A stretch of 64,000 bases of DNA, taken from NCBI GenBank assembly GCA_024644595.1, contig JAHEHL010000004.1:139224-203223 (forward strand), written 5' to 3'. The stretch comes from Porticoccaceae bacterium. Its GTDB lineage: Bacteria > Pseudomonadota > Gammaproteobacteria > Pseudomonadales > Porticoccaceae. Each line of letters starts with the position of its first letter. The first letter of the stretch is position 1. The position numbers and the translations under genes were made by a program. The notes under the pieces are model-generated. The model searched no databases, had not been told where the DNA came from, and saw only the letters and a list, made by a program, of their open reading frames with translations. Positions 1 to 64,000 of the stretch are shown one piece after another.

Positions 1-39
1 TCAATATAATTAATTCAAATTGTTAAGTTCATGGTTTGG

Positions 40-285
40 TTAATTCAACAAGTAGCGGATGCAAGCCCTGCTCAAAATTCGTAATTCCCCATTTTCCGAT
101 ATAGCCGGTGCAGTTGTAATCCCCCCATTTTTAACCGAGTCTATCAGTAGAGGGTTAAGTGGCCTTTTATAAAACATCGCCGTACTCATGCCATGTTCAC
201 GACACAGGTCGGACACTGATACGCCACGCTCATTTAATTTCAGGATCGTCATTATCTGACTATCGCTATATCTGGATTGACGCAT
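40..285 (-). pseudogene. IS3-family transposase OrfA remnant
   Basis: The first 40 residues (positions 285 to 166) read as the N-terminal helix-turn-helix of an IS3/IS911-type OrfA: MRQSRYSDSQIMTILK, then a helix ending in CREHGMSTAMFYK. Intact OrfA proteins continue after FYK with a W-R-x-K-Y-G-G type stretch. Here the next residues (RPLNPLLIDSV...) do not match, and the frame stops about 40 codons later. No OrfB is visible. I therefore read it as a broken insertion-sequence relic, not a working transposase. It lies to the 3' side of tRNA-Leu, a common place for mobile DNA to accumulate. No clean terminal inverted repeats or target duplication were recognised, so the limits of the original element are unknown. 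Confidence 0.7.
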
Positions 286-476
286 AGAAAACCCCTTTGC
301 TTGATTTTAGAAGAATTTTCTACATATAACCGTTTCGGATTTGCGGGGGGATTACAAGAGCAGATGATGGCGGAGTTTTAGGGTCTGACACCGGACATTA
401 GAACTATAGGTGGTCAAAAAGTGGACGCAAGCGTATCGCGCGTTATTGCGATAATAGCTGAAGTTCTTACTGTGTA

Positions 477-563
477 TGGTGCCCGGGGCCGGACTTGAAC
501 CGGCACGGTGTTGCCACCGAGGGATTTTAAGTCCCTTGCGTCTACCAATTTCGCCACCCGGGC
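477..563 (-). tRNA. tRNA-Leu, anticodon TAA
   Basis: On the minus strand the 87-nt gene begins GCCCGGGTGGCGAAATTGG and ends CCCGGGCACCA. The seven-base acceptor arms pair perfectly and CCA is encoded. The anticodon loop is CTTAAAA, giving anticodon TAA (leucine). The long variable arm expected of a class II tRNA is present. It follows tRNA-Cys on the same strand, downstream of pgsA, as in Pseudomonas genomes. Reading frames that cross it are spurious. Confidence 0.96.
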
Positions 564-601
564 TGGGTCATTACGGTCAGGCTGGTGGGGCCTTGGGGAA
601 A

Positions 602-675
602 TGGAGGCGCCGGTCGGAATCGAACCGACGATCGCGGAGTTGCAGTCCACTGCATTACCACTTTGCTACGGCGCC
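602..675 (-). tRNA. tRNA-Cys, anticodon GCA
   Basis: The minus strand starts GGCGCCGTAGC and ends CGGCGCC-T-CCA: a perfect 7-bp acceptor stem, discriminator U73 (a hallmark of tRNA-Cys) and an encoded CCA. The anticodon loop is CTGCAAC, anticodon GCA. The T arm GTCGG-TTCGATT-CCGAC is complete. The gene is 38 nt upstream of tRNA-Leu and probably shares its transcript. A second copy upstream is truncated, so this is the functional one in the window. Confidence 0.96.
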
Positions 676-722
676 TGTAAACTTTTCACTTTCAATTCTG
701 TTCGTCGGTATCTGATCCGACA
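623..722 (-). repeat. Direct duplication, copy A (intact tRNA-Cys and its 5' flank)
   Basis: This roughly 100-bp segment covers the 5' two-thirds of tRNA-Cys and about 45 bp of upstream flank. It recurs at 806-905 in the same orientation. The part inside the tRNA is identical for 53 bases. The flank is similar but diverged: both copies have an AAACTTTT stretch and end in a TCTGATCCGAC motif. This points to an old tandem duplication. Confidence 0.8.
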
Positions 723-735
723 GTCGGAAGAATCT

Positions 736-800
736 TAACAGCCTGGGGCTGTTAAGCCCCTTCGGGCTTCGCTGCGCTCGTTGCTAATTGCTTCGCAATT
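736..800. repeat. Cluster of three short hairpins between the tRNA-Cys copies
   Basis: Three consecutive perfect inverted repeats are visible: TAACAGCC-tgg-GGCTGTTA (736-754), AAGCCC-cttc-GGGCTT (754-769) and AATTGC-ttc-GCAATT (786-800). A CGCTGCGCTCG stretch lies between the last two. The layout resembles a small palindromic intergenic element. It sits exactly at the break point of the truncated tRNA-Cys copy. No U-run follows, so a rho-independent terminator is not supported. Confidence 0.6.
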
Positions 801-805
801 GGTCA

Positions 806-858
806 AACCGACGATCGCGGAGTTGCAGTCCACTGCATTACCACTTTGCTACGGCGCC
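806..858 (-). pseudogene. Truncated tRNA-Cys copy (5' 53 nt only)
   Basis: On the minus strand it is identical to tRNA-Cys from the first base of the acceptor stem, through the D arm and the GCA anticodon arm, into the T stem (GTCGGTT). It then diverges into the hairpin cluster. The 3' half of the T loop, the 3' acceptor strand and CCA are missing, so it cannot form a normal tRNA. It lies between pgsA and the intact tRNA genes and may be transcribed with them. It could be a simple relic or the source of a tRNA-fragment-like RNA; the sequence does not decide. Confidence 0.85.
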
Positions 859-905
859 TTTAAACTTTTACCACTTAACTCTCATTGTCGGCATCTGATC
901 CGACG
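806..905 (-). repeat. Direct duplication, copy B (truncated tRNA-Cys and flank)
   Basis: This is the second copy of the segment at 623-722, offset by 183 bp in the same orientation. The flank upstream of the tRNA part is conserved in layout but has several substitutions, so the duplication is not recent. The tRNA part has stayed identical. Confidence 0.8.
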
Positions 906-964
906 GAGGCCGCTATTCTAGGGATTAATGGTAATAAATCAACCGATAATCGTGCTGTTATAGC

Positions 965-1525
965 TCACCGGTCGCCCGGGGCGCTTAGATGCGGCCAGGC
1001 GGCGCGCAGATAATGCAGCATCGACCAGAGCGTAAGTGCAGCAGCGATATAGATTGCAACAAAACCGAGCGTAGTGAGCAGTTCATTTTCTGGCTTGGCC
1101 GCCAGTAGCACTGCGATAGCGACCATCTGCACCCAGGTTTTTACCTTGCCGATCATCGCCACGGCCACGGTACCGTGATGACCTGTTGCGGCCATCCATT
1201 CGCGCAGAGCAGAGATGACGATTTCACGACCAATAATAATAATCGAGGGAATCGCAAACCAGGGGGTTGCGTGAACTTCGAGCAGTACAATGATGGCTGC
1301 AACAACAATCAATTTGTCGGCAACAGGATCAAGGAATGCCCCAAACGGGGTCACTTTGTTATATTTGCGCGCCAGATAACCGTCGACCCAGTCGGTGGCC
1401 GCCGCCGCACCAAAAATTGCCGCCGCAATCAGATTGTGCCACTCCCAGGAGGTGTAATAGATAACAATAAACACCGGGATCAGCGCAATACGCAAGATGG
1501 TAAGAGTGTTCGGCAGATTCCACAT
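965..1525 (-). CDS. pgsA: CDP-diacylglycerol-glycerol-3-phosphate 3-phosphatidyltransferase
   Basis: This inner-membrane enzyme transfers the phosphatidyl group from CDP-diacylglycerol to glycerol 3-phosphate, the committed step to phosphatidylglycerol and cardiolipin. The 186-residue protein has the full CDP-alcohol phosphatidyltransferase signature: D45-x2-D48-G49-x2-A52-R53-x8-G62-x3-D66-x3-D70. Several hydrophobic helices surround it (about residues 10-25, 31-44, 71-83, 90-107, 123-142 and 150-170). The length is normal. The N-terminus MWNLPNTLTILR is typical, so the annotated start is likely right. It lies 55 bp downstream of uvrC on the same strand and just upstream of the tRNA genes, a uvrC-pgsA-tRNA order familiar from Pseudomonas. 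Confidence 0.96.
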   Translation of the reverse strand: MWNLPNTLTILRIALIPVFIVIYYTSWEWHNLIAAAIFGAAAATDWVDGYLARKYNKVTPFGAFLDPVADKLIVVAAIIVLLEVHATPWFAIPSIIIIGREIVISALREWMAATGHHGTVAVAMIGKVKTWVQMVAIAVLLAAKPENELLTTLGFVAIYIAAALTLWSMLHYLRAAWPHLSAPGDR

Positions 1526-1580
1526 TTAATCGTCTTCTATTTCAATGGCTGAAGCGTTGATGTACCTAGGTCGCTAGACG

Positions 1581-3404
1581 TTACTCATTGTACAGTGCAC
1601 TGTAAATAGCATCAGCAACCTTTTTATTTATATTTGGTACTTTCATCAAATCGGCGACGCTGGCTTTCTGAACTTCACGAATCCCACCAAAGTGTTTGAG
1701 AATATCCCGTCTTCTCGATGGTCCTACTCCCGGAATTCCCTCGAGCGGTGATGTTCGACGCTTTTTATCCCGACGCTGCTTATGACCGGTGATTGCAAAG
1801 CGATGCGCTTCATCACGGATCTGCTGAATCAAATGCAACGCCGCCTGCTGCGGCCGGGCGATCACCCGATTGTTTTGGTCGGCCAGAATCAGTGTCTCGA
1901 GGCCGGGTTTACGCGTGGTTCCCTTGGCGACACCTATGATCATCACACCGACTACGCCGAGATCGCTGAGCACTTCCTTGGCGATACCAATCTGACCCTT
2001 GCCGCCATCGATCAAGAGGATATCGGGCAACTTGCCCTCCCCCTTCATCAATCGAGTGTAGCGACGCCGAATGGCCTGCTCCATGGCCGCGTAATCATCT
2101 CCTGCGGTAATGCCGTCAATATTGAACCGCCGGTAATCACTTTTCAGCGCGCCGTTGCCATCAAACACAACACAGGAGGCGACTACGGCTTCACCGCTAC
2201 TATGGCTGATATCAAAACATTCCAGCCGCTCCGGCACTGTCTCCAGTTCAAGTGTTTCGCGCAGCGCCTCAAAGCGCTTTTCCTGACTCTGCTTCGACGC
2301 TAGCTTGCCGGCCAAATTTTGTTCTGCAGTACGCTGTGCCAACTCTACCCATTTAGCTCTAAAGCCGCGCACAGAGTGTTTGATTTCAATCTTGCGCTGC
2401 ACCCGTTCGACCAGCGCTTCGCTGAGTGCTGTCGCACTTTCTATCTCTGTATTGAGCAGTATCTCTTTAGGTAAATCCGGGCGCCCACCGCCGGCGAGAT
2501 AGAGTAGCGGCAAAAAGTCATCGAGCAGCTCACCAATATCCTGTGCCAGCGGTGCCTTGGGATAATAGCTACGACTGCCGAGAATACGTCCCTGACGAAT
2601 ATAGAGCATGTGCACACAGGCCTGACCATCGCTGAGCGCAGCCGCTACTACATCAATAGTGCCCCTGCCCTTTTCAATCACCTGCTGAGCCTGAATCTGT
2701 CGCAGTGCGGCAATCTGATCGCGGCTCTCGGCCGCTTTTTCAAACGCCAGTTCAAGCGAGGCCTTCTCCATATCACGCTCTAACTGCTTGAGAATTTTAT
2801 CGCCCTTGCCATCAAGGTAGAGTCGCGTCAAATTAACATCTGCGGCGTAGTCTTCGTCAGACACCAATCCGACACAGGGTGCGGTGCAACGTTTAATCTG
2901 ATACTGCAAACAGGGTCGTGAGCGATTTCTAAAAAATACATCCTCGCACTGTCGCACTTTAAAGGTCTTTTGCAGAAACCCCATACTTTCACGCACGGCG
3001 TAGACGCTTGGGAATGGGCCAAAGTAGGTTCCTTTGGACTTTTTGGCACCGCGGTGAAAGGCCAGACGCGGCCACTTATCCTGATCAGTCAACAAAATGT
3101 AGGGGTAGCTTTTGTCATCGCGCATCAGGATATTGAACGGCGGACGATTCTGTTTAATCAAATTGTGCTCGAGAATCAACGCTTCGGTTTCGGTCTCGGT
3201 AACGGTGACATCGATCTGCGCGATGCGTTTAACAAGCGCCGCTGTTTTTGGCGACAAGCCAGTATTGCGAAAATAGCTGCTGACGCGATTTTTCAAATTC
3301 TTGGCTTTACCCACATAGAGAATATCGCCAGCGCTATCGAACATCTGGTAGATGCCGGGGCGCTGGGTCAACGATTTGAGGAAAGATTTTGAGTCAAAAG
3401 CCAT
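1581..3404 (-). CDS. uvrC: Excinuclease ABC subunit C
   Basis: UvrC makes both incisions in nucleotide excision repair after UvrAB has verified the lesion. The 607-residue protein has the N-terminal GIY-YIG nuclease domain (GIY at 17-19, YVG at 30-32). Four cysteines, C153, C165, C173 and C177, match the Fe-S-type cluster of UvrC. A UVR motif that contacts UvrB follows at about 200-235. Then come the RNase H-like 5' incision domain and tandem helix-hairpin-helix motifs at the C-terminus (EGIPGVGPSRRRDILKHFGG). Length and order are standard. It is upstream of pgsA. The gacA gene that often precedes uvrC in pseudomonads is absent here; an esterase gene lies upstream instead. No strong Shine-Dalgarno sequence is seen before the ATG. 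Confidence 0.97.
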   Translation of the reverse strand: MAFDSKSFLKSLTQRPGIYQMFDSAGDILYVGKAKNLKNRVSSYFRNTGLSPKTAALVKRIAQIDVTVTETETEALILEHNLIKQNRPPFNILMRDDKSYPYILLTDQDKWPRLAFHRGAKKSKGTYFGPFPSVYAVRESMGFLQKTFKVRQCEDVFFRNRSRPCLQYQIKRCTAPCVGLVSDEDYAADVNLTRLYLDGKGDKILKQLERDMEKASLELAFEKAAESRDQIAALRQIQAQQVIEKGRGTIDVVAAALSDGQACVHMLYIRQGRILGSRSYYPKAPLAQDIGELLDDFLPLLYLAGGGRPDLPKEILLNTEIESATALSEALVERVQRKIEIKHSVRGFRAKWVELAQRTAEQNLAGKLASKQSQEKRFEALRETLELETVPERLECFDISHSSGEAVVASCVVFDGNGALKSDYRRFNIDGITAGDDYAAMEQAIRRRYTRLMKGEGKLPDILLIDGGKGQIGIAKEVLSDLGVVGVMIIGVAKGTTRKPGLETLILADQNNRVIARPQQAALHLIQQIRDEAHRFAITGHKQRRDKKRRTSPLEGIPGVGPSRRRDILKHFGGIREVQKASVADLMKVPNINKKVADAIYSALYNE

Positions 3405-3463
3405 GGCAGAATTGTAACGGGTTTTAGCCCGCTATGGCGATGGCTCGACAGCAATCGCTGACA

Positions 3464-4411
3464 TTAAGTCAGCTTGATAGATTCGAGGCTAGCACAGACT
3501 TCTCTCACTCGCTGGCGAGTCTTGCGACTGAATTTTGCCAACGAAATAAAACCGTGTGTGCAGTCCTGCAAATGGAGATGAGAGATGGCAATATCTGCTT
3601 GCTGTAACTTCTCGACAAAGGCCAGTCCTTCATCTCGCAACACATCATATTCTGCGGTTATAACAAGGGTCTTGGGTGCTTGGCTGACGTCTGTTGCTAA
3701 CAGTGGACTGACACTGGGTTTTAGGGCCTCTTGAGAATTGTTGAGGTAACTATCACGAAAAAAACGCGTGATCGGCGCCGTCAACAACAGACCCCTGCCG
3801 TGTTCGGTATAAGACGCCGACTGACAGCGAAAATCAACCAGCGGATAGAGCAAAAACTGGAAGGCTGGAGTGGCACTTAAATGCTTGTCCGGCAGCGCAT
3901 CGGCAAATAATTGCATCGCTAACACGACAGCGATATTGGCCCCGGCACTGTCACCGCCAATGCCCATTGTCGCGGCATCGAGTTGCAAACTGGCAGCATT
4001 ATCGACAACCCAGTTCCAGGCTGCCAGGCTATCGTCGAGCTGACCGGGAAACTTGCATTCCGGCGCCAGGCGATAATCCACCGCAATGATCGCCATATTT
4101 GCCTGCTGCGCCATTTGACGGCAAAAGCCGTCGTGGCTTTCGAGGCCACCAATAACACAGCCACCGCCATGGAAAAAGACCATTGATCGGGTCGGCACAC
4201 TGCCCGCTGGTCGGTAGAGCCTGAGTCCAACCTGACGATCGGCAACCGGCACAGCAATATCTGTTACCACAACACTTTTGTCGCGGGGCACGCCGCCGAT
4301 ATTGTTGAGCAGATCAAAGGCTTTGCGAAATCCAGTCACCGGCAATTGATGCAAAGATGGACCTAATGACATCAGAGAACAGAGTATTCGCTGACCGAGA
4401 ATTAACGTCAT
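3464..4411 (-). CDS. Alpha/beta hydrolase, hormone-sensitive-lipase type esterase
   Basis: This is a 315-residue serine hydrolase of the alpha/beta-hydrolase-3 (HSL) family. The oxyanion-hole motif HGGG is at 81-84 and the nucleophile elbow G-D-S155-A-G at 153-157. Near the C-terminus are an acidic residue in EYDVLRDEG and a histidine in DCTHGF, consistent with a Ser-Asp-His triad. No signal peptide is evident, so it is probably cytoplasmic. Its ATG overlaps the stop of the upstream flavin monooxygenase gene (ATGA), so the two are almost certainly co-translated. Known Baeyer-Villiger/esterase pairs oxidise a ketone to an ester or lactone and then hydrolyse it. That role is inferred from the pairing; the natural substrate is unknown. 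Confidence 0.9.
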   Translation of the reverse strand: MTLILGQRILCSLMSLGPSLHQLPVTGFRKAFDLLNNIGGVPRDKSVVVTDIAVPVADRQVGLRLYRPAGSVPTRSMVFFHGGGCVIGGLESHDGFCRQMAQQANMAIIAVDYRLAPECKFPGQLDDSLAAWNWVVDNAASLQLDAATMGIGGDSAGANIAVVLAMQLFADALPDKHLSATPAFQFLLYPLVDFRCQSASYTEHGRGLLLTAPITRFFRDSYLNNSQEALKPSVSPLLATDVSQAPKTLVITAEYDVLRDEGLAFVEKLQQADIAISHLHLQDCTHGFISLAKFSRKTRQRVREVCASLESIKLT

Positions 4412-5886
4412 ATTGAGGTATTCTGCTTGCGCAGATCAAAATCGGCCCATACTGGTTCGGCCATGCTTTCCACATAGCGCGCCCAGCTGAACGGCCAGAC
4501 AATAGCATCGCCGTCGGCGTCTAAATACCAGCTTTGACAGCCACTGGCCCAGGTACTGCCGCTGAGCCCGGCACGGATAAACGCCTGATAGGCAGTAATC
4601 GCCTCCTGTTTGGGGCTGACTGTGTCAAACTCGCCCTGCATCCATTTGTCGAGTAGTTGCATAATATAGTCGCCCTGCACTTCCGACATGGCAATAATAG
4701 AAAAATTGGCAATTGGCGTGTGTGGGCCGAGCATCAAAAAGAAGTTGGGATAGCCTTTTAGCAATACTGAGCGGTAAGCTTCGACTTTGTCTTTCCAAGC
4801 GTCTTCAATATCGACGTTATCACTGCCTTTTAGCGCCATTGGGCGCATATAACTCAGTGCATTAAACCCTGTCGACAGGATCAGCACGTCGCATTTATGC
4901 AACTTCCCATCGCTGGTTAACACTCCCTCGGGGGTAATTTCAGCAATACCGTCGCGCACAAGATGCGCATTGTCTTGCTGAATTGCCGGATAAAACGTGG
5001 TGTTGACAATGACTCGCTTACAGCCAACCTGAAAGTCCGGTTGCAGCTGCTGACGTAGTATTTTGTCTTTAACACTGGAGCGGAGATTCCAGCGCACCAG
5101 CTTATCCAGCAACCAACTCCTCAGGGGTGCGCCCGACAGAGCCCGATTAAAGAAGTCCTTGAGCAAAAGCGTGCTTGTCCAGCGATAGAAACGCTGCATC
5201 CACATTGAGCGATTGAGTAAATAGCGCTCCCAGTCCATAAACTTACGATCCGCGACCGGCATTATCCACTGTGGTGTACGCATAAATACCGAAACATCGG
5301 CACCGCTTTTCACCAACTCAGGAATAAACTGTGCCGCTGTGGAGCCATTGCCAATCACTCCCACTCGCACCGAAGAATCAAACTTAACGCTGTGATCCCA
5401 ACGCGCGGTATGGAATACCTTGCCGGCAAAGGAATCCAAACCCTTGATGTCTGGATAGGCTGGTTGATGCAAAATCCCTGTCGCACAAAATACAAAATCG
5501 GCCTGATACTGATCTCCGTTGACAGTCGTTACGGACCACTCACCGGCCTTGAATTCACTTGCAGTCACTTCCTGATTGCACTGGATATACTGCTCTAACT
5601 GATAACGCCGCACCATCTCTTCGAAGTAACCTTGAATCTCATTGCCGCCGGCGTAGTAATGACTCCAGTTCGGATTCATAGCAAAGGAATAGGTGTAAAG
5701 ATGGGCTGGCACATCGCAGGCCACACCCGGATAGGTATTCTCACGCCAGGTGCCACCAATTGTGGCCGCCTTTTCCAGCACCACAATATCCTGAATACCG
5801 CGATCAAGACATTTTATCGCCATCAAAATACCGGTCATGCCGGCACCGATAATGACGATTTTTGGACTCCGTGGAACTTGGCTCAT
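4408..5886 (-). CDS. FAD-dependent monooxygenase, Baeyer-Villiger type
   Basis: This 492-residue class B flavoprotein monooxygenase uses NADPH and O2. The FAD-binding Rossmann motif is at the N-terminus (IVIIGAGMTG), followed by the GGTWRENTYPGVACD segment typical of Baeyer-Villiger monooxygenases. A second dinucleotide motif, GVIGNGSTAAQ, comes after it. Between them FAGKVFHTARWD fits the BVMO fingerprint F-x-G-x3-H-x3-W-[P/D]; the final D variant occurs in a subgroup of the family. No signal peptide is seen. It is the first gene of a two-gene operon with the overlapping esterase gene. A ketone or a steroid-like or terpenoid carbonyl is a reasonable substrate class, but the sequence does not say which. 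Confidence 0.92.
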   Translation of the reverse strand: MSQVPRSPKIVIIGAGMTGILMAIKCLDRGIQDIVVLEKAATIGGTWRENTYPGVACDVPAHLYTYSFAMNPNWSHYYAGGNEIQGYFEEMVRRYQLEQYIQCNQEVTASEFKAGEWSVTTVNGDQYQADFVFCATGILHQPAYPDIKGLDSFAGKVFHTARWDHSVKFDSSVRVGVIGNGSTAAQFIPELVKSGADVSVFMRTPQWIMPVADRKFMDWERYLLNRSMWMQRFYRWTSTLLLKDFFNRALSGAPLRSWLLDKLVRWNLRSSVKDKILRQQLQPDFQVGCKRVIVNTTFYPAIQQDNAHLVRDGIAEITPEGVLTSDGKLHKCDVLILSTGFNALSYMRPMALKGSDNVDIEDAWKDKVEAYRSVLLKGYPNFFLMLGPHTPIANFSIIAMSEVQGDYIMQLLDKWMQGEFDTVSPKQEAITAYQAFIRAGLSGSTWASGCQSWYLDADGDAIVWPFSWARYVESMAEPVWADFDLRKQNTSI

Positions 5887-6103
5887 TTGATAAATCCTGG
5901 ACGTTGCCTTCGAGCTCTTGTTTTTATCCGCTGTTTTAATACTCTTTTAAAAAGCGTCTATAAAGGGGGTTCCAACCTAACCTAACAACGTATTTTTAGC
6001 AATCGACATAATGACTGTTGAGTCTTGCTGGATCCGCTCAATCAGCCTGCGTCCGTGTGTAAAAGCGTGTAGAATCTCGGGCTTCGAAAACAGGTTAAGA
6101 GTG

Positions 6104-7081
6104 ATGATCGATAGAACATTCTGCGTTGCGCCCATGCTCGATTGGACTGATCGCCACTGTCGCTATTTTTTGCGCCTGATCAGTCAGCATGCCGTGCTCT
6201 ACACCGAGATGATCACCACCGGCGCGATTATCCATGGCGATACCGAGCATCATTTGCGGATGGACGCCTTTGAACATCCCGTAGCACTGCAGCTGGGTGG
6301 CAGCGATCCCGCTGATCTGGCACTGGCGTGTAAACTCGCAGCGAAATATGACTACGCGGAGATCAACCTCAACTGCGGCTGTCCCAGCGACCGAGTGCAG
6401 AATGGTATGTTTGGTGCTGTGATGATGAAGAATGCGCAGATCACGGCGAATTGTGTGGCAGCCATGCGCGACGCTGTGGATCTACCGATCACCGTGAAAC
6501 ATCGCATTGGTGTCGATGACTATGATTCCTACGAGTTTCTTCGCGACTTTGTTGGCACAGTAGCTGCCAGCGGCTGTGAGGTGTTTCTTGTTCATGCGCG
6601 CAAAGCTTGGCTGAAAGGCTTAAGCCCAAAACAGAACCGTGAAATTCCCGAGCTAAACTATGACCGGGTCTACCAATTGAAACAGGATTTCCCACAACTA
6701 GAGATTATTATCAATGGTGGTGTCACAACCCTAGAGGAGTCGAGGGTCCATCTGCAACATCTCGACGGTGTGATGATTGGCCGCGAGGCCTACACCAACC
6801 CCTATCTGCTGGCAACAGTTGACCAGGAGCTTTATGGGGCGACGAACGCGATAAAAAGCCGGCGACAAATCGGCGAAGAATTTCTACAATACGCAGATAC
6901 AGAAATGTCTAACGGCACAAAATTGAGTGCCATGACCAGGCATATCCTCGGTTTGTTTCATGGCATGCCGGGCGCCCGCCAGTTTAGAAGACATATTAGC
7001 GAAAACGCATTCAAACCCTCGGCGACTATTGAGGTTTTGACCACCGCCCTAGCGAAGACATCTGGAGCAAATCAGAAATGA
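6104..7081 (+). CDS. dusA: tRNA-dihydrouridine synthase A
   Basis: This FMN- and NADPH-dependent enzyme reduces uridines in the tRNA D loop (positions 20/20a for DusA). The 325-residue protein starts [20 protein letters not shown], the DusA-type N-terminus. It has the [14 protein letters not shown] signature with the catalytic Cys93, then the KHRIG and [14 protein letters not shown] segments of the active site and the C-terminal helical tRNA-binding domain. A longer in-frame reading from 6011 adds 31 residues unlike the family, so I place the start at 6104. The stop overlaps the talB start (ATGA). The dusA-tal order is also found in Pseudomonas. Confidence 0.95.
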
Positions 7082-8043
7082 GCAACGATAAATCCAAGTT
7101 AACCCAACTCAAAGAAATGACCACAGTGGTTGCCGACACTGGTGACTTTGATGCCATTGCCCAATACTCACCAGAGGATGCGACGACCAATCCATCGCTT
7201 TTGCTGAAAGCCGCACAAATGCCGGCCTACCGCAGTCTGGTTGACTCAATTGTGACAAAAACCCTGAATGGTCGGCTCTCCAGCAGCGAACAGCTGGCAG
7301 ACTGCATGGACAGGTTGGCTGTGGGCTTTGGTGAAAAAATTCTTGAACAGATTCCCGGCCGTGTCTCAACCGAGGTCGATGCACGACTCTCTTTCGACAC
7401 CCAGGCATCGATCGTTAAAGCTCGCCATTTGATTGCACTCTACGAGCAGGCCGGGATCGGCAGAGATCGTGTGCTGATCAAAATGGCCTCAACCTGGGAA
7501 GGCATCAGAGCCGCCGAGGAATTGGAAAAAGAAGGCATTAATTGCAACCTGACACTGCTGTTTAACTTTACACAGGCAGTTGCCGCGGCCGACGCCGGTG
7601 CCTATTTGATCTCACCCTTTGTCGGTCGAATTCTCGACTGGTACAAGCTCTCTACTGGCCTCGACGAATATGAGCCAGCTGATGATCCTGGCGTTCAATC
7701 GGTGACGCGTATTTATAATTATTATAAACAGAGCGGTTACAACACCGTGGTAATGGGTGCCAGCTTTAGGAATACCGACGAGATTACCGAGCTGGCTGGT
7801 TGTGATCGGCTAACCATCAGCCCGCAACTGCTGCAGGCCCTAGACGATGACTTTGGCACGCTTGAACGTAAGCTCGACCCCTCTGATACTGGCGCAAAAA
7901 TTCACTACCAGCTGGGTACTGAAAGCGACTTCCGTTTCGAGCTTAATCAGGATGCCATGGCAACTGAAAAACTCGCCGAAGGGATACGTGGATTTGTTGC
8001 CGACCAAATTAAACTTGAAACCTGGTTAAAAGATCTGAGCTAA
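7078..8043 (+). CDS. talB: Transaldolase
   Basis: Transaldolase moves a dihydroxyacetone unit between sugar phosphates in the non-oxidative pentose phosphate pathway, through a lysine Schiff base. The 321-residue protein has the DATTNPSLL motif at residues 34-42 and the catalytic Lys135 in [12 protein letters not shown], followed by NCNLTLLF. The length matches the E. coli TalB type (about 317). The start overlaps dusA (ATGA) and the stop overlaps the next gene (TAATG), so dusA, talB and the TerB-like gene form a translationally coupled operon. Confidence 0.96.
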
Positions 8044-8486
8044 TGATTGAAAAAATAAAGGCGTTCTTTGCCAAAAATGTTATTGATCCCGAGAATAGTG
8101 CTCTCCGCTCCGAACAGATAGCAACCGCTGCACTGCTGATTGAGGTAATGATAATTGATGGCAATATGAGTGAAGATGAACTGCAATCTATCACTCGAAC
8201 GCTAAGCACGATATTGCAACTCAGCTCGGAACAAGCGGATGAGCTGATTCTGCTATCTCGGGATGAAGTGTCTGAGGCAACTTCACTCTATCAGTTCACT
8301 AAAGAGATCAATGCCCATTTCGACCAACAGAAGAAACTCGACTTGATGACAGCGATGTGGCGAGTAGCCTTTGCCGACGGTCATCTGGATAAACACGAAG
8401 AAGGGATTATTCGACGAGTCGCTGACTTGTTACATTTGCGTCACAGTGAATATATCCAGTGCAAACTCAACGCCCGCGACAGCTGA
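8043..8486 (+). CDS. TerB-like (tellurite resistance/DjlA N-terminal) protein
   Basis: This 147-residue all-helical cytoplasmic protein has the two-repeat TerB pattern. A hydrophobic helix with acidic residues, LLIEVMIIDGNMSEDE (about 32-47), is echoed by WRVAFADGHLDKHEEGIIRRVADLL (about 106-130). In TerB-fold proteins such D-G-x-(L/M)-x-x-x-E turns can bind a metal ion. The start overlaps talB by one base. Despite the family name there are no other ter genes nearby, so tellurite resistance should not be assumed. A housekeeping role linked to envelope or metal stress is equally possible. It converges on the STAS gene with only 8 bp between the two stops. Confidence 0.82.
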   Translation: MIEKIKAFFAKNVIDPENSALRSEQIATAALLIEVMIIDGNMSEDELQSITRTLSTILQLSSEQADELILLSRDEVSEATSLYQFTKEINAHFDQQKKLDLMTAMWRVAFADGHLDKHEEGIIRRVADLLHLRHSEYIQCKLNARDS

Positions 8487-8494
8487 CTTAAAGG

Positions 8495-8980
8495 CTATTG
8501 ATCCGACTCCAGCGCTCTGATCAAATCAGTAAATTCGGTACTGTTTTCCGGATTGAGCTGGACCAGCAGCTTGTGTGCCTCGAGGACCTGCTTGCGAATG
8601 TCATCCACTTCCGCATCAACTGAGACGATACTGTGCAGCTTGGCGTTGCTCTCGGGTACCTGCTGAAAGATGTCAAATAATTCATTAAAACCCATGCAAT
8701 CGAGCGTGTGCAGAATGCTCGGGTTTTGGCAAAAAACCTGTACATCGATGCTATAAGCCTTGCGACAGTGCAGCCCTAGCTTGGCCATCAATCCCAGAGT
8801 CGTGCTGTCGAGCCCTTCGGCTTCGAGCATATCAACAACCACTTTTTTGACGTCGCTGTTGCCGAAAATGGTTTCCATATAACGGTTTAAAGAGCCGCAC
8901 AATGTAACGCGTACATCGCCAATAAATTTGATCAGGTAGTTGCCCGCCTCATCGGAAACCAGAATTCTGCCAACGCTCAC
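8495..8980 (-). CDS. STAS-domain anti-sigma-factor antagonist
   Basis: This 161-residue protein carries a STAS domain over roughly residues 8-110. The loop GLDSTTLGLMAKL (57-69) carries the expected phosphorylatable serine (S59, next to D58). In partner-switching systems a kinase phosphorylates this serine, a PP2C phosphatase removes the phosphate, and only the dephosphorylated form binds the anti-sigma partner. The phosphatase gene lies immediately upstream, with one base between stop and start. The last 50 residues are charged and helical, beyond the usual STAS core. The pair next to mlaA and tal matches the PA2797/PA2798 region of P. aeruginosa as I recall it. The kinase/anti-sigma partner is not in the window. 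Confidence 0.88.
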   Translation of the reverse strand: MSVGRILVSDEAGNYLIKFIGDVRVTLCGSLNRYMETIFGNSDVKKVVVDMLEAEGLDSTTLGLMAKLGLHCRKAYSIDVQVFCQNPSILHTLDCMGFNELFDIFQQVPESNAKLHSIVSVDAEVDDIRKQVLEAHKLLVQLNPENSTEFTDLIRALESDQ

Positions 8981-8981
8981 C

Positions 8982-10163
8982 CTAGAGGCCTCTGCTCAAT
9001 AGTAGGACTGAAATGTCATCCTGCGGATCTTCAATATAATCGACAAATAACGCCTCTTTCAGCTTCTCAATACTACCGGAGCTGGTGGCCAAATATTTAA
9101 GTAACGTCTGCTCCTTGTCGACAATTTCTCGGTCAGGGATCAGATCAAATACACCGTCGGACAACACCACCAAGGCAAACGAATCGGGCAAGGTAACCTC
9201 TTCAACTACCCAGATGGCATCCTCAAAAATACCCGCAGGTTTGCCCTTGCCCGGTAAAAAACGCGCGTGACCATCGGCAATAATAATCGGAGATGGCTGC
9301 TGAGCACCCACCACATAACGTAACTTACTGGTTTTGGTGTCAAGCGATCCGGCCACTATGGTCAGGTGCTTACCCAGTCCGGTGGCGAGAAGCTGCGCAT
9401 TAATCGACTCAACAAGCCCCTCTGGAGCCTGTGCCAAGGCTGCATAGTCCTTCTCTGCCTGATGCCTGCGAATCACTCGACCAATCATAAAACGCAGTAA
9501 CACTGTTACAAACGCCGACGAAGCACCATGGCCCGAAACGTCGGCAAAATAAAACAGCAGGTAGCGACCGAGCACAAAGTTATAACCGACGAAATCACCG
9601 CTCAGATAAAGCGATGGTGTGATCGAGTGGGAAATTTCGTATTCACCAAACTTGAGTGGACTCTCCGGCATCAGACTTTTCTGGACTTCGAGACCCGCCA
9701 GCTGATCTTGCTTGAGCAACCGCAGGCTTTCCTGAAGGTCCTGGTTGGTCTGCTCTAATTCAGTACGGTACAGCCGCTTGTACATTCGGGACTCAGCCAG
9801 AGTATCGACCCGTTGAAAAATTGATGCCACTTCGTCATCACTGCTATCCGGAAAAATCACGTCAGCGACACCAAGACGAAAGTACTCGGCAACTTGAAAA
9901 CTGTTTTTCGCGCTGAGCGCGACAATGATGAGAAATTCACTCGCAAGTGCCTTGAGCTGCAGGCGCTGGGTGCTGCTGTCGATGGGCGCGCTGTCGGCGC
10001 TAAGAATGACTGGCTGCAATAAGGAATCTTCACTTTGCGAGCGGACAGCTTGAATATTTTCTACCGCAGTGAACTCACATCCAAGGGTTTGGAAGGTTTG
10101 CTTCAAGCCCTGAGGACCAGGTTCTTCCCCAATGAAGAAGATCAGGCCTAACGGTGTTTTCAT
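8982..10163 (-). CDS. Response-regulator-like PP2C (SpoIIE/RsbU) phosphatase
   Basis: This 393-residue regulator has three parts. The N-terminal receiver-like domain (about 1-125) ends in the usual FRLGVADVIFPD...DEV pattern. A coiled-coil linker follows (about 130-165). The C-terminal PP2C/SpoIIE domain carries SGDFVGY and FADVSGHGASSAF, whose aspartates bind the metals, and ends with DDISVLLLSRG. The receiver is degenerate: the acidic pair near the N-terminus appears only as EE in FIGEEPG, and no clear phosphoacceptor Asp sits in the ILSADSAPID segment. Phospho-activation is therefore doubtful. It should dephosphorylate the adjacent STAS protein. Both genes are downstream of mlaA on the same strand, about 100 bp away. 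Confidence 0.88.
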   Translation of the reverse strand: MKTPLGLIFFIGEEPGPQGLKQTFQTLGCEFTAVENIQAVRSQSEDSLLQPVILSADSAPIDSSTQRLQLKALASEFLIIVALSAKNSFQVAEYFRLGVADVIFPDSSDDEVASIFQRVDTLAESRMYKRLYRTELEQTNQDLQESLRLLKQDQLAGLEVQKSLMPESPLKFGEYEISHSITPSLYLSGDFVGYNFVLGRYLLFYFADVSGHGASSAFVTVLLRFMIGRVIRRHQAEKDYAALAQAPEGLVESINAQLLATGLGKHLTIVAGSLDTKTSKLRYVVGAQQPSPIIIADGHARFLPGKGKPAGIFEDAIWVVEEVTLPDSFALVVLSDGVFDLIPDREIVDKEQTLLKYLATSSGSIEKLKEALFVDYIEDPQDDISVLLLSRGL

Positions 10164-10260
10164 TGCTAATCCGGCTTTCGCGGGTTACGTTTAAACGCCT
10201 TTAGCAGCGTTATGTTTTTTATAATTATTGGCTCAGGTAAAGAGCTTCGTCAACTTTATG

Positions 10261-10992
10261 CTAGTAATCTTCAAAATCACCGAAGTCGTCTTCAATCGCA
10301 CCATCATTGACCAGATATCGACTGCGCTGTAGGTAGACATCTCGTATAAACAGATATTTGTCACCGGAGATAATCTCGTCAATCTCCAACAGATCAACCC
10401 GAGTCGTTAACAAATCTAAAGCCCTGGCAGAATTTCTAAATCGAACGTCATCACTGTAAGCAAGTGGATTGGTAAAGCTATCAATAATTTTACTTGGTGC
10501 ATCTCGCAGCGTTGAAGGTCCATAGAGTGGCAACATCAAGTATGGCCCTTCGCCCACTCCCCAGACCGCCAGGGTCTGACCGAAATCTTCGCCCTCACTT
10601 TTGCTGATACCAGCACGTTGAGCCACATCAAACAGACCTGCAACACCAATGGTTGAGTTGATCAAAAAACGGCTACCATCATGGCCCGCCTGCTTGAATT
10701 TTCCCTGCAACAGGTCGTTGACCACATTGGTAATCTCATTCAGGTTGCTGAAAAAGTTACCAATGCCCTTCTCCAGAGGATCTGGCATCAGGTTGGTATA
10801 GGCCACCGCAACCGGACGCAGTGCATAGTGGTCGAGACGCTCGTTAACATAAAAAATATCGCGATTGAGTGCCTCTAGTCTGTCCTTGTCTTTATCAGCC
10901 TGCGCCAGAGATGCAGATGACAGAGATAAGCTCAAGATAGCCAGCAATTTTACAAACAGTGGCCTCAACGCAGTCGTGGGGGGAAGTTTCAT
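10261..10992 (-). CDS. mlaA: MlaA/VacJ-family outer-membrane lipid asymmetry protein
   Basis: MlaA removes misplaced phospholipids from the outer leaflet of the outer membrane and passes them to MlaC. The 243-residue protein has the family core: LNRDIFYVNERLDHYALRP, then NFFSNLNEITNVVNDLLQGK, then FLINSTIGVAGLFDVA, EDFGQTLAVWGVGEGPYLMLPLYGP and the DAPSK helix. The signal sequence (about residues 1-32, ending SSASLAQA) has no lipobox cysteine. E. coli MlaA is a lipoprotein; this one looks like a signal peptidase I substrate. The mla ABC transporter genes are not in the window. It lies between the hvf operon and the STAS/PP2C pair, on the same strand as both. Confidence 0.92.
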   Translation of the reverse strand: MKLPPTTALRPLFVKLLAILSLSLSSASLAQADKDKDRLEALNRDIFYVNERLDHYALRPVAVAYTNLMPDPLEKGIGNFFSNLNEITNVVNDLLQGKFKQAGHDGSRFLINSTIGVAGLFDVAQRAGISKSEGEDFGQTLAVWGVGEGPYLMLPLYGPSTLRDAPSKIIDSFTNPLAYSDDVRFRNSARALDLLTTRVDLLEIDEIISGDKYLFIRDVYLQRSRYLVNDGAIEDDFGDFEDY

Positions 10993-11086
10993 GACTTATA
11001 GTACCGTTCACAGGCGGACAGAAAGGGGATATTTTACTGCTCAAACAGCCCCGCGTACACAGTCGCAGCACTTTCAACAGAAAAAA

Positions 11087-11857
11087 TTAGCTGAATCCGC
11101 AGATAATATCCCTGTCGCGAAGGCTTTTTAGCAGATCGGCACCAAATTCAAGTAATACATCAGGATCGGGGTATTCCAGTTCAGCGGCCAATTGTCGCAG
11201 CGCCTGTTTGCCACTAAGGCGTTCTGCCGTAAGAATTTGTAGCAAGCGCTGGGTAATCAGATTGATCTCGACAAACCCAACCCGCATTTGCCTGTCCCGA
11301 TAGACCACAATATGGGTGCCTGAGGCCGGTGGCTCCGTTGGCTGAAATTGAGGACCAATTTTGTGTACAGGAAATTGATAACTGAGAGGCCAGGCCAGTG
11401 GCGATACCATCGGTCTATTGTTTAGCACATCCCCCTCTACCTCGACCTCGGGAAACTCATCAGTGGAGACATCCAATGCTAATTCAACCCACTCATAATG
11501 GGCTAGCTCAAGCAAAAATGCTGGATCCTGTGCGAGGGGAATCCGCTCGGCCTCAAGATAGCGCAGAAATTCCTGACTAATCTCCAAAAAATAGGGGCTC
11601 AGACTCTGATGACGGTGAACAAAGTCTCTTACCATGGTCGTCCAGTGGTCCGTAGTCATGATCGATTTGAGCACGGGAAACCCGCTGGCGATAAATGCCT
11701 CGATATTATTAAAAAACAGCTCACGATAAATTTTGAGACGGCGGTCCTCTATCCCTGATGGGGGCGGGTTTACCTGTGGGTTGCGAATATGGGCCGCAAA
11801 CTGGAATTGGCTTTTTTGAAAGTCGTACTGCCGATCGCGTTCAAATTCACTTTTCAT
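11087..11857 (-). CDS. hvfC: HvfC/BufC-like DUF2063 partner protein
   Basis: This 256-residue cytoplasmic protein is of the DUF2063 (putative DNA-binding) family. The N-terminal helical domain contains R-L-K-I-Y-R-E-L-F-F-N-N-I-E-A-F, a family hallmark in which the Y-R-x-L-x-x-N-N pattern is conserved. The C-terminal part (about 160-256) is a winged-helix-like domain. In studied bufferin and Haemophilus HvfA systems, DUF2063 proteins are not regulators: they are recognition partners that dock the precursor peptide onto the DUF692 enzyme. Here the ATG overlaps the hvfB stop (ATGA), so stoichiometric production is likely. This is the last gene of the three-gene operon. Confidence 0.9.
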   Translation of the reverse strand: MKSEFERDRQYDFQKSQFQFAAHIRNPQVNPPPSGIEDRRLKIYRELFFNNIEAFIASGFPVLKSIMTTDHWTTMVRDFVHRHQSLSPYFLEISQEFLRYLEAERIPLAQDPAFLLELAHYEWVELALDVSTDEFPEVEVEGDVLNNRPMVSPLAWPLSYQFPVHKIGPQFQPTEPPASGTHIVVYRDRQMRVGFVEINLITQRLLQILTAERLSGKQALRQLAAELEYPDPDVLLEFGADLLKSLRDRDIICGFS

Positions 11858-12720
11858 GCGACATCTAACCGAATGTCTTTGACGGCTCCATCCGGCTGGC
11901 TATGCCGCTGCTGGCAAATTTTTATCTGTTCTACTTCAGCAAGCAGTTCCGCAACCGGTGGGATATTAAAGTCTCTCTCCAGCAGCGTCGGGAAAACGCC
12001 AAACGTTTTGTAGGCGACATCGAGCAACTGCCATACCGGATCGCTGACATCGGCACCATGCGTGTCGACGCGTAAATCTTCAGCCTCCCGGTAATGTCCG
12101 GCAATATGACCATAGGCGATGCGCTCTCCGGGCAGCGCAGCAAGAAACGCGAAAGGGTCGTAGTTGTGATTAATGCTGTTGACATAAATATTGTTTACAT
12201 CAAGCAGCAAATGACAATCGGCTCGCTCCAGCACGGCATTGAGAAAATCAATCTCCGTCATCTCCTGTTGCGGTGCGGCATAGTAGGAAACGTTTTCCAT
12301 GGCGATGCGCTCGCCAAGAAAGTCCTGCACCTGAACGATTCGCTGCGCGACATAATCTACCGCTTGCTCAGTGAAAGGGATTGGCATCAGATCGTAGAGG
12401 TGACCGCTGTCACTGCAATAGCTGAGATGCTCGCTGTAACAACGTATTGAGTGCTCGGCGATAAACTGTTTGATGGCACGCAGCAGGTCCCAGTCAAGGG
12501 CTGAGGGAGACCCTATCGAGAGGGACAGGCCGTGAATAACTGTGGGGAATTTTTCGGTGTACTGCCTGAGGGCCGCCCCATATCGGCCACCGACACCGAT
12601 CCAGTTCTCCGGCGCAACCTCCATAAACTGAACCTGCTCAGGAGACACCGAGGAGAGCGGTTCGCACAGCGCGCGCCGCAAGCCCAACCCTGCCCCCTGA
12701 ACAGGGTAATGCTGTTTCAT
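11854..12720 (-). CDS. hvfB: HvfB/BufB-like DUF692 multinuclear non-heme iron oxidative enzyme
   Basis: This 288-residue TIM-barrel enzyme is of the DUF692/MNIO family. MNIO enzymes use two or three iron ions and O2 to modify cysteines of ribosomal peptides, for example to oxazolone/thioamide or thiooxazole groups. The probable metal ligands are all visible: H63 (IHGLSLS), H98 (SEHLSY), E142 (MENVSYY), D174 (LLDVNNIYVN), H205/H209 (GHIAGHY), D219/H221 (VDTHG) and E248 (LLERD). I chose ATG 12720 because family members begin shortly before GAGLGLRR; a GTG at 12738 is possible. It lies about 60 bp after the precursor gene and overlaps hvfC. Its substrate is almost certainly the Cys-rich peptide encoded upstream. 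Confidence 0.92.
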   Translation of the reverse strand: MKQHYPVQGAGLGLRRALCEPLSSVSPEQVQFMEVAPENWIGVGGRYGAALRQYTEKFPTVIHGLSLSIGSPSALDWDLLRAIKQFIAEHSIRCYSEHLSYCSDSGHLYDLMPIPFTEQAVDYVAQRIVQVQDFLGERIAMENVSYYAAPQQEMTEIDFLNAVLERADCHLLLDVNNIYVNSINHNYDPFAFLAALPGERIAYGHIAGHYREAEDLRVDTHGADVSDPVWQLLDVAYKTFGVFPTLLERDFNIPPVAELLAEVEQIKICQQRHSQPDGAVKDIRLDVA

Positions 12721-12783
12721 TGCCTTGCTATCCCGCACTAAATACTACACCCAGCGGGAGAAACAACTCAGACAACAGGACCA

Positions 12784-13170
12784 CTAGCCGGCCCCACCAC
12801 ATTTGCCTTCACTATCCGCTTTTTCACCACCGCACTTACCTTCGGCTTCGGCTTTGTCTTCACCACACGCTCCCTCGGCATCAGCTTTACCTTCACCACA
12901 TTTACCTTCAGCTTTGGCCTTACCTTCACCACATTTGCCTTCACCGCATTTGCCTTCTTTTTTAGCTTTGCCTTCGCCGCACTTGCCTTCCCCGCATTTC
13001 CCTTCGGCGTGACCATCAGCCAACATGTAGCCTGACCGAAGCTGATCGGCCTGGAACGGATTTTCGGTGGCAGACGCCGCAGATGCCAAAGCAATAGCTG
13101 AAAGCGCTGTGGCAGCAACAAAGGCTGATCCAATAGCAGTGACAAGTGGCTTAGTGTTGTGTTTATTCAT
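12784..13170 (-). CDS. hvfA: HvfA-like Cys-repeat RiPP precursor (copper-binding peptide candidate)
   Basis: This is a 128-residue secreted precursor. A signal peptide spans about residues 1-34 (hydrophobic stretch, then LASAASA). A short spacer is followed from residue 56 by a repetitive tail. The tail holds seven perfect EGKCG pentapeptides and one EGACG variant; the eight cysteines are C59, C64, C75, C80, C91, C102, C113 and C124. Spacing is 5 or 11 residues, because an 11-residue unit (EGKCG plus EGKAKA-like) is repeated. In Haemophilus HvfA, EGKCG cysteines are converted by HvfB/HvfC to oxazolone-thioamide groups that bind copper. The same chemistry is inferred here from hvfB and hvfC downstream. 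The start is set by AAGGAG before ATG 13170; a longer frame to 13287 lacks a ribosome-binding site. Confidence 0.93.
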   Translation of the reverse strand: MNKHNTKPLVTAIGSAFVAATALSAIALASAASATENPFQADQLRSGYMLADGHAEGKCGEGKCGEGKAKKEGKCGEGKCGEGKAKAEGKCGEGKADAEGACGEDKAEAEGKCGGEKADSEGKCGGAG

Positions 13171-13185
13171 CGACTTTCTCCTTAT

Positions 13186-13201
13186 TTGGCATGTCTGCCA
13201 A
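13186..13201. promoter_or_regulatory. Perfect inverted repeat in the hvfA leader
   Basis: TTGGCA-tgtc-TGCCAA is a perfect 6-bp-arm palindrome ending a few bases upstream of the hvfA Shine-Dalgarno sequence. It could be an operator for a metal- or stress-responsive repressor, or a small RNA hairpin in the 5' leader. No cognate regulator gene is in the window. Confidence 0.45.
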
Positions 13202-13261
13202 GTTAAATTTCCATTTATCTCATTCCAGAACGGCATTGAGACGCTATTCTGACCTAATATA

Positions 13262-13275
13262 GAAACAGAAGTTTC
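13262..13275. promoter_or_regulatory. Short inverted repeat in the probable hvfA promoter region
   Basis: GAAAC-agaa-GTTTC lies about 90 bp upstream of the hvfA ATG. On the minus strand it overlaps a TATATT box that could serve as a -10 element. The arms are only 5 bp, so chance occurrence is quite possible. Confidence 0.25.
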
Positions 13276-13304
13276 AACCTCATGCAATTTTTACCTGGAT
13301 CGAT

Positions 13305-16300
13305 CTAACCAGCCTGAACGCGAAAGCGTTTTAACTGCTCATCTATTTCTGACCAGCGTTTCACCAGACGCTTTTGTGAAACCGGAACGCGAGTTTTTAG
13401 CTGTTGGGCAAATAATGACACGCGATACTCTTCAACCAGCCAACAGTAGTCGAGCAACATGGCTTCCAGCTCACTGGAAAGCGGCTGATCGTTCACTAGT
13501 GCGTCTTTACACGGCATAAGGAGGGCATTAATTTCCTTAATTGCATCACGATCTTTGCTCTGTTGGGTGGTCAATTTTTCCAGCCGCACCTGAATCGCAC
13601 GTATATAGCGCGGATATTGACCAACAATCTCAACGCTGAGTGATTTCAGGGTCTCCTTCGAGAACAACCAATCCAGTTGATGGCGAATATCCTCTGCCGC
13701 ATAGATCGCTGGCAACCCGAGGCTGCGCAGGCTCTTCTGCAATTCGTGCAACTTTGGCAGCAACGACACAATCACTTCGGCATAGTCCTGCGCCAAGCCC
13801 ACTACCTGGGCGATGCCACGCTCAAAAGCTTGATCAAATTGCTGTTGATCTCGAACAATGATCTCTTCGGCAGAGCGCGATGGCAGAAAGATAGCCTTTT
13901 CAAAACTGGCACTTACCAGTGCATCGACTAACTGCTGGCGCTCTCCGATTCTGGCGGCGGTGAGTGCGAGATCCTTGCCTCGCAAAAGATGTTTATTGAG
14001 ATACTTTACCTGCTCTCGACCGCGCAGCAGGGCCAGGCGCAATTGCCCTTCACGACTTACCTTCTCCGCTTGCAGTGGATTATCCATCACTTCTAACGCC
14101 ACTGAATCGCCACAGTCCCGCAGTGCCGGCCAGGCCTTTATACTGACACCCGCATGATCCAACGCGATTTCCTGCGGCAACTCATCAAAATCCCACTCGG
14201 TAATTCCCTGACGTGACGCACTTTGATCTGCCGCCTGTTCCAGTCCTGCGCTAATCTGCTGCTTAAAATCGCGCTGTAACTGTTCGAGGCTGCGCGCCAT
14301 CGCCACTCTGCTGCCGTGTTCATCCTCAAGGACAAAATTCATCTGGTACCAGCTGTCGAGACTCTCTGGGCGCCACTGCTCTGGCTCAATAACAACACCG
14401 CTGATACCACGCAAGTGTTCCGCAAGCACTTCAGTCAGCGGGCGATCCTGGGGCTTGACTTTGCTTAAAAAGCCATCGACATAGTTCGGAACCGGAACAA
14501 AATGACGTCGAGTCTGCTTGGGTAAACTTTTTACCAGCGCGACGCACTTGTCACGTAACATCCCGGGCACCAGCCACTCAAACAGGTAGCGCGGCAGTTG
14601 ATGCAACAGTGCCAACGGCACAATCGCACTGACCCCATCGTCACTGTGGCCGGGCTGAAAATGGTAGCGCAATTGATAACATATACCCTGCCAGCTAATG
14701 GTCTCGGGAAACTGTGCCTGCTCGTGGTCAGAGAGAACGCGTAACAACAAATACTCTTTTTCCAACATTAGCAGACGCGGGGTTTCAGCCTCGGCCTGTT
14801 TGCGCCATTTCTCAAACGCCGGTAAGTTGTAGATACCTTCAGGAATACGCTGATCGTAAAAATCAAAGATCACCTGCTGCTCGGCCAGCAAATCGCGACG
14901 GCGAAAACGGTCCTCCAACGCCTGCAGCTCTTCAACCAGTTTATGGTTGTGACGATAAAAGGCGCCTTTACCGCGATAACCCTCTTCCACCAGCGCCTGC
15001 TGAATAAAAACGTTGCGCGCCTCCCGGGGCGCGACCTGGCCATAGACTCGATTTTTATTTTCAACAATGCTCAGACCAAATAATGTCTGGCGCTCTTTGG
15101 CCATGACCTGGCCCGATTTCTTGCTGTAAAAAGGTTCGCTGTAACTCTTTTTTACCAAGTGCGCGGCGAGTGGCTCGAGCCAGTCTGAATCAATTTTGGC
15201 CACGGTCAGAGCAAACTGTTTACTGGTCTCCATCAGCGAGCCTGCCATCACCCATTTGGGCGGCTTCTTACTCAAACCAGAGCCAGGAAAAATAAAGAAC
15301 TTGCGATTTCGGGTGCCAAGGAATTCCCATTTATCTTGCAAAATGCCGACTTGCCCGAGCAATCCGGATAGCAACGAACGATGCACCGCATCAGCCTCTG
15401 CCGGCTGGGAGTTATAGCTCAACTTGAGGCCACGGCAAGCAGTATGGACCTGGTGGTGCAGGTCACGCCATTCGCGTATCCGCAGGTAAGAAATGTAGTT
15501 CGCTTTGCAATATCGGCTGAACTGATTGCTCGATAATTGCTGCCGCTGCTGTTCAAAGTGGCGCCATACATTTAGCAGAGAGAGAAAATCAGAGTTCGGC
15601 TCCTGCCACTGCCTGTGGCACTGATCAGCTGCCTGCCGTTTGTCGGCCGGTCGTTCGCGCGGATCCTGAATACTTAGACCGGAGGTAATAATCATCACCT
15701 CCGCAAGGCAACCATTATCAGCCGCTTCCAGCAGCATCCGTGCAAAACGCGGATCAAGTGGAATAGTCACCAAACGCTTACCAAGATGAGTCAGTTTACC
15801 GTCGCTGGTGACTGCCTGAAGCTCTTCCAGTAGTTTGAAACCGTCGCTGATCAGACGCGGGTCTGGCGGGTCGACAAACGGAAAGCTGCGGATATCACCA
15901 ATCCGCAATTGCAACATTTGTAAAATCACCGCCGCCAAATTGGTTCGCACAATTTCTGGGTCGGTAAATTCAGGGCGGCCTTGAAAATCCTCTTCAGAAT
16001 AGAGCCTGTAACAGATCCCTTCGGCCACTCGCCCACAGCGGCCCGCGCGCTGATTAGCGCTGGCCTGAGAGATCGCTTCAATCGGCAGTCGCTGCACTTT
16101 GGTACGAAAGCTATAGCGAGAGACCCGCGCGCGACCGGTGTCGATAACGTAGCGAATACCCGGCACTGTTAGTGACGTTTCTGCCACATTGGTACTCAAC
16201 ACCACACGTCTTCCACGATGTGGCGAAAAAATTTTGCTCTGTTCCGCAAGGCTCAGACGCGCATAGAGTGGAACAACCTCTGTGTGCGGCAACTGGGCGC

Positions 16301-17249
16301 GTTTAATCGCCAAACTGACTTCGCGGATCTCGCGCTCGCCGCTGAGAAAAACCAGCACATCACCCTGTTTTTGATTGCTGTGAATATCCTGCAGGCAATC
16401 GACAATCATCTGATCGCGATCACTCTCCAGGTCATCCGGATGGTTGTAGATAACCTCTACCGGAAAACTTCGCCCGGAAACTTCTACCACTGGAGCATCG
16501 TTAAAGTGTTTGGAAAATTTGCCAACGTCGATTGTCGCCGAGGTAATAATTATTTTCAGGTCGGGCCGCTGTGGCAGAAGATTCTTAAGGTAACCAAGCA
16601 AAAAATCGATATTCAGACTACGCTCGTGGGCCTCGTCGATAATAATTGTGTCGTAAGCACTGAGAAACCGATCACGCTGAATTTCAGCCAGCAAGATGCC
16701 GTCAGTCATCAGTTTCAGCAGGCTGTTGGGCGAGCTCTGATCGGAGAAACGCACCTGGTAACCTACGGCGCCGCCTAACTCAACGCCCAATTCCTCGGCA
16801 ATACGGTTGGCCACGGTGCGCGCCGCAATACGTCTCGGCTGAGTATGGCCAATCAGACCTTTGACACCGCGTCCGGCCTGCAGGCAGATCTTGGGCAGCT
16901 GGGTGGTCTTACCGGAACCGGTTTCACCCGCCACTACAATGACCTGATGTTTCACAAGAAGCTCGGCAATCTCATCGGCGCGAGCACTGACCGGGAGATC
17001 CGGATAGCTAAAATCGGGAACCATTTGCCGACGACGCTCTGTTAACGCCTGAGTTGCAAGCAGCGCCTCGTGCCACGTCTGCCACGCCGCGGTTATATCG
17101 ACACCACGCTTCCGCTGCTCTTGCATCTGTTGGAGTTGGCGGTGCAGGCGATATTTGTCGCGAGTGCTCGCAGCCTCTTCAAGCAGATGTTGGAGTTGTT
17201 GAAAGTCCTGCTCAGTGCTTGGCAGGTCGGTCGCTGGCAGATCTGTCAT
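13305..17249 (-). CDS. hrpA: ATP-dependent RNA helicase HrpA
   Basis: This is a 1314-residue DEAH-box helicase of the HrpA type, acting in the cytoplasm on RNA; HrpA is linked to mRNA processing and rescue of stalled ribosomes. Walker A GETGSGKT is at 108-115 and DEAH at 205-208, followed by SAT, the helicase C domain with QRAGRCGR, the HA2 and OB-fold domains, and the long C-terminal DUF3418-type region that distinguishes HrpA from HrpB. Length is normal (E. coli HrpA is 1300). It is 9 bp downstream of dnaQ on the same strand and may share its transcript. The stop is about 135 bp upstream of hvfA, so hvfA needs its own promoter or read-through. Confidence 0.96.
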   Translation of the reverse strand: MTDLPATDLPSTEQDFQQLQHLLEEAASTRDKYRLHRQLQQMQEQRKRGVDITAAWQTWHEALLATQALTERRRQMVPDFSYPDLPVSARADEIAELLVKHQVIVVAGETGSGKTTQLPKICLQAGRGVKGLIGHTQPRRIAARTVANRIAEELGVELGGAVGYQVRFSDQSSPNSLLKLMTDGILLAEIQRDRFLSAYDTIIIDEAHERSLNIDFLLGYLKNLLPQRPDLKIIITSATIDVGKFSKHFNDAPVVEVSGRSFPVEVIYNHPDDLESDRDQMIVDCLQDIHSNQKQGDVLVFLSGEREIREVSLAIKRAQLPHTEVVPLYARLSLAEQSKIFSPHRGRRVVLSTNVAETSLTVPGIRYVIDTGRARVSRYSFRTKVQRLPIEAISQASANQRAGRCGRVAEGICYRLYSEEDFQGRPEFTDPEIVRTNLAAVILQMLQLRIGDIRSFPFVDPPDPRLISDGFKLLEELQAVTSDGKLTHLGKRLVTIPLDPRFARMLLEAADNGCLAEVMIITSGLSIQDPRERPADKRQAADQCHRQWQEPNSDFLSLLNVWRHFEQQRQQLSSNQFSRYCKANYISYLRIREWRDLHHQVHTACRGLKLSYNSQPAEADAVHRSLLSGLLGQVGILQDKWEFLGTRNRKFFIFPGSGLSKKPPKWVMAGSLMETSKQFALTVAKIDSDWLEPLAAHLVKKSYSEPFYSKKSGQVMAKERQTLFGLSIVENKNRVYGQVAPREARNVFIQQALVEEGYRGKGAFYRHNHKLVEELQALEDRFRRRDLLAEQQVIFDFYDQRIPEGIYNLPAFEKWRKQAEAETPRLLMLEKEYLLLRVLSDHEQAQFPETISWQGICYQLRYHFQPGHSDDGVSAIVPLALLHQLPRYLFEWLVPGMLRDKCVALVKSLPKQTRRHFVPVPNYVDGFLSKVKPQDRPLTEVLAEHLRGISGVVIEPEQWRPESLDSWYQMNFVLEDEHGSRVAMARSLEQLQRDFKQQISAGLEQAADQSASRQGITEWDFDELPQEIALDHAGVSIKAWPALRDCGDSVALEVMDNPLQAEKVSREGQLRLALLRGREQVKYLNKHLLRGKDLALTAARIGERQQLVDALVSASFEKAIFLPSRSAEEIIVRDQQQFDQAFERGIAQVVGLAQDYAEVIVSLLPKLHELQKSLRSLGLPAIYAAEDIRHQLDWLFSKETLKSLSVEIVGQYPRYIRAIQVRLEKLTTQQSKDRDAIKEINALLMPCKDALVNDQPLSSELEAMLLDYCWLVEEYRVSLFAQQLKTRVPVSQKRLVKRWSEIDEQLKRFRVQAG

Positions 17250-17258
17250 CGATAGATA

Positions 17259-17975
17259 TCAGTCGCCGCTCATCCAAACACAATGCCCACTATTCTTGAC
17301 GATGGCATCGAGCTTTTGCTGATGCAGCACCAACTCTTCTTCATTCGCTTTGACCACTCGCAGCGGCGGGCGCTTGTCTGACAGACGACGAATACCGCTT
17401 TGCGCATTCACCTCACCACTGTCGGACGATTGCTGATCGCTGATATTGAGATTAACCTGACCACCGGTCATCAACAGATAGACGTCAGCGAGAATCTCCG
17501 CATCAAGAAGTGCGCCGTGAAGGTCTCGCTGGGAATTGTCGACCCCATACCGTTTGCATAAGGCGTCGAGATTATTTTTCTGCCCGGGATGCTTTTGCCT
17601 CGCGAGCGCCAAGGTATCAATGATCCGGCAGCTGCTCTCAATCTCTCGATAGATGCCACCAAGCTTGGCTATTTCATGATTGATAAAGCCAACATCGAAG
17701 GGTGCATTGTGGATGACCAGGTCGGCACCGTCGACAAATTCAAGAAACTCACGGGCGACCGTTGCAAACAGCGGTTTATCGATAAGGAATTCGTCGGTGA
17801 TACCATGCACCTCCATCGCACCTTCATCGACCTTGCGCTGAGGATTAATATACTGATGATAGTGCCGGCCGGTGAGCTTTCGCCCCACCAGCTCAACACA
17901 ACCAATTTCAATTATGCGATGGTCCTGAGAGGTTTCCAGGCCGGTAGTTTCTGTATCAAGAACAATCTGTCTCAT
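17259..17975 (-). CDS. dnaQ: DNA polymerase III epsilon subunit (3'-5' proofreading exonuclease)
   Basis: DnaQ is the proofreading subunit of the replicative polymerase. The 238-residue protein starts directly with Exo I, IVLDTETTGLE (catalytic D7 and E9). Exo II follows in VIHNAPFDVGFIN, and Exo III in the LHGALLDAEILADVY segment, with the DnaQ-type histidine and aspartate. The C-terminal tail, which binds the alpha subunit, ends in VVKNSGHCVW-like residues and includes QQKLDAI. The gene lies about 55 bp downstream of rnhA on the same strand. In E. coli dnaQ and rnhA are divergent, so the arrangement here is different although the neighbourhood is conserved. Confidence 0.95.
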   Translation of the reverse strand: MRQIVLDTETTGLETSQDHRIIEIGCVELVGRKLTGRHYHQYINPQRKVDEGAMEVHGITDEFLIDKPLFATVAREFLEFVDGADLVIHNAPFDVGFINHEIAKLGGIYREIESSCRIIDTLALARQKHPGQKNNLDALCKRYGVDNSQRDLHGALLDAEILADVYLLMTGGQVNLNISDQQSSDSGEVNAQSGIRRLSDKRPPLRVVKANEEELVLHQQKLDAIVKNSGHCVWMSGD

Positions 17976-18030
17976 GGTCTTTGTCGCTTATACAATGCTG
18001 TTTAACTAAAAAGGGTGACTTAAGGGTGAC

Positions 18031-18458
<428 letters not shown>

Positions 18459-18462
<4 letters not shown>

Positions 18463-19316
18463 TGTTTATCCTTAGCCGCGTCAGCCGCTGTTTGGCTTTG
18501 GTTATAGGCTTTACGCTTAAGGCCATTCGGCGCGCCATAGCTATTGGTCGCTCGTTTCCATACCGGTGCCGCACCATGAATACCGCGTGGCACTCGTTTT
18601 ACCGCATGGATCATATAGAAGTTACCCAGCGGGAAGCGAATCTTTTGGCAGGCTCGCTCCCAGCGACTGTCGTGCTCTACCCACTCAGGCGAATTCAGCG
18701 GCAAGTTATAGGCACCGTGTTCAATTTGTACGACTTGGAAGTTCAATAGTGAAAGCCAATCGCTTACCCGCCCCAACCGCAGGTTATGAAACTTGTATTG
18801 CGCGCGTTGGGAAAAAAGTTGCATGGGGTATTTCAACAATCCCATGGGGCCGTAGGGATTAAACAGACAGAGCAAGATATTCCCACCTGGCACAATCACC
18901 CGACTGGCCTCTGCCAAAACAGCCTTTGGTGAAACGGAAAACTCGATGGCATGATGCAGCAGCATTGCATCGATGGTCTCGGACCCGAGTGGCAAATCGG
19001 CATAATTTGCAAGTGCGGCATGACTGCCGTCAATTTCTGCGGGATGCAGACTGAAACGGTGAATCTGATCAAAACAGTCGAGCGTTTCGATGTCTTCACT
19101 AAGCCCCAGGCGCAACATCCGATAACCGGGAAAGGCGGGAAATTTATCACGTAACAGACGACGTTCATGTCGCAGTAGATAGCCAGCAAAGTCACTTTTT
19201 AACCAGCGCTGAATCTCTTCAGGCTGGGTACCCACACCACTCACTTTGAAGCGGTCTAAAAGCCCCCCATTGGTTACTTTGGATCGACCAGCCATGTTTA
19301 GAGGATCTAACGACAT
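18459..19316 (-). CDS. SAM-dependent methyltransferase, YafS-like
   Basis: This 285-residue protein resembles the class I methyltransferase encoded beside rnhA in many gammaproteobacteria (YafS). The SAM fold is recognisable from [26 protein letters not shown] (motif IV-like) and [20 protein letters not shown]. The glycine-rich motif I is poor, as in other YafS-type proteins, so catalytic activity is not certain. The last 40 residues are basic and probably disordered ([10 protein letters not shown]...). The substrate is unknown. It overlaps rnhA by 4 bp. An alternative start at 19295 is possible; neither has a clear ribosome-binding site. Confidence 0.85.
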
Positions 19317-19508
19317 ATTTTCGAGGCGCTTTTTTTAAGGAAGCTTTTGTTAATCAATCTTATTTTAATGACGATTTTAACCATCGGCTTATTATGTTCG
19401 CTAAGCACGGTAAAGGCCAGAGTGCGATTGTTTCGCCGCGGACTGATCGTTACAATTCCGCCCGAGGAGTGAACACACATTCCAAAGCACACTCAAAGAG
19501 GCACCAAC

Positions 19509-21098
19509 TTGTATTCTGAGCAACAACAGTCGTATTTTAAGCACGCCCTTCTAGCACTTGGCGTGACGCTTCTCATGCAAGGCTGTACGTCATTCCGTGA
19601 GCAAACTAGTGCCCCGCAAGTAGCAAGTACCGATGTGGCTGCGATCACTGCAACCCCTGCCGACCTTTCGGGCGATGACCTATCGCAACCAGATGAAATT
19701 GCGACATCACCTGAACAGCCGGTTACCCCAGTCGATCTGTGGCAGCGGCTGCGCGAAGGCTTTGCGCTGACAGACGAAGCGGTATCCGCTCAACAACTGC
19801 CAGCCAGTGTGGCCCTGCAACGTGATTGGTACCTGCGCAATCCGAGCTATCTGGAAACAGTATTTGCCCGTGCCAAACCATTTATCTTTTACGTCACCGA
19901 GCAACTCGACCAGGCCGGCCTACCGCTCGAACTGGCCCTGCTACCTATAGTTGAGAGCACCTATGACCCTCTCGCCTATTCCCATAGCCATGCGGTCGGA
20001 CTCTGGCAATTTATTCCTTCGACGGCCAAGTCACTGGGGCTGCGCCGAGATCGTTGGTACGACGGTCGCCGTGATGTCATTTATTCAACCCAAGCGGCGA
20101 TCACCTATCTGGAACAACTGAACAAGCGCTTTAAGGGTGACTGGCTCCTCGCTCTGGCTGCCTACAACTCTGGGCAAGGTTATGTCGGAAAATCGATCAA
20201 GCGCAACCGCAGAGCCGGTAAAAAGACCGATTTTTGGTCAATTTCCCTGCCTCGCGAGACACGCAACTATGTGCCGCAACTGCTCGCTCTCGCAGAACTG
20301 GTTCGTGACCCCGAGCGGTATAAGCTGACCCTGCCAGAGATGCCCAATCAGCCCTACTTTGAAGTGGTGGAAATTAGCTCACAAATTGATTTGGGCAATG
20401 TGATTGAGTTGACTGATATTGAGTTAACCGAGTTCACTCGCCTTAACCCCGCCTATCGCCGCTCACTCACACCACCTCAGGGCACCCATAGTCTGTTGTT
20501 GCCTGTCGGCACCGCAGGGCCACTGAGAGAACTGTTGGCCAACACAGACCCAAAGAGCTGGGTTCCACACACTGAGTACGCTGTGGCCAGCGGCGACACT
20601 TTATCTGAGATTGCGGCGCGCTTTGATATCCCGACCAGCTGGCTGCGTGATCGCAATAATCTGAAAAGCGATCGTTTACAGATTGGTCAAGTGTTATTGA
20701 TACCCCATGCAGCAGGTAATTCTAACTACCTAGATCAGGCAGCCAGTACGATCGAAGAACCAACTTACTATAACGTGCAGCCCGGCGATTCACTGTGGAC
20801 CATCGCCAGAAAATTTAACACCAGTATCAAGCGCCTGCGCGAGACCAATAAACTCTCCAGCAACATCTTGCAGGTTAATGATCGCCTGGTGGTGGGCAGC
20901 AAAGCCGTCGACCCCTCTTCTTCTGAACATGTCCGTAAACTTTCTTACAAGGTCAGGCGCGGCGACTCACTCTCGCTTATTGCCAGTCGGTTCGATATTG
21001 CTATTGCCGATATTACCCGCTGGAACAAAATTAGCCGCTCCGCATTACTCCAGCCGGGGCAGAAGCTGACGCTTTTTATCAATGCGCTGAAAATTTAA
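19509..21098 (+). CDS. mltD: Membrane-bound lytic murein transglycosylase D
   Basis: MltD is a lipoprotein that cleaves peptidoglycan glycan strands to form 1,6-anhydro ends. The 529-residue protein has a lipobox, LLMQGC with C26 as the lipidated residue. A GH23 transglycosylase domain follows at about 105-270: the catalytic Glu149 in PIVESTYDPLA, then AVGLWQFIPSTAK and ALAAYNSGQGYV. Three LysM repeats start near 358, 420 and 476 (each with a GD(T/S)L motif). The likely start is TTG 19509 after AAGAGG; no ATG lies before the signal peptide. It is divergent from the yafS-rnhA-dnaQ genes. A rho-independent terminator follows. Confidence 0.96.
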   Translation: MYSEQQQSYFKHALLALGVTLLMQGCTSFREQTSAPQVASTDVAAITATPADLSGDDLSQPDEIATSPEQPVTPVDLWQRLREGFALTDEAVSAQQLPASVALQRDWYLRNPSYLETVFARAKPFIFYVTEQLDQAGLPLELALLPIVESTYDPLAYSHSHAVGLWQFIPSTAKSLGLRRDRWYDGRRDVIYSTQAAITYLEQLNKRFKGDWLLALAAYNSGQGYVGKSIKRNRRAGKKTDFWSISLPRETRNYVPQLLALAELVRDPERYKLTLPEMPNQPYFEVVEISSQIDLGNVIELTDIELTEFTRLNPAYRRSLTPPQGTHSLLLPVGTAGPLRELLANTDPKSWVPHTEYAVASGDTLSEIAARFDIPTSWLRDRNNLKSDRLQIGQVLLIPHAAGNSNYLDQAASTIEEPTYYNVQPGDSLWTIARKFNTSIKRLRETNKLSSNILQVNDRLVVGSKAVDPSSSEHVRKLSYKVRRGDSLSLIASRFDIAIADITRWNKISRSALLQPGQKLTLFINALKI

Positions 21099-21133
21099 GT
21101 ACTCTAAAAGCGACAGATCCACAGACCAGAACC

Positions 21134-21168
21134 CAAAAAGCCAACAGACACAACCTGTTGGCTTTTTT
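21134..21168. terminator. Bidirectional rho-independent terminator between mltD and ppiD
   Basis: AAAAAGCCAACAG and CTGTTGGCTTTTT form a stem of 13 bp around a 7-nt loop, with T runs on both strands. It can end mltD on the plus strand and ppiD on the minus strand. Confidence 0.9.
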
Positions 21169-21206
21169 ATTCTTGGAACGTTCCGATGGTCTGAATACTC
21201 AAAACC

Positions 21207-23060
21207 CTAGCGCTCTATATCTGCATTACTCAGCAGCGCAGCCTGAACGGCCTGTAATTCTCGGCTACTAGTGGACGTAATACCGGCATAGACCAAACTG
21301 GCACGTTCTTGTTTGCCAAGTTTTTTGCTGTCACCGGATTCAACATCAGTTAATGCCACTACCACAAAATCTCCACTGCGTGTGTAGAAGCTTTCGATCA
21401 AATCATCCCTGGCTGTCGCAGGAAGCTGGAAAACAAAACGTTTAACTTCATTATTGACTCCAGGAGTGCTGCGCTTGGCATCCATTACTACCTGCCAATC
21501 AAGATCTTCACTTTTCGCTACAGCTTCAATTTGTTCACCGTCATTTATTCTTGCCAACAGCGCGGCACCACGTTGGGCAAGTCCACTACGAGCCACTTCG
21601 TCACGCAGCGAGCCCATGACGTCAGCTTTCACTTCGGCCAGGGTTTTCTGACGCGCGGGAATGTACTCATTGAGCTTGACCACGACATAACGATCGTCGC
21701 CCAAATCCAATACTTCGCTAGCGTAGTTATCCTCCCGTACCTCGGCACTAAAGGCCGCTTTGACCACCGCCGGATAAGCGGCGATACCAGACGCTCCATT
21801 GCGACCAAAGGGCTCTGAAACGTCGGCACTCAACTCGAGGTCAGCCGCGATTTCAGCAAGACTCTCGGCGTTGTAACTAAGCTCTTTCAGCTTTGCCAAC
21901 TTCTCAACCAGCCACACATCGACCTGCTCAGCAATCAAGTCCTGTTCAATTCGCGCTCGCTCGCTATCAAAGTCCACACTCTGCTGCTGGATATCCAGAA
22001 GTTTGATCAGATGGACGCCGCTATCGGTTTCTACCGGTGAGGATACTTCACCCACTTCGAGCGCGGCCAAGGCCGCCTCAAAGGCTTCAGGGAAGGTGTC
22101 ACCGGAGGTGTAACCCAGATCACCACCAAAGTCAGCAGAGCCTATATCCTGCGAGTAGGCTTTAGCTAGCTCTTCAAACGCCTCCCCCGCTGTCAATTTA
22201 CTATTAATTTCACTCAATAGAGCCTCGTCAGGATCTGACAGCAGAATATGCGCCGCATGACGCGAGACTGTTGAATCAAGGCTTGCCTGTTGTTCTTCAT
22301 AACGCGCCCTGATCTGCTCTTCAGTAACCTTCTGCCCCTCAAAGCGCGCAGGGCTGAGCTCCACATAGTCAACCACAACCTGCTCATCGGCCTGATAGCG
22401 TTGCAAGTTGGCCTGATAATACTCTTCAATTTGCTTATCACTCAGTGTCACCGCGTCCATCGCGGGCTGAAGAGGCAATGTTAAGTAGTAGTAGTCACGT
22501 TTTTGTTCTGTAATGCTGGCGAGCAAATCCAATTCTGCAGGTGTGACAAAACTGGACGTAACAAAACCTCGAATAAACTGCTCGATCAAGAGGTCGTCTT
22601 TTACCATCTCGAGAAAGGTTGCACTGGTGTAACCCTGATTGCGAACAGCATAGAGATAGAGATCCTGGTCAAAACGGCCGTCGTCTGATTGAAACGCCGG
22701 TGTATTAAGCAGAAGCTTGCCCGTCGTGCGCGAGGAGACTCCCATGCCACCGGATTTTGCCGCCTGCGAGAGCAATCGGCGGCCGATAAGTTGTTCCACT
22801 ACCTGCGGGCGGATTAATTCATCTTCGAGAAGCGCGGCATCAAGCCCTTCATTCTCACTGAGAATGCGTCGCTTTTCGTTACCAATGGCTTGCAATACGC
22901 TCAGCTCTGTTACACGTTCGCCATTGACCGTCACTGCAGTTTCAGCCGCAGTACCAGAGATTGACAAAGAACCGATGCCGGAGAAAGCGAAGACAATAGC
23001 GATCAAAATAACAATTCCGAATGCGATGCCCTTCATATTATTTCTGAAACTTTCCAACAT
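21207..23060 (-). CDS. ppiD: Periplasmic folding chaperone / peptidyl-prolyl isomerase PpiD
   Basis: PpiD is an inner-membrane-anchored periplasmic chaperone near the Sec translocon. The 617-residue protein has the typical start MLESFRNNMKGI, one transmembrane helix (about 11-33), a SurA-like N-terminal chaperone region, and a parvulin domain at about 266-358 (HAAHILLSD, then FGGDLGYTSGD, then VSSPVETDSGVHLIKL). A second degenerate parvulin-like region fills the C-terminus. Length is normal (E. coli 623). It is downstream of hup on the same strand, separated by a terminator, as in the clpX-lon-hup-ppiD order of E. coli and Pseudomonas. Confidence 0.95.
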   Translation of the reverse strand: MLESFRNNMKGIAFGIVILIAIVFAFSGIGSLSISGTAAETAVTVNGERVTELSVLQAIGNEKRRILSENEGLDAALLEDELIRPQVVEQLIGRRLLSQAAKSGGMGVSSRTTGKLLLNTPAFQSDDGRFDQDLYLYAVRNQGYTSATFLEMVKDDLLIEQFIRGFVTSSFVTPAELDLLASITEQKRDYYYLTLPLQPAMDAVTLSDKQIEEYYQANLQRYQADEQVVVDYVELSPARFEGQKVTEEQIRARYEEQQASLDSTVSRHAAHILLSDPDEALLSEINSKLTAGEAFEELAKAYSQDIGSADFGGDLGYTSGDTFPEAFEAALAALEVGEVSSPVETDSGVHLIKLLDIQQQSVDFDSERARIEQDLIAEQVDVWLVEKLAKLKELSYNAESLAEIAADLELSADVSEPFGRNGASGIAAYPAVVKAAFSAEVREDNYASEVLDLGDDRYVVVKLNEYIPARQKTLAEVKADVMGSLRDEVARSGLAQRGAALLARINDGEQIEAVAKSEDLDWQVVMDAKRSTPGVNNEVKRFVFQLPATARDDLIESFYTRSGDFVVVALTDVESGDSKKLGKQERASLVYAGITSTSSRELQAVQAALLSNADIER

Positions 23061-23100
23061 TTTTCTGTTCCTTGGTGCGGTATTTTTTGTCTATGTTATT

Positions 23101-23129
23101 AAAAAAGGCGCATCACCGATGCGCCTTTA
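23101..23129 (-). terminator. Rho-independent terminator after hup
   Basis: On the minus strand AAAGGCGCATC and GATGCGCCTTT form an 11-bp stem with a 4-nt loop, followed by a run of T. It lies between the hup stop and the ppiD start and should separate their transcription. Confidence 0.9.
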
Positions 23130-23155
23130 CCAAATAAAAATCTTTTGGCTATAAC

Positions 23156-23428
23156 TTAATTAACGGCGTCCTTCAACGCTTTACCAGCTTTAAAGCTAGG
23201 CACGTTAGCTGCTTTAATCTGGATTTCTTGACCTGTCTGCGGATTGCGACCAGCACGAGCTGCACGGTGCTTAACAGCGAAAGTACCAAAGCCAACCAAT
23301 GACACGGCATCGCCATTTTTCAGTGATCCAGTTACTGCTTCAAGAGCAGAGTCCAAAGCACGTCCTGCAGAAGCTTTAGAAATGTCTGCGCCAGCAGCAA
23401 TTGCGTCGATAAGTTCAGATTTATTCAC
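23156..23428 (-). CDS. hupB: DNA-binding protein HU, beta type
   Basis: HU is a 90-residue nucleoid protein that bends and compacts DNA as a dimer. The helical N-terminus is [20 protein letters not shown]. The beta-arm region carries [25 protein letters not shown], with the conserved R-x-x-R-N-P tip that inserts into the DNA minor groove. The start codon is GTG at 23428, preceded by GGGGA. Position between lon and ppiD identifies it as the hupB type. A strong terminator follows, and the 165-bp gap before it probably holds its own promoter. Confidence 0.96.
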
Positions 23429-23593
23429 GGTGTTCCCCTTTTTTTGGAGTTAGTATTTCCTAGTCAGATAGAAAGGCTTTTGCGGACCAAACTCAGCACA
23501 CATAAGGTCTCAAGCTCAATCATGGTTACGTTATACCAATAGCCATTTCACGGGTCAAGCATCGTTTGCAGAAATGGCCATTTTCTTTTTTAT

Positions 23594-26008
23594 CTAGTGG
23601 GTACTGGGCCTAGAGGACTGTTGGTCCTGACTTTGCAAGGCGCTAGTGCGATTGTACTCTTCATCAGTCAGAGACTCTGGCGCATGCTCCAGTGCGATGG
23701 CCAGCACCTCGTCAATCCACTTCACCTGGCAAATTGTAAGGTCTGCTTTAATATTATCCGGTATCTCTTTCAAATCACTACCATTATCATCAGGAATAAT
23801 CACAGTGGTAATGCCGCCACGGTGAGCTGCGAGCAGTTTCTCCTTGAGCCCTCCGATCTTCAAAACCTGTCCGCGCAGGGTAATCTCGCCGGTCATGGCA
23901 ACATTGGCTTTCACCGGAATACCCGTCAAAACAGAAACCAGCGCCGTACACATACCGACACCCGCAGAGGGACCGTCTTTTGGTGTAGCACCCTCTGGTA
24001 CATGAATATGCAAGTCGTTCTCCTGGTGGAAATCCTTACGGATTCCCAGCGCTTTGGCTCGACTTCTGACCACCGTCAGGGCCGCCTGAATCGATTCCTG
24101 CATGACATCGCCGAGAGAGCCCGTTTTAATCACTCGCCCTTTGCCCGGGATGGCGGCAGATTCGATCGTCAGCAACTCACCGCCGACCTGAGTCCAGGCC
24201 AAGCCGGTCACCTGCCCTATCTGGTTCTCCGCTTCGGCGCGACCATAGTCAAAGCGTCGCACGCCAAGTAGTTTCTCAAGCTGTTCCGATCCGACCTTAT
24301 CAGTTGAAGATGCACCGTCGCGAACGTGCTCAGTGACGATTTTACGGCAGATCTTGGCAATATCACGATCTAGGCCACGCACACCCGCCTCGCGGGTATA
24401 GTATCTAATCGTGTCTTGCAGGGCATCTTGGCCAATTTCCAACTCACTGTCTTTCAAACCATTAGCTTTGCGTTGCTTGGGAACCAAGTACTTCTCCGCA
24501 ATAGCGACTTTTTCACCTTCGGTGTAACCGGGAATACGGATCACTTCCATACGATCAAGCAACGGGCCAGGGATATTCATCGAGTTCGCGGTGCAGATAA
24601 ACATCACATCAGAGAGGTCGTAATCCACTTCAAGATAGTGGTCGTTAAAGGTGTGATTCTGCTCCGGATCCAGCACCTCCAACAGTGCCGACGCTGGGTC
24701 ACCACGTTGATCCATGCCCATCTTGTCGATTTCATCGAGTAAAAACAGCGGATTTTTCACCTTCACTTTCGACAGCTTCTGAATCACCTTGCCCGGCAGA
24801 GAGCCTATATAGGTTCTACGATGCCCTCGAATTTCCGCTTCATCTCGCACACCGCCGAGACTCATACGAACAAACTGTCGTCCCGTCGCGCGCGCTATCG
24901 ATTCTCCGAGAGAGGTCTTGCCCACACCCGGAGGCCCAACCAGACAGAGCACTGGTCCTTTAATCTGCTTAACCCGATGCTGCACGGCGAGAAACTCTAA
25001 AATCCGCTCTTTGACCTCTTCCAAACCATGATGGTCTTGATCCAAGGTTTTCTGCGCCTCAACCAAATTGTGCTTAACTCGGCTGCGCTTTTTCCAAGGC
25101 ACGCCGATCATCCAGTCAATATAGTTCCGTAATACGGAGGCTTCCGCTGACATCGGCGACATCATTTTCAACTTGTTCAGCTCTGACTTGGTCTTTTCAA
25201 GTGCAGCCTTTGGCATACCGACTTCGTCGATTTTTGCTTCCAGCTGGTCAATTTCAGAACCGCCATCATCCATATCACCGAGCTCTTTTTGGATCGCCTT
25301 CATCTGCTCGTTGAGATAGTACTCGCGCTGGCTTTTTTCCATCTGCTTTTTGACTCGACCGCGGATACGCTGCTCGATCTGGAACAGGTCAATTTCCGAC
25401 TCCATCAGTCCCATCAGGTGCTCAAAACGCTCAGTCAGATCACCCACTTCAAGAACATCCTGCTTCTGTTCGATGCTCAACGTCATATGCGAGGCAATGG
25501 TATCCGCAAGACGATTGGCATCTTCTATGCCGCTGACAGTGGCGATCACTTCGGCCGGAATCTTTTTACTTAAATTGACATACTGCTCAAACAGCGACAT
25601 AGCCGAGCGCATTAACACTTCCGCCTCGCGCTCATCGAGATCGCCATCCACGATATCTTCAACCTGAGTCTGCATAAAACTTCCGCCATCTTCAGGCTTG
25701 ACCAAGCCAACCCGAGAGACGCCCTCGACCAGAACCTTCAAGGTTCCATCCGGCAGCTTCAGCATTTGCAGAATTGTCGCCAGCGTGCCAACCGCGTAGA
25801 CATCTTCGAGACTAGGATTATCATCTGCGGGGTTTTTCTGAGCCACCAACACTACCTGCTTGTCGGTTTCCATGGCATCTTCCAAGGCCGTAATCGACTT
25901 CTCGCGACCAACAAACAGCGGCACAACCATGTGTGGATAAACGACCACATCACGCAATGGCAACAGCGGATAGATAGTGTTTTGAGATTCAGTTTCAGCA
26001 GTAGCCAT
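23594..26008 (-). CDS. lon: ATP-dependent Lon protease
   Basis: Lon is a cytoplasmic AAA+ serine protease that degrades damaged and regulatory proteins. The 804-residue protein has the N-terminal substrate-binding domain (LPLRDVVVYPHMVVPLFVGR at 16-35), a coiled coil at about 215-250, Walker A GPPGVGKT at 358-365, Walker B LFLLDEIDKMG, and the protease domain with catalytic Ser in DGPSAGVGM and Lys in GGLKEKLLAA. I place the start at 26008 because AGAGGT precedes that ATG and the protein then begins like other Lons; a longer frame to 26041 adds 11 unsupported residues. It follows clpX with a terminator between them. Confidence 0.97.
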   Translation of the reverse strand: MATAETESQNTIYPLLPLRDVVVYPHMVVPLFVGREKSITALEDAMETDKQVVLVAQKNPADDNPSLEDVYAVGTLATILQMLKLPDGTLKVLVEGVSRVGLVKPEDGGSFMQTQVEDIVDGDLDEREAEVLMRSAMSLFEQYVNLSKKIPAEVIATVSGIEDANRLADTIASHMTLSIEQKQDVLEVGDLTERFEHLMGLMESEIDLFQIEQRIRGRVKKQMEKSQREYYLNEQMKAIQKELGDMDDGGSEIDQLEAKIDEVGMPKAALEKTKSELNKLKMMSPMSAEASVLRNYIDWMIGVPWKKRSRVKHNLVEAQKTLDQDHHGLEEVKERILEFLAVQHRVKQIKGPVLCLVGPPGVGKTSLGESIARATGRQFVRMSLGGVRDEAEIRGHRRTYIGSLPGKVIQKLSKVKVKNPLFLLDEIDKMGMDQRGDPASALLEVLDPEQNHTFNDHYLEVDYDLSDVMFICTANSMNIPGPLLDRMEVIRIPGYTEGEKVAIAEKYLVPKQRKANGLKDSELEIGQDALQDTIRYYTREAGVRGLDRDIAKICRKIVTEHVRDGASSTDKVGSEQLEKLLGVRRFDYGRAEAENQIGQVTGLAWTQVGGELLTIESAAIPGKGRVIKTGSLGDVMQESIQAALTVVRSRAKALGIRKDFHQENDLHIHVPEGATPKDGPSAGVGMCTALVSVLTGIPVKANVAMTGEITLRGQVLKIGGLKEKLLAAHRGGITTVIIPDDNGSDLKEIPDNIKADLTICQVKWIDEVLAIALEHAPESLTDEEYNRTSALQSQDQQSSRPSTH

Positions 26009-26198
26009 GATTACCTCTAAATTTTTGGGGGACCGATTCAAATGCTCAACCGGTTTATTTTATTCTTAGACTAGATATATTGGGCTTCGCCACGGAAAAA
26101 CAACCGTCAAAACGGGTTTTGCGGCAAATTTTTAATTTTAATCGTGGTCATGCGTCTTGGCTGCCTTTGTACTCAGAGCTGACAATAATCGCAGGCAT

Positions 26199-26222
26199 AA
26201 AAAAAGGCGACTCTCGCCGCCC
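26199..26222 (-). terminator. Rho-independent terminator after clpX
   Basis: On the minus strand GGCGA-gag-TCGCC is followed by a run of seven T. It lies about 35 bp after the clpX stop and before lon. Confidence 0.85.
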
Positions 26223-26254
26223 TTTTATGCCTTTAAACAGACATATGGTCAATT

Positions 26255-27541
26255 CTAAGCGTCTTCACCAGCGGCTTTCTGCTCGTTTTGCTCATAAACC
26301 AGCAACGGCTCATTTTCACCATTTATCACGGCCGCATCGACCACCACTTTAACAACACTGGTTTCCGATGGAATACGATACATGGTATCGAGCAGTACAG
26401 TTTCAAGGATTGACCGCAGACCGCGCGCCCCGGTTTTTCGCTCGATGGCTTTATCAGCAATAGCATCCAATGCATCGCGACGTAGATCAAGCTCAACACC
26501 TTCCATTGCAAACAGCGACTGGTACTGCTTGAACAGCGCATTTTTAGGCTCGACCAATATATTGACTAACGCCTCTCGATCCAGCTCCTGAAGTGTCGCC
26601 ACGACAGGCAAGCGGCCAATAAACTCCGGTATCAAACCATAGCCAATCAGGTCACTCGGCTGAACGTCGAGTAGCGTGTCGCCAATTGATTTTTGACTGT
26701 CTTTGCTGTTGACCTCGGCCTTGAAGCCAATGCCGCCTTTCTCTGAGCGATCTCTGATTACTTTCTCTAAACCAGCAAACGCACCGCCACAGACAAACAG
26801 AATATTAGATGTATCAACCTGAAGGAATTCCTGCTGCGGATGCTTGCGCCCCCCCTGAGGAGGCACCGAGGCCACCGTTCCTTCAATCAGCTTTAGCAAA
26901 GCCTGCTGTACGCCTTCACCGGACACATCACGGGTAATTGAAGGGTTATCTGATTTACGTGAGATCTTGTCAATTTCATCGATATAAACAATGCCGCGTT
27001 GCGCCTTGTCGACATCGTAATCGCATTTCTGCAACAGCTTTTGGATAATGTTTTCAACATCTTCACCAACGTAACCGGCTTCTGTCAGCGTGGTTGCATC
27101 GGCAATGGTAAAGGGAACATCGAGCATACGCGCCAGCGTTTCAGCCAGCAGTGTCTTACCGCTACCTGTCGGTCCAATCAACAAAATGTTGCTCTTGCCC
27201 AACTCTACATCTGACCCTGCTACGCCAGAATCTTTCACCTGGAGACGCTTGTAGTGATTGTACACAGCAACAGAGAGAATACGTTTGGCACGCTCCTGAC
27301 CGATTACGTAGGCGTCGAGGTTGCCTTTGATGTCTGCAGGAACAGGCAGCTCATCACTGCTGTCACTTGACTCTGCGACAACCGCCTCCTCAGAGATAAT
27401 ATCGTTGCACAGATCAACGCACTCGTCGCAGATATAGACCGAAGGGCCTGCGATTAGGCGTCGCACTTCGTTTTGATTCTTGCCGCAGAATGAGCAGTAG
27501 AGAAGCTTTCCGCCTTCCCCTAAAGTGTCATCATCGCTCAT
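26255..27541 (-). CDS. clpX: ClpXP protease ATP-binding subunit ClpX
   Basis: ClpX is the AAA+ unfoldase that feeds substrates such as ssrA-tagged proteins to ClpP. The 428-residue protein has the N-terminal zinc-binding domain with four cysteines (CSFCGKNQ and CDECVDLC), Walker [10 protein letters not shown], Walker [11 protein letters not shown], the GYVGEDVE pore loop, the IGF-type loop for ClpP docking in the GGIGFKAEV segment, and sensor 2 GARGLRSI near the C-terminus. Length is standard. It is 88 bp downstream of clpP on the same strand; a terminator follows. Confidence 0.97.
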
Positions 27542-27629
27542 TTTAAACCTCCGATGAAAAAGACAAAACCGATATAAAACAGTCAGTTGCAGTCAATAAT
27601 TATTGCGTTAAGAGAGAAGACTAGCCGCT

Positions 27630-28262
27630 CTACCCACGTTTGTCCAGCACATCGTCAATCAGACCGTATGCCTTGGATTCCTCCGCACTCATAAAATTAT
27701 CACGCTCGGTATCTGCCGTGACTTTCTCTACCGGCTGCCCGGTGTGCTTGGCCATCAGATCATTGAGGCGCGCTTTGATTTTGAGGATTTCCTGTGACTG
27801 GATATGAATATCAGTCGCCTGACCCTGAGCACCGCCACTTGGCTGATGAATCATGGTTCGTGAATTCGGCAGGCAATAGCGTTTTCCCTCTGCACCTGCG
27901 GCAAGTAGAAAGGCGCCCATGCTTGCTGCCTGACCTATGCACATGGTACTCACGTCGGGCTTGATAAACTGCATGGTGTCGTAGATAGACAGACCTGCGG
28001 TCACCGAGCCACCGGGCGAATTGATATAAAGGTGGATATCTTTATCCGGGTTTTCAGACTCAAGAAACAGCATCTGGGCAACGATCAGGTTAGCCATATG
28101 GTCTTCGACCTGACCGACGAGAAAGATCACACGCTCTTTTAACAGCCGAGAATAAATATCATAAGCTCTCTCGCCGCGAGAGCTCTGCTCTACAACCATT
28201 GGCACCAGGCCACTGGCCTGAGGATCTTGCATTTCACCGGCCTTTACTTGCTGAAAATTCAT
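27630..28262 (-). CDS. clpP: ATP-dependent Clp protease proteolytic subunit
   Basis: ClpP is the tetradecameric serine peptidase partner of ClpX and ClpA. The 210-residue protein has the catalytic triad in its usual contexts: Ser in [13 protein letters not shown], His in [11 protein letters not shown] and Asp in [11 protein letters not shown] short propeptide-like N-terminus precedes [25 protein letters not shown] sits before the ATG. It is part of the tig-clpP-clpX series. Confidence 0.97.
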
Positions 28263-28409
28263 TGCTTCCTCGCTATTTCCGTTGATGCTTCTGCATATGA
28301 TGGTGCTTTGACGACACAGTCACGGCACTCACGCTACCTTACCACTATACGCAATAAGTCGGGCAACCAGATTCCGGCACCCGACTTGTAGCTGAATCTA
28401 GCCTGCCGT

Positions 28410-29732
28410 CTAAGCGTCGGCAGCACTTGGTTCCGGATCAGGCTTCACCGCTTCTTCATAAGAGCACGCTTCATCGGACACTTTCGCCTTAGACAAAACC
28501 AACTCAGTCACTTGATCTTCGAGCACTACACCCTCAACAGAACTAAGCAATTCTGTCTGGCTGTAATAGTAGTCGACAACTTCTTTTGGCTGCTCATAGG
28601 TCGAGGCAATCTCATTAATTCTCTCGCGCACACTCTCTTCATCGGGAGTAAGCTCTTCGACTTTAACAATCTCTGAAACAATTACGCCCAGCGCCGCACG
28701 ACGTTGCGCTTTATCGCGGAACATATCGTCTGGAAGCATATTGAGATCAAACTGCTGGCCACCACCAAACTGCTGAACCATCTGCTGCTTGAGCTGGAGA
28801 ATTTCGTTGTCGACCAGTGCCGCAGGCAACTCAACCTTATTCAGATCAAACAGCTGACTCATTACACGGTTCTTAACCTTGTTGCGAATAGCATTGCGTA
28901 ACTCACGCTCCATATTATTGCGCACATCTTCACGGAACTTGTCTTCGCCGCCCTCACTGACGCCGTAAAGCTTGAAGAATTCGTCATCCATCTCTGGCAA
29001 AGTCTTTGAGGAGACTGAATTAACCTTAACCGCGAACTCAACTTTTGCGCCCTTAAGCTCTTCTGCGTGGTAGTCCTTTGGGAACTTGAGCTTGAGAACC
29101 TTTTCATCACCAGCGCTGACACCCAATAGGCCATCTTCAAAGCCAGGAATCATGCTATTAGATCCCAGCACCAAGTCCTGGCCCTCAGCCTTGCCGCCAG
29201 CAAATTCTTCGCCACCTTTGGTACCAACAAAGTCGATATTAACCTGATCACCCTCTTCGGCAGGCTTATCGGAGGCTTCAAAGCTCGCCTGCTGATTGCG
29301 CAGCACATCGATCATTTTGGCGACATCGTCGTCATTTAATTCGGTTACAGGACGCGAGATGGAGACTTTACTCAGATCCGCCAGAGTCACTTCAGGATAG
29401 ACCTCAAACACCGCCAGATATTCCAAATCCTGGCCTTCAGAGTCTTTGATCTCATCAATACGAGGCTGCCCTACCGGACGCAATTTCTCCTGAGAGATGG
29501 CTTCATAAAACGTCGAATTGACAATCTCACCAATCACTTCCTGACGCACGCCTTTGCCAAACTGCTGCTTGACAACTTTCAGTGGCACTTTGCCTTTGCG
29601 AAAACCCTTAATGCTAACGGTTTTGGTGGCTTTCTGAAGACGCTCGGTGACTTCATTCTCAATACGGTCGGCAGGGACACCAATCTTGAGCTGTCGCTCA
29701 AGGCCAGTGCTGGACTCGATGGAAACCTGCAT
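28410..29732 (-). CDS. tig: Trigger factor
   Basis: Trigger factor is the ribosome-associated chaperone and prolyl isomerase. The 440-residue protein has the ribosome-binding N-terminal domain with the signature G-F-R-K-G-K-V-P (about 43-50), the FKBP-type isomerase domain at about 155-245 (EEGDQVNIDFVGTKGGEEF), and the helical C-terminal chaperone arms. Length is usual (E. coli 432). TGAGGAAA precedes the ATG. It lies directly downstream of tRNA-Leu(TAG), a long-conserved arrangement. Confidence 0.96.
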   Translation of the reverse strand: MQVSIESSTGLERQLKIGVPADRIENEVTERLQKATKTVSIKGFRKGKVPLKVVKQQFGKGVRQEVIGEIVNSTFYEAISQEKLRPVGQPRIDEIKDSEGQDLEYLAVFEVYPEVTLADLSKVSISRPVTELNDDDVAKMIDVLRNQQASFEASDKPAEEGDQVNIDFVGTKGGEEFAGGKAEGQDLVLGSNSMIPGFEDGLLGVSAGDEKVLKLKFPKDYHAEELKGAKVEFAVKVNSVSSKTLPEMDDEFFKLYGVSEGGEDKFREDVRNNMERELRNAIRNKVKNRVMSQLFDLNKVELPAALVDNEILQLKQQMVQQFGGGQQFDLNMLPDDMFRDKAQRRAALGVIVSEIVKVEELTPDEESVRERINEIASTYEQPKEVVDYYYSQTELLSSVEGVVLEDQVTELVLSKAKVSDEACSYEEAVKPDPEPSAADA

Positions 29733-29763
29733 GGATTTTCCTCACGATGATACTGGGTAAATT

Positions 29764-30212
<449 letters not shown>

Positions 30213-31181
30213 TTATTTCAATGTGCAGGCAGCGGTTTTCTTCTCAGACGCCTTGTCACACTTGGAACCTTCTTTTTTACACGATTTTTCCATCTTTTGG
30301 ATCGCGCTCTTACATGATTTGATCATCTTATCAGCTGATTTCTGTGCTTTCTTTGACAATCGGTTAGCAACATCTCCAGGACTGAGACTGCCACTTTGCA
30401 AGACAATTTTAGCGATCGAAAACTTGGGACGCAGCTTGGTGACCTTGATCACTGCGCGCAACTCTTCTTCTGCACCAATAATTTCACCTGTATCCGGATC
30501 CTCAAAACCCTCACCCAAAGAAACTACTTTCAGCACTTCGCCGTTGTTCAAAAAACCTTCACCGTAGTTCAGGTAGACCTCCTCAGAGGACACTTTCGCT
30601 AACTTTACCGGAAACAGATTCTGAGTCAGTTTCTCGGCAAGGTCACGTGCAGTGCTAGCAGTCAGATTATCGAATGCAGATATACCAATTCCTCGACAAG
30701 GATCAGACTCTGCATCGGCAGTATTCACTTGATCATCCTGCTGCAAGGTCTCACTCAGACGAATTTCGCCTGTGGTCACATCCACTACACGAATATCAAT
30801 GCCTAACACAGCTTCACAGGCACTCATAATGAAGAGATTTTTTGCCTCGAGACCGAGTTGAGTCACCCGTCCATAGATCAGATAATCAACCCCATCGAAT
30901 CCACCCATTTGACCAGACCCATTGACCAACCCGTCTGCGCCCATACCCTGCTCCGCCAGCAGCTGGTCAAGACGTCCACGCTCCATCAAGGAAAACTTCT
31001 GGGTTTTCGATAATGCAGTCTCAATCGCAGTCTGAATATTGCGCGTATCATAGTTGTTGAACGAACTTTCAAAGGTTCCCACAGCAACGATTGGCTTACT
31101 ACTCTGAGCCAGAGCCCAAGTTGAACTCAAGGCGAGACACATCCCCAAAACGACTTTCATACCTGTAATTATATTGTTCAT
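30213..31181 (-). CDS. CsgG-family protein with a Cys/Lys-rich C-terminal tail
   Basis: This 322-residue exported protein is of the CsgG/curli-assembly-like family. A Sec signal peptide spans about residues 1-25 (ending STWALAQ), with no lipobox. The CsgG core follows: a basic residue-flanked SLMERGRLDQLLAEQG, then GVDYLIYGRVTQLG, then GIDIRVVDVTTGEIRLSETLQ, and LAEKLTQNLFPVKLAKV. The last 40 residues are very lysine-rich with four cysteines (SCK, SCKK, KCDK, AACTLK), not part of CsgG. AAGGAT precedes ATG 31181; an internal ATG at 31160 is less likely. It is 13 bp downstream of a homologous gene, so the two form an operon. True CsgG is a lipoprotein pore for curli; no csgA, B, E or F genes are here, so curli export is not supported. 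Confidence 0.82.
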   Translation of the reverse strand: MNNIITGMKVVLGMCLALSSTWALAQSSKPIVAVGTFESSFNNYDTRNIQTAIETALSKTQKFSLMERGRLDQLLAEQGMGADGLVNGSGQMGGFDGVDYLIYGRVTQLGLEAKNLFIMSACEAVLGIDIRVVDVTTGEIRLSETLQQDDQVNTADAESDPCRGIGISAFDNLTASTARDLAEKLTQNLFPVKLAKVSSEEVYLNYGEGFLNNGEVLKVVSLGEGFEDPDTGEIIGAEEELRAVIKVTKLRPKFSIAKIVLQSGSLSPGDVANRLSKKAQKSADKMIKSCKSAIQKMEKSCKKEGSKCDKASEKKTAACTLK

Positions 31182-31194
31182 TTTTTATCCTTTA

Positions 31195-32124
31195 TTAAAT
31201 TTTACGGCCACGTTTCTGACCAGGTGTACCATTTGATGAGCTATTCTCAGATGCTTTGGTTTTGATTCTGATCAGGCTGCCCTTTGACGGTGGGTTGCCA
31301 GACCGCAACTTCGCCTTACTAAACTTGGCGGTCACCTGAGTCACTTCCAATTCACCCTCAAACTCTTCCTCTGCTCCTAAATTGATGCCAGTGGCTTCAT
31401 CAATCAACTCTTCGCCTGGTCTGTAGGCATTGACTATATCGCCCTGATCCAAGATCGCGCTGCCGTAGTTGAGATAGATAATGTCTCCGCCCTTGACTAC
31501 TTCTATTGGAAAAATACTGGTTGCAATTAATGCAGCAACCTTCTTCGCCGCAATACGTTGAATATCGGAGAGCGGGTCAGCCGCGCCATTTACCGAAGCA
31601 TAGGAGCCTGTCGCCATACCGCCTGCCGACTTGTGCTCAACGGAAACAGTCTCAGCTTTGCGCACTTCACCCGTGGAGGCATCCACCACCTTGATATCGG
31701 CGCTAAACTCAGTAATCAATGACGCTGTCGAAAAATTGCCTGTGGCCATAGCCTTTTTACGCTGACCAAGCTTGGTAATAGCACCGTAAACCAGATAATC
31801 AACGCCACTGACATTAAATCCGCCACCGGCTGTCTGCCCGTCACCAAATTCATTGTTCAGCCCCTGCTCGCCCAAAATTTCATCGACCCGGTTACGCTCG
31901 ATAATTTTGAAGCGTCCGACCTGAGCCATCTGTGTCTCAAGCATGGTCTGAAAATTATCCTGCTTGGCGTTCACCCGTGAACCACGATAACTATCATTGA
32001 CCGGAGCCTTGATCTTTGTGATGCCAATTACCGGCAAATCTGGCTCTGCGATAGCGGCACCGCTAAAAGCGTACCCCGTCAAGCACAGCAACAGACTCAT
32101 CGCTTTAAAGATTTTCTTATACAT
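31195..32124 (-). CDS. CsgG-family protein (paralogue, first of the pair)
   Basis: This 309-residue exported protein is similar throughout to the product of the next gene. Signal peptide MYKKIFKAMSLLLCLTGYAF...AIAE (about 1-26) lacks a lipobox cysteine at the cleavage site. The shared core reads FKIIERNRVDEILGEQGL, SGVDYLVYGAITKLG, SADIKVVDASTGEVRKAETV and VAALIATSIFPIEVVK. The C-terminus (about 265-309) is basic and ends GTPGQKRGRKI, without the cysteines of its partner. GGGGGAG sits before the ATG. The pair probably arose by tandem duplication. Proteins of this family are periplasmic or outer-membrane proteins; the actual function here is unknown. Confidence 0.82.
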   Translation of the reverse strand: MYKKIFKAMSLLLCLTGYAFSGAAIAEPDLPVIGITKIKAPVNDSYRGSRVNAKQDNFQTMLETQMAQVGRFKIIERNRVDEILGEQGLNNEFGDGQTAGGGFNVSGVDYLVYGAITKLGQRKKAMATGNFSTASLITEFSADIKVVDASTGEVRKAETVSVEHKSAGGMATGSYASVNGAADPLSDIQRIAAKKVAALIATSIFPIEVVKGGDIIYLNYGSAILDQGDIVNAYRPGEELIDEATGINLGAEEEFEGELEVTQVTAKFSKAKLRSGNPPSKGSLIRIKTKASENSSSNGTPGQKRGRKI

Positions 32125-32155
32125 AGAGACTCCCCCGGGACATGAAATTTAATTG

Positions 32156-32395
32156 TTATTTATTGCTGCAAGCAGCCTTATATTTTTTCTTTTCGGCTTC
32201 AACTCTCGCTTTATTGATGTTCTCGCGGGACCTTAAACCATTCCATTCGACTGAGTCGGAAGCGAGCTCCCATGCGCAGATGCGCCTCAGATAAACAATC
32301 CTACACGACCTGATCAATATCGCCAACCCGTGGGTTGAAAGTTCTTTTCGCCCACGACGGCTCGGTTTTTCAAGCAACACCGTTCCGGCAATCAC
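32156..32395 (-). pseudogene. Possible decayed C-terminal piece of a third CsgG-type gene
   Basis: A 79-codon frame begins with GTG directly after an in-frame stop and has no ribosome-binding site. Its end, KARVEAEKKKYKAACSNK, resembles the KASEKKTAACTLK tail of the second CsgG-family protein. An internal LIRSCRIVYLRRIC loosely echoes MIKSCKSAIQKMEKSC, and the start IAGTVLL echoes IAKIVLQ. I read it tentatively as the remains of a third copy upstream of the pair. It could also be a chance frame. Confidence 0.3.
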
Positions 32396-32584
32396 CTACA
32401 GCCAGATGCAGATAAATTGATTGAGCATAAAAATATCCGAAGGGATACGATTTGTGAGTCACCTTGGACTATGCTGTAAAGCAAGTGCTTTGAACGGTAA
32501 AGAAGCTTAAGTGTGAGATATAAACCCCGAAGCACCAAAGGTCACTAAACAAACAAATGGATGATATAAAGAAGGAGTAGAAGG

Positions 32585-32845
32585 ATGAAAAAGCAAACAG
32601 TTTTGCCCGCTGCGATTCTAGCCACCTTTTTGGCAACCGTGGGATTGAGTGGATGCGACACCGGGAAACCAACCGATGAAGCCGCAGCGTCGGCAGATGA
32701 GACCAGCCTCCCTGAGCAGGTTGAAGCTGTCGCAGAGGATGCGATGGATGCCGCAGAAGACGCTGCTAATGAAGCCGAGGAAACGGTTGATGAGGCTGTT
32801 AATAGTATCGATGAGATAATGGATGAGATGGATGATCAGGAGTAA
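32585..32845 (+). CDS. Small acidic lipoprotein
   Basis: This 86-residue protein has an excellent ribosome-binding site (GAAGGAGTAGAAGG before ATG). The lipoprotein signal peptide ends LSGC at residue 24, so mature Cys24 should be lipidated; D25 follows it, which in Enterobacteria favours inner-membrane retention. The mature part is strongly acidic and alanine-rich (VEAVAEDAMDAAEDAANEAEE...), predicted as a single amphipathic helix, perhaps a coiled coil. No known domain is recognised. It is a stand-alone gene: a bidirectional terminator follows, and neighbours on both sides face the other way. A stress-related or cell-envelope role is only a guess. Confidence 0.8.
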   Translation: MKKQTVLPAAILATFLATVGLSGCDTGKPTDEAAASADETSLPEQVEAVAEDAMDAAEDAANEAEETVDEAVNSIDEIMDEMDDQE

Positions 32846-32934
32846 CCTGTGGAGGGCTCAACTATCAATGCGGAATCTTGACCGACACTTTATTTAGCCC
32901 TCCAGTCACCCCTATGCAATTGTAATGTGCGCAT

Positions 32935-32966
32935 AAAAAACCCCGGAACTTAACCGGGGTTTTTTA
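32935..32966. terminator. Bidirectional rho-independent terminator
   Basis: AAAAAACCCCGG-aacttaa-CCGGGGTTTTTT gives a GC-rich core stem flanked by A and T runs on both sides. It can end the small lipoprotein gene (plus) and the VPLPA-CTERM gene (minus). Confidence 0.9.
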
Positions 32967-33069
32967 TTTACTGCTAACTATCCCAAGCCTAGCGATCAGA
33001 ACTTAGTCCAGACTGTGCACTTGGCTCTGGATTAGCTTCTGTGCAATTAGCACTCAGGGTAACGGACTC

Positions 33070-33720
33070 TCAAGCGGAAACCTTGCGACGGCGTAACCCA
33101 GCTAACCCGAACAATGCAGAACCAAACAGCCAAGCAGCTGCAGGAAGAGGCACTTCGTTAATACCAGCCACATACAACTCAGAAGTCGTTCCGGGACCCC
33201 ACTTATCAGCGGCCCAACCTGTTAACGTTCCGAAAACTTTGAGTGTTGTCAGATAGAAACCCAGGGTAATCTTGCCTGAAGCAACCACCAGGTCATCCCA
33301 TCCTCCGGTATCCGTCCATATTCGCACTGTTTCACCATCTGCGCTTACGTGAGGACCATTGATTCCCACATTGGCCACACCTTTTGCCGCGTCAAAGACA
33401 AACTCCAACACTTCACCAGCCTGGAGATTATCATCACTGGAAGGGTTGCACTTATTACTCGTCCCAGTTTGGAGCTGACTCGACAATTCACCACAAACAC
33501 CCATACCGGCGAGACTGCCAGAATCCAAATAGGCAGCGGCCTCTCGGCCATTTTTATAACCGTAGACATTGAGATCACCAAAGTTCAGCGGCTGCCCTCC
33601 CCGCTCATTTTCGTCACCATCAAAATCGTAGTCGTAGGTTGCTGCCATGGACAAACTGGCCGAGGACAGCAGCAAGACACCTGCCAAAAACTGCAGTAAT
33701 TTAACAGAACTAATCTTCAT
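33070..33720 (-). CDS. VPLPA-CTERM sorting-domain exported protein
   Basis: This 216-residue secreted protein has an N-terminal signal peptide (about 1-27, ending LSMAA) and a C-terminal sorting signal that begins VPLPAAAWLFGS, continues as a hydrophobic helix and ends GLRRRK. That tripartite tail is the VPLPA variant of PEP-CTERM, which exosortase-type enzymes process when the protein is anchored or released at the cell surface. The middle contains DFDGDENE and the cysteine pair C76/C90, but no domain I can name. TTAGGAG precedes the ATG. No exosortase or EPS genes are in the window. It is a single-gene unit between terminators. Confidence 0.85.
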   Translation of the reverse strand: MKISSVKLLQFLAGVLLLSSASLSMAATYDYDFDGDENERGGQPLNFGDLNVYGYKNGREAAAYLDSGSLAGMGVCGELSSQLQTGTSNKCNPSSDDNLQAGEVLEFVFDAAKGVANVGINGPHVSADGETVRIWTDTGGWDDLVVASGKITLGFYLTTLKVFGTLTGWAADKWGPGTTSELYVAGINEVPLPAAAWLFGSALFGLAGLRRRKVSA

Positions 33721-34030
33721 AACTTACTCCTAAATATCGTTTACAACTCCATAAATTACGTTTACTTCACATGACTACCCCAACTCCAGAAAACTTCGCA
33801 TTACATGCGTCTTGCATGCAGAGGTAAATGTGACCATGTTCACAAATCGAGATTAAACTTTGAAACTGCTTAACAGGCTTTGTAAAAGTAGTTCTCATTT
33901 TTAACAAAGTCAAAAAATTAGCGCGTTTGAAGGGCCTTATTTTTCAGCTCAGGCAGATTCTGATCAGGCGATTGCCTAGAGACACTTCAACAGACAGATA
34001 AATTTATTTTTTATATTATATTTCAATATC
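33721..34030. other. AT-rich intergenic region upstream of the VPLPA-CTERM gene
   Basis: These 310 bp hold no convincing gene. On the minus strand a TTGACT hexamer (33908-33913) with a poor TACTTT box 17 bp downstream could be the promoter of the VPLPA-CTERM gene. That would leave a leader of roughly 150 bp. The rest shows nothing I recognise. Confidence 0.4.
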
Positions 34031-34651
34031 TTAATTGGATTTATTAATAAATATTTTAATTGCGCAGCGAGACATATCTTCAATCTGCGCTGTGTCAGTA
34101 TAGATACCATCAATCAACAGTTTCGCCATCCCGTGCAGCGCCCCCCATATTACCTGAGAGGTGCGCAACGCATTATCACCACTGATCAATCCACACTCCT
34201 GCCAGCAGCGCACCATCTCTACCTGATGCTGGAAACAGGGGTATGCCACATTGCGCAGCTCTTCGGTGCTGTTCTGTTGTTTCCAGATACTGCGACCAAA
34301 CATCAATTCATACTCTTCGGGGCTATCAACCGCAAATTGAATATAGTCTTGCACAAAGCCTTCAAATTTCTCCTGCATGGTTTTGGAGGCGTCATCAAAA
34401 CTGTCGATGGCAGCTCGATACCGGCGACGGAAACCCTCGGCAGCAATCGCGCACAAAAGGTCATTTTTATCGGAGAAATGATGGTACGGAGCCGTGCGTG
34501 ACACTCCCGCCCTTTCAGCAAGCCGTCGCAGTGAGAGGTTTTCAATGCCCGCTTCGGCGATTAGCTGTTTTGCAGACACCAGCAGGGCCTGACGCAGATC
34601 ACCGTGATGGTAGCCTGGACGAACGCTTGAATTTGACGGAGGTGAACTCAT
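34031..34651 (-). CDS. TetR-family transcriptional regulator
   Basis: This 206-residue TetR-type repressor has the N-terminal helix-turn-helix from about residue 20 to 65: ALLVSAKQLIAEAGIENLSLRRLAERAGVSRTAPYHHF contains the recognition helix (split here by the family pattern GVSRTAPYHHFSDK). A C-terminal ligand-binding domain of the TetR_C_33-like type follows, containing GALHGMAKLLIDG. I start it at ATG 34651; the longer frame from TTG 34687 would run through the palindromic operator. It is divergent from the FadH-like reductase gene, its likely target. The ligand may be an acyl-CoA or a substrate of the reductase, which is inference. Confidence 0.88.
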   Translation of the reverse strand: MSSPPSNSSVRPGYHHGDLRQALLVSAKQLIAEAGIENLSLRRLAERAGVSRTAPYHHFSDKNDLLCAIAAEGFRRRYRAAIDSFDDASKTMQEKFEGFVQDYIQFAVDSPEEYELMFGRSIWKQQNSTEELRNVAYPCFQHQVEMVRCWQECGLISGDNALRTSQVIWGALHGMAKLLIDGIYTDTAQIEDMSRCAIKIFINKSN

Positions 34652-34674
34652 GGAAGGCAATGTAACAATACATC

Positions 34675-34687
34675 TTGACAGTGTCAA
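34675..34687. promoter_or_regulatory. Candidate TetR operator
   Basis: TTGACA-g-TGTCAA is a perfect 13-bp palindrome 24 bp upstream of the TetR start, in the region shared with the divergent FadH-like gene. Size and position fit a TetR-family autoregulatory operator. Confidence 0.6.
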
Positions 34688-34800
34688 AATGCCTCTTTAA
34701 CCTGTTTGCCGAGCTCTACATTAAATCAACCAAACTGAGGCTCAGTGCGTACAAAGTCTGCGGCACGTACAACACCTTCAGCGGCACAAAATAACAATAA

Positions 34801-36846
<2,046 letters not shown>

Positions 36847-36883
36847 GCCAAATCCAGCAAAAGCCTGGCGATTTGGTCAATAA

Positions 36884-36940
36884 CCCTTGCAACGCAAGGG
36901 CAGGCAACCGATCATGCGCGCTGTGATGCTCACGGCGCGC
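36884..36940. repeat. Two adjacent intergenic stem-loops
   Basis: CCCTTGC-aac-GCAAGGG (36884-36900) is followed by a longer hairpin at 36916-36940. Its arms GCGCGCTGTGA and TCACGGCGCGC pair over 11 positions with one G-U pair around a TGC loop. Neither has a T tail. They lie between the FadH-like gene and the flavin reductase gene and may slow transcription or stabilise mRNA. Confidence 0.6.
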
Positions 36941-36985
36941 GGATCATTAACCGTGCAGCCTTACCGATTATCTTAAAGAGTTAAT

Positions 36986-37465
36986 ATGCCTGACAACCAA
37001 AATCAAACCATCGAATTTCGTAATGCCCTTGGCAGCTTTGCCACCGGCGTCACCATTATCACCACAGAAGCCGGAGACGGCCGCATGGTTGGCATGACCG
37101 CCAATAGCTTTAACTCTGTCTCTCTGGACCCCGCATTGGTGCTCTGGAGCATTGGTCGCGACGCAAACTGCTTCGAAGATTTTATCTCGACCAAGTCATT
37201 TGCTATTCATGTGTTAGCCGCCGACCAAGAGGAGCTTTCCAACCGCTTTGCCAAAAGTGGGGCCGACAAATTTGCCGACCTTAACTGCACCAAAGGCGCC
37301 TCCGGGGCACCTATACTGCCCCACTACAGCGCCTGCTTTGACTGCGCTATTGAGCATCAATATGACGGTGGAGACCATGTAATTCTGGTTGGCAGAGTCC
37401 TCGACTTTAGCGACCGGGCGTTGGAACCCTTGCTGTTTTATCGTGGTAGATACAACCACTTGTAA
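36986..37465 (+). CDS. Flavin reductase family protein (HpaC-like)
   Basis: This 159-residue protein is of the flavin reductase-like family (FMN-binding split barrel), which supplies reduced flavin to two-component monooxygenases. The FRNALGSFATGVTIITT start, GMTANSFNSVSLDPALVLWSI core and late segment GGDHVILVGRVLDF, ending LLFYRGRY, are typical. AAGAGTT precedes the ATG. No partner oxygenase of the two-component type lies next to it. It is 139 bp after the FadH-like gene, past two hairpins, so co-transcription is uncertain. The gene converges on the isochorismatase-family gene with 23 bp between stops. Confidence 0.9.
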   Translation: MPDNQNQTIEFRNALGSFATGVTIITTEAGDGRMVGMTANSFNSVSLDPALVLWSIGRDANCFEDFISTKSFAIHVLAADQEELSNRFAKSGADKFADLNCTKGASGAPILPHYSACFDCAIEHQYDGGDHVILVGRVLDFSDRALEPLLFYRGRYNHL

Positions 37466-37488
37466 CGCTTAAACCCTTGCTTTTAAAT

Positions 37489-38097
37489 CTATTGATGCTT
37501 CAGAGCCGATAGCTGACTGAGAACGTTCTGCAGTGGCTTCACATCGGCATATTTGGCGTTTAGATCAAACAGATTGGCTCGGTGAGCCTCAGAATTTCTA
37601 TCGCCCACCGCTTCCTCAGCGATCACCACTTGATAGTTATATTGCAGAGCGTCTACGGCTGAAGCGCGAACACAGCCACTGGTGGTTAAACCCGTGACCA
37701 CCAGCGAATCAACCCCGAGGTCGCGCAACTGATCATTCAGATCGGTGCCAAAAAAAGCGCTCGCCCAGCACTTTTCAATCAGAGGTTCACTTTTTCGAGG
37801 CTGCAGCGCAGCGTCCACTGCCACCCAGTGACTGTCCGGGCGGAGCACATTGAGCGCAGGCACTTTGCGTCTAAAAACATCAGCCTGCTTTTCATCTCGA
37901 TACACCACTGTTGTAAAAAATACCGGAAGCTGCAGTTGACGAAATAGCTCGAGCAGCTGTCTATTGGCCTCAACCACCTCTGGACATGACACTCCCAGAG
38001 GGCATTCTGGATCGGTAAAACCGTTGATCATATCCACCAGCAGTAATGCCGGGCTGGCAGTGAGTCCCAGTTTATTTTGTTGAAGATTATTTGACAT
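37489..38097 (-). CDS. Isochorismatase-family amidohydrolase
   Basis: This 202-residue cysteine hydrolase has the Asp-Lys-Cys triad of the family: D22 (LLVDMINGF), K109 (LIEKCWASAFFGTDL) and C142 (LTTSGCVRASAVDA). The non-proline cis-peptide segment VTGLTTSGCV is present. Among family members it looks more like N-carbamoylsarcosine amidase or other ureido/amide hydrolases than true isochorismatase, because it has the S-A-F-F-G-T-D-L segment. The substrate is not determined by sequence. The start MSNNLQQNK at 38097 is preferred over 38136, which abuts a terminator. It is on the same strand as the upstream TonB-hyu genes and may belong to their pathway. Confidence 0.88.
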   Translation of the reverse strand: MSNNLQQNKLGLTASPALLLVDMINGFTDPECPLGVSCPEVVEANRQLLELFRQLQLPVFFTTVVYRDEKQADVFRRKVPALNVLRPDSHWVAVDAALQPRKSEPLIEKCWASAFFGTDLNDQLRDLGVDSLVVTGLTTSGCVRASAVDALQYNYQVVIAEEAVGDRNSEAHRANLFDLNAKYADVKPLQNVLSQLSALKHQ

Positions 38098-38141
38098 GAC
38101 TGTTCCAGGTTTTCGTTTTACACATAAATTTTTCACCCAAA

Positions 38142-38162
38142 AAAAAGCGGGCCGCGCTTTTT
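38142..38162. terminator. Rho-independent terminator after the TonB receptor gene
   Basis: AAAAAGCG-ggccg-CGCTTTTT, with extra A and T on the flanks, works on both strands. It lies 40 bp past the TonB receptor stop and upstream of the amidohydrolase start, so the latter likely has separate or read-through transcription. Confidence 0.75.
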
Positions 38163-38201
38163 ATAATCAAAAGCACAGCCCGCTGCGGATACTACCCGAA
38201 A

Positions 38202-40718
38202 TTAAAAACGGTAGCTAAAGTCAACGCCGTAGGAATCCTTTGCACCCGGGTGAACAAATGAACCACCAAATTCAGGAGCCGGAATGATCTCTTCCAGATA
38301 CCTTTCATCAGTAATGTTACGTCCCCACACCGTTACACCCCAGTTCTCGCCATCAATAGCGAGACGGGCATTGAGCGTTTCGTATGAGTCGCGCGACGCT
38401 TTACTGAAGTCCTGAGTGATACTCGCACCAGGATAGAACACCTGCCAGATGCTTGGAGTTGCTTCACCCTGAAGGGTATGGAAAGCCATTTCACCAACAT
38501 GCTGCCAATCGAGACGAGCAGTCAGATTGATGCCACTAGACACTTCGGTTTCAAACTGCGCGCCCAGGTTAAAGGTGCGATCAGGCGTCTGCGGCGCATC
38601 GTTGCCCACGGTAACAGGGCGATGATCGTTGCGTTGGATTTCACTCGAAAGGAAACCGGCGCCACCAAACAGAGACAGATTTTCAGTAACCAGTGCATTA
38701 AAGTCCATTTCAAAACCCTGGATCTGCACATCTTCAATGGTGGTCACCACACGCATCAAACCAAATGGGCCAGCAAAGAATTCAAAGAACTGGCTGTCTT
38801 CAACATCGGTATTGAAAATTGACGCATTGATACGCAGACGGTTGTCCAAAAACTCCATCTTGCTACCCAGCTCATAGCTCGTTGAGACCTCTTTGTCGTA
38901 CTCATCTCTAACCTGAAGTTGACCGTCAACCAGGGCGCCGGGGTTGGTTCCGTCACCATTATTGTTATACCAGAAGTCAATCAGTGCCTCACTGCCAATG
39001 GAGTTAAATCCACCACTGCGGAAACCGACACCCCAGCTGGCATAAAGATTAAAATCTTCCGCGGCATTCCAGCTCCAGGTTACCTTCGGCTGGAACTGGC
39101 TAAAGGTCGCATTTCGATTAGGTATACCGTTTGGATTGGCTGCAAATGCCGGATTGATCGATCCAGTCGAGTTAACGTTCATGCCTGAACCGGCAACATT
39201 AGGCACCTGGTTGTTAACATCGCGCTCTTCGCGGTCATAACGTGCTGCAAATGCCAGCTCCATATCGTCACTCAGCTCAAATTCCATCTGCCCAAAGACC
39301 GCCATAACAGACGTATCGAACTGGTCGTTAAACAGCAGATCAGTCGGATTTGGACCAGTTGGGTCCACATAGGGCTGACGCAAGAAGCCACTGCCCGTAT
39401 CGGCGCCATAGGCAACCACAACCTGACGCTCAATCTCGGCAGCATAGACACCGGCAATCCAGCTGACAGCAGAATCCTCATCCGAGGTCAGACGAATTTC
39501 GAGACTGGTATCCGACTGATTGCGCTCCTGGTACTGGTAACCATCACAGGCCGTTGGTGTGTAGGGGCCATAGATACCCTGAAATTCAACACCCGGAGGA
39601 AATACCCCAAATGGCGCAAAGAACGGACCAAACAGATCCTCACGACCGGCCCCACCCAAACCTGCCGGAGTATTGTTCAATGTCGCACGATCAGCCTGAC
39701 AGGCATCGGTTAATTCGTAACCGTAGAATGTTGCGCTGGTGCCATCCGACAGCAGATACTCCTCGAGATCACTGTAGCTAAGCACAACACTGACATCGAC
39801 GCCCTCGCGATCCCAGTCTGCTTTCACCGAAAACTCAGATGTCTCCTGCTCGTTTTCACCTGGTACATTGTTGGCAAAGGTAAATTCATGCTGATTAACA
39901 TCCGCAAAGAAAGAGGGCCCAAGGCCAAAATCATTGGCAAATGCCGGCAGAGCAAACACTGCATTAAAGTTAATCGCACCGCCGCTGACTTCACTCATAC
40001 CTGCGCGGAAGTCCAGTGACAGCTCTTCGCTGACATCCCAGATCAGGCGACCTCGAACAGTAGTATCGTCAAGGAAATCGACTGAGCTGGCACCGGTATA
40101 AGTGTTTTGGTAATGACCGTCAGTCTCGCGCTGACTGACGCTTAGACGACCGAGCAGATTATCACTGCCCAGTGCACCGCTGATCGCCAGGCTGCCGTTG
40201 CGTGACCCATTATTCCCCGCACCCAACTTAAGATTGGCCTCAAACTCGCTGTCCGGGCGATTGGTGGAGACAATAATCGCACCCGCCACCGCGTTACGGC
40301 CATACAGAGCGCCCTGAGGGCCTTTCAGAACTTCAATCTGACTAACATCGAGCAACTCTTCATTGAAGCCGTTCGGATTAGTAACCAGCACGCCATCTAC
40401 CACATAGGCGAAGGTCGATTCCGCATCGCGGGTTGAAACAATACCGCGGATACTCACTTGGGTGTCACCAACGTTGGCCGAATCAACCATGGTTACGTTT
40501 GGCATCAGACTGATGAAATCGCCAGGACGCTGAATGCCCGCACTTTCAATTTGCGACTCGGTGAATGCCGTTACAGCAATCGGCACCTCCTGAAGATTTT
40601 CCGCACGCTTTCGCGCCGAAACAACGACCTCTTCAATCGCCATTTCTGCAACGGAAGCACTCGTAAAACCGGCCAAAATCGCCAGAACCAATGATTTCTT
40701 CACATGTGTTACTTTCAT
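38202..40718 (-). CDS. TonB-dependent outer-membrane receptor
   Basis: This 838-residue outer-membrane transporter has a signal peptide (about 1-24), a TonB box-like IEEVVVSARKR, a plug domain (IAVTAFTESQIESAGI, VSIRGI, VLKGPQGALYGRNAVAGAI) and a long beta barrel ending in phenylalanine (GVDFSYRF). The plug/barrel style is of the large group that in marine bacteria imports complex organic molecules rather than siderophores. The promoter region is AT-rich and GGGGGAT precedes the ATG. It is downstream of the hyuA/hyuB genes on the same strand, suggesting that it imports the substrate of that pathway; this is inference. Confidence 0.92.
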   Translation of the reverse strand: MKVTHVKKSLVLAILAGFTSASVAEMAIEEVVVSARKRAENLQEVPIAVTAFTESQIESAGIQRPGDFISLMPNVTMVDSANVGDTQVSIRGIVSTRDAESTFAYVVDGVLVTNPNGFNEELLDVSQIEVLKGPQGALYGRNAVAGAIIVSTNRPDSEFEANLKLGAGNNGSRNGSLAISGALGSDNLLGRLSVSQRETDGHYQNTYTGASSVDFLDDTTVRGRLIWDVSEELSLDFRAGMSEVSGGAINFNAVFALPAFANDFGLGPSFFADVNQHEFTFANNVPGENEQETSEFSVKADWDREGVDVSVVLSYSDLEEYLLSDGTSATFYGYELTDACQADRATLNNTPAGLGGAGREDLFGPFFAPFGVFPPGVEFQGIYGPYTPTACDGYQYQERNQSDTSLEIRLTSDEDSAVSWIAGVYAAEIERQVVVAYGADTGSGFLRQPYVDPTGPNPTDLLFNDQFDTSVMAVFGQMEFELSDDMELAFAARYDREERDVNNQVPNVAGSGMNVNSTGSINPAFAANPNGIPNRNATFSQFQPKVTWSWNAAEDFNLYASWGVGFRSGGFNSIGSEALIDFWYNNNGDGTNPGALVDGQLQVRDEYDKEVSTSYELGSKMEFLDNRLRINASIFNTDVEDSQFFEFFAGPFGLMRVVTTIEDVQIQGFEMDFNALVTENLSLFGGAGFLSSEIQRNDHRPVTVGNDAPQTPDRTFNLGAQFETEVSSGINLTARLDWQHVGEMAFHTLQGEATPSIWQVFYPGASITQDFSKASRDSYETLNARLAIDGENWGVTVWGRNITDERYLEEIIPAPEFGGSFVHPGAKDSYGVDFSYRF

Positions 40719-40752
40719 AATATCCCCCTGAATCAGGTCTAATTGTTATTTT

Positions 40753-40774
40753 AAAACAGTATGTTATATGTTTT
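40753..40774. promoter_or_regulatory. Inverted repeat upstream of the TonB receptor gene
   Basis: AAAACA and TGTTTT flank a 10-bp centre, GTATGTTATA. The centre loosely resembles the half sites of the GntR palindrome at 47163-47180. A regulatory role is possible but weakly supported, since the region is AT-rich. Confidence 0.25.
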
Positions 40775-40812
40775 TGTTAATCTAACTTATATCTTATAAA
40801 AAACTTTTTAAC

Positions 40813-42699
40813 CTAGTGTCGAGCACCAATAAAGGTTGGCGCTACAGGCGCAGGAAGATGGGTTTCCGCCTCACAGCGACTGCGGATATCCTCAAGCTCA
40901 CCACCAAAATTAAACAGTGCATCATTACTCCCTCGAGCCGCTATCAGCTCTGCTCGCAACGTCTCCGTTGCGGCCATATCGACTGAGCCATTAGCTGCAA
41001 TCACAACACCATAGCGGCGCGCGCCTTCAACTGAAACCAATCTGCGTGCCACATCCTGGCGCACCAGCTCGGGATCGCGAGCAAATGGATCGCCCCAGCC
41101 GCCGCCACCCCAAGTATTGAAGAAGAGCAAGTCGCCCGCCTTCACCTTAACGCCCTCAACTTTGGCCGGCAACCATTCTTCACTGCCGTCAGCACGAACC
41201 AATTTCTTGGTTGAACGCAACCCGGTATCACCACCGAGAACGCCCCATGGGAACGTCAGCCAGCGCTCATCATGAATACCTATGTCGCCATCGACAAGAA
41301 ACCGATAGGCTACACTGAGTCCATTTCCGCCGCGATGCAAACCGGCACCACCAGAATCGGGGATGGTTTCATAACGCTCAATACGCAGTGGGAAATAGGA
41401 CTCAATAAACTCGTTGGGCACATTGGTAAAGCCTGGCCACAGTGAGTGACCATCAGGCCCATCACCCACCGGACGACCCGGAACACCACCAAAACCAATC
41501 TGGAACAGCTGGAACCATTCATTACCCTTACCTTCACGGGTATCGTAGCCAGAGAAGAACAGGTGCGGCGAATCAGAGAAACCCGCTGCATTAAGCATCA
41601 TCTCAGGTGCCCCCATTCCCAACAGAGCGCCGAGCACATCAAAAATGCGCCCTAAAGCATGGGTTCGACCGGACAGCGCAGCAGGATAGTTTGGCTTTAG
41701 CAGAGTACCCTGAGGAATGCGGACATCCACAAGGTCATAGAAACCATCATTAAAGACTATCTGCGGGTCGACCACGTTAATTGTGAAGGAACCAAAGAAC
41801 ATCTTGAACATATCTTCGTTAAGGAAGAAATTAACCGAGCTCTGTGCCTGTGGGTCGGTGCCGGCAAAATCAAAGATTGCCTTCTCACCTTCACGCCACA
41901 TGGTGCACTTTATCTTGTAGGGTCCCATGCCCATACCATCGTCACAGAGATAATCTTCAAACTCTCTCGGCTCCTCGGGAATAAACATGCCGATAATATG
42001 CTTCATGGCGTCGTAGTTACGCTGCAACATAATATTCATGGTCGAAAACAGCACGTCATCACCGAAACGATCGGCCAGTTCGACACAGCGTTTGGCTGCA
42101 GTATTACAGGCTGCAACCAGCGCATTAAGGTCAAAGCGATTCCACTGTGGGGTTCGCACGTTATGCAAAATCAGCTCCAGCAGGTCACTTTGCAAAACAC
42201 CTTTTTTATACAGCTTGGTTGGTGGAATGCGAATACCTTCCTGGAAAATGGTTGTCGCCTGAATCGGTATCGATCCCGGCACCATGCCGCCATTGTCGGA
42301 CATATGTCCGAACATCGCAGACCAGGCAATGTGCCTGCCCTCTTTGAACACCGGCACCAACACCACCCAGTCAGGAAGGTGCGAGACAGCCGCATTACAC
42401 ATATAAGGATCGTTGGTGAGGATAATATCGCCCTCTTCGATCTCGTCATCGTAGGCTTCGAGGAATGGTCCGATAAAAGAGCCAAACTGGCCCACAACCA
42501 TCTTACCTTCTTTATTGGCAATCATCGGAAAGCAGTCACCCTGCTCGCGAATCCCGGGCGACATAGCCGTTCTAAACAGCACCGCATCCATTTCTTCTCG
42601 CGCATTGCGCAGAGCATTTTCGATAATGTCGACAGTCACCCCATCGACTTCAACATGCTGAAGGGGATTGGTATTGGTTTCTAATAGTCTTGCAGTCAT
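40813..42699 (-). CDS. hyuB: Hydantoinase B/oxoprolinase family protein
   Basis: This 628-residue protein is of the HyuB family, the partner of HyuA in ATP-dependent opening of hydantoins or 5-oxoproline; the same fold occurs in acetone- and acetophenone-type carboxylases. Recognisable segments are RTAMSPGIREQGDCFPMI, LTNDPYMCNAAVSHLPDWV, GHMSDNGGMVPGS and the late GGGGWGDPF. Length is close to typical HyuB (about 520-770). The stop of hyuA and the start of this gene are separated by 2 bp. The real substrate cannot be read from the sequence. Confidence 0.9.
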   Translation of the reverse strand: MTARLLETNTNPLQHVEVDGVTVDIIENALRNAREEMDAVLFRTAMSPGIREQGDCFPMIANKEGKMVVGQFGSFIGPFLEAYDDEIEEGDIILTNDPYMCNAAVSHLPDWVVLVPVFKEGRHIAWSAMFGHMSDNGGMVPGSIPIQATTIFQEGIRIPPTKLYKKGVLQSDLLELILHNVRTPQWNRFDLNALVAACNTAAKRCVELADRFGDDVLFSTMNIMLQRNYDAMKHIIGMFIPEEPREFEDYLCDDGMGMGPYKIKCTMWREGEKAIFDFAGTDPQAQSSVNFFLNEDMFKMFFGSFTINVVDPQIVFNDGFYDLVDVRIPQGTLLKPNYPAALSGRTHALGRIFDVLGALLGMGAPEMMLNAAGFSDSPHLFFSGYDTREGKGNEWFQLFQIGFGGVPGRPVGDGPDGHSLWPGFTNVPNEFIESYFPLRIERYETIPDSGGAGLHRGGNGLSVAYRFLVDGDIGIHDERWLTFPWGVLGGDTGLRSTKKLVRADGSEEWLPAKVEGVKVKAGDLLFFNTWGGGGWGDPFARDPELVRQDVARRLVSVEGARRYGVVIAANGSVDMAATETLRAELIAARGSNDALFNFGGELEDIRSRCEAETHLPAPVAPTFIGARH

Positions 42700-42701
42700 G
42701 A

Positions 42702-44783
42702 TTATTGTCCCCCTTTCGCAGAGCCAGAAGCCGGATTGATCAACAGATTGCCCACCGTATCCACTGCGGCGATATAGCCCGGCAGAACCACGGTGGTTGA
42801 ATCCATCTCACCGACAATCGCCGGACCCTCGACTTGCAGGCCCGCATGCAATTTAGCACGGTCGTAGATATTGGCCGCGTGCCAAGCGCCTTCGTAATAA
42901 AACTGACTCTCGTGGATCTTACATTCATCCAGCGTCGTGCCCGCTTGTCCCATTTTTAGTTCAGCAATAGCTTTGGCTTGCGCTTTGGCCACCGCGCGAA
43001 TCATCAAAATTTCATGCCCGTCACCGAGTTTGAAAGTAAACAGCTGCTCATGCTCTGCATCAAACTGATCAGTCAACAGTGCAACACCGCGTTCTTTGAG
43101 CTCCGCCTCGGTAAAGTCGATAGTGATTTGGAAGGCCTGCCCAGAATAACGCAGATCGGCCTGATAGGTGATTTCATGCTCGGATACAGGAATATTATCG
43201 GCCAGCAATGCTTCACCGGCACGTTCTTGCAGCTCGCGCAAATCCACGGCCAGCTGCTGATCACTGAGCTCGCTAGCCATTGTTAGATAGGTTCGTGCCG
43301 CCTCATCCTGCACCTGAGTTGTGGCATCACCATACGCACAGAGCACACCCGGGCCTGGAGGAATAATCACTGGCCAGGCATCAGTTAAAACTCCCAACGC
43401 ATTGGCATGCAATGGTCCGGCACCACCAAATCCAACCAACGCAAAATCACGTGGGTCATAGCCCTGCTCAACCGAAACCAGCCGTAGCGCACCAAACATC
43501 GATTCATTGACGATCTTGACGATGCCTTCAGCGGCTTCCATCAAGTCAATACCCATGGCATCGGCCACGGTTTGCACCGCGGCAACCGAAGCCTCGCGAT
43601 TAATCTCCATTTTACCACCGAGCTGCACATCGGAGGGTAGATAGCCGAGCACCACATTGGCATCGCAGACCGTTGGCTGTTCTCCGCCCTTCATGTAACA
43701 AGCTGGGCCGGGAACCGCACCAGCAGATTCCGGACCAACTCTCAAGGCTTTAGTTAACTCGGGCACAAAAGCAATTGAACCACCACCAGCGCCTACGGTA
43801 CGCACATCGACGGATGGCGCGCGCACACGAACGTCACCAACAATGGTCTCACGCCGCACCCGAGCTCGAGAATTTTGAATTAACGCCACATCGGTGGAGG
43901 TACCGCCCATATCGCAGGTCAGAATATTGTCGTAGCCGGCGCGACTACAGAAATAGATCGCACCCGACACACCGCCAGCCGGACCCGACATCAGCAGATT
44001 AACCGGAGACACCGCTGACGCCCGAGCCGAAGCGAGCCCGCCATCGGAGCGCAGAATGGACAGCTGGGTATCAGCTCCCATTTTATCGTTGAGCGCCGAC
44101 TGCAGATTGTTAACATACCTGGCCACTTCAGGGCGCACATAGGAGTTGACTACCGTGGTTTCGGTACGCTCATACTCCTGCATCTCGGGAACGACTTCAC
44201 TGGAAATAGAGATTGGCGTATCGACAAAAATTTCTGCAGCAATCTCGCGAGCGCGAACTTCATGATCACCGTTGATATAAGAGTTTATAAAACAGATTGT
44301 CAGCGCTTCGACCTCACCAGTCGCATACAGCGTTTTGAGGTCAACACGCAGCTGGTCTTCGTCCAGCGCTTGAACCTGCTCACCACTCGCACTCATCCGC
44401 TCATGGGCACCAATCGTGAGCTCCAGCGGCGCAAGCAAAGGTTTTTTAACAAAGCTGACCCAGCCACCAAGTCCGCCTGGACAGAAAGATCTCGCGACCT
44501 GCAAGGTATCTTCATACCCGGCCGTCGTCACCAGACCCACTTTGGCGCCACGCCCTGTTAGCACTGCATTGGTCGCCACAGTGGTACCGTGCATCACGCG
44601 ACTGACCTCGCGGGGGTCAATTCCCGACTCATCACAGATTCGTGCAATACCGTTGAGAACGCCGATAGAGGAATCCTCAGGAGTCGACGGCACCTTGGCA
44701 GTGAAAGTCTGTCCTGATGTTTCATTGATCAGCAGAAGGTCAGTAAATGTCCCCCCAACGTCTACTCCTAGCCTAAAGCTCAT
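42702..44783 (-). CDS. hyuA: Hydantoinase A/oxoprolinase family protein
   Basis: This 693-residue protein has the ATP-binding actin-like fold of HyuA. The N-terminus FRLGVDVGGTFTDLLLIN is the phosphate-1 motif. VMHGTTVATNAVLTGRGAKV follows, then TCDMGGTSTDVALI (phosphate-2) and FGGAGPLHANALG. In characterised enzymes ATP drives hydrolysis of a lactam/imide ring or carboxylation of a ketone, together with HyuB. It is flanked by the HMG-CoA-lyase-type gene upstream (about 60 bp) and hyuB downstream (2 bp). Confidence 0.92.
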   Translation of the reverse strand: MSFRLGVDVGGTFTDLLLINETSGQTFTAKVPSTPEDSSIGVLNGIARICDESGIDPREVSRVMHGTTVATNAVLTGRGAKVGLVTTAGYEDTLQVARSFCPGGLGGWVSFVKKPLLAPLELTIGAHERMSASGEQVQALDEDQLRVDLKTLYATGEVEALTICFINSYINGDHEVRAREIAAEIFVDTPISISSEVVPEMQEYERTETTVVNSYVRPEVARYVNNLQSALNDKMGADTQLSILRSDGGLASARASAVSPVNLLMSGPAGGVSGAIYFCSRAGYDNILTCDMGGTSTDVALIQNSRARVRRETIVGDVRVRAPSVDVRTVGAGGGSIAFVPELTKALRVGPESAGAVPGPACYMKGGEQPTVCDANVVLGYLPSDVQLGGKMEINREASVAAVQTVADAMGIDLMEAAEGIVKIVNESMFGALRLVSVEQGYDPRDFALVGFGGAGPLHANALGVLTDAWPVIIPPGPGVLCAYGDATTQVQDEAARTYLTMASELSDQQLAVDLRELQERAGEALLADNIPVSEHEITYQADLRYSGQAFQITIDFTEAELKERGVALLTDQFDAEHEQLFTFKLGDGHEILMIRAVAKAQAKAIAELKMGQAGTTLDECKIHESQFYYEGAWHAANIYDRAKLHAGLQVEGPAIVGEMDSTTVVLPGYIAAVDTVGNLLINPASGSAKGGQ

Positions 44784-44846
44784 ACTTATCTCCGGATCTT
44801 CTTATTGTTTTTTTCTTATACGCCGATAGTTCAAAATCGGCTCTTA

Positions 44847-45761
44847 TCACGCAGCCTTCAAAAGATAGCGCTGCAGCCATGGCTTGGCCCGGCCTCCTGG
44901 CGCGGTGCCCGTCAACTGGGCCGCCAGATCGGACGCCAACATCAACTTGTTCAGATCAATGCCTGTTTCAAAGCCCATTTGCGCCAACATCATTGCGACA
45001 TCATCAGTCGAGACATTTCCCGACGCGCCCGGCGCAAACGGACATCCGCCCAGCCCTGCAATTGAACTATCAAAGCGGCGGATTCCTGATTCCAGCGCAG
45101 CATAAACATTGGCCAAGCCCATAGCCCGAGTATCATGAAAGTGGCAGCCGAGTTTGTCTGAGCCATGCTGCTTTACCAGCGAGGCAGTCAATTCGCGCAC
45201 CTGTTGAGGATGCGCCGCGCCTATGGTGTCTGCCAGCACAACCTGATCAGCGTGCCCGACAAACCTTGCCACAATATCTTCCACCACTGCGGGATCTGTT
45301 GGCCCATCAAACGGACATTCGAAGACAACCGCGACGGTGGCCGTCACAGCAATACCATCACGTCGCGCACAGTCGATAATATCAAGTGTCACCGCTTCCG
45401 CATCAGCCATACTCATGGCCGCATTTTTTTGCGCCATGCCATCGCTGGCATAAAGGACCATTGTGACCATTTTGGCACCGGCATCGCGAGCTAATTGATA
45501 GCCTTTCATGTTCGGAATCAAGGCCAGCGACAGCACATCAGCATTGGCTTGATCACTCAGCCCGGCAAATACCTGATCAGTGCCCGCCATAGCCGGCACT
45601 GCTCTAGGCGAGACAAAACTGCCCACTTCTATCTGCGGCACCCCAGCTTCGGCAATCGCCCTGATTAACATCAGACGCTCTTCGGTGGTGAGAATCTTAG
45701 GCTGATTCTGCAGACCATCGCGCGGCCCTACATCGGTAATAATGACTGTTTCTGTCTTCAT
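44847..45761 (-). CDS. HMG-CoA lyase-type aldolase
   Basis: This 304-residue TIM-barrel enzyme is of the HMG-CoA lyase family, which cleaves 3-hydroxy-3-methylglutaryl-CoA to acetyl-CoA and acetoacetate. DVGPRDGLQNQ (metal Asp10 and catalytic Arg14) opens the protein. GCHFHDTRAMGLAN holds the metal histidines, and SIAGLGGCPFAPGASGN has the catalytic loop cysteine. The start overlaps the CoA-transferase stop (ATGA). It could act on another 3-hydroxy-3-alkyl acyl-CoA made by the hyu pathway. It could also double as the missing liuE for leucine catabolism encoded across the divergent promoters. Confidence 0.9.
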   Translation of the reverse strand: MKTETVIITDVGPRDGLQNQPKILTTEERLMLIRAIAEAGVPQIEVGSFVSPRAVPAMAGTDQVFAGLSDQANADVLSLALIPNMKGYQLARDAGAKMVTMVLYASDGMAQKNAAMSMADAEAVTLDIIDCARRDGIAVTATVAVVFECPFDGPTDPAVVEDIVARFVGHADQVVLADTIGAAHPQQVRELTASLVKQHGSDKLGCHFHDTRAMGLANVYAALESGIRRFDSSIAGLGGCPFAPGASGNVSTDDVAMMLAQMGFETGIDLNKLMLASDLAAQLTGTAPGGRAKPWLQRYLLKAA

Positions 45762-46957
45762 GCAACAGTTCCCTCCGCGCGCATCTGCGCAATTTCTTGC
45801 AAGCTAAAATCAAGCAATTCATGTAAAACCGCATCAGTATCCTGACCAAGAAGAGGCGCTGCAGTAAATTGCTCATCACCACTACGTGACAGTTTGATCG
45901 GATTACCTGGCCCCTTTGTCGAGTTGCCATTGGGATGTTTCAGGTCGATCACCATGTTGCGGTGCAGAACCTGACTGTCTGACAGTGCCTGACTGAAATT
46001 ATTGACTGGGGCACAGGGGATTCGCTGCGCTTCGAACAGCGCCAACCAATGCGCACAGCTCTCAACGCTAAGCAGCTCGTTAAGTCGGGCATTGATCATA
46101 TCGCGGTCTTCCCAGCGACCTGGCTGCACGTCATATTTGGGGTCATCGAACTCCGGGCAATTAACCACCCGCTTAAGGTTTTGCCAGAAATTATCAGTAA
46201 TCACCGCAATCACGATAAAACCGTCTGAGCAAGTAAAAGTGTTGTATGGCACATGTACAAAGTGACTGTTGCCAATTGGATAAGGGTTTTCACCAGAGAG
46301 AAAATGCATGGTCGCCATATAATTGAGCATGGATATCTGACAATCGAGCATTGAAATATCAACATGCTGGCCTCGCCCACTGCGCTCACGCTCATACAAC
46401 GCCGCCAGCACACCCATCACGCCAAACATACCGCCACCGAGATCACCGATCGGGATACCTGCTCTGACCAATTGCTGTTGATCCGGCCCGGTAATCGACA
46501 TACCGCCGCCCATGGCCTGAGCCACCTGGTCGAAGGCCGGCCGTTTACTGCCGGGACCATCGGAGCCAAATCCAGAAACAGTGCAGGTGATAATGCGTGG
46601 ATTGATCGTGCAGAGCGAATCAAAATCGATTTCCAATCGCTCTGCAACACCGGCTCCAAAATTGCTGATAACAATATCGGCTTTTTTAACCAGCTTATAA
46701 AACACCTGCAGACCCTGTTCACTTTTGAGATCGATAACGACGCTCTTTTTGTTGCGATTTAGAGTGAGATAATAGGCTCCCATGCCATCCAGAGAGTTAT
46801 TCGGATCGGACGCCAAAAGCTTGCGCGTGCCCTCACCCCCCAAAGGCTCAACCTTGATAGTTTCAGCACCCAGATCAGCGAGAATCATACTGCCGTAAGG
46901 GCCAGACAGCATATGCGTCAGGTCGAGAACCCGAACCCCCTTCAAGGACTGGTTCAT
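45758..46957 (-). CDS. CaiB/BaiF-family CoA-transferase
   Basis: This 399-residue family III CoA-transferase moves CoA between carboxylic acids through an aspartyl-CoA anhydride. The N-terminus LKGVRVLDLTHMLSGPYGSMILADLGAETIKVE is canonical, and the catalytic Asp lies in IPIGDLGGGMFGVMG. No signal peptide. It is the first gene of the minus-strand operon that continues with the lyase (4-bp overlap), hyuA and hyuB. It should activate a dicarboxylic or branched acid for cleavage by the lyase. The substrate is unknown. Confidence 0.92.
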   Translation of the reverse strand: MNQSLKGVRVLDLTHMLSGPYGSMILADLGAETIKVEPLGGEGTRKLLASDPNNSLDGMGAYYLTLNRNKKSVVIDLKSEQGLQVFYKLVKKADIVISNFGAGVAERLEIDFDSLCTINPRIITCTVSGFGSDGPGSKRPAFDQVAQAMGGGMSITGPDQQQLVRAGIPIGDLGGGMFGVMGVLAALYERERSGRGQHVDISMLDCQISMLNYMATMHFLSGENPYPIGNSHFVHVPYNTFTCSDGFIVIAVITDNFWQNLKRVVNCPEFDDPKYDVQPGRWEDRDMINARLNELLSVESCAHWLALFEAQRIPCAPVNNFSQALSDSQVLHRNMVIDLKHPNGNSTKGPGNPIKLSRSGDEQFTAAPLLGQDTDAVLHELLDFSLQEIAQMRAEGTVA

Positions 46958-47162
46958 CGATTACTCTCCACAGCCATGCCCATACAGCGACAGCGTGAAC
47001 AGTCATCAAGCGTTCGCAACCATTGGTAAAAAGCGCAGCGTCTCATTTTTCCCCTCGCCCGCCAAACAGAGAGTTGTGGCGGCATTTTTTTAAGCCAGTG
47101 ATTGATTGGTTATAGTGCCCGCGTAACGATTTCGATCGCGAGCTGTACTTAACCGGCCATAA

Positions 47163-47180
47163 TGGTATAAAGTTATACCA
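47163..47180. promoter_or_regulatory. Candidate GntR/HutC operator
   Basis: TGGTATAA-ag-TTATACCA is a perfect palindrome with 8-bp arms, in the 291-bp region between the divergent CoA-transferase and GntR genes. The GTATA/TATAC arms fit HutC-subfamily sites. It lies 68 bp upstream of the GntR start, and no other palindrome of this quality was seen in the gap. Confidence 0.7.
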
Positions 47181-47248
47181 AACATTCTTTAGTGATACAA
47201 CTGTTTAATCTGTCCGTAAGAATTTTAAAGAGCAATCAGGCCCTATCT

Positions 47249-48031
47249 ATGACCATCACAGCGAGCGCAACCCTGTTCAACAAGAACCTGCGGCGCAATA
47301 TATCGACCAGCTTACCCGTGCCGCTCTATCATCAGCTCTATAGCGTGATCAAAGGCTTTATTCTCGACGGCTCACTGCACAATGGCGACAAGCTGCCCAG
47401 CGAGCAGGAGCTGGCTGAGATATTTGATGTGTCGCGCATCACCGCAAAACGTGCCGTCAATGAGCTAGCTGCTGAACAGCTGGTGCAGCGGGCTCGCGCC
47501 AAAGGCACCCACGTCATCTACAAATATTCCCCCAAGCCGGTGCAGGCACCGCTGGTCGGTGTGCTGGAAGAGATCGATAGCATTGCCGAGAGTTCGACAG
47601 CAACGGTGCTTGAATGCGCACTGATCAAACCCCCTCAGGGCATCGCTGCCGAGTTTAACCTCGGCCGCAGCGACCGATTGTTCCATCTACTAAGAACTCG
47701 CGAGCGCGCGGGCGCGATTTTTGGCTACTTCGACAGCTGGAGTGCTGGAGTCGATATGCCTGAGACTAGCGACATCTTTATCAATGCATCTCGTCACCAA
47801 TATTTTCGTGAAACTGGTATGCGCGTTAGCCACGTTAAACAGACTATTGGGGCGGTAAGTGCCTCTACGGCTGTTGCCAACCACCTCAATATCAGTCCGG
47901 GCGCTCCATTGCTGCAGTTAGTGCGACGTTCATTTTCTCAACACGGCGACCGGGAAGAGCTGGTCGACTACCTCATCGCGCTCTACAACACCGAGCTGTT
48001 CCAGTACCAAATGGATCTTAAATTAGACTGA
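47249..48031 (+). CDS. GntR-family regulator, HutC (UTRA) subfamily
   Basis: This 260-residue regulator has the winged helix at about 20-90: PVPLYHQLYSVIKGFILDG, then GDKLPSEQELAEIFDVSRITA and the wing RARAKGTHV. The UTRA ligand-binding domain follows, with LLRTRERAGAIFGYFDSW and ISPGAPLLQLVRRSF. The start at 47249 is chosen because the frame upstream to GTG 47192 adds 19 residues lacking similarity to the family. It is divergent from the CaiB-lyase-hyu operon and probably controls both that operon and itself through the palindrome at 47163. The ligand is unknown. Confidence 0.9.
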   Translation: MTITASATLFNKNLRRNISTSLPVPLYHQLYSVIKGFILDGSLHNGDKLPSEQELAEIFDVSRITAKRAVNELAAEQLVQRARAKGTHVIYKYSPKPVQAPLVGVLEEIDSIAESSTATVLECALIKPPQGIAAEFNLGRSDRLFHLLRTRERAGAIFGYFDSWSAGVDMPETSDIFINASRHQYFRETGMRVSHVKQTIGAVSASTAVANHLNISPGAPLLQLVRRSFSQHGDREELVDYLIALYNTELFQYQMDLKLD

Positions 48032-48137
48032 GATACTCCATTTCCGCAAGACAAGCTCCCTCCATTCGGCTGTCGTTTGAGTTCGACTTTGCGCTTATGT
48101 CTTAGGTTCGGTTTGGATTTAGGCTTAGACTCAAAGC

Positions 48138-48172
48138 TTACGTTGACGTAAACGTTAAATGGTTATTATACT
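48138..48172 (+). promoter_or_regulatory. Probable LiuR-controlled liu promoter
   Basis: TTACGT-tg-ACGTAA (48138-48151) overlaps a -35-like TTGACG (48143-48148). TATACT (48167-48172) follows after 18 bp. Another ACGT lies just downstream in AAACGTTAA. An operator inside a slightly long -35/-10 spacing is typical of MerR-type control, and the TTACGT/ACGTAA pattern fits the LiuR sites I know of. Confidence 0.65.
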
Positions 48173-48204
48173 CCCTGCATTACATAACCGAAGTCAATCA
48201 AACT

Positions 48205-48609
48205 GTGGTCAAGCCAACATCCGACATCGCCAGCGAATACAGTATCTCTCAGCTCGCCAAAGAGTTTGAGATTACCCCCCGCAGCATCCGTCACTATGAA
48301 GATATGGGCCTACTGTCCCCTGCCCGTCGCGGTCAGACGCGCGTCTATACCCCGGCCGATCGCACCAGGTTGCGACTGATTTTGCGCGGCAAACGTCTCG
48401 GGCTCACACTCGAGGACTCGCGAGAAATTATCGACATGTACGAACCCGGTAAAACCAATGTTGATCAGCTGAAAAAACTGATCGATGCGATTCAGCAGCA
48501 GCGCATCAAACTCAACCGACAGCTCGACGATATCAGCAAACTGCTCAAAGACCTCAACCAGGCTGAGACAGATTGCATCGAGGCCCTAAAATCCAGCGGA
48601 AAAAAATAA
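48205..48609 (+). CDS. liuR: MerR-family regulator of leucine/isovalerate catabolism
   Basis: This 134-residue MerR-type regulator begins with GTG. The helix-turn-helix is EYSISQLAKEFEITPRSIRHYEDMGLL split over residues 11-37, with wing segment SPARRGQTRVYTPAD. A coiled-coil dimerisation helix fills about 80-125. There is no cysteine metal site: the single Cys (position 126) is near the C-terminus. It is the first gene before liuA (3 bp gap) and matches the LiuR position in gammaproteobacteria, where it controls the liu operon in response to branched-chain catabolites. Confidence 0.9.
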   Translation: MVKPTSDIASEYSISQLAKEFEITPRSIRHYEDMGLLSPARRGQTRVYTPADRTRLRLILRGKRLGLTLEDSREIIDMYEPGKTNVDQLKKLIDAIQQQRIKLNRQLDDISKLLKDLNQAETDCIEALKSSGKK

Positions 48610-48612
48610 ACT

Positions 48613-49782
48613 ATGCATACTCACTACCCCAGCCTGAACTTTAACCTCGGCGATGAAATCGACATGTTGCGCGACAGCGTCTACCAGTTTTGCCAGGCGG
48701 AGATCGCACCGCGTGCAGCCGAGATTGATCAGAGCAATGAATTCCCAATGGATCTTTGGCGCAAATTTGGTGACCTCGGCCTGCTCGGCATTACCGTCAG
48801 TGAAGAGTACGGCGGTTCCGGGATGGGTTATTTGGCTCACAGTGTAGCCATGGAGGAAATCTCCAGAGCCTCAGCATCGGTTGGTCTCTCCTATGGGGCG
48901 CACTCTAACCTCTGTGTTAACCAACTATTTAAAAATGGCACTGCAGAGCAAAAGCAGAAATATTTGCCCAAACTCTGTTCCGGCGAACATATCGGCGCTC
49001 TGGCCATGTCCGAACCCAATGCCGGCTCCGATGTCGTCAGCATGAAGCTGAACGCCACGAAACAGGGCGACAAATATCTCCTCAACGGCAACAAAATGTG
49101 GATTACCAATGGCCCCGATGCGCACACTTATATTATCTATGCCAAGACCGATGTCAGTGCTGGCTCTAAAGGTATCACTGCCTTTATTGTCGAGCGGGAC
49201 TTCCCCGGCTTTTCTCGCCATCAAAAACTCGACAAATTGGGTATGCGCGGTTCCAATACCTGTGAATTGGTTTTTCAGGACTGTGCGGTGCCAGCGGAAA
49301 ATATACTCGGCGGCGAAGGTCGCGGTGTCGCGGTACTGATGTCCGGTCTTGACTACGAACGCACCGTGCTGTCCGGCGGACCCGTCGGCATTATGCAGGC
49401 CTGTCTCGACGTAGTGTTGCCCTATATTCATGAACGCAATCAGTTCGGCCAAGCGATTGGTGAATTCCAGTTGATGCAGGGCAAGATAGCCGACATGTAT
49501 GCCGACCTGAATGCTTCTCGCGCCTATCTCTACGCGGTGGCCAGAGCCTGTGATCTCAATCAGGATTCACGTAAAGATGCGGCCGCCGTAATCTTGTTTA
49601 CCGCTGAAAAAGCAACCCAGATGGCCCTGCAGGCTATTCAGGCGCTCGGCGGCAATGGCTACACCAATGAATACCCCACCGGTCGTTTACTGCGCGATGC
49701 CAAGCTCTACGAAATAGGTGCCGGCACGTCAGAGGTGCGTCGCATGCTGATCGGCCGCGAGCTTTTTAGCCAAAGCGCATAA
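48613..49782 (+). CDS. liuA: Isovaleryl-CoA dehydrogenase
   Basis: This 389-residue FAD-dependent acyl-CoA dehydrogenase oxidises isovaleryl-CoA to 3-methylcrotonyl-CoA in leucine degradation. Family segments are [37 protein letters not shown] and the C-terminal [19 protein letters not shown]. The [12 protein letters not shown]-like segment (reading [12 protein letters not shown]) with the catalytic Glu position is characteristic of isovaleryl-CoA dehydrogenases. It follows liuR after 3 bp and precedes liuB by 27 bp in one operon. Confidence 0.95.
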
Positions 49783-49809
49783 TAGAAAAGTTTTAGCAAA
49801 GGCAAATTT

Positions 49810-51417
49810 ATGGCCATTATCAAAACCCGCATAAACAATAAAAGCCCCGATTACAGCGACAATTACCAGGCGATGCTGACTCAGGTGGATGACCTGAAAA
49901 GCACGTTGCAGACGATTGCTCAGGGCGGCGGCGCCAAAGCCTGCGAACGTCATACCGCACGAGGTAAACTGCTACCGCGTCAGCGTATTGAGGCGCTGCT
50001 CGATCCGGGTTCGGCGTTTCTAGAATTTTCTCCACTGGCGGCTTACAAAGTCTACGACGAAGAGGTTCCCGCCGCAGGCATCATCACCGGCATCGGTCGC
50101 GTCAGCGGTCAGGAATGCGTGATTGTCGCCAATGACGCCACGGTAAAAGGCGGCAGCTATTATCCGCTAACGGTTAAAAAACACCTGCGCGCTCAAGCGA
50201 TTGCCGCAGAGAACAACCTGCCCTGCATCTATCTGGTCGACTCCGGCGGTGCCAATCTGCCACGCCAAGATGATGTGTTCCCCGATCGCGAGCACTTCGG
50301 TCGAATATTCTTCAACCAAGCCAATATGTCGGCACAAAACATTCCGCAGATAGCCGCGGTAATGGGCTCCTGTACCGCCGGCGGCGCCTATGTTCCGGCG
50401 ATGGCTGACGAATCAATTATTGTCAAAAATCAGGGCACCATTTTTCTTGCCGGCCCACCACTGGTTAAGGCCGCAACTGGCGAGGAAGTCAGCTCGGAGG
50501 AACTGGGTGGAGCTGATGTTCACTGCCGCACCTCTGGCGTCGCAGATCACTATGCCAACAATGACCACCATGCACTCGAACTGGCGCGCCGCTCAGTGGC
50601 GCGACTGAATCGGGTTAAGCCTTGCAATGGCGATATTACCGAAGCCGTCGAACCACTCTACCCAAGCAATGAAATCTACGGGATTGTGCCCAGCGACTCG
50701 CGCAAATCCTACGATGTACGCGAGATTATTGCCCGGGTTGTCGACGGCTCTGACTTCGATGAATTCAAAGCCCTGTATGGCACCACGCTGGTCTGTGGTT
50801 TTGCCCGCATTTACGGCTACCCGGTCGGTATTGTCGCCAACAATGGCATCCTCTTTGGCGAGTCAGCACAAAAGGGCGCGCACTTTATTGAGCTCTGTGC
50901 ACAGCGCAAAATTCCGCTGGTCTTTTTGCAAAATATTACCGGCTTTATGGTTGGCAAACAGTATGAAAATGACGGTATCGCCAAGCATGGGGCGAAAATG
51001 GTTACTGCTGTTGCCACTGCCAATGTCCCTAAATTTACCGTTTTAATCGGCGGCTCTTTTGGCGCAGGAAACTATGGCATGTGTGGCCGCGCCTACGACC
51101 CTCGCTTTATGTTTATGTGGCCCAATGCACGAATCTCAGTAATGGGCGGGCCCCAAGCAGCCGGTGTTTTAGCGCAGGTAACAAGAGATAAGTATGAACG
51201 CGACGGCATCGAGTGGAGTGCCGAGCAAGAAGCAGAGTTTAAACAACCGATTATTGATAGCTACGAGCATCAGGGACACCCCTATTATGCGTCAGCCCGC
51301 CTGTGGGACGATGGCGTAATTGATCCGTCAGAGACCCGACGTGTGTTGGGCCTGTCGATTGCGGCGAGCCACAACCGGGTAATAGAAGAAACCAAATTCG
51401 GCCTCTTCAGAATGTGA
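49810..51417 (+). CDS. liuB: 3-Methylcrotonyl-CoA carboxylase beta (carboxyltransferase) subunit
   Basis: This 535-residue carboxyltransferase subunit moves CO2 from carboxybiotin to 3-methylcrotonyl-CoA. It has the two crotonase-like halves: [19 protein letters not shown] and [23 protein letters not shown] in the first, then [20 protein letters not shown] and [17 protein letters not shown] in the second. The ANLPRQ and NITGFMVG motifs are typical of the methylcrotonyl rather than propionyl type. AAAGG lies before the ATG. It sits between liuA and liuD. Confidence 0.95.
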
Positions 51418-51441
51418 TAAAAAATAAAGTGGATCAACCAT

Positions 51442-53388
51442 ATGTTTAATAAAATACTCATTGCCAATCGCGGTGAGATAGCCTGCCGAGTCATTCAAAC
51501 AGCACGAAAAATGGGCATTGCGAGCGTGGCCGTCTACAGTGATGCAGATCGCAATGCACGTCATGTGAAGCTGGCAGATGAAGCGGTTTATATAGGCCCT
51601 TCAGCCTCTTCGGAATCCTACTTGGTAGTGAAAAAAATTATAAACGCCGCACTCGATACCGGAGCACAGGCGATCCATCCAGGCTATGGATTTCTCTCCG
51701 AGAACGCCGATCTCTGTCGTCACTGTGCCGCTAATAATTTGGTCTTTATCGGCCCACCGGTAGACGCGATTTTAGCCATGGGATCAAAATCCGCGGCCAA
51801 AAAAATTATGGCGAATGCCGATGTGCCACTGGTTCCCGGCTATCACGGTGAAGACCAAAATCCAGCAGTATTAAAACAGGCTGCTGACTCCATGGGTTAT
51901 CCAGTCCTGCTCAAGGCTGCCGCAGGCGGCGGTGGCAAGGGTATGCGGGCAGTCTACGCTGAAGATGAATTTGATCAGGCCCTCGCAGCAGCCAAACGCG
52001 AAGCACAAACCAGCTTTAATGATGATTTGATGCTGGTGGAGAAGTATCTTCAAAAACCACGCCATGTAGAGATTCAAGTATTTTGTGATCAGCACGATAA
52101 TGCAGTGTATCTTTTCGAGCGCGACTGCTCCCTGCAACGCCGACATCAAAAAGTCATAGAAGAGGCCCCCGCTCCAGGACTCTCGGAAGAGTTGCGCCAG
52201 CGAATGGGCAGCGCGGCGATCCAGGCCGCTAAAGCGATCAATTATCAGGGTGCAGGCACCGTTGAATTTTTGCTCGACAGCAGCGGTGCATTTTTCTTTA
52301 TGGAAATGAATACTCGCCTGCAGGTAGAACATCCAGTCACCGAAATGATTACTGGCCAGGATTTGGTGGAGTGGCAACTGCGCGTAGCCAATGGCGAAAC
52401 TCTTCCCATGCGTCAGGATCAGCTGACTATTCACGGGCACGCGTTTGAAGCACGTATCTATGCCGAAGACCCGGATAATGACTTTTTGCCCTCCACCGGC
52501 ACCCTGCACCAACTGCGGGCACCGATCGAAAGCAATCATGTGCGTATCGATAGCGGTGTAGTCGAGGGCGATGAGGTATCAATTTTTTATGATCCCATGA
52601 TTGCCAAACTGATTGTTTGGGATAGCGATCGAGCTCGAGCTTTGAAAAGATTGACAGATGCACTGAGCGACTTCTGCATCAACGGCGTTACCAGCAATAT
52701 TCCGTTTCTCTACAACCTCGCCAGCACTGCAGCTTTCCGCAGCGGCGATGTCGATACCGGTTTTATCGAAGAACACCAGGACGAAATCTTTCATCGCCGA
52801 CAAGAAGATCTGGATTATGCCGCACCATTGGCTGCGCAGGCGATTCTCGCCAAGCGCGCAGAGCGGTCCAAACAGCTTGCCGAGCACTCTTTAGAGCCTA
52901 GCTCACCCTGGCACCTGACTGACAACTGGCGTACTACTGGCATTGAACAGCATTCGTTAGCCATGCTTATCAATGACCAGCCCGTTCAGCTCAAAGCCGA
53001 TACCAGCGTCATGCCCGCCGGTATTAAAGTAGTCAACAACGGCGAGCACCACTTTTCCAACAGCAGTGACTTTAATCTGTTTACACCACAGGGCGTATTT
53101 CACTGCACAGAAGCGCAAGCCAACCTCGGCCTCGACGAAGATAACCACAGCAGTGGTAATCTCGCCGCACCGATGAATGGCACAGTGGTTACCTTGCTTG
53201 TCGAGGCTGGGGCGTCAGTCAGCAAAGGGCAGCCGCTGCTGGTCATGGAAGCGATGAAGATGGAACACACCATTGCCGCACCCACAGACGGTCAGGTCGG
53301 CGAGTTTTTCTACCAAGCCGGAGACCTTGTAGATGGCGGGGCTGAATTGCTGATTTTCGTGGCAGCGGACATCAGCGCGGCACTTTAA
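51442..53388 (+). CDS. liuD: 3-Methylcrotonyl-CoA carboxylase alpha (biotin-containing) subunit
   Basis: This 648-residue biotin carboxylase subunit has an ATP-grasp domain (about 1-450) with IANRGEIACRVIQTARKMGI at the start, the glycine-rich KAAAGGGGKGMR, and MNTRLQVEHPVTE. A linker/BT domain follows. The C-terminal biotinyl domain carries the biotin-accepting lysine in VMEAMKMEH near residue 612. Together with LiuB it forms the methylcrotonyl-CoA carboxylase. The operon then stops being liu-like: liuC (methylglutaconyl-CoA hydratase) and liuE are not downstream. Confidence 0.95.
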   Translation: MFNKILIANRGEIACRVIQTARKMGIASVAVYSDADRNARHVKLADEAVYIGPSASSESYLVVKKIINAALDTGAQAIHPGYGFLSENADLCRHCAANNLVFIGPPVDAILAMGSKSAAKKIMANADVPLVPGYHGEDQNPAVLKQAADSMGYPVLLKAAAGGGGKGMRAVYAEDEFDQALAAAKREAQTSFNDDLMLVEKYLQKPRHVEIQVFCDQHDNAVYLFERDCSLQRRHQKVIEEAPAPGLSEELRQRMGSAAIQAAKAINYQGAGTVEFLLDSSGAFFFMEMNTRLQVEHPVTEMITGQDLVEWQLRVANGETLPMRQDQLTIHGHAFEARIYAEDPDNDFLPSTGTLHQLRAPIESNHVRIDSGVVEGDEVSIFYDPMIAKLIVWDSDRARALKRLTDALSDFCINGVTSNIPFLYNLASTAAFRSGDVDTGFIEEHQDEIFHRRQEDLDYAAPLAAQAILAKRAERSKQLAEHSLEPSSPWHLTDNWRTTGIEQHSLAMLINDQPVQLKADTSVMPAGIKVVNNGEHHFSNSSDFNLFTPQGVFHCTEAQANLGLDEDNHSSGNLAAPMNGTVVTLLVEAGASVSKGQPLLVMEAMKMEHTIAAPTDGQVGEFFYQAGDLVDGGAELLIFVAADISAAL

Positions 53389-53433
53389 TTAGGTTATACT
53401 AGCGCTCTCAAAAACTGCTCTGGAGGAGCCCTT

Positions 53434-54195
53434 TTGACTGCATTTCGTCCATGCATTGATCTTCATCAGGGTCAGGTTAAACAGATTGTCGGCGGCAGCC
53501 TCAACGACTCAGGTGCCGACACTAATTTTGTTAGCAGTCAGGATGCAGCCTATTATGCCAACCTCTATCGCGAGCGCGGCCTCACCGGCGGGCATGTTAT
53601 TGCCCTTGGCCCCAACAACCAGCAACAGGTGCTCAATGCATTGCGCGCCTACCCCAATGGTTTGCAATTTGGCGGTGGCGTCAATCGAGAAAATGCCGCC
53701 AGTTATCTTGAATCCGGCGCCTCACATATTATTGTGACATCGTTTTTGTTTGAGCATGGCAACTTCTCCTGGCCACGGCTCGAGCAGATTAAATCCGAGG
53801 TCGGCCGCGAGCGCCTGGTGCTCGATCTGAGCTGCCGTAAAACCAATGACGGTTGGATGATTGCCACCGATCGCTGGCAAACCATTACTCACACAGCGGT
53901 GAATCAAGAGACGCTTGCAGAACTGGAACATCACTGCGCCGAATTTCTAATTCACGCGGCGGATGTTGAGGGTTTACAAGCAGGCATTGATCGCGAACTG
54001 GTCAGCCTGCTCGGCAGTTGCTCCACGGTACCCACCACCTATGCAGGCGGTGCACGCTCGCTCGACGACCTCAAACTGGTGCAATCGCTATCGAATAACA
54101 AAGTAGACCTGACTATTGGCAGCGCGCTGGATATCTTTGGCGGTCGCGGCGTCACGCTGGACGCCTGTGTCAACTGGAATCGGCAGCAAAGCTAA
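53434..54195 (+). CDS. HisA-type ribotide isomerase of the eukaryotic HIS6 kind
   Basis: This 253-residue TIM-barrel protein converts ProFAR to PRFAR in histidine synthesis, by family. It is much closer to yeast HIS6 than to usual bacterial HisA: PCIDLHQGQVKQIVGGSL (catalytic D9), GGHVIALGPNNQQQ, LVLDLSCRKTNDG (D131), FLIHAADVEGLQAGID, YAGGARSLDDLK and KVDLTIGSALDIFGG are all HIS6-like. The start is TTG 53434 after GGAGGAG, since no ATG fits. It is 45 bp after liuD with no terminator between, so read-through is possible. No other his genes are near. It may be the only HisA of the organism, an additional isomerase, or a repurposed one. Confidence 0.88.
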   Translation: MTAFRPCIDLHQGQVKQIVGGSLNDSGADTNFVSSQDAAYYANLYRERGLTGGHVIALGPNNQQQVLNALRAYPNGLQFGGGVNRENAASYLESGASHIIVTSFLFEHGNFSWPRLEQIKSEVGRERLVLDLSCRKTNDGWMIATDRWQTITHTAVNQETLAELEHHCAEFLIHAADVEGLQAGIDRELVSLLGSCSTVPTTYAGGARSLDDLKLVQSLSNNKVDLTIGSALDIFGGRGVTLDACVNWNRQQS

Positions 54196-54196
54196 A

Positions 54197-54231
54197 AAAG
54201 CTGCACTAACTCTGTAAGCCAGTGCAGCTTT
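54197..54231. terminator. Stem-loop terminator between convergent genes
   Basis: AAAGCTGCACT and AGTGCAGCTTT form an 11-bp stem with a 13-nt loop. On the minus strand a six-T run follows the stem, so it best terminates the saccharopine-dehydrogenase-like gene. For the plus-strand HisA-like gene it starts immediately after the stop codon. Confidence 0.75.
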
Positions 54232-54287
54232 AGCGACTTATCAGGCTGCGTCACAGCCTATTAACAGGTGCATGACACAGGGCAAAC

Positions 54288-55463
54288 CTAGCTTTCGACA
54301 ACAAACGTTAACCCAGCATTGGCCTCCAAACGTTCGATTAGTGCCGAGCCCATCGCCGGCGCGGTGGTCCAAATACCCCCTCCCGCCAACTCTGGATTTT
54401 TAACCAGACACACGGCACTTTCAGCAATCATCTTCGAGGTAGAGCCATAACCTGGATCCATATCACCCTGCACGCTCACCCGCACCGAACGGCCATCGGC
54501 GGCCTCGCCAATCAACAACACATCGTAATTACCGTTGACACGCTCTTCGAGACTCGGCCCCTCACCCGGCTGGGTTGGATCGGTCGCCATAGAGTTATCG
54601 TCGGTGACCGCTTTGGCAACCGCTTCTCCGCGTTCGCCCGGCCCTGTTACCAACATTTCGTCATAGACAAAGTCTGTACCGTAGGCATGGCCGAGCAATG
54701 CATTTGAGCGGTGAATGTTTTTGGTATTGATGCTCGCCATAACAAACGGCGCAACCCAACTCTGCAGGCTTTCATCAAATTCAGGTTTGTTACCCAGCGG
54801 CTGCTCGGCGCCAACAAAACCGTCGCACAGGGCAAACGGGTTGCGCAGTACATTGATTAGCTGGCGATCTTTTCCTGCCGCCGCCATGGTCGCGCGGAAA
54901 CTGGCCAGCGTGCCACCGGAAAAAGTTCCCTTCATTGAACGCACGCGGCCCTTGACGCGAGGGACCATGGCACCCAATTGATGCACTGCTGTCTGCTGCA
55001 AAAACAGCACACCTAGGTCAAAGGGAATCGAATCGAAGCCACAGGAGAAAACGATCCGGGCACCGCTGGCTTTGGCGGTCTCCGCGTGAGCGGCAATCAT
55101 TTGATGCATCCAACCCGGTTCTCCGCACAGATCGACATAATCAGTACCCTGCTCAGCGCAGGCTGCGACCAGCTCATTACCATACAGCTGGTACGGCCCG
55201 ACAGTGGTCAGCACTACCTTGCAACGCGCGACCATCGCATTTAACGAATCCTGATTACTGGCGTCAGCTACGACCAGCGGCACCTGCTTGGCGATGCCCA
55301 TCTCATCGCGCACCGCTTCAAGCTTGGCTTGACTGCGTCCCGCCATGGCCCATTTGAGTTCGCCATCAACGCCGTACTGATTATTTAAATATTCAGCGAC
55401 CAGTCGGCCAGTAAAACCCGTGGCGCCATAGACCACGACATCTAATTCTCTGCTACTCTGCAT
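54288..55463 (-). CDS. Saccharopine dehydrogenase-like / trans-acting enoyl reductase family protein
   Basis: This 391-residue NAD(P)-binding protein has the Rossmann motif VVVYGATGFTGRLVAEYL at the N-terminus, then KWAMAGRSQAKL and VLTTVGPYQLYGNELVAACAEQGTDYVDLCGE. These are hallmarks of the saccharopine-dehydrogenase-like group that includes the trans-acting enoyl reductases of mycobacteria. Known members reduce or act on lipids or are of unknown function. I prefer ATG 55463, which leaves a family-like N-terminus; ATG 55478 would add five residues. Neighbours are a beta-oxidation enzyme gene (divergent) and the convergent HisA-like gene. Lysine metabolism is not implied. Confidence 0.85.
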   Translation of the reverse strand: MQSSRELDVVVYGATGFTGRLVAEYLNNQYGVDGELKWAMAGRSQAKLEAVRDEMGIAKQVPLVVADASNQDSLNAMVARCKVVLTTVGPYQLYGNELVAACAEQGTDYVDLCGEPGWMHQMIAAHAETAKASGARIVFSCGFDSIPFDLGVLFLQQTAVHQLGAMVPRVKGRVRSMKGTFSGGTLASFRATMAAAGKDRQLINVLRNPFALCDGFVGAEQPLGNKPEFDESLQSWVAPFVMASINTKNIHRSNALLGHAYGTDFVYDEMLVTGPGERGEAVAKAVTDDNSMATDPTQPGEGPSLEERVNGNYDVLLIGEAADGRSVRVSVQGDMDPGYGSTSKMIAESAVCLVKNPELAGGGIWTTAPAMGSALIERLEANAGLTFVVES

Positions 55464-55638
55464 AGTTATTATTCTCATGTCTGCTAGGAAAGAATCTGCT
55501 TCACAGCAGATTTAGTGGACTGGAGTATATCAGCCTATTCCATCGGGGAAGCGACTATGTAACTATCCCCGCTATTGGGCACGGTGATAAATAAGTGCCG
55601 AAACAACGCACATTTTAAAAACATTATTGGGGAAAATT

Positions 55639-57744
55639 ATGTCAGTGGTCAGTTATGAAATGCAGGGTGATATTGGAATTATCTGGATCGACAATCCACC
55701 GGTCAACGCTCTCTCACAAGCTCTGCGCGACGGCATCTACGACGCCGTTACGGCAGCGCAGGACGATCATAGCAAAGCGTTGCTGTTGATCTGCCGAGGT
55801 CGCACCTTTATAGCCGGCGCCGATATCTCCGAATTTGGGAAACCACTGACTGGGCGCGACTTCAATCAAGTGCTTGAATGCATTGAACACTCCGCTAAAC
55901 CCATTATCGCCGCTATTCATGGCACCGCCTTGGGCGGTGGGTTAGAGACCGCACTGGCCTGTCACTACCGCTGTGCGCTGCCCTCTGCCATGGTGGGCCT
56001 TCCTGAAGTCCATCTGGGGCTGCTGCCTGGCGCTGGGGGCACTCAACGTGTGCCGCGCCTGATCGGCGTTGAAGCGGCGATTAAAATGATTACCAGTGGT
56101 GCCCCGATCAAGGCTGCCGCAGCGCTGGAGGCCAAACTGATCGATCATATGGTTGACGGCGATGACCTGCTCGCCGGCGCCTTGGCCTATGCCGAGCAGC
56201 TGATCGCCAACGCAGCACCCCTTTTGCGGGTGCGTGATATCACGATTGATTCTGCCTCTTTTGATGCGGCGATTTTTGATCTGTCGCGTAAACAGCTAAG
56301 CCGGCAAGCTCGCGGTCAGGTCGCTCCACAACGTATTGTCGATTGCATTGAAGCTGCAGCAACAATGCCTTTTGATCAGGGCCTGGCTATTGAGCAGGGC
56401 CACTTTCTGGATTGTATGGCGTCCAGCCAGTCAGCGGCAATGCGGCATATCTTTTTTGCCCAGCGCGAAGCAAGCAAAATTAAAGACCTGCCAAAAGAGA
56501 CCAGTAAACGCCATATACAGTCGGTGGCCATTATTGGTGGTGGCACCATGGGAGGTGGCATTGCAATGAATTTTGCCAATGCCGGCATTCCGGTGACCAT
56601 GCTTGAAATTAATGATCAAGCACTGCAGCGCGGGCTCGCCATTGTTGATAAAAATTACACCGCGACAGTTAAGAAAGGCAAGCTTAGCGAGGCGAAAAAA
56701 CAGTGCTGTATGGATCTGATTACAGGCACAACAAACTACCAGGATCTGGCTAATGTCGACCTAGTGATCGAAGCGGTATTTGAAAACCTCGATATCAAAA
56801 AACAGGTTTTCGCTAAGCTTGACGAGGTCTGTAAACCCGGCGCGATTCTTGCCACCAATACCTCATATCAGGATGTTAATGCGATTGCCGCAGCAACTCA
56901 GCGCCCGGAAGATGTAATTGGTCTGCACTTTTTCAGCCCGGCCAACATTATGAAACTGTTAGAAATTGTGCGTGCCGATAAAACCTCCGACGAGGTTATT
57001 GCTACCTCGATGGCGGTGGCCAAAGCGATTGGTAAAGTGCCGGTGCTGTCAGGCGTCTGCTTCGGTTTTATTGGTAACCGTATGTTCAGTCAGTATGGTC
57101 GCGAAGCCCAGCTGTGCCTGATCGAAGGTGCCAGCGCCGAGCAAATTGACCGGGTGATGGAAAACTTTGGCATGGCCATGGGCCCGATTGCTGTCAGCGA
57201 TCTGGCTGGCATTGATATTGGCTACAAGGTTCGCGAGGCGATGAGCGACGAGGAAAAAGGCGATCCACGCAGTTATTGTATTGCCGATGTACTGGTTGAA
57301 CAGGGCCGGCTCGGACAGAAAACCGGCGCCGGGTTCTATAAATATGACCCGCAGACTCGTGCACGCCTGAATGACCCCGAGGTAACCGCCCTGATCGAAG
57401 CTCAGGCGACCAAATACAATATCACCCGACGAGCATTCAGCGACGAGGAAATTATCGATCGTCTGTTGTTACCACTGGTCAATGAAGGGGCAAAAATTCT
57501 TCAGGAAGGTATTGCTCAGCGCCCTAGTGATATTGATGTGGTCTATGTATTTGGCTATGGCTTTCCAGTCTATCAAGGCGGGCCAATGCATTATGCCGAC
57601 CATATCGGTCTCGAAACCGTTTACAAGAAACTCTGCGCTTTACAGCAACAGAGCGGTGACGATTTCTGGCAGCCTGCCGAACTGATCAAGAACCTGGCCG
57701 AGAATGGCAGCAGTTTTGCTCACTGGGCTCATAACCAAAACTAA
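55639..57744 (+). CDS. Bifunctional enoyl-CoA hydratase / 3-hydroxyacyl-CoA dehydrogenase
   Basis: This 701-residue beta-oxidation enzyme has an N-terminal crotonase domain (about 1-190): TFIAGADISEF and ALGGGLETALACHYR form the oxyanion hole, and GLPEVHLGLLPGAGGTQR carries the catalytic Glu. A dehydrogenase domain follows from about 297 with NAD motif IIGGGTMGGGIAMNFANAG, and the catalytic His lies in GLHFFSPANIMKLLE. Domain order and size resemble the peroxisomal-type multifunctional enzyme (and FadB-like proteins) without a partner thiolase gene here. GGGG is placed before ATG 55639; an upstream frame to 55627 lacks support. It could supply the 3-methylglutaconyl-CoA hydratase step missing from the liu operon, but this is speculative. 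Confidence 0.92.
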   Translation: MSVVSYEMQGDIGIIWIDNPPVNALSQALRDGIYDAVTAAQDDHSKALLLICRGRTFIAGADISEFGKPLTGRDFNQVLECIEHSAKPIIAAIHGTALGGGLETALACHYRCALPSAMVGLPEVHLGLLPGAGGTQRVPRLIGVEAAIKMITSGAPIKAAAALEAKLIDHMVDGDDLLAGALAYAEQLIANAAPLLRVRDITIDSASFDAAIFDLSRKQLSRQARGQVAPQRIVDCIEAAATMPFDQGLAIEQGHFLDCMASSQSAAMRHIFFAQREASKIKDLPKETSKRHIQSVAIIGGGTMGGGIAMNFANAGIPVTMLEINDQALQRGLAIVDKNYTATVKKGKLSEAKKQCCMDLITGTTNYQDLANVDLVIEAVFENLDIKKQVFAKLDEVCKPGAILATNTSYQDVNAIAAATQRPEDVIGLHFFSPANIMKLLEIVRADKTSDEVIATSMAVAKAIGKVPVLSGVCFGFIGNRMFSQYGREAQLCLIEGASAEQIDRVMENFGMAMGPIAVSDLAGIDIGYKVREAMSDEEKGDPRSYCIADVLVEQGRLGQKTGAGFYKYDPQTRARLNDPEVTALIEAQATKYNITRRAFSDEEIIDRLLLPLVNEGAKILQEGIAQRPSDIDVVYVFGYGFPVYQGGPMHYADHIGLETVYKKLCALQQQSGDDFWQPAELIKNLAENGSSFAHWAHNQN

Positions 57745-57784
57745 TCATTCATTGACCACCACCTAAGTGAAAAGGGTTTTTATT

Positions 57785-58666
57785 ATGCAATGCCAACTGA
57801 TACGCAGCCTGCTCTTGATACTACTGTGGACAGGAGCAGTGGCGGCCGACACCACAAACAAACCAGAGTTTGTGTTTACGGCGATTCCCGATCAGGATGA
57901 GTCACATCTGCAACAGCGTTTTAACAAAGTCGCCGCCTACCTGCAGCGCGAACTCAATGTCGCGGTTCGCTATGTTCCGGTTAAAAGTTATGCTGCAGCA
58001 GTCACCGCTTTTCGTAACAACCAGGTGCAACTGGCCTGGTTCGGCGGACTCTCTGGTGTTCAAGCGCGGCGTCTAGTGCCAGGCAGCCGAGCTATTGCGC
58101 AGGGCTATGAGGATCAATTTTTCCGCAGTTATTTTATCGCCCATCGCAGCAGTGGGTTGGAAGAGAGCGACAGCCTGCCCGAGACTATGGCCGGCAAGAC
58201 CTTTACCTTTGGCTCCAAAGGCTCGACTTCTGGTCGATTAATGCCGGAGTATTATCTTCGTCAGCAATTGCAGCAAGCACCAGATCAACTCTTTAGCAAA
58301 GTGGGCTACAGCGGTGACCACAGCCGCACGATCGCCCTGGTGCAGTCGGGCGCTTATCAGCTGGGCGCAGTCAACTACAAAGTCTGGGAGAGCGAGTTAG
58401 CCGCCGGCAAAATCGACACTGATAAGGTCAGAGTGATTTGGCAAACGCCTCCCTATCCCGATTATCAGTGGACCCTGCGCGGTGATATCGATGCGATCTG
58501 GGGTGCCGATTTCAGCGCTCGCCTCACTACTGCCCTGCTCGAGATGCAAGATCCGGAACTGCTGGCGAGCTTTCCACGCAGCGCATTTGTCGCTGCCGAC
58601 AATCCACTCTATCAACCGATTGTCGATACCGCGATTGCGATTGGTTTGATTGATGCCGAGCAGTAG
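57785..58666 (+). CDS. Phosphonate/phosphite-type ABC transporter substrate-binding protein
   Basis: This 293-residue periplasmic binding protein is of the PhnD/PtxB/HtxB type. The signal peptide covers about 1-21 (LLLILLWTGAVA). The binding core shows AIPDQDESHLQQRFNKVAAYL, VQLAWFGGLSGVQARRL, and GKTFTFGSKGSTSGRLMPEYYL, in which the STSG loop typically contacts the oxyanion. I place the start at ATG 57785 after AAAAGGG. It is followed after 9 bp by an ATPase gene and then a fused permease. Substrate could be phosphonate, phosphite, hypophosphite or another oxyanion. No C-P lyase or phosphite dehydrogenase gene is in the window. Confidence 0.88.
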   Translation: MQCQLIRSLLLILLWTGAVAADTTNKPEFVFTAIPDQDESHLQQRFNKVAAYLQRELNVAVRYVPVKSYAAAVTAFRNNQVQLAWFGGLSGVQARRLVPGSRAIAQGYEDQFFRSYFIAHRSSGLEESDSLPETMAGKTFTFGSKGSTSGRLMPEYYLRQQLQQAPDQLFSKVGYSGDHSRTIALVQSGAYQLGAVNYKVWESELAAGKIDTDKVRVIWQTPPYPDYQWTLRGDIDAIWGADFSARLTTALLEMQDPELLASFPRSAFVAADNPLYQPIVDTAIAIGLIDAEQ

Positions 58667-58675
58667 GCGGCCCTT

Positions 58676-59386
58676 TTGAGCGAGTCGCAAACTGCAGAGC
58701 CCCTATTCCGGCTGACCAACCAAACGCTGCACTACCAAGGTCATGCGGTGCTTAGCAATATCTCTCTGAGCATCCATAGCGGAGAGCGGGTCGCTCTGAT
58801 CGGCGGCAGCGGCGTTGGCAAATCTACGCTCTTGGCAGCACTGCGTGAGCAACTCCCCAATCAAGTTGCCTGGTGTCCGCAACAGCCCGGTCTAGTGCCC
58901 ATGCTGAGTACGTTTCATAATATTTATATGGGCACACTGGGCTCGCAAACGCTGCTCTACAATCTCGCCAATCTGATCAAACCCCTCCCCGCCGCACGTC
59001 AGGCAGTCGAGCCAATTGCTCAGGCTCTGGGGTTGCAACAACAGCTCTACCGCTCTGTGGACAAACTCTCCGGAGGACAACAGCAGCGCACCAGCATTGG
59101 TCGGGCGCTGATTCAGCAGCAACCGATTTTTCTCGGTGACGAACCAGTCGCCCATATTGATGAATATCAGGGCGAGACGCTGCTACAGCTGATCTGTCAG
59201 CGCCACCCCACGGTCGTCTTGGCATTGCATGATATTGATCAGGCCTTGGCCACCTGCACCCGAATTATTGGCCTAAAACAGGGGGCAATTGTTCTCGATG
59301 CTGCCAGTGACCAGCTGCAGGCCGCTGATCTGGCCGAGCTGTATAAAGCTAACAGCGATACCCAAGCACCACAGAACGCTGGCTAA
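58676..59386 (+). CDS. ABC transporter ATPase (PhnC-like)
   Basis: This 236-residue ATPase has Walker A in IGGSGVGKST, the signature LSGGQQQRTSIGRA, Walker B IFLGDEPVAHID and the switch His in VVLALHDIDQA. The start codon is TTG 58676 (followed by SESQTAEP). It belongs to the three-gene transporter operon with PhnD-like and fused PhnE-like partners. The permease gene begins 5 bp after its stop. Confidence 0.92.
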   Translation: MSESQTAEPLFRLTNQTLHYQGHAVLSNISLSIHSGERVALIGGSGVGKSTLLAALREQLPNQVAWCPQQPGLVPMLSTFHNIYMGTLGSQTLLYNLANLIKPLPAARQAVEPIAQALGLQQQLYRSVDKLSGGQQQRTSIGRALIQQQPIFLGDEPVAHIDEYQGETLLQLICQRHPTVVLALHDIDQALATCTRIIGLKQGAIVLDAASDQLQAADLAELYKANSDTQAPQNAG

Positions 59387-59391
59387 CTCTT

Positions 59392-60915
59392 ATGCTCGCC
59401 AATAACAAGACACCGGATAAGCCAGACACCTCTGCCGGCGCGTTGCGTAGAGTCAGCCTCTGGTTTGCAGCCATCGCACTGCTCGGCCTGGTAATCGCCG
59501 ACATTTCGGTCACCACACTTGACCCCTGGACCGAGCTGCGACTGATGGTTGCCGGTGCTCTGAGCCCTTCGGTCTGGTCTTGGTCGATTCTGGCTAGCAG
59601 TCTGGCCAACACCTTTGCCTTTGCACTACAAGGCGTAACGCTCGGGGCAATCGCCGGTTTTTCCCTGGCACTGGGTTACCGTTTCACACTGGTACGGGCA
59701 TTCTGCTCTTTCATTCGCTCGATTCATGAGCTGTTCTGGGCACTGTTATTTATTCAGGTCGCCGGACTTTCGTCATTGACGGGGCTGTTGGCGATTGCGA
59801 TTCCCTATGCCGGCACGCTGGCGAAAATTTATGGTGAACTATTCGAAGAGGTAGACCCTTTACCACTCGATAACCTGCCGCGTCGCAGGCGTGGATTAAG
59901 CTATCTGTTTTACACAGTCGTGCCACTGGCTTGGCAACCCATGGCCACTTATACCAGCTACCGTTTTGAGTGTGCGATTCGCTCCAGCGCGATTCTCGGA
60001 TTTGTCGGCCTGCCCACGATTGGCTTCCACCTTGAGACTGCCCTGGGGGAGGGTCATTACAGTGAAGCGGCGGCACTGTTTTATGCATTGCTATTTCTGA
60101 TTGGCAGTTTGCGGCTATGGCTTCACAAACGTCTGCTACCACTTTATCTGGTGGTGGTATTTGTCTATTTGCCACCTCAAGCCCAACTTTCCTGGCAGCT
60201 TCTGGTGCGCTTTGTGACCGAGGATATTGTTCCAGCGCCGCTGCGTAACCAGAGTTTCAATAGCGAGACACTCACCGCTTTTAGCCAGTGGCTGCAGCTG
60301 CTCTGGCAACAACAGTTGTGGCCCGGGCTGACTAACACCCTGGTGTTGGGGCAGATAGGCATGGTCTTCAGTGGCCTATTAGCTCTCGCGCTGCTGCCGC
60401 TTAATTCATCGCTGTTTACTGCAAAGCGCAGCTGGGCGCGCGGTCTTGGTGACGGATTTTTAATCCTGCTGCGCACCCTGCCGGAGTATTTGCTGGCATT
60501 TGTTGGCCTGCTGATTCTCGGGCCCTCAATGTTGCCGGCCATTCTGGCTCTGGGCATTCACAATGGTGCCATAATTGGCCATCTGCTCGGTCGTTACAGT
60601 GATCAAATCATCCTGCGCGCCGATGCCAGCGGCGGTGTAACAGGCTATTTTTATGAGGTGTTGCCGCGAGTCTATCGACAGTTTCTGGCATTTCTATTTT
60701 ATCGCTGGGAGGTCATTTTGCGTGAAACGGCGATTCTCGGAATTCTCGGAATTGGCACTCTGGGGTTTTATATTGATTCAGCCTTTGAAACATTTCGTTT
60801 TGATCGAGCTCTGTTGTTGATTCTTGCCAGTGCACTGCTGAATAGCGCTGTCGATCAATTGAGTCATTATTTGCGCCGGCGCCTGCATCTTAAAACCACG
60901 CCTGAGTCACTGTAG
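59392..60915 (+). CDS. ABC transporter permease, two PhnE-like units fused
   Basis: This 507-residue inner-membrane protein contains two permease units in tandem. The first (about 20-260) has SFIRSIHELFWALLFIQVAGL and a typical loop SAILGFVGLPTIGFHLETAL. The second (about 310-500) has ILLRTLPEYLLAFVGLLILGP and TAILGILGIGTLGFYIDSAF. PhnE-type permeases are normally about 260 residues and dimerise, or occur as two separate genes. Here a fused pair would make one transporter from one chain. Both units keep the cytoplasmic E-x2-P or equivalent segment (YGELFEEVDPLP; EVLPRVYRQF). Confidence 0.88.
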   Translation: MLANNKTPDKPDTSAGALRRVSLWFAAIALLGLVIADISVTTLDPWTELRLMVAGALSPSVWSWSILASSLANTFAFALQGVTLGAIAGFSLALGYRFTLVRAFCSFIRSIHELFWALLFIQVAGLSSLTGLLAIAIPYAGTLAKIYGELFEEVDPLPLDNLPRRRRGLSYLFYTVVPLAWQPMATYTSYRFECAIRSSAILGFVGLPTIGFHLETALGEGHYSEAAALFYALLFLIGSLRLWLHKRLLPLYLVVVFVYLPPQAQLSWQLLVRFVTEDIVPAPLRNQSFNSETLTAFSQWLQLLWQQQLWPGLTNTLVLGQIGMVFSGLLALALLPLNSSLFTAKRSWARGLGDGFLILLRTLPEYLLAFVGLLILGPSMLPAILALGIHNGAIIGHLLGRYSDQIILRADASGGVTGYFYEVLPRVYRQFLAFLFYRWEVILRETAILGILGIGTLGFYIDSAFETFRFDRALLLILASALLNSAVDQLSHYLRRRLHLKTTPESL

Positions 60916-60975
60916 AACTCTCCTGCCAACCTGGCTTCTCTTGTCAGTCGGCTTCTCTTGTCAATCTGCGTCTTA

Positions 60976-62334
60976 TTAATCTGCCTTTAGCTGCGCCATT
61001 TTACGATAAAGCGAACGCATACTGATGCCGGCAACCTCTGCAACCTTTTCGCGATCCTGATAGGTCTCTAACAGTTCATTGAGATAATTTAGCTCAGCGG
61101 TTTTTAGATCAACAGTCTGTAGCTTTTTGCCCTGATGTTCAGATTGGGCTGTGCCATCGTCTACTGCCAGCGCCTCGGCAATCACCCGGTCATCAATCAA
61201 ATTGGTCTCTGCCAGCACCACTGCGCGCGCGAGAATATTGCGCAGCTCACGGATATTGCCACGGTAATGGTGTGACTCCAGCAGCCTGACAGCTGCCTGG
61301 GTCAGACGTAACTGTTGCTCACCGGTAATACGCTGGATCAGTGCTTTGGCAATATCCGGAATGTCGTCGCGACGCTCAGCGAGTGACGGCAACTGGATCG
61401 GGAACACATTGATACGATAGAAGAGATCCTGTCTGAAACTGCCCTCCTCAACCATCTGTAACAAATTCTTGTGTGAGGCACAGATAAGACGAAAATTACT
61501 CGTTTTGACCATCGAGCTGCCCACCTGTCGATAGGTGCCTGTCTCAAGAAGGCGCAACAGCTTTACCTGCATTGGCAGAGGAATATCCGCTACCTCATCG
61601 AGAAACAGCGTGCCCCCATCGGCTAGCTCAATTAAGCCCTGCTTATTGTTATGCGCCCCAGTAAAAGCCCCTTTAACATGACCAAACAATTCACTTTCAA
61701 ACAGCGAGTCAGTCAGACCAGCACATTCAAGTGTCACCAATGGGTGCTCACTGCGCGCACTGGACATATGGATCGCCCGCGCAGCGAGTTCCTTGCCTGT
61801 TCCAGACTCACCTTTGAGCATAACCGAGACATCACTTTTGCCTACTCGGCTAATGGTACTCAGCAATTTGGAGAATGCTGAACTTTTACCCACCATCTGT
61901 TGGTCCGCAATACTGCCACTGGCCAGTGGCACCGGGCGCAGCAGTTCAACAAAGAACAACAACTCACGGTTATTCCCAAAGATAGGCAGCATCTCGACAT
62001 CGACGTGTTCTTTGCCCTGCGGTGTCTGATGAATATGCAGTGCGCGCGCCTTGCGCTGAGTTTCCTGCGCCGCCTGAAGCGGACAGGATTCGCCGGCCTG
62101 ATCACAGGGAACCTGATAGCCGTGGGATACATTAAAACAATTGGGTTTCTGTTCCAGCGCGAGTTCGCCGAAAGCATCGCGGTACTGGTTGTTGTAGGCC
62201 AGAATTTCATAGTTGGCAGAGACTAATATCGCCGGGCAGTCGTAACCTTCGAGCATAGCCCCTAAATTGGCGCCCAAATTGGCACCTGTGCTGGCCTCAT
62301 GATGGGGAGCACGGTCAGACTGTATTAGATCCAT
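60976..62334 (-). CDS. fisR: Sigma-54-dependent, sulfane-sulfur-sensing activator (FisR-like)
   Basis: This 452-residue sigma-54 activator has an N-terminal sensor domain with C66-x10-C77-x6-C84, the same spacing as the sulfane-sulfur-reactive cysteines of FisR. The AAA+ domain has Walker A GESGTGKE, the sigma-54-contact loop GAFTGA and Walker B GTLFLDEVADI. A Fis-type helix-turn-helix is at the C-terminus (DREKVAEVAGISMRSLYRKM). I start it at ATG 62334. A longer frame to 62424 would read through the palindromic sites and lacks a good start. It is divergent from the persulfide dioxygenase and SQR genes it should activate. Confidence 0.92.
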   Translation of the reverse strand: MDLIQSDRAPHHEASTGANLGANLGAMLEGYDCPAILVSANYEILAYNNQYRDAFGELALEQKPNCFNVSHGYQVPCDQAGESCPLQAAQETQRKARALHIHQTPQGKEHVDVEMLPIFGNNRELLFFVELLRPVPLASGSIADQQMVGKSSAFSKLLSTISRVGKSDVSVMLKGESGTGKELAARAIHMSSARSEHPLVTLECAGLTDSLFESELFGHVKGAFTGAHNNKQGLIELADGGTLFLDEVADIPLPMQVKLLRLLETGTYRQVGSSMVKTSNFRLICASHKNLLQMVEEGSFRQDLFYRINVFPIQLPSLAERRDDIPDIAKALIQRITGEQQLRLTQAAVRLLESHHYRGNIRELRNILARAVVLAETNLIDDRVIAEALAVDDGTAQSEHQGKKLQTVDLKTAELNYLNELLETYQDREKVAEVAGISMRSLYRKMAQLKAD

Positions 62335-62340
62335 AGAACT

Positions 62341-62400
62341 GCCATTTTTGGTAATTGTTTTGCCAATTTTGGCAATTAGTTTCACCACTGTCAATTTGGT
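62341..62400. promoter_or_regulatory. Candidate FisR upstream activator sites
   Basis: A perfect palindrome TTGCCAA-tt-TTGGCAA (62360-62375) is flanked by weaker versions: GCCA-ttttt-GGT (62341-62352) about 21 bp to the left and a TCAATTTGG stretch (62391-62399) about 27 bp to the right. They lie 70-105 bp upstream of the -24/-12 promoter, as expected for a sigma-54 activator. Confidence 0.65.
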
Positions 62401-62445
62401 TTTCCATAATCGCAGGTAAATCAAGGCCTCCAGAACCGTTTAAAG

Positions 62446-62463
62446 TTGGCATAGTTAATGCAA
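62446..62463 (+). promoter_or_regulatory. Sigma-54 (-24/-12) promoter for the pdo-sqr operon
   Basis: TTGGCATAGTTAATGCAA has GG at -24 and GC at -12 with 10 bases between, matching the TGGCA-N7-GC consensus. It lies 94 bp upstream of the dioxygenase ATG. The AGTTAATGCAATA stretch of this promoter recurs 18 bp downstream. Confidence 0.75.
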
Positions 62464-62556
62464 TACCCAGTTAATGCAATAGAACGTCTATACAAGGCGT
62501 GGTTAAAAAATAGACATAAAAGCGCAGGTATCAGCTGACCGCAAAGGAGTAATCTT

Positions 62557-63450
62557 ATGAACAATCTGGCTCATCCATCCGAGATGCAACTAAATCCTGA
62601 AGTCGCGGTTTTTTTCGATCAACAGAGCAACACTTTTTCCTATGTTATTCAGGACCCGACATCGGACGCCTGTGCCATTGTCGATTCAGTTCTCGATTTT
62701 GACTACCCTTCCGGCCACTTTAGTACTGCCGGTGCCGATGCAATCAAAGAGTATATTCAGGAGCGCAACCTGCGAGTGGAGTGGCACATCGAGACCCATG
62801 TTCACGCCGACCATCTGTCAGCAGCGCCGTATCTACAAGAGCACCTCGGCGGCAAGCTGGCTATAGGTGAGCAGATCATTACTGTGCAGGAGACCTTCGG
62901 CAAGCTATTTAATGAAGGCACCGAATTTCAACGCGACGGCTCGCAGTTTGATCGCCTTCTCAAGGACGGTGATAGCTACACCATCGGCAATATGACCGCT
63001 ACCGCCATTCACACCCCCGGCCACACTCCCGCCTGCATGGTTCATATTGTCGGCAATGCCGCCTTTGTCGGTGACACCATCTTTATGCCGGATGCCGGCA
63101 CTGCTCGCGCCGATTTTCCCGGCGGCAGTGCACATGAGCTCTATCGGTCGGTGCAGAAAATTCTCGCTCTGCCGCCAGAAACGCGACTCTACCTGTGCCA
63201 CGATTACGGCCCCAACGGTCGTGAGGTGGATTATCAGACAACCGTCGCTGAACAGCGCCAACACAATATCCACGTCAATAAAAATATTGATGAGCAGCAG
63301 TATGTTGAAATGCGCGAAACCCGCGATAAGACACTTGGCATGCCCAGTCTTATCATGCCTTCAATACAGACCAATATGCGTGGTGGGCACTTCCCCGAAG
63401 CTGAAACAAATGGCGTGGTCTACCTCAAAGTACCTATTAATGTTTTTTAA
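62557..63450 (+). CDS. pdo: Persulfide dioxygenase (ETHE1-like metallo-beta-lactamase fold)
   Basis: This 297-residue non-heme iron enzyme should oxidise glutathione persulfide to sulfite with O2. The metallo-beta-lactamase ligands are H81, H83, D85 and H86 (ETHVHADHLSA), H156 (HTPGHTPAC), D173 (VGDTIF) and H215 (CHDYGPNG). In PDOs the iron uses two histidines and one aspartate of this set. CAAAGGAG lies before the ATG. It is the first gene downstream of the sigma-54 promoter, followed after 78 bp by the DUF442-SQR gene. Close relatives include the beta-lactamase-fold part of Blh. Quaternary state and type cannot be told from sequence. Confidence 0.92.
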   Translation: MNNLAHPSEMQLNPEVAVFFDQQSNTFSYVIQDPTSDACAIVDSVLDFDYPSGHFSTAGADAIKEYIQERNLRVEWHIETHVHADHLSAAPYLQEHLGGKLAIGEQIITVQETFGKLFNEGTEFQRDGSQFDRLLKDGDSYTIGNMTATAIHTPGHTPACMVHIVGNAAFVGDTIFMPDAGTARADFPGGSAHELYRSVQKILALPPETRLYLCHDYGPNGREVDYQTTVAEQRQHNIHVNKNIDEQQYVEMRETRDKTLGMPSLIMPSIQTNMRGGHFPEAETNGVVYLKVPINVF

Positions 63451-63528
63451 CGGGTCAAACCAACGCTATAGTGAATCCGTTAAAGACAATCATAAGATAA
63501 ACAGAGTTAGCCAGGAGCAACTATAAAA

Positions 63529-64000
63529 ATGAATATCACTACTCTAACGAATCAAGTTTCGGTCTCTGAACAAATTCACACCGACGACATCCAGACACTG
63601 GCCTCCCAGGGTGTTCAGATAATTGTCTGCAACCGACCCGACGGTGAAGCCGCCGATCAGCCAAGTTTTGCTGAGATTAGTGCCGCAGCTGCGACACAGG
63701 GTATCAAAGCGGTTAACTTACCCTTTACTGCCGGTCAGATGAATGAAGATCAGGCTCTTGAGTTTGCCGAGCTACTGGCAAGCGGAGAGCGAATCCACGC
63801 CTATTGCCGCACGGGCAACCGCTCGACACAGATCTTTAACGCCGCTGCAGGCGACGCAGCTCCCGTGGCAGCAGCACCTCAACAAACACCTAAAAAAGCC
63901 GCCGCCACCTATGACGTGGTTATTATCGGTGCCGGATCCGGAGGCATCGCTGCCTGTTCAAGCCTGCTAAAGCGCGATCAAACACTGCGTATCGCACTGA
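63529..64000 (+). CDS. DUF442 (Blh-type) domain fused to sulfide:quinone oxidoreductase, 5' part
   Basis: This CDS is incomplete at the window edge; 157 codons are visible. Residues 1-108 form the phosphatase-like DUF442 domain of Blh proteins, with the loop YCRTGNR (C93 and R98), whose cysteine resembles a rhodanese or phosphatase active site. An Ala/Pro-rich linker of about 20 residues follows. From about 129 a Rossmann FAD motif begins (DVVIIGAGSGGIAA), typical of the SQR/disulfide-reductase-like flavoproteins. With PDO upstream this should oxidise sulfide to persulfide. The remainder, including the SQR cysteines, is outside the window, so the SQR identity rests on context. AGGAG lies 10 bp before the ATG. 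Confidence 0.85.
   Translation, partial: MNITTLTNQVSVSEQIHTDDIQTLASQGVQIIVCNRPDGEAADQPSFAEISAAAATQGIKAVNLPFTAGQMNEDQALEFAELLASGERIHAYCRTGNRSTQIFNAAAGDAAPVAAAPQQTPKKAAATYDVVIIGAGSGGIAACSSLLKRDQTLRIAL

Follow-up and report, generated by a model that had tools for sequence, protein, structure and literature searches.

The hvf locus and its gene products

The window analysed here is a stretch of 64,000 nucleotides from the genome of a marine bacterium near the SAR92 clade (Porticoccaceae). Its minus strand carries a precursor gene followed by those of an MNIO enzyme and a PME-type 1 partner; all three reading frames are open, and the last two genes, hvfB and hvfC, overlap by 4 bases. The features of the locus are collected in Table 1. 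The upstream neighbour is presumably an hrpA-type helicase.

Table 1. Features of the hvf locus and its surroundings, with positions in the window.
Feature	Position	Strand	Basis or remarks
mlaA, downstream neighbour, probably outside the system	10261..10992	minus	PF04333, 237 bits; one match in the genome
hvfC, PME-type 1 partner (DUF2063 and NGO1945_C domain, 256 aa)	11087..11857	minus	PF09836, PF22106, NF050145
hvfB, MNIO (DUF692) enzyme, 288 aa from ATG	11854..12720	minus	PF05114, NF003818, 3BWW
hvfA-type RiPP precursor gene, 128 aa	12784..13170	minus	Translation; coordinates include the stop
Core with eight xCG motifs	12796..13005	minus	Two pairs (Cys 5 apart) and four isolated motifs at 11-residue spacing
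EGACG, the sole motif without Lys, in an isolated position	12862..12876	minus	Translation
Conserved leader stretch NPFQADQLRSGY, residues 37-48	13027..13062	minus	NPF..GY comparison
Probable Sec signal peptide, residues 1-34, cut between ASA and TE, without a lipobox Cys	13069..13170	minus	By inspection
AAGGAG, probable ribosome-binding site of hvfA	13178..13183	minus	Sequence and alignment of upstream regions
GTCAGAA, -10-like element	13247..13253	minus	GTC[A/T]GAA in 15/15 aligned regions
GAAACTT, -35-like element	13269..13275	minus	GAAACTT or GGAACTT in 14/15 aligned upstream regions
hrpA-type helicase, upstream neighbour, outside the system	13305..17249	minus	Neighbour comparison

Curated profile models, with scores far beyond chance, place the precursor in the HvfA family and identify the DUF692 enzyme as HvfB and the DUF2063 protein as HvfC. 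The enzyme scores 347.6 bits with PF05114 and 438.8 bits with NCBIfam NF003818 (cut-off 360), and has a solved relative in 3BWW (E 3.8e-74). The partner scores 89.3 bits with PF09836 and 315.5 bits with NF050145 (cut-off 142) and also matches PF22106, so that both the DUF2063 and the RRE-type domain are present; its solved relative is 3DEE (E 3.4e-10). In the case of the precursor, the HvfA-family domain NF050137 gave 56.2 bits (cut-off 19.5) and the HvfA equivalog NF050188 gave 48.5 bits against a cut-off of 95, which two relatives also failed to reach (76.5 and 72.8 bits); consequently, the strict HvfA name is inapplicable and the broader family name is used. No Pfam family matched the precursor at E <= 0.001, and its predicted fold has a mean pLDDT of 44.5 and a pTM of 0.11, for which reason no structural claim is drawn from it. 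The whole genome holds a single PF05114 match and a single locus matching the EGKCG model.

Residue conservation was followed in 81 HvfB sequences of the nearest kin, and the putative iron ligands are invariant in all of them. The same holds for Arg15, Arg16, Asp250 and Phe251, which correspond to Arg15, Arg16, Asp249 and Phe250 of the fontiphorin enzyme FonB when matched by motif rather than by alignment; in FonB, Arg15, Arg16 and Phe250 are the Lys-Cys specificity residues and Asp249 is the base (PMC13097082). An alternative in-frame GTG start of hvfB exists at 12738, and the ATG is favoured because the arginine pair then fits the FonB numbering. A preliminary description of this DNA had proposed an HvfABC-type RiPP operon with an EGKCG precursor, a DUF692 enzyme with probable iron ligands and a coupled DUF2063 partner; family models, gene order and conserved residues agree with each of these proposals. 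Judged by its sequence, the operon is another member of a known captophorin kind, the EGKCG branch to which oxazolin and fontiphorin belong.

Precursor architecture and two suggested classes of motif

The translated precursor contains exactly seven EGKCG motifs and one EGACG, as had been described, with Cys-to-Cys spacings of 5, 11, 5, 11, 11, 11 and 11. Its core consists of two 16-residue units with two motifs each, followed by 11-residue units with one motif, encoded by DNA repeats of 48 and 33 bases, and holds four paired and four isolated Cys.

Related loci were taken as the best 80 of 227 relatives, and for this reason all locus counts describe the nearest HvfB kin. Within this set, an EGKCG-type frame lies upstream of hvfB in 73 loci. 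The seven loci in which none was found comprise four with 11-811 bases of upstream DNA (L009, L043, L076 and L081) and three Thiocapsa loci (L030, L041 and L057), where it is missing despite 3544 or 3985 upstream bases. Among precursors of this nearest-kin set with an apparently complete N-terminus, 62 of 67 carry NPF followed by GY; the invariance of NPF in 26 aligned relatives was set aside, these having been hand-picked among NPF-bearing precursors. The number of motifs per precursor has a median of 8 and a range of 2-16 (73 precursors, some clipped at contig ends). The regular spacing noted earlier stands, but the repeat number is nothing out of the ordinary and was dropped as a novelty: eight motifs equal the median, and the fontiphorin peptide is modified at seven sites (PMC13097082).

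Special attention was given to the residue preceding each Cys, which was counted in the precursors of 72 of the 80 fetched loci plus the one described here, with no filter on NPF..GY and with L054 excluded because of masked bases. Among motifs with Cys 5 residues apart, 406 of 427 have Lys in this position, against 64 of 122 isolated motifs. Glu1 and Gly2 are kept equally in both; Lys alone differs. Grouping the enzymes at 75% identity gave 25 clusters, 17 of which held both motif classes, with 9 following the rule, none opposing it and 8 being ties; at 70% identity the test is without power (1 for, 0 against, 2 ties). These counts suggest two classes of EGKCG-type repeat unit, with Lys firmly retained in just one of them.

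Genomic context and distribution in the genus

Here hrpA and mlaA flank the hvf cassette, which roughly half of the genus lacks. Among 50 genus genomes, HvfB exceeded the cut-off in 23, and no match at all was found in 25, several of which are incomplete. Of the 22 genus-mate loci compared (L083-L104), 17 have the same gene order between hrpA and mlaA, and the remaining five are truncated. Where HvfB did not exceed the cut-off, hrpA adjoins mlaA in all 22 genus-mates examined; one of these has a relic of hvfC between the two genes. It is important to note that the genome and locus sets are not independent, since many organisms occur in both.

The presence of mlaA after the operon, as previously described, is borne out by the PF04333 frame, which begins 94 bases beyond hvfC. 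The hrpA-mlaA adjacency in the hvf-less genus-mates argues that mlaA is probably a bystander, and its role as a fourth gene of the system was mostly rejected on this comparison. Wherever the contig of a SAR92-type locus includes both genes, mlaA follows hvfC, except in L018 and L032, where other genes intervene. The same hvfC-mlaA order recurs in five Kangiella/Pleionea loci with a different upstream neighbour (of CcmH/CycH type in both loci tested), which a pure bystander reading leaves unexplained.

DoxX was reported as absent next to the operon, and this is correct: the only PF07681 match in the genome (E <= 0.001) lies on another contig. Its absence is nevertheless no oddity, given that the fontiphorin cluster has three genes only and that DoxX matches the first downstream frame in just 22 of 61 related loci.

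A candidate promoter upstream of hvfA

Upstream of hvfA lies the pattern GAAACTT-N15-GTCAGAA, with 76 bases between the end of its -10-like element and the gene. Of the 15 upstream regions aligned, 14 conserve it, and in its exact form it occurs once in the genome, at this locus. The alignment took 14 related loci with hrpA upstream, and the consensus was scored on its own source sequences; L018 and L032, which have hrpA and were outside the alignment, retain 12 and 11 of the 14 consensus positions. The pattern is probably an ECF-type promoter candidate of hvfA, and ECF control of kindred operons has been published for Neisseria and Caulobacter. Upstream scans of 8 of the 9 sigma-factor matches gave no strong copy (best 8-10 of 14). 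The genome encodes an RpoE orthologue (307 bits, cut-off 236), but RpoE was set aside as the regulator because the region upstream of it scores 10 of 14, which is the background level. General scans gave nothing usable, either for sigma-70-type promoters (6 found, 3.7 expected) or for terminators (4 found, all on the plus strand, 3.9 expected).

Comparison with known systems

The closest parallels are summarised by their shared and divergent features. Like fontiphorin (fonABC of Fontimonas thermophila; PMC13097082), the operon has three genes only, EGKCG-type repeats and an enzyme with Arg-Arg and Asp-Phe at matching places; unlike fontiphorin, it has eight motifs, of which four stand alone with a spacing of 11 residues, and its product is a predicted one. 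With oxazolin (hvfABC of Haemophilus influenzae; PMC13419390) it shares an EGKCG precursor and proteins recognised by the HvfB and HvfC models; oxazolin has six modified sites, whereas here the precursor falls below the HvfA equivalog cut-off and the operon is flanked by hrpA and mlaA. Bulbicupramide (mmrABC of Microbulbifer; PMC12538549) likewise comes from marine gammaproteobacteria and has five to eight Cys in EGKCG units and a conserved leader, but it is reported as obligately conserved in its genus, whereas HvfB exceeds the cut-off in 23 of 50 genomes of the genus studied here. The probable signal peptide, EGKCG repeats and MNIO and PME-type 1 genes also fit the Buf_EGKCG/oxazolin family of Antoine et al. 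(PMC12452194); in the first type of that family the repeat is 17 residues long and bears two motifs, instead of the 16-residue pairs followed by 11-residue single-motif units seen here.

The chemistry of this branch has been revised. The oxazolone/thioamide modification cited in the preliminary description no longer holds, for the structure of oxazolin is now given as 5-thiooxazole (PMC13097082, PMC13419390); the same group is carried by fontiphorin, oxazolin and gonophorin (PMC13097082).

Discussion

Our analysis indicates that the locus is very probably a captophorin operon of the EGKCG/oxazolin type in a bacterium close to the SAR92 clade, with a product, an export route and roles in copper handling predicted from studied relatives. 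In such an operon, transcription of hvfA would start at an ECF-sigma-type promoter, and HvfC would grip the leader of the precursor, possibly at the NPF..GY stretch. HvfB would then use a mixed-valent diiron site to remove four hydrogens per Cys, turning Lys-Cys units into 5-thiooxazoles. Sec would export the peptide to the periplasm, where its thiols may act as Cu(I) ligands and as a buffer against copper or oxidative stress in the envelope. With respect to this last role, expression of mmr in Microbulbifer was undetected even with added copper, and its authors are hesitant about copper protection (PMC12538549).

The same enzyme superfamily also serves bufferins and methanobactin-like copper-uptake peptides, and the partner type is shared with the former. 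A bufferin (Buf1/Buf2) operon is nonetheless hardly credible here: although the BufB model gives the enzyme 265.8 bits, its cut-off is 310, whereas HvfB exceeds the cut-off of its own family, and these scores weigh against a bufferin at the level of families; the precursor, lacking any Pfam match, has no DUF2282 and no BufA2 match at E <= 0.001, and Arg16 and Phe251 are as in Lys-Cys enzymes (PMC13097082). A chalkophore has the precedent of copper binding, but we consider it just as improbable, because the MbnB model scores 35.7 bits against a cut-off of 325, the partner is DUF2063/HvfC and inspection of the precursor points to a signal peptide.

Decay of the operon into one without a product, with the isolated motifs and EGACG as signs of relaxation, would agree with the many genus genomes without any match, the genome holding only an hvfC relic and the fact that half of the motifs here are isolated. 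It is improbable all the same, given the three open frames, the preserved ligand and specificity residues and the Glu and Gly kept in isolated as in paired motifs. Joint protection of the envelope by hvfABC and mlaA, through lipid asymmetry together with copper buffering, draws on the recurrent hvfC-mlaA order in SAR92-type and Kangiella/Pleionea loci; against it stand the hrpA-mlaA adjacency in genus-mates, the gap after hvfC and the genes that intervene in L018 and L032, and we regard it as unlikely.

Within the captophorin reading, the two motif classes may differ in function. Tandem motifs could be the real two-thiooxazole copper units that need Lys, and isolated ones a second class, free to replace Lys by Ser, Ala or Thr since their processing is different, slow or absent, and maybe serving as plain thiols or spacers; we hold this proposal tentatively, at somewhat less than even chances. 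A point against the main reading is that FonBC did not modify a peptide with one motif (PMC13097082), so that the four isolated motifs here may likewise escape modification. Copper binding has been suspected to be stochastic (PMC13097082), and how long precursors thread through the enzyme has been posed as a question (PMC12452194). The literature consulted, mostly outside subscription journals and without supplements, contained no previous description of the Lys rule or of an hvf operon in SAR92, which is weak evidence of novelty.

The operon extends a very common class of RiPPs to a further marine clade, and no new principle is needed to account for it. The conserved ECF-like candidate and the presence or absence of the cassette at one locus offer further ways to learn when the peptide is put to use. 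The site rule bears on whether every Cys is modified and on what the copper-binding unit is, and the precursor described here, with its two equally represented motif classes, is a natural substrate that makes the two-class reading testable with one peptide.

Gene content and family membership

Translation placed the three genes where the preliminary description had claimed them, all on the minus strand, with a 4-base overlap between the DUF692 enzyme and DUF2063 protein genes. The family search proposed there was run, and NCBIfam assigned the precursor to the HvfA family (domain model NF050137, 56.2 bits, cut-off 19.5), the enzyme to HvfB (438.8 bits, cut-off 360) and the partner to HvfC (315.5 bits, cut-off 142), with Pfam in agreement (PF05114, PF09836 and the NGO1945 C-terminal domain PF22106). 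Under the stricter HvfA equivalog model the window precursor scores 48.5 bits, below the cut-off of 95, and two relatives checked also fall below it. Among solved structures, HvfB is closest in sequence to 3BWW (E 3.8e-74) and HvfC to 3DEE (E 3.4e-10). The operon belongs to an already known kind of system. BufB and MbnB were rejected as identities for the enzyme (265.8 bits, cut-off 310, and 35.7 bits, cut-off 325). At E <= 0.001, the window's genome (2.38 Mb, 10 contigs, 98.9% complete) has one PF05114 match, one EGKCG-model locus, one mlaA and one DoxX, the last on a different contig from the operon.

Genes of the operon, located by translation
Feature	Position	Strand	Length
Precursor (hvfA-type)	12784-13170	minus	128 aa
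DUF692 enzyme (hvfB)	11854-12720	minus	
DUF2063 protein (hvfC)	11087-11857	minus	

The precursor begins with a Sec-type signal peptide (by inspection) and carries the stretch NPFQADQLRSGY before its core, which contains the seven EGKCG and one EGACG motifs previously described, with the expected 5- and 11-residue regularity (Cys spacing 5, 11, 5, 11, 11, 11, 11). Two 16-residue two-motif units are followed by 11-residue one-motif units, mirrored in the DNA by 48- and 33-base tandem arrays.

Our comparisons used the best 80 of 227 HvfB relatives, among which records from the window's own genome may be absent; the closest (loci L003-L019 and L045, 75-85% identity) are labelled mainly Porticoccaceae, SAR92 or uncultured Pseudomonadales. 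An upstream precursor ORF with at least two [E/D/K][G/A]xCG motifs (any x) was recovered in 73 of these 80 loci, and dropping L054 (masked bases) and adding the window gave 73 precursors. They hold 2-16 motifs each (median 8), so the window's repeat number is ordinary and not unusual as had been suggested. In three Thiocapsa loci (L030, L041 and L057) hvfB and hvfC are present, and no EGKCG-type precursor ORF was found within the upstream sequence of 3544 or 3985 bases.

Conserved residues and proposed working

In 62 of the 67 precursors from this set that are apparently N-terminally complete, the signal peptide is followed by NPF and then GY, a stretch that may be the part gripped by HvfC. 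A conserved leader was described earlier for Microbulbifer MmrA, together with a model of the MmrC RRE on that leader (PMC12538549). In a shortened FonA, every single Ala change ahead of the core was reported as tolerated (PMC13097082), so no individual leader residue need be essential.

Aligning the HvfB proteins of the 80 loci with that of the window showed H63, H98, E142, D174, N176, N177, H205, H209, D219, H221, E248, R15, R16, D250 and F251 to be invariant in 81 of 81. Apart from those with counterparts in studied relatives, the invariant residues include putative iron ligands. By motif, R15, R16, D250 and F251 correspond to FonB Arg15, Arg16, Asp249 and Phe250, which have been tied to substrate choice and catalysis (PMC13097082), while N175, D242 and H244, reported as essential in HvfB (PMC13419390), correspond to the Asn of DVNN and the Asp and His of DTH.

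Gene set, order, family, conserved residues, a promoter-like element and presence or absence at one locus are direct observations on this operon; its working is proposed by analogy with studied relatives. HvfB with HvfC employs a mixed-valent diiron site (PMC13419390), the Cys of Lys-Cys-Gly becomes a 5-thiooxazole with loss of 4 H, and fontiphorin, with seven sites, binds up to four Cu (PMC13097082). The window's HvfB and HvfC would likewise use a diiron site to convert the Cys of Lys-Cys-Gly to 5-thiooxazole, and the peptide would be exported by Sec and buffer copper in the periplasm. This last role calls for caution, because Microbulbifer mmr expression was reported as undetected with added copper, and the bulbicupramide authors were reluctant to call mmr protective (PMC12538549).

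Genomic neighbourhood

HvfB is found above cut-off in 23 of 50 genus genomes; a fused MNIO below cut-off is the sole match in two more, and 25, some incomplete, gave no match. The order hrpA-hvfA-hvfB-hvfC-mlaA (hrpA being a putative helicase gene) is complete in 17 of the 22 fetched genus loci with HvfB (L083-L104, window's excluded), the others (L085, L088, L099, L100 and L102) being short stretches without one flank. We examined 22 of the 27 genomes without HvfB above cut-off, leaving out G008 (mlaA match in two pieces), G014 and G018 (without mlaA match), and G009 and G012 (outside the 48 genomes drawn for mlaA). In all 22, hrpA adjoins mlaA in the same orientation, with match ends 90-297 bases apart in 21 (gaps searched with eight window proteins; L154, L155 and L160 have masked bases). 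In the remaining genome, where HvfB gave no match, this gap is occupied by a degraded stretch of hvfC interrupted by internal stops (L145:4508-4939); the cassette was therefore lost at least there, with mlaA retained. Hence mlaA is probably an ordinary neighbour and not a member of the system. Against a pure bystander reading, mlaA lies directly 3' of hvfC in five Kangiella/Pleionea loci among the best 80 of 227 (L024, L029, L031, L035 and L038), which have no hrpA match upstream of hvf; the upstream neighbour is of CcmH/CycH type in the two tested (L024 and L029).

The absence of DoxX, noted earlier, does not stand out, since DoxX is the first downstream ORF in only 22 of 61 loci from the same set (L018 and L020-L082, minus L045, L023 and L061; ORFs were chosen by length and some neighbours may be miscalled).

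A natural MNIO-DUF2063 fusion of 524 aa occurs in two genus genomes (L105:730-2304, minus strand, G034; L106:730-2304, minus strand, G013) and is similar to the HvfBC fusion built artificially in PMC13419390. Domains were scanned in the L105 protein, which matches BufB (355 bits, cut-off 310) and PF09836; two further proteins are encoded upstream of it, a peptide that contains Cys, starts like a signal peptide and matches BufA2 weakly (below cut-off), and one of 214 aa that has no match in NCBIfam.

A candidate promoter

In the hrpA-hvfA gaps of 14 loci (best 80 of 227) aligned with that of the window, GAAACTT or GGAACTT, 15 bases and GTC[A/T]GAA occur in 14 of 15; L003 retains the -10-like part alone. 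When 64 upstream regions were shuffled 20 times each, 0 of the 1280 resulting sequences reached a score of 14 of 14, the consensus being derived from the same sequences. In the window's genome the exact pattern has a single occurrence, upstream of hvfA, and a reversed control pattern has 0. Conservation of this promoter-like element among close kin is clear. Its extension to distant kin is weakly suggested: L018 and L032, which have hrpA but lie outside the alignment, score 12 and 11 of 14, and outside the 14 a score of at least 12 is found in 5 of 50 upstream regions (L033 13; L018, L020, L026 and L050 12); the 15-base spacing is kept in four of these five. The corresponding rate in shuffles is about 2%, and the reverse-strand control reached 12 in 3 of 64 and never exceeded it.

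We take the AAC of the -35 and the GTC of the -10 to be reminiscent of ECF sigma promoters. ECF control of kindred operons is already published. The Neisseria rpoE operon NMB2140-2145 has a gene order identical to NGO1948-1943 (PMC2893595) and so includes NGO1945, a PME-type 1 protein (structure 3DEE; PMC12452194); Caulobacter sigma-F targets include DUF2282, DUF692 and DUF2063 genes, with the site GTAACC-N16-CGAA (PMC3511200). A search for RpoE in the window's genome gave one match above cut-off and eight weaker; upstream of eight of these nine sigma genes, the best promoter scores were 8-10 of 14, which is background.

Lysine before cysteine in paired and isolated motifs

We classified motifs as paired when another Cys-Gly lies 5 residues off and all others as isolated. 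In the 73 precursors (best 80 of 227 plus window), the residue before Cys is Lys in 406 of 427 paired motifs versus 64 of 122 isolated motifs (relatedness ignored, Fisher p 9e-27). Of the 46 precursors with both classes, 24 have Lys more often in pairs, 0 less often and 22 equally often, and in the 18 SAR92-type precursors it is found in 111/111 paired versus 17/25 isolated motifs. When HvfB is grouped at 75% identity, 9 clusters follow this pattern, 0 go against it and 8 are tied (sign p 0.004); with coarser clusters the comparison has no power. The isolated motifs are not merely decayed overall, because the two classes are alike in Glu at position 1 (p 0.55) and in Gly at position 2 (p 0.31). 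Lys is replaced in isolated motifs by Ser (49), Ala (4), Thr (3), His (1) and Gln (1). There are exceptions: Lys is missing from 21 of the 427 paired motifs, and the pairs of L060 are EGSCG throughout. The precursor of L062, a long EGSCGGDKGA run with EGKCGEGKCG pairs at its two ends only, is an extreme case of the pattern.

FonBC was reported to modify a peptide with two motifs, to leave one with a single motif unmodified and, at the Lys position, to tolerate Ala, Arg and Thr and refuse Phe and Glu (PMC13097082); since Ala is accepted, the window's EGACG may well be modified. Against a strict two-Cys requirement, changing one Cys of a pair to Ala did not stop MmrBC from modifying the other (PMC12538549). 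Our literature searches found no earlier printed report of the difference in Lys between paired and isolated motifs, and it is this part of our analysis that deserves a bench test.
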